5,956 nt of DNA, from assembly GCA_040757115.1 (NCBI GenBank), contig JBFLYA010000226.1:1-5956 (forward strand), in the 5' to 3' direction. The stretch comes from a bacterium (GTDB taxonomy: Bacteria; UBA9089; CG2-30-40-21; SBAY01). Position numbers and translations under genes: made by a program. Below, one piece after another: positions 1 to 5,956 of the stretch (the stretch's first letter is position 1; each line of letters starts with the position of its first letter). The notes under the pieces were generated by a model. That model was not told the origin of the DNA and did not search any database. It saw nothing but the letters and a program-made list of their open reading frames with translations.

Positions 1-59
1 CCGCTCTCCTGCAATCTCTAATCTCCCGTTTATAGTTTATCCTTGCTTACTTCATCTTG

Positions 60-78
60 TTACCCAACTTGTGGGTAA
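60..78. repeat. Small palindrome TTACCCA-n5-TGGGTAA
   Basis: There is a perfect 7-bp inverted repeat with a 5-nt loop. Its right half, TTGTGGGTAA (69-78), recurs at 5812-5821 near the other end of the window, with 12 of 13 bases matching when extended to AAYTTGTGGGTAA. It may be a fragment of a dispersed repeat. Function is unknown. Confidence 0.5.
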
Positions 79-86
79 GGATTAGA

Positions 87-102
87 CCCCCGCCAGCGGG
101 GG
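87..102. repeat. GC-rich hairpin, CCCCCG-CCAG-CGGGGG
   Basis: There is a perfect 6-bp all-GC stem with a CCAG tetraloop; C93 and G96 could extend it on paper. It stands out in an otherwise AT-rich spacer, like REP-type palindromes. It lies about 165 nt past the stop of the minus-strand stress protein gene and could stall polymerase or protect the mRNA 3' end, but no U-tract follows it in either direction. Confidence 0.6.
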
Positions 103-265
103 ACAACGGCCAATCAATCACTTGAATGGCGACAGAGCACTAGTATAAAGGTTAAAATAGTGTATAGGATTCTGCAAAATAGGATTTGAGGGAGATAACT
201 GAGAATTAGACCTGAAATTAAATCAAAAATCAAATTTATCTTGCTTCCAATTATAGCACAAGAAA

Positions 266-1117
266 TTACTTAACTACAACTACTGGACAGGGGGTATGAC
301 CAATGACCTCTTCAGTTACACTGCCCATAAGGACTCTTTTGAGTCCTGTCCTGCCGTGACTACCCATAAAAATAACATCCACTTTTTCATTTTTTGCTAA
401 TTCTGTGATGACTTTATACGCCTCACCTTCTCTGACAAAGGTTACTACCTTAATGCCATCTGCTTCTGCCTTTTCCTTCACTTCATCAACAAAACCTTTG
501 GCTTGTTGAATGAGGGTTTCTGCCACCTCTGGAGCTTCGCCATAAAATTCAGTCGGAACATCCACCACAGATACGACCTTCAATTCCCTATGGTATGATT
601 TTGTAAAAGATATAGCCCTTTCTGTCGCTCCCTGACTACATTTGGAGCCATCAGTAGCAAGAAGGACATTTTCCCATCCTATGACAGTATCTCCTGGAAT
701 TACCAGCACATCCTTCTGAGTGTGACCTATAATACGGGCAGTAACACTGCCAACCAATATTCGCTCCAGTCGCCGTAGTCCCCTTCTTCCTACAACTATC
801 AAATCGTAGTTTTCACTTTTGGCTAAATCAACAACCCGTTCATATATCTCACCTTCTTCGCAAATAGTCTTAATTGATACCCCTTCGGTTTTTGCTAATT
901 CATCAGCTTGAGATAAGGCATCCTGATATGGTTTTTTCATAGAGCCCATAATATCTCCCACACTAACTAAATCAAGATCGCCTGTATATGGTGGGACAAC
1001 AGAAACAACCGTTATCTCACACCCTCCCTTCTGAACGAACTTGAATGATTCTTTTAGAGCATGCAAACTTGTTTCTGAACCATCAATTGCCACCAGTATT
1101 TTTTTATATCTTAACAT
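266..1117 (-). CDS. Universal stress protein, tandem UspA domains
   Basis: This is a cytoplasmic 283-residue protein made of two UspA folds. Domain 1 covers about residues 3-141 and domain 2 about 147-283. Each starts with the typical strand and conserved Asp (ILVAIDGS, D12; VLLATDGS, D156). Each ends with the full ATP-binding motif G-x2-G-x9-G-S: G110/G113/G123-S124 and G252/G255/G265-S266. Both halves are therefore predicted to bind nucleotide, unlike tandem Usps where one half is degenerate. Members of this family help cells through starvation, oxidative or respiratory stress, but the exact role is rarely known. The ATG at 1117 is supported by AAGGAGGT (1126-1133) with an 8-nt spacer, and a strong promoter lies upstream. 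The gene is divergent from the TauE-like permease; Usps are often found beside anion transporters, so a link is plausible but inferred. Family assignment is very secure. Confidence 0.96.
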   Translation of the reverse strand: MLRYKKILVAIDGSETSLHALKESFKFVQKGGCEITVVSVVPPYTGDLDLVSVGDIMGSMKKPYQDALSQADELAKTEGVSIKTICEEGEIYERVVDLAKSENYDLIVVGRRGLRRLERILVGSVTARIIGHTQKDVLVIPGDTVIGWENVLLATDGSKCSQGATERAISFTKSYHRELKVVSVVDVPTEFYGEAPEVAETLIQQAKGFVDEVKEKAEADGIKVVTFVREGEAYKVITELAKNEKVDVIFMGSHGRTGLKRVLMGSVTEEVIGHTPCPVVVVK

Positions 1118-1166
1118 CTTCGTTAACCTCCTTCTTCAATTCGCCATCCACAAATTTCCTGCATTT

Positions 1167-1195
1167 ATTATATGCTTTCTTTCTTAAAAAGTCAA
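1167..1195 (-). promoter_or_regulatory. Sigma70 promoter of the stress protein gene
   Basis: Read on the minus strand, TTGACT (1195-1190), a 17-bp spacer and a perfect TATAAT (1172-1167) precede the stress protein gene. The start site would be near 1160, giving a leader of about 43 nt that contains the strong AAGGAGGT ribosome binding site at 1126-1133. Confidence 0.85.
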
Positions 1196-1213
1196 GGGGA
1201 AATTAATAGGAGG

Positions 1214-1269
1214 CAGATTTTCGCAGATTATCAGATAAGAATTAAAATAAAAATCCTGCGAAAAATCTG
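1214..1269. promoter_or_regulatory. Imperfect inverted repeat between divergent promoters
   Basis: CAGATTTTCGCAG (1214-1226) is mirrored by CTGCGAAAAATCTG (1256-1269), a 13-bp match with one bulged A and a 29-nt centre. The arms end 18 nt from the -35 box of the leftward promoter and 17 nt from that of the rightward promoter, so the repeat is centred between them. This fits a shared operator. However, the words GCAGATT and TCTGCG also resemble the periodic elements elsewhere in the spacers, so it could equally be two repeat fossils in opposite orientation. Confidence 0.4.
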
Positions 1270-1286
1270 GTCCCAGTAATTTTCCC

Positions 1287-1315
1287 TTGACAAATACCTC
1301 TGAGAATGCTAAACT
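1287..1315 (+). promoter_or_regulatory. Sigma70 promoter of the TauE-like operon
   Basis: TTGACA (1287-1292) is followed by a 17-bp spacer and TAAACT (1310-1315), with an extended -10 TGC just before it (1307-1309). Transcription would start near 1322. That leaves an unusually long leader of about 175 nt before the TTG start at 1498, occupied by two periodic repeats. Confidence 0.8.
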
Positions 1316-1360
1316 ATTTTCGTTTTAAATCAAACTATTTCCTGGAGTATTTATAATAGC

Positions 1361-1399
1361 ACACGGATGACACAGATTTAAACCGATTCTCGCTGATTT
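1361..1399. repeat. Periodic repeat, GAT every 9-10 nt
   Basis: Four degenerate units (CACGGATGA, CACAGATTTA, AACCGATTCT, CGCTGATTT) place GAT at 1366, 1375, 1385 and 1395. It lies in the leader of the permease operon. A similar element in opposite orientation follows at 1429-1463, so the two could partly fold on each other in RNA. Confidence 0.6.
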
Positions 1400-1428
1400 C
1401 TTTCTCTTTATTCTCTCTTCTGTTTTGT

Positions 1429-1463
1429 ATCCGCAAATATCTGCATCATCTGCGTTATCAGCG
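1429..1463. repeat. Periodic repeat, ATCNGC every 9-10 nt
   Basis: ATCCGC, ATCTGC, ATCTGC and ATCAGC begin at 1429, 1439, 1448 and 1457. It is the complementary-orientation counterpart of the 1361-1399 element and ends about 22 nt before the permease ribosome binding site. Confidence 0.6.
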
Positions 1464-1484
1464 TGTTATTATTTTCTTGATTTT

Positions 1485-1493
1485 AAAGGAGAG
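1485..1493 (+). promoter_or_regulatory. Ribosome binding site that sets a TTG start
   Basis: The AAAGGAGAG at 1485-1493 sits 4 nt (6 nt from its AAGGAG core) before TTG 1498-1500. The only earlier in-frame start, TTG at 1477, lies upstream of this site and has no purine-rich ribosome binding site of its own, since GTTATTATTTTC precedes it. Translation from 1498 is therefore preferred. Confidence 0.8.
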
Positions 1494-1497
1494 TAAA

Positions 1498-2445
1498 TTG
1501 AAGGTTGCAAAGGCATTAAAGGTAGGTATATCACTGATAGTTTTAATAATTACAGCGGTAACCGTATGGGCATCAACAGGAGTGGAAGTAGCAAATGCTA
1601 ATGTGGTCTGGTGGATATGGCCATTGTCGTTATTCATTTTTACCTTTCTCCTTGGTATTGTAGCAGTTCTTGGGGGTGTAGGTGGTGGAGTATTATATGT
1701 GCCGATTGTCAGCGGTTTTTTCCCTTTTCATCTTGATTTTGTCAGAGCTGCTGGCCTTTTTGTAGCACTGGCTAGTTCGCTTGCCGCAGGACCTGGTCTG
1801 CTTAAAAGAAATCTGGCTAATCTTCGTTTAGCATTACCAGTGGCGTTAATTGCTTCATCTGCCGCTATTGTCGGGGCTATGCTTGGACTTGCACTACCAA
1901 CAAATATTGTCCAACTCTTACTGGGTATTACCATTATCTCCATTGTTATCATTATGGTTTTGGCTAAGAAATCAGACTTTCCAGATGTGCCAAAACCCGA
2001 TGCCTTATCGCAAAGCCTGAAAATTATGGGCATCTACCGGGAAGAATCACTTGGAAAAAATGTTGAATGGTGCATCCACCGCACAATGAAAGGATTATCT
2101 ATGTTTATCATTATTGGCATAATGGCAGGTATGTTTGGACTGGGTGCTGGCTGGGCAAATGTGCCAGTTTTAAACCTGATGATGGGCGTTCCGCTTAAAA
2201 TATCCGTGGCTACAAGCTCATTCCTTCTTTCTATCACTGATACATCAGCCGCCTGGATTTATTTGAATGAAGGAGCTGTTTTGCCAATAATTGTTGTGCC
2301 ATCTATTGCCGGAATAATGTGTGGTGCTATGATTGGTGCCCAACTACTTGCAAAAACAAGACCAAGGGTAATTAGATGGATAGTTATTGCCCTTTTACTC
2401 TTTGCCGGAATGAAAGCAGTTCTAAAGGGGCTGGGGATTGGATAA
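1498..2445 (+). CDS. TauE/SafE family membrane permease (sulfite/organosulfonate exporter type)
   Basis: This is a polytopic inner-membrane protein of 315 residues from the TTG at 1498; an open frame continues back to 1477 but lacks a ribosome binding site. Residues 1-34 look like a signal-anchor or cleavable signal (basic start, hydrophobic 9-25, then WAS and ANA). The TauE/SafE fold follows as two repeated halves. The first has the glycine-rich GGVGGG (59-64) then YVP. A hydrophilic loop spans about 157-200. The second half has GLGAGWANVPVLN (214-226). About eight membrane helices are likely. Known relatives move sulfite, sulfoacetate or related anions, or are linked to taurine and sulfolactate use; substrate cannot be read from sequence. 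The downstream small membrane protein is probably in the same operon. The transporter resembles, from memory, permeases of sulfate- and metal-reducing bacteria that have a similar small partner. Family is secure, substrate is not. Confidence 0.93.
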   Translation: MKVAKALKVGISLIVLIITAVTVWASTGVEVANANVVWWIWPLSLFIFTFLLGIVAVLGGVGGGVLYVPIVSGFFPFHLDFVRAAGLFVALASSLAAGPGLLKRNLANLRLALPVALIASSAAIVGAMLGLALPTNIVQLLLGITIISIVIIMVLAKKSDFPDVPKPDALSQSLKIMGIYREESLGKNVEWCIHRTMKGLSMFIIIGIMAGMFGLGAGWANVPVLNLMMGVPLKISVATSSFLLSITDTSAAWIYLNEGAVLPIIVVPSIAGIMCGAMIGAQLLAKTRPRVIRWIVIALLLFAGMKAVLKGLGIG

Positions 2446-2458
2446 TTAAGTCCAATCT

Positions 2459-2472
2459 GCCCCACCTGGGGC
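2459..2472. repeat. Short GC hairpin between the two membrane genes
   Basis: GCCCC-ACCT-GGGGC forms a perfect 5-bp stem with a 4-nt loop in the 49-nt gap between the permease and the small membrane protein. There is no T-run after it, so it is unlikely to terminate transcription. It might tune the ratio of the two products by affecting mRNA stability. Confidence 0.4.
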
Positions 2473-2494
2473 TAAATTAATCAGAAGGAAATAT

Positions 2495-2914
2495 ATGAAT
2501 AGTAATAAAACCAAAACATCAGAAGAACAAATAGCCTATGCTAATGTATTAAATGTAGCCATGTGGACAGGACTGTCAATTTTGGTAGTTACCTTCATCG
2601 TTTATCTATCAGGGGTATTGCCCACTTTTATCCCGATTGAAGATATGCCTAAATACTGGGGTATGGCATCAAAAGATTTTATACATCACTTTCAGGCTCC
2701 TACAGGCTGGGGATGGTTAGCAATGGTAGGGAAAGGAGACTATCTGACTTTTGTAGGTATAGCCCTCCTTGCAGGGCTTACAGTCTTATGTTATCTGGTG
2801 ATATTACCTATTCTCATGAGAAAAAAGGATATTCCCTATGTGGTAATAGCAATTTTTGAGGTTGCTGTTTTAGTCTTAGCCGCAAGTGGAATCTTAAAAT
2901 CAGGAGGGCACTAA
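2495..2914 (+). CDS. Small three-helix membrane protein, partner of the TauE-like permease
   Basis: The protein is 139 residues. Three hydrophobic segments are visible at about 20-42, 83-107 and 113-134. Between helices 1 and 2 lies a 40-residue loop rich in aromatic and Pro/Gly residues (43-82, with PKYWGM and APTGWGWL). No catalytic motif or signal peptide is seen. AGAAGGAA (2483-2490) precedes the ATG with a 4-nt spacer. It starts 49 nt after the permease stop on the same strand, so the two are likely co-transcribed. TauE/SafE genes are often followed by a small DUF1634 membrane protein. This one holds the same place, but I cannot confirm that it belongs to DUF1634. I recall similar proteins with the W-rich loop beside TauE-like genes in anaerobic bacteria. 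A role as accessory subunit or stabiliser of the permease is inference. Confidence 0.85.
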   Translation: MNSNKTKTSEEQIAYANVLNVAMWTGLSILVVTFIVYLSGVLPTFIPIEDMPKYWGMASKDFIHHFQAPTGWGWLAMVGKGDYLTFVGIALLAGLTVLCYLVILPILMRKKDIPYVVIAIFEVAVLVLAASGILKSGGH

Positions 2915-2932
2915 CTTGTATTTATCTCTCTC

Positions 2933-2959
2933 ACCGCAGAGAACGCAGAGTTCGTAGAG
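2933..2959. repeat. Three 9-nt tandem units (NNCGYAGAG)
   Basis: ACCGCAGAG, AACGCAGAG and TTCGTAGAG lie head to tail. The exact 9-nt period matches the CTTCGTG-type elements at 3276-3302 and 4393-4419, though the unit differs. Confidence 0.7.
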
Positions 2960-3040
2960 AATAAGCAACTCATAAACAACTCTCGTAACTGATTTCGCTT
3001 ATTGACCATCTAATAATCTGGTTAAAAAACAATCAAATTC

Positions 3041-3052
3041 GGTAACCGTTCA
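3041..3052 (-). repeat. TGAACGGTTACC motif copy
   Basis: On the minus strand this reads TGAACGGTTACC, differing by two bases from the TGAATAGTTACC at 3255-3266. It appears to be a third member of the 11-12 nt motif found beside both CTTCGTG elements. Confidence 0.4.
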
Positions 3053-3089
3053 GGGCTATACATTAGAAGTGTAAACAATAAAGGGATTA

Positions 3090-3149
3090 GAGTCAGACCT
3101 TGAATGTAGAAAGCAGTTCCTTTTACATTCAACATTCACGGTCTGACTC
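3090..3149. repeat. Long inverted repeat with GAGTCAGACC arms (REP/MITE-like hairpin)
   Basis: The 18-nt arms GAGTCAGACCTTGAATGT (3090-3107) and ACATTCACGGTCTGACTC (3132-3149) pair with a single mismatch (3100/3139) around a 24-nt loop. ACATTCA occurs twice in the right half (3124-3130 and 3132-3138). No transposase is nearby. From memory, GTCAGACC-type palindromes occur next to REP-associated tyrosine transposases (RAYT, IS200/IS605-like). A non-autonomous hairpin mobilised in trans is therefore my best guess, not shown by this window. Confidence 0.7.
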
Positions 3150-3162
3150 CAATAGTTTCCCT

Positions 3163-3190
3163 TCTCCGTTTCTCCCTTTCTCCGTTTCTC
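3163..3190. repeat. Pyrimidine-rich direct repeat TCTCCGTTTCTC
   Basis: The 12-nt word occurs exactly at 3163-3174 and again at 3179-3190, a 16-nt period. It directly follows the long hairpin and belongs to the patchwork of short repeats in this spacer. Confidence 0.6.
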
Positions 3191-3214
3191 ATCTGTCTTC
3201 TGACCTGTGTATTT

Positions 3215-3240
3215 ATCCGTGCTAATCCGTGTTCATCTGT
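3215..3240. repeat. ATCCGT periodic repeat, 10-nt spacing
   Basis: ATCCGT, ATCCGT and ATCTGT start at 3215, 3225 and 3235. It has the same style as the GAT/ATC elements in the permease leader. Confidence 0.6.
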
Positions 3241-3243
3241 AGC

Positions 3244-3302
3244 TGAATAATTACTGAATAGTTACCATATTTTTTCTTCGTGGTCTTCGTGCCCTTCGTG
3301 GT
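3244..3302 (+). repeat. TGAATAGTTAC plus triple CTTCGTG element (copy 1)
   Basis: TGAATAATTAC and TGAATAGTTAC stand in tandem (3244-3254, 3255-3265). After ten bases come three 9-nt units, CTTCGTGGT, CTTCGTGCC and CTTCGTGGT (3276-3302). The same two modules occur at 4383-4419 with their CTTCGTG units on the opposite strand. The two copies thus bracket the truncated sigma54 activator gene. Confidence 0.75.
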
Positions 3303-3335
3303 TTATCTTAACTGCACAGCTCGACATTTTTTGCA

Positions 3336-4433
3336 CTACTTCTCTTTTTCCTTCTGTAACTTCCTCCACAGAGATACCCTATCGATACCCAGAATTTGTG
3401 CTGCCTGGGTCTGATTATTCCCTACCTCATTTAATACCCATTGGATATAATCTGTCTCTTGCTCCTTGAGGGTTGGTATCCTCCCTTCCTTTTTTCTGAA
3501 TGTTCTAACGCTCAAACCTTTCAGATCTTCTGGAAGATGACTAACCTCGAGGACATTTCCACTGGCAAGGGCAACCCCTCGCTCAATGATGTTTTCCAAT
3601 TCCCGAATATTCCCAGGGAAGTCATACTCTCTTAATAAGGCAAGCACATCTTCGGATATTCCACTTATCTCCTTCTTCATTAAGAGAGAGTATTTTTTCA
3701 GAAAGTAATAGCTTAAAAGCACAAGGTCATCCTTCCTTTCTGAAAGCGGGGGCAGATGAAAGGAAAGGACATTTAAGCGATAATACAGGTCCTGCCTGAA
3801 TTGCCCATCTTTTATGGATTCCTGGATGTTTCTATTTGTAGCCGCAATAAATCGGACATCCACCTTTATTGGCTTTGTAGAGCCAAGTCTTAAGACATCC
3901 TTTTCCTGAATAACCCTCAATAGTTTTACCTGCATAGAGGGAAGCATCTCGGTTATCTCATCTAAGAATAGCGTTCCGCCGGATGCCATTTCAATTAGCC
4001 CCTTCTTCATCGCTTGAGCATCTGTAAATGCACCCTTCTCATAACCAAACAACTCACTATTGAGGAGGCTTTCTGGGAAGGCACCACAGTTTATGGCAAA
4101 AAATGCTCCATTTGCGCGAAGGCTGTTAAAGTGGATATACTTAGCTAATAATTCCTTGCCTGTTCCGGTTTCACCGCTTATCAATACATTAGAGTCGGTT
4201 GGAGCAATCTGTTTGGCGGTGTTAAGTAGTCTTTGCATTGCTGGATCCTGGGTGATTATTTTAACCCTGCCCTGGAGGTTCTCCACCTGCTCCCGCAGCA
4301 ACTTATTCTCCTTTTTAAGATTTACCTTTTCTATCGCTTCCTTGACTACCTGTCTAATCTCGTCTAATTTGAATGGTTTAGCGTAACTATTCACCACGAA
4401 GAGCACGAAGGACACGAAGATGTTACAGAACAA
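3336..4433 (-). CDS. NtrC-type sigma54 activator, receiver domain lost (truncated response regulator)
   Basis: The 365-residue product keeps a full AAA+ activator domain: Walker A GETGTGKE (87-94), sigma54-contact loop GAFTDA (134-139, usually GAFTGA), Walker B GGTLFLDE (152-159), sensor I ATNRN (198-202), arginine-finger region FRQDLYYRLN (212-221) and sensor II FPGNIRELEN (272-281). A C-terminal Fis-type helix-turn-helix (about 324-360) should bind DNA. Family members of this type usually run to about 450-470 residues with a 120-residue receiver. Here only the receiver end survives: AKPFKLDEI (18-26, with the conserved Lys-Pro) and helix 5. The phospho-acceptor Asp is gone. Residues 1-17 come mostly from an intergenic repeat. 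The open frame begins at TTG 4433 with no clear ribosome binding site and a stop three codons upstream, so the true start is uncertain; in-frame GTGs at 4394-4414 are alternatives. It may be a pseudogene or an unregulated activator. Confidence 0.85.
   Translation of the reverse strand: MFCNIFVSFVLFVVNSYAKPFKLDEIRQVVKEAIEKVNLKKENKLLREQVENLQGRVKIITQDPAMQRLLNTAKQIAPTDSNVLISGETGTGKELLAKYIHFNSLRANGAFFAINCGAFPESLLNSELFGYEKGAFTDAQAMKKGLIEMASGGTLFLDEITEMLPSMQVKLLRVIQEKDVLRLGSTKPIKVDVRFIAATNRNIQESIKDGQFRQDLYYRLNVLSFHLPPLSERKDDLVLLSYYFLKKYSLLMKKEISGISEDVLALLREYDFPGNIRELENIIERGVALASGNVLEVSHLPEDLKGLSVRTFRKKEGRIPTLKEQETDYIQWVLNEVGNNQTQAAQILGIDRVSLWRKLQKEKEK
4383..4419 (-). repeat. TGAATAGTTAC plus triple CTTCGTG element (copy 2) inside the activator 5' end
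   Basis: Plus-strand units ACCACGAAG, AGCACGAAG and GACACGAAG (4393-4419) adjoin GTAACTATTCA (4383-4393). Read on the minus strand they are three CTTCGTG units followed by TGAATAGTTAC, the modules of copy 1. Because the unit is nine bases, it stays open as three codons, here encoding Phe-Val-X three times. The element ends exactly one codon before the Ala-Lys-Pro-Phe of the receiver remnant. Confidence 0.8.
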
Positions 4434-4455
4434 ATCTCTTTATGCCTTTATTTAT

Positions 4456-4488
4456 CCCTACAAAAATATCGCCTACAAAATTGTAGGG
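4456..4488. repeat. CCTACAA palindrome at the ATPase 3' end
   Basis: CCCTACAA (4456-4463) and CCTACAA (4472-4478) are both complementary to TTGTAGGG (4481-4488), giving two alternative hairpins. The 16-nt palindrome 4472-4487 encodes the last residues and the TAG stop of the minus-strand ATPase. It could act as a 3' mRNA hairpin; no good T-run follows on the minus strand (GGGATAAATAAAGG), so it is a poor intrinsic terminator. Confidence 0.6.
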
Positions 4489-5651
4489 GAGTATCTCTTC
4501 TTTAACCAGAGTTTAAAAATAGGGTCAGTGAACTCGTATAAGCCCTTATCCTGTTTTAAAAGAATGCCTTTATCTATGAAATATTCGATATATCGGCTTA
4601 TAAGATTAGAATTGCTTTTGGTTGTCTGACATATCTCTTTTGGAGTATGAAGGTTATGCACAGCCATTGCACAAATTATGCCTTTTTCCTTATCGCTGAA
4701 GGACTTAAATTCCTCAAAAAAGAGTATATCGCCTTCTTGAGCAAGAAAATCTCCGAATGCCTTTTGCACCAGTTCCTGGTTTATTATCTTCTCTCCTGTT
4801 CTGTTCAATTCCCTTCCAATAAATTGGACATAAAAGGGTATGCCTTTGGTGAGCTTATACAACTCTTCCAGTGCCTCTTCCTTTATCTCACCCTGTATAT
4901 TCCGTATCATCAAAGCTCTGACCACTGAAATGTCAAAAGGGCCGATATGCCTTATTACAAACTGCCTGTAAAAAGCCGCAGATGGGGAAAGCACTGCGAC
5001 ATCCATCGTTCTTCTTATAGAACCCGATACACAGAGGATAGTTCTGGTCAAGTCTTCCTGGATAGTCCTTATTTTCTTGATGATGCCTTCACCGAGTTTT
5101 GTTCCGTTTTTTACATCCATAATTGAAGGGAATTCATCCAGGATTAAGACCAATCTCAGGTTAAGTTCCTCAGCAAGTCTTTCAGCAAATTCAAAGACTT
5201 TTTTCACCAGAAGATTTATATCCATCTCCCCTTTTTTGCCTGCGGCCAGTGAAATTTCAATATCTTCAAAGATACTTATCTTAACATCAATCGTCTTCAG
5301 AAAATCAAAAAACTTTGTTGCCGGGACCTTGAGGATATGTGCTATCTTATACTTTAAAGAGAGTCTCTTTTTCACAGCTTCAATAATAGAGATAGTAATC
5401 TGGTTGCAGAGGTCAACAGCGGTATTTTCAATAATATCCCAGAGTGAAAAATAGACAGCAACAATATCGTCTCTTTGGTTTAATCTTCTCGCCACTTCCT
5501 TGAGGATAGAGGTTTTACCAATTCTCCTTGGTCCAACCAGGGCATATCCCATTCTTACTTTCTCATCCGTGAGGGTTTGAAGCATTTCTTCAAGGATATC
5601 TTCTCGATCAACAAAATCTTCCTCTGTTGCTGGCTGTAGTGTAAAACTCAT
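4473..5651 (-). CDS. AAA/STAND-type ATPase with C-terminal winged helix (archaeal ATPase_2-like)
   Basis: The predicted cytoplasmic protein has 392 residues. It opens with the F-x-x-R-E signature of this P-loop group (FVDRE, 13-17). Walker A GPRRIGKTS (40-48), Walker B LVLILDE (167-173) and a sensor strand ILCVSGS (205-211) follow. A helical lid lies at about 225-310. A winged helix (about 320-380) ends in FTDPIFKLWLKKRY, the DP-x4-W segment common in these proteins. Many relatives carry a DUF234 nuclease-like domain after that motif; here the protein stops at once, its last residues (PTIL) being encoded by a palindromic repeat, so it could be natural or clipped. The biological role of these ATPases is largely unknown; links to mobile elements or conflict systems are often suggested. 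The ATG at 5651 has AAAAGGAG (5660-5667) with an 8-nt spacer and a consensus promoter. The truncated sigma54 activator follows 39 nt downstream on the same strand. Confidence 0.9.
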   Translation of the reverse strand: MSFTLQPATEEDFVDREDILEEMLQTLTDEKVRMGYALVGPRRIGKTSILKEVARRLNQRDDIVAVYFSLWDIIENTAVDLCNQITISIIEAVKKRLSLKYKIAHILKVPATKFFDFLKTIDVKISIFEDIEISLAAGKKGEMDINLLVKKVFEFAERLAEELNLRLVLILDEFPSIMDVKNGTKLGEGIIKKIRTIQEDLTRTILCVSGSIRRTMDVAVLSPSAAFYRQFVIRHIGPFDISVVRALMIRNIQGEIKEEALEELYKLTKGIPFYVQFIGRELNRTGEKIINQELVQKAFGDFLAQEGDILFFEEFKSFSDKEKGIICAMAVHNLHTPKEICQTTKSNSNLISRYIEYFIDKGILLKQDKGLYEFTDPIFKLWLKKRYSPTIL

Positions 5652-5751
5652 CTATGATACTCCTTTTTTAACAAAAGTGCTTTATGTCCTGACGCAATTG
5701 ACAACTTCGGAACAGGTGATATTTTACAGGTTACCAATCTGCCCATTCTTA

Positions 5752-5780
5752 ATTATATACCCTTGTGAGGCTATTGTCAA
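5752..5780 (-). promoter_or_regulatory. Perfect-consensus sigma70 promoter of the ATPase gene
   Basis: The minus strand reads TTGACA (5780-5775), exactly 17 bp, then TATAAT (5757-5752), identical to consensus in both boxes. Transcription would begin near 5745, giving a leader of about 94 nt. Such a promoter predicts strong constitutive expression unless a repressor acts. Confidence 0.88.
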
Positions 5781-5956
5781 GCATTCTTTTCAGAACGGGT
5801 GTATGTAAAATTTGTGGGTAACTTTTAACACCTCTATTTTTATCAATTTCCTCCAAAGAGCAAAATGCAAAAAGCAAATATAAAAATTACATATCAAAAT
5901 GTAAAATTATCTCTTTCCTTTCAGCGTTAAAATACTTGAAGCAAAGATATTACCAA
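5781..5956. other. AT-rich region upstream of the ATPase promoter
   Basis: No coding region can be supported. It contains the TTGTGGGTAA word (5812-5821) shared with 69-78 and an A-rich periodic piece. The region is cut by the window edge, so a gene beginning beyond 5956 cannot be assessed. Confidence 0.5.
5861..5916. repeat. A-rich periodic element (GCAAAAN / TCAAAAT words)
   Basis: The run contains GCAAAATGCAAAAAGCAAAT and later ATCAAAATGTAAAAT, giving short A-tracts roughly every 7-9 nt. A small stem TTACAT-ATCAAA-ATGTAA lies at 5887-5904. It resembles low-complexity intergenic repeats that accompany the other elements here, and phased A-tracts upstream of a strong promoter could bend DNA. 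Confidence 0.45.

Follow-up and report, generated by a model that had tools for sequence, protein, structure and literature searches.

A sigma54-dependent response regulator that has probably lost its receiver and partner kinase at the end of a mobile GxxExxY cassette

That mobile elements truncate genes is well established. In NtrC1 and DctD, the receiver is inhibitory and its removal gives constitutive activity. LuxO without its receiver (R domain) likewise shows constitutive activity (PMC4878744). Elements of the IS66 family generate 8-bp target duplications and have ends beginning with GTAAGCG (PMC11946415). In the literature library searched, GxxExxY turned up in a virus genome paper and, as a mention in passing, in one other, in neither case in the title or abstract, a search on PDDEXK_3 with mobile found nothing, and a search on the CACGAAGG repeat found nothing relevant.

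Here, we analyzed a window of 5,956 nucleotides (the whole stretch of DNA under study, contig C226) from a 4.3-Mb genome assembled in 462 contigs (G000) and compared it with G001, hereafter the congener, the sole genome of the genus for comparison. The window encodes an activator resembling the NtrC/AtoC-type regulators, with an AAA+ domain and a Fis-type helix-turn-helix (HTH) of the same class, from which the receiver is missing as in the constitutive laboratory deletions. Unlike those deletions (LuxO, NtrC1/DctD), the loss would be a natural one, caused by a mobile element, and would have taken the kinase too. We propose, with a probability of about 80%, that this gene is a decapitated response regulator, in which insertion of a cassette and subsequent illegitimate recombination cost the receiver and the kinase, leaving an ATPase gene upstream and, if the product is translated, an internal TTG as its start. 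We are confident of the structural history of the locus, and the odds between a constitutive activator and a fresh relic as its outcome are about even. The gene is made up as follows.

3336-4433, minus strand: open reading frame of the sigma54 activator, 365 aa, TTG start
3336-4382, minus strand: leftover of a sigma54-dependent response regulator, comprising the last receiver residues (AKPF, helix 5), linker, AAA+ and Fis-type HTH (congener identity and Pfam domains)

A Pfam search of the activator (3336-4433, minus strand) revealed Sigma54_activat, AAA_lid_14, and the Fis-type HTH_8, and no receiver domain. The protein is a bEBP by its domains (PF00158, E = 5.9e-71; PF02954, E = 2.6e-11), and it lacks the N-terminal receiver with the phosphorylation Asp that characterizes the NtrC family. 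The initial annotation of this DNA had already recognized that only the end of a receiver was left, and alignment with orthologues bears this out. The activator is 98% identical in nucleotides to G001:C150:1-820, where the congener gene extends into a full receiver, starts with an ATG preceded by AGGAG, and has a histidine kinase immediately upstream. Moreover, among 44 orthologues at at least 55% identity, the receiver is in frame in 42/42 of those having upstream sequence, the two that stop at a contig edge being left out of this count. A search of the window's own assembly for the missing receiver and kinase returned the window only, and neither was found. Homology to the intact congener gene ends at 4382, adjoining the terminal G of the element described below. 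On the evidence of sequence, the receiver is lost at the repeat edge, the activator is now uncoupled from phosphorylation, and the partner kinase is also gone.

The remaining activator shows no decay. It differs from the congener gene by 12 synonymous and 4 nonsynonymous changes, with a dN/dS of 0.09 that mainly records the period preceding truncation, its amino-acid change does not exceed that in the nearby TauE gene, and its 348 codons are free of stops, frameshifts, and surplus amino-acid changes. Long decay is thus excluded, but a recent death is compatible with these figures. The sigma54-contact motif (window 4017-4034, minus strand) reads GAFTDA in place of GAFTGA, as it does in the congener.

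Codons 1 to 17 of the activator read LFCNIFVSFVLFVVNSY (the TTG start counted as M), followed by AKPFKLDEIRQVVKEA..., and they run, as initially annotated, through CTTCGTG 9-mers and TGAATAGTTAC. The edge lies at 4383, directly before Ala-Lys-Pro-Phe. These modules had been taken for an intergenic repeat; they belong instead to one terminus of a transposable cassette, which is recognizable by inverted repeats at its ends, 8-bp target duplications, and GxxExxY gene remnants.

4383-4451, minus strand: end of a cassette with IS66-type terminal inverted repeats; homology to other copies stops at 4448-4451 (dispersed copies and alignment of full copies)
4383-4419: 37-bp terminal inverted repeat GTAACTATTCACCACGAAGAGCACGAAGGACACGAAG, holding three CTTCGTG 9-mers and TGAATAGTTAC (inverted copy pairs 185-430 bp apart)
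4423-4449, minus strand: putative GxxExxY gene remnant, last codons KGIKRFVL-stop (translation; TIGR04256 matches at the same place in other copies)
3255-3302, plus strand: second module set, inverted and differently ordered, left over from related elements (a further end lies at 3042)

The element end at the gene spans 66 to 69 bp (4383-4448/4451). Some 40 copies of it are scattered over the genome, and in three the 66 bp match at 100%. A count of its 19-base terminus GTAACTATTCANCACNAAG across the 4.3 Mb gives 102 versus 0 for a reversed-pattern control, which, together with the 66-bp copies, shows that the repeat is real, far beyond chance. Full element copies are bounded by GTAACTATTCA..TGAATAGTTAC, and the 37-bp ends (GTAACTATTCACCACGAAG..) form inverted pairs. 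A perfect 8-bp target duplication flanks 10 of the 48 complete copies, versus 0.22 expected and with other lengths near background, a count that excludes the window copy, which has one end only. The cassette interiors are GxxExxY gene remnants (alignment of copies, TIGR04256). The TIGR04256 HMM scores above cut-off in the intact cassette L221 and in several deleted element copies, the 8-codon remnant in the window being too short for the HMM on its own, and an intact GxxExxY gene is present in two 459-bp copies whose end is of the related CACCGCAGAG type.

An IS66 transposase gene (PF03050) lies at G000:C277 between GTAACCGTTCAGG..CCTGAACGGTTAC. This copy, which is flanked by GTAACCGTTCAGGTA and ACCTGAACGGTTAC ends and whose transposase has two stops, has only the terminal ~11 to 15 bp in common with the cassette. 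Like the IS66 family, the cassette has a terminal inverted repeat starting with GTAA, 8-bp target duplications, and ends matching those of the genome's IS66 transposase copy; unlike it, the cassette starts with GTAACTA or GTAACCG rather than GTAAGCG and contains no transposase but a GxxExxY gene, complete or in remnants. Compared with the GxxExxY family (TIGR04256), whose full gene is found in 459-bp cassettes with related ends, the window would keep the last codons only. Judged by these sequence features, the window repeat is a truncated, nonautonomous mobile cassette with IS66-type ends and not a spacer repeat. Since GTAA/TTAC ends were missing around most of the GxxExxY genes inspected in other genera, this claim is confined to the present genus, in which the very common CACGAAG/CTTCGTG repeat represents the terminus of transposable GxxExxY cassettes rather than a tandem repeat. 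Read-through open reading frames starting in such repeats are, therefore, annotation hazards. Matches to TIGR04256 number 68 in the window's own genome, 59 in the congener, and 0 to 20 in other members of the phylum. In the own genome, GxxExxY genes lie in 292- to 459-bp cassettes with IS66-type ends at L221:1445-1903, L222:1445-1903, L241, L245, and L246, the last three with clean 8-bp duplications.

Upstream of the element end, the window departs from the congener once more.

4452-5679, minus strand: ATPase block at the site of the missing kinase and receiver, with an ATPase_2 family gene at 4473-5651 (96% to G001:C47:1607-2834)
5671-5679: the other breakpoint, 9-bp ACAAAAGTG, present both beside the ATPase in C47 and at the old locus in C150
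5671-5796, minus strand: flank that originally lay upstream of the kinase-regulator operon (98.4% to G001:C150:2898-3023)

On both sides of the ATPase block, order and orientation are collinear with G001:C150, 2.08 kb of the congener (821-2897) corresponding to 1.29 kb in the window. The congener counterpart of the block sits at another locus (C47) and not at the regulator locus C150, and close ATPase copies are single in both genomes. Positions 2889-2899 of the congener hold an IS66-type element end, TGAACGCTTAC, at the same point as the window breakpoint, so that the difference is bordered by element ends on both sides. Synonymous differences affect 36/392 codons of the ATPase versus 28/622 of the neighboring genes (p = 0.003), with a dS of 0.169 for the ATPase copies versus 0.070 and 0.076 for the neighboring genes. 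This higher divergence makes simple one-to-one orthology improbable, and the window and congener copies are probably not orthologues of that kind.

We propose a model in which the ancestral operon would have consisted of a gene for a histidine kinase and, behind it, one for an NtrC-type regulator, beside TauE/Usp genes. A GxxExxY cassette with IS66-type ends would have entered the receiver-coding region at GGTTTAGC. We infer this insertion because the element terminus falls exactly at 4383, and we only infer its exact position since the cassette's second end and the target duplication are gone. Illegitimate recombination would then have deleted what remained of the cassette together with the entire kinase and about 101 codons of the receiver, so that the ATPase came to lie directly upstream; the ATPase would either have been brought in by the deletion event or have stood upstream of the kinase beforehand. 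The end state of this rearrangement is read directly from the two genomes, and the sequence of events is reconstructed from it. This would be a recent natural case, seen between two congeneric species, in which a mobile element stripped a two-component system of its sensing half and left the output half intact.

A misjoin of the contig within the 66-bp repeat, with the true gene intact elsewhere, would mimic such a structure. The junction does lie in a repeat having identical copies elsewhere and the assembly is fragmented, but the kinase and receiver are nowhere in it, the sequence linking the ATPase to the flank expected upstream of the missing kinase is single copy, and the next contig, C253, carries on the expected synteny: the right end of the window and the start of C253 have an exact 25-bp overlap within a repeat, and C253 goes on with the Usp-TauE genes, as next in the congener. 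Given this nonrepeat join and this synteny, we consider a misjoin most unlikely. (The assembly break itself coincides with another dispersed repeat, at window 5797-5956 and G000:C253:1-204, contigs C226 and C253.) Even less credible, to the point of being hardly tenable, is recombination between the two 9-mer arrays of the window (4395-4420 and 3275-3302), although they have the 9-mer and TGAATAGTTAC modules in common (TGAATAGTTAC at 3255-3265 and, on the minus strand, at 4393-4383). The initial annotation was right that the modules recur at 3255-3302, but 3275-3302 and 4393-4420 are mutually inverted (28 nt, 89% complementary) and differ in module order, so that recombination would have produced an inversion and not a deletion. 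Moreover, what was lost is sequence from the far side of the array, where an unrelated ATPase now stands. The orientation of the arrays and the congener comparison thus contradict a deletion driven by the 9-mers; what survives of the repeat-driven deletion first suggested is the loss of the receiver at the repeat edge and the uncoupling from phosphorylation. The proposed decapitation by a cassette also bears on where translation of the remnant would begin, for which two sites come into question.

4431-4433, minus strand: TTG read as the start in the initial annotation, weak Shine-Dalgarno (start-site energy)
4299-4313, minus strand: alternative internal start, AAGGAG (4313-4308), 6 nt, TTG (4301-4299) (duplex energy)

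Translation of the repeat from TTG 4433, giving the activator a new 17-residue N terminus as first proposed, is improbable. The frame is open, and the site lies 40 nt behind the ATPase stop, where translational coupling is conceivable, but its Shine-Dalgarno (-2.9 kcal/mol, 1-nt spacing) is weak compared with those of genes in the same window and with that of the internal TTG (-8.0 kcal/mol). Nor is the open frame special, being the one open frame of the three that lead outward from the element end. Among 123 outward element ends, the median open reading frame was 14 aa, and the two other long read-through frames (L024 and L015) enter genes having their own ATG; this survey speaks against a habit of element ends becoming N termini. 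A start at TTG 4301 yields 321 aa (linker, AAA+, and HTH) with no repeat-encoded residues. The congener codon at this position is TTA and outgroups carry other residues there. If the activator is translated, it more probably starts at the internal TTG 4301 than at TTG 4433 within the repeat, and the repeat, therefore, probably supplies no residues. The TauE gene of the window likewise probably starts, as read from its sequence, with a TTG (1498) behind AAAGGAG.

The outcome of the proposed decapitation may equally well be nothing at all. A fresh pseudogene has the same structural history and differs in outcome only: the activator, having lost its Shine-Dalgarno, start codon, receiver, and kinase, would not be made in useful amounts and would switch nothing on. 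We put this slightly short of an even chance. The native AGGAG start site and the kinase are gone, the Shine-Dalgarno at TTG 4433 is poor, and a weak terminator-like hairpin closes the ATPase (4487-4472, at its stop); set against this are the 348 undamaged codons, the strong internal start at 4301, and a strong promoter, the old upstream flank having kept a sigma70 promoter with a 12/12 match to TTGACA-17-TATAAT at 5780-5752 (promoter scan). This promoter would read through the ATPase, past the weak hairpin, toward the receiver-less activator. The promoter region of the operon (window 5739-5790) resembles the end of a livF-like gene (3' end, G001:C47:327-378), with 94% identity across 52 bp, and the promoter may have originated in, or overlap with, the remnant of a gene. 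By analogy with the NtrC1/DctD/LuxO-type regulators having an inhibitory receiver, the decapitated product would be constitutive. That the cassette turned a two-component system into a one-protein constitutive sigma54 activator, with the TTG behind AAGGAG rescuing translation and the Usp-TauE operon permanently on, is a rather improbable outcome.

A target for such an activator would be at hand. Many Nitrospirota and some Deltaproteobacteria have a conserved TauE-Usp, kinase-regulator, Usp-DUF1634-TauE cluster (L136-L163 neighborhoods; window 266-2914), and the genes flanking the window regulator are of the same kinds (Usp, TauE/SafE, and DUF1634). The cluster is probably an uncharacterized sigma54 two-component system controlling TauE/SafE exporters. 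Inside the window, a search for sigma54 promoters found none exceeding chance. Outside it, a sigma54 promoter, TGGCATAAATCTTGCT, precedes Usp by about 30 bp at G001:C150:3297-3312 and at G000:C253:382, divergent from the kinase-regulator operon, so that a target is available in both genomes. The sigma54 promoter of the neighboring Usp-TauE operon, still present, is thus the probable candidate target of the activator. Sites similar to TGGCATAAATCTTGCT occur in L161 and L162.
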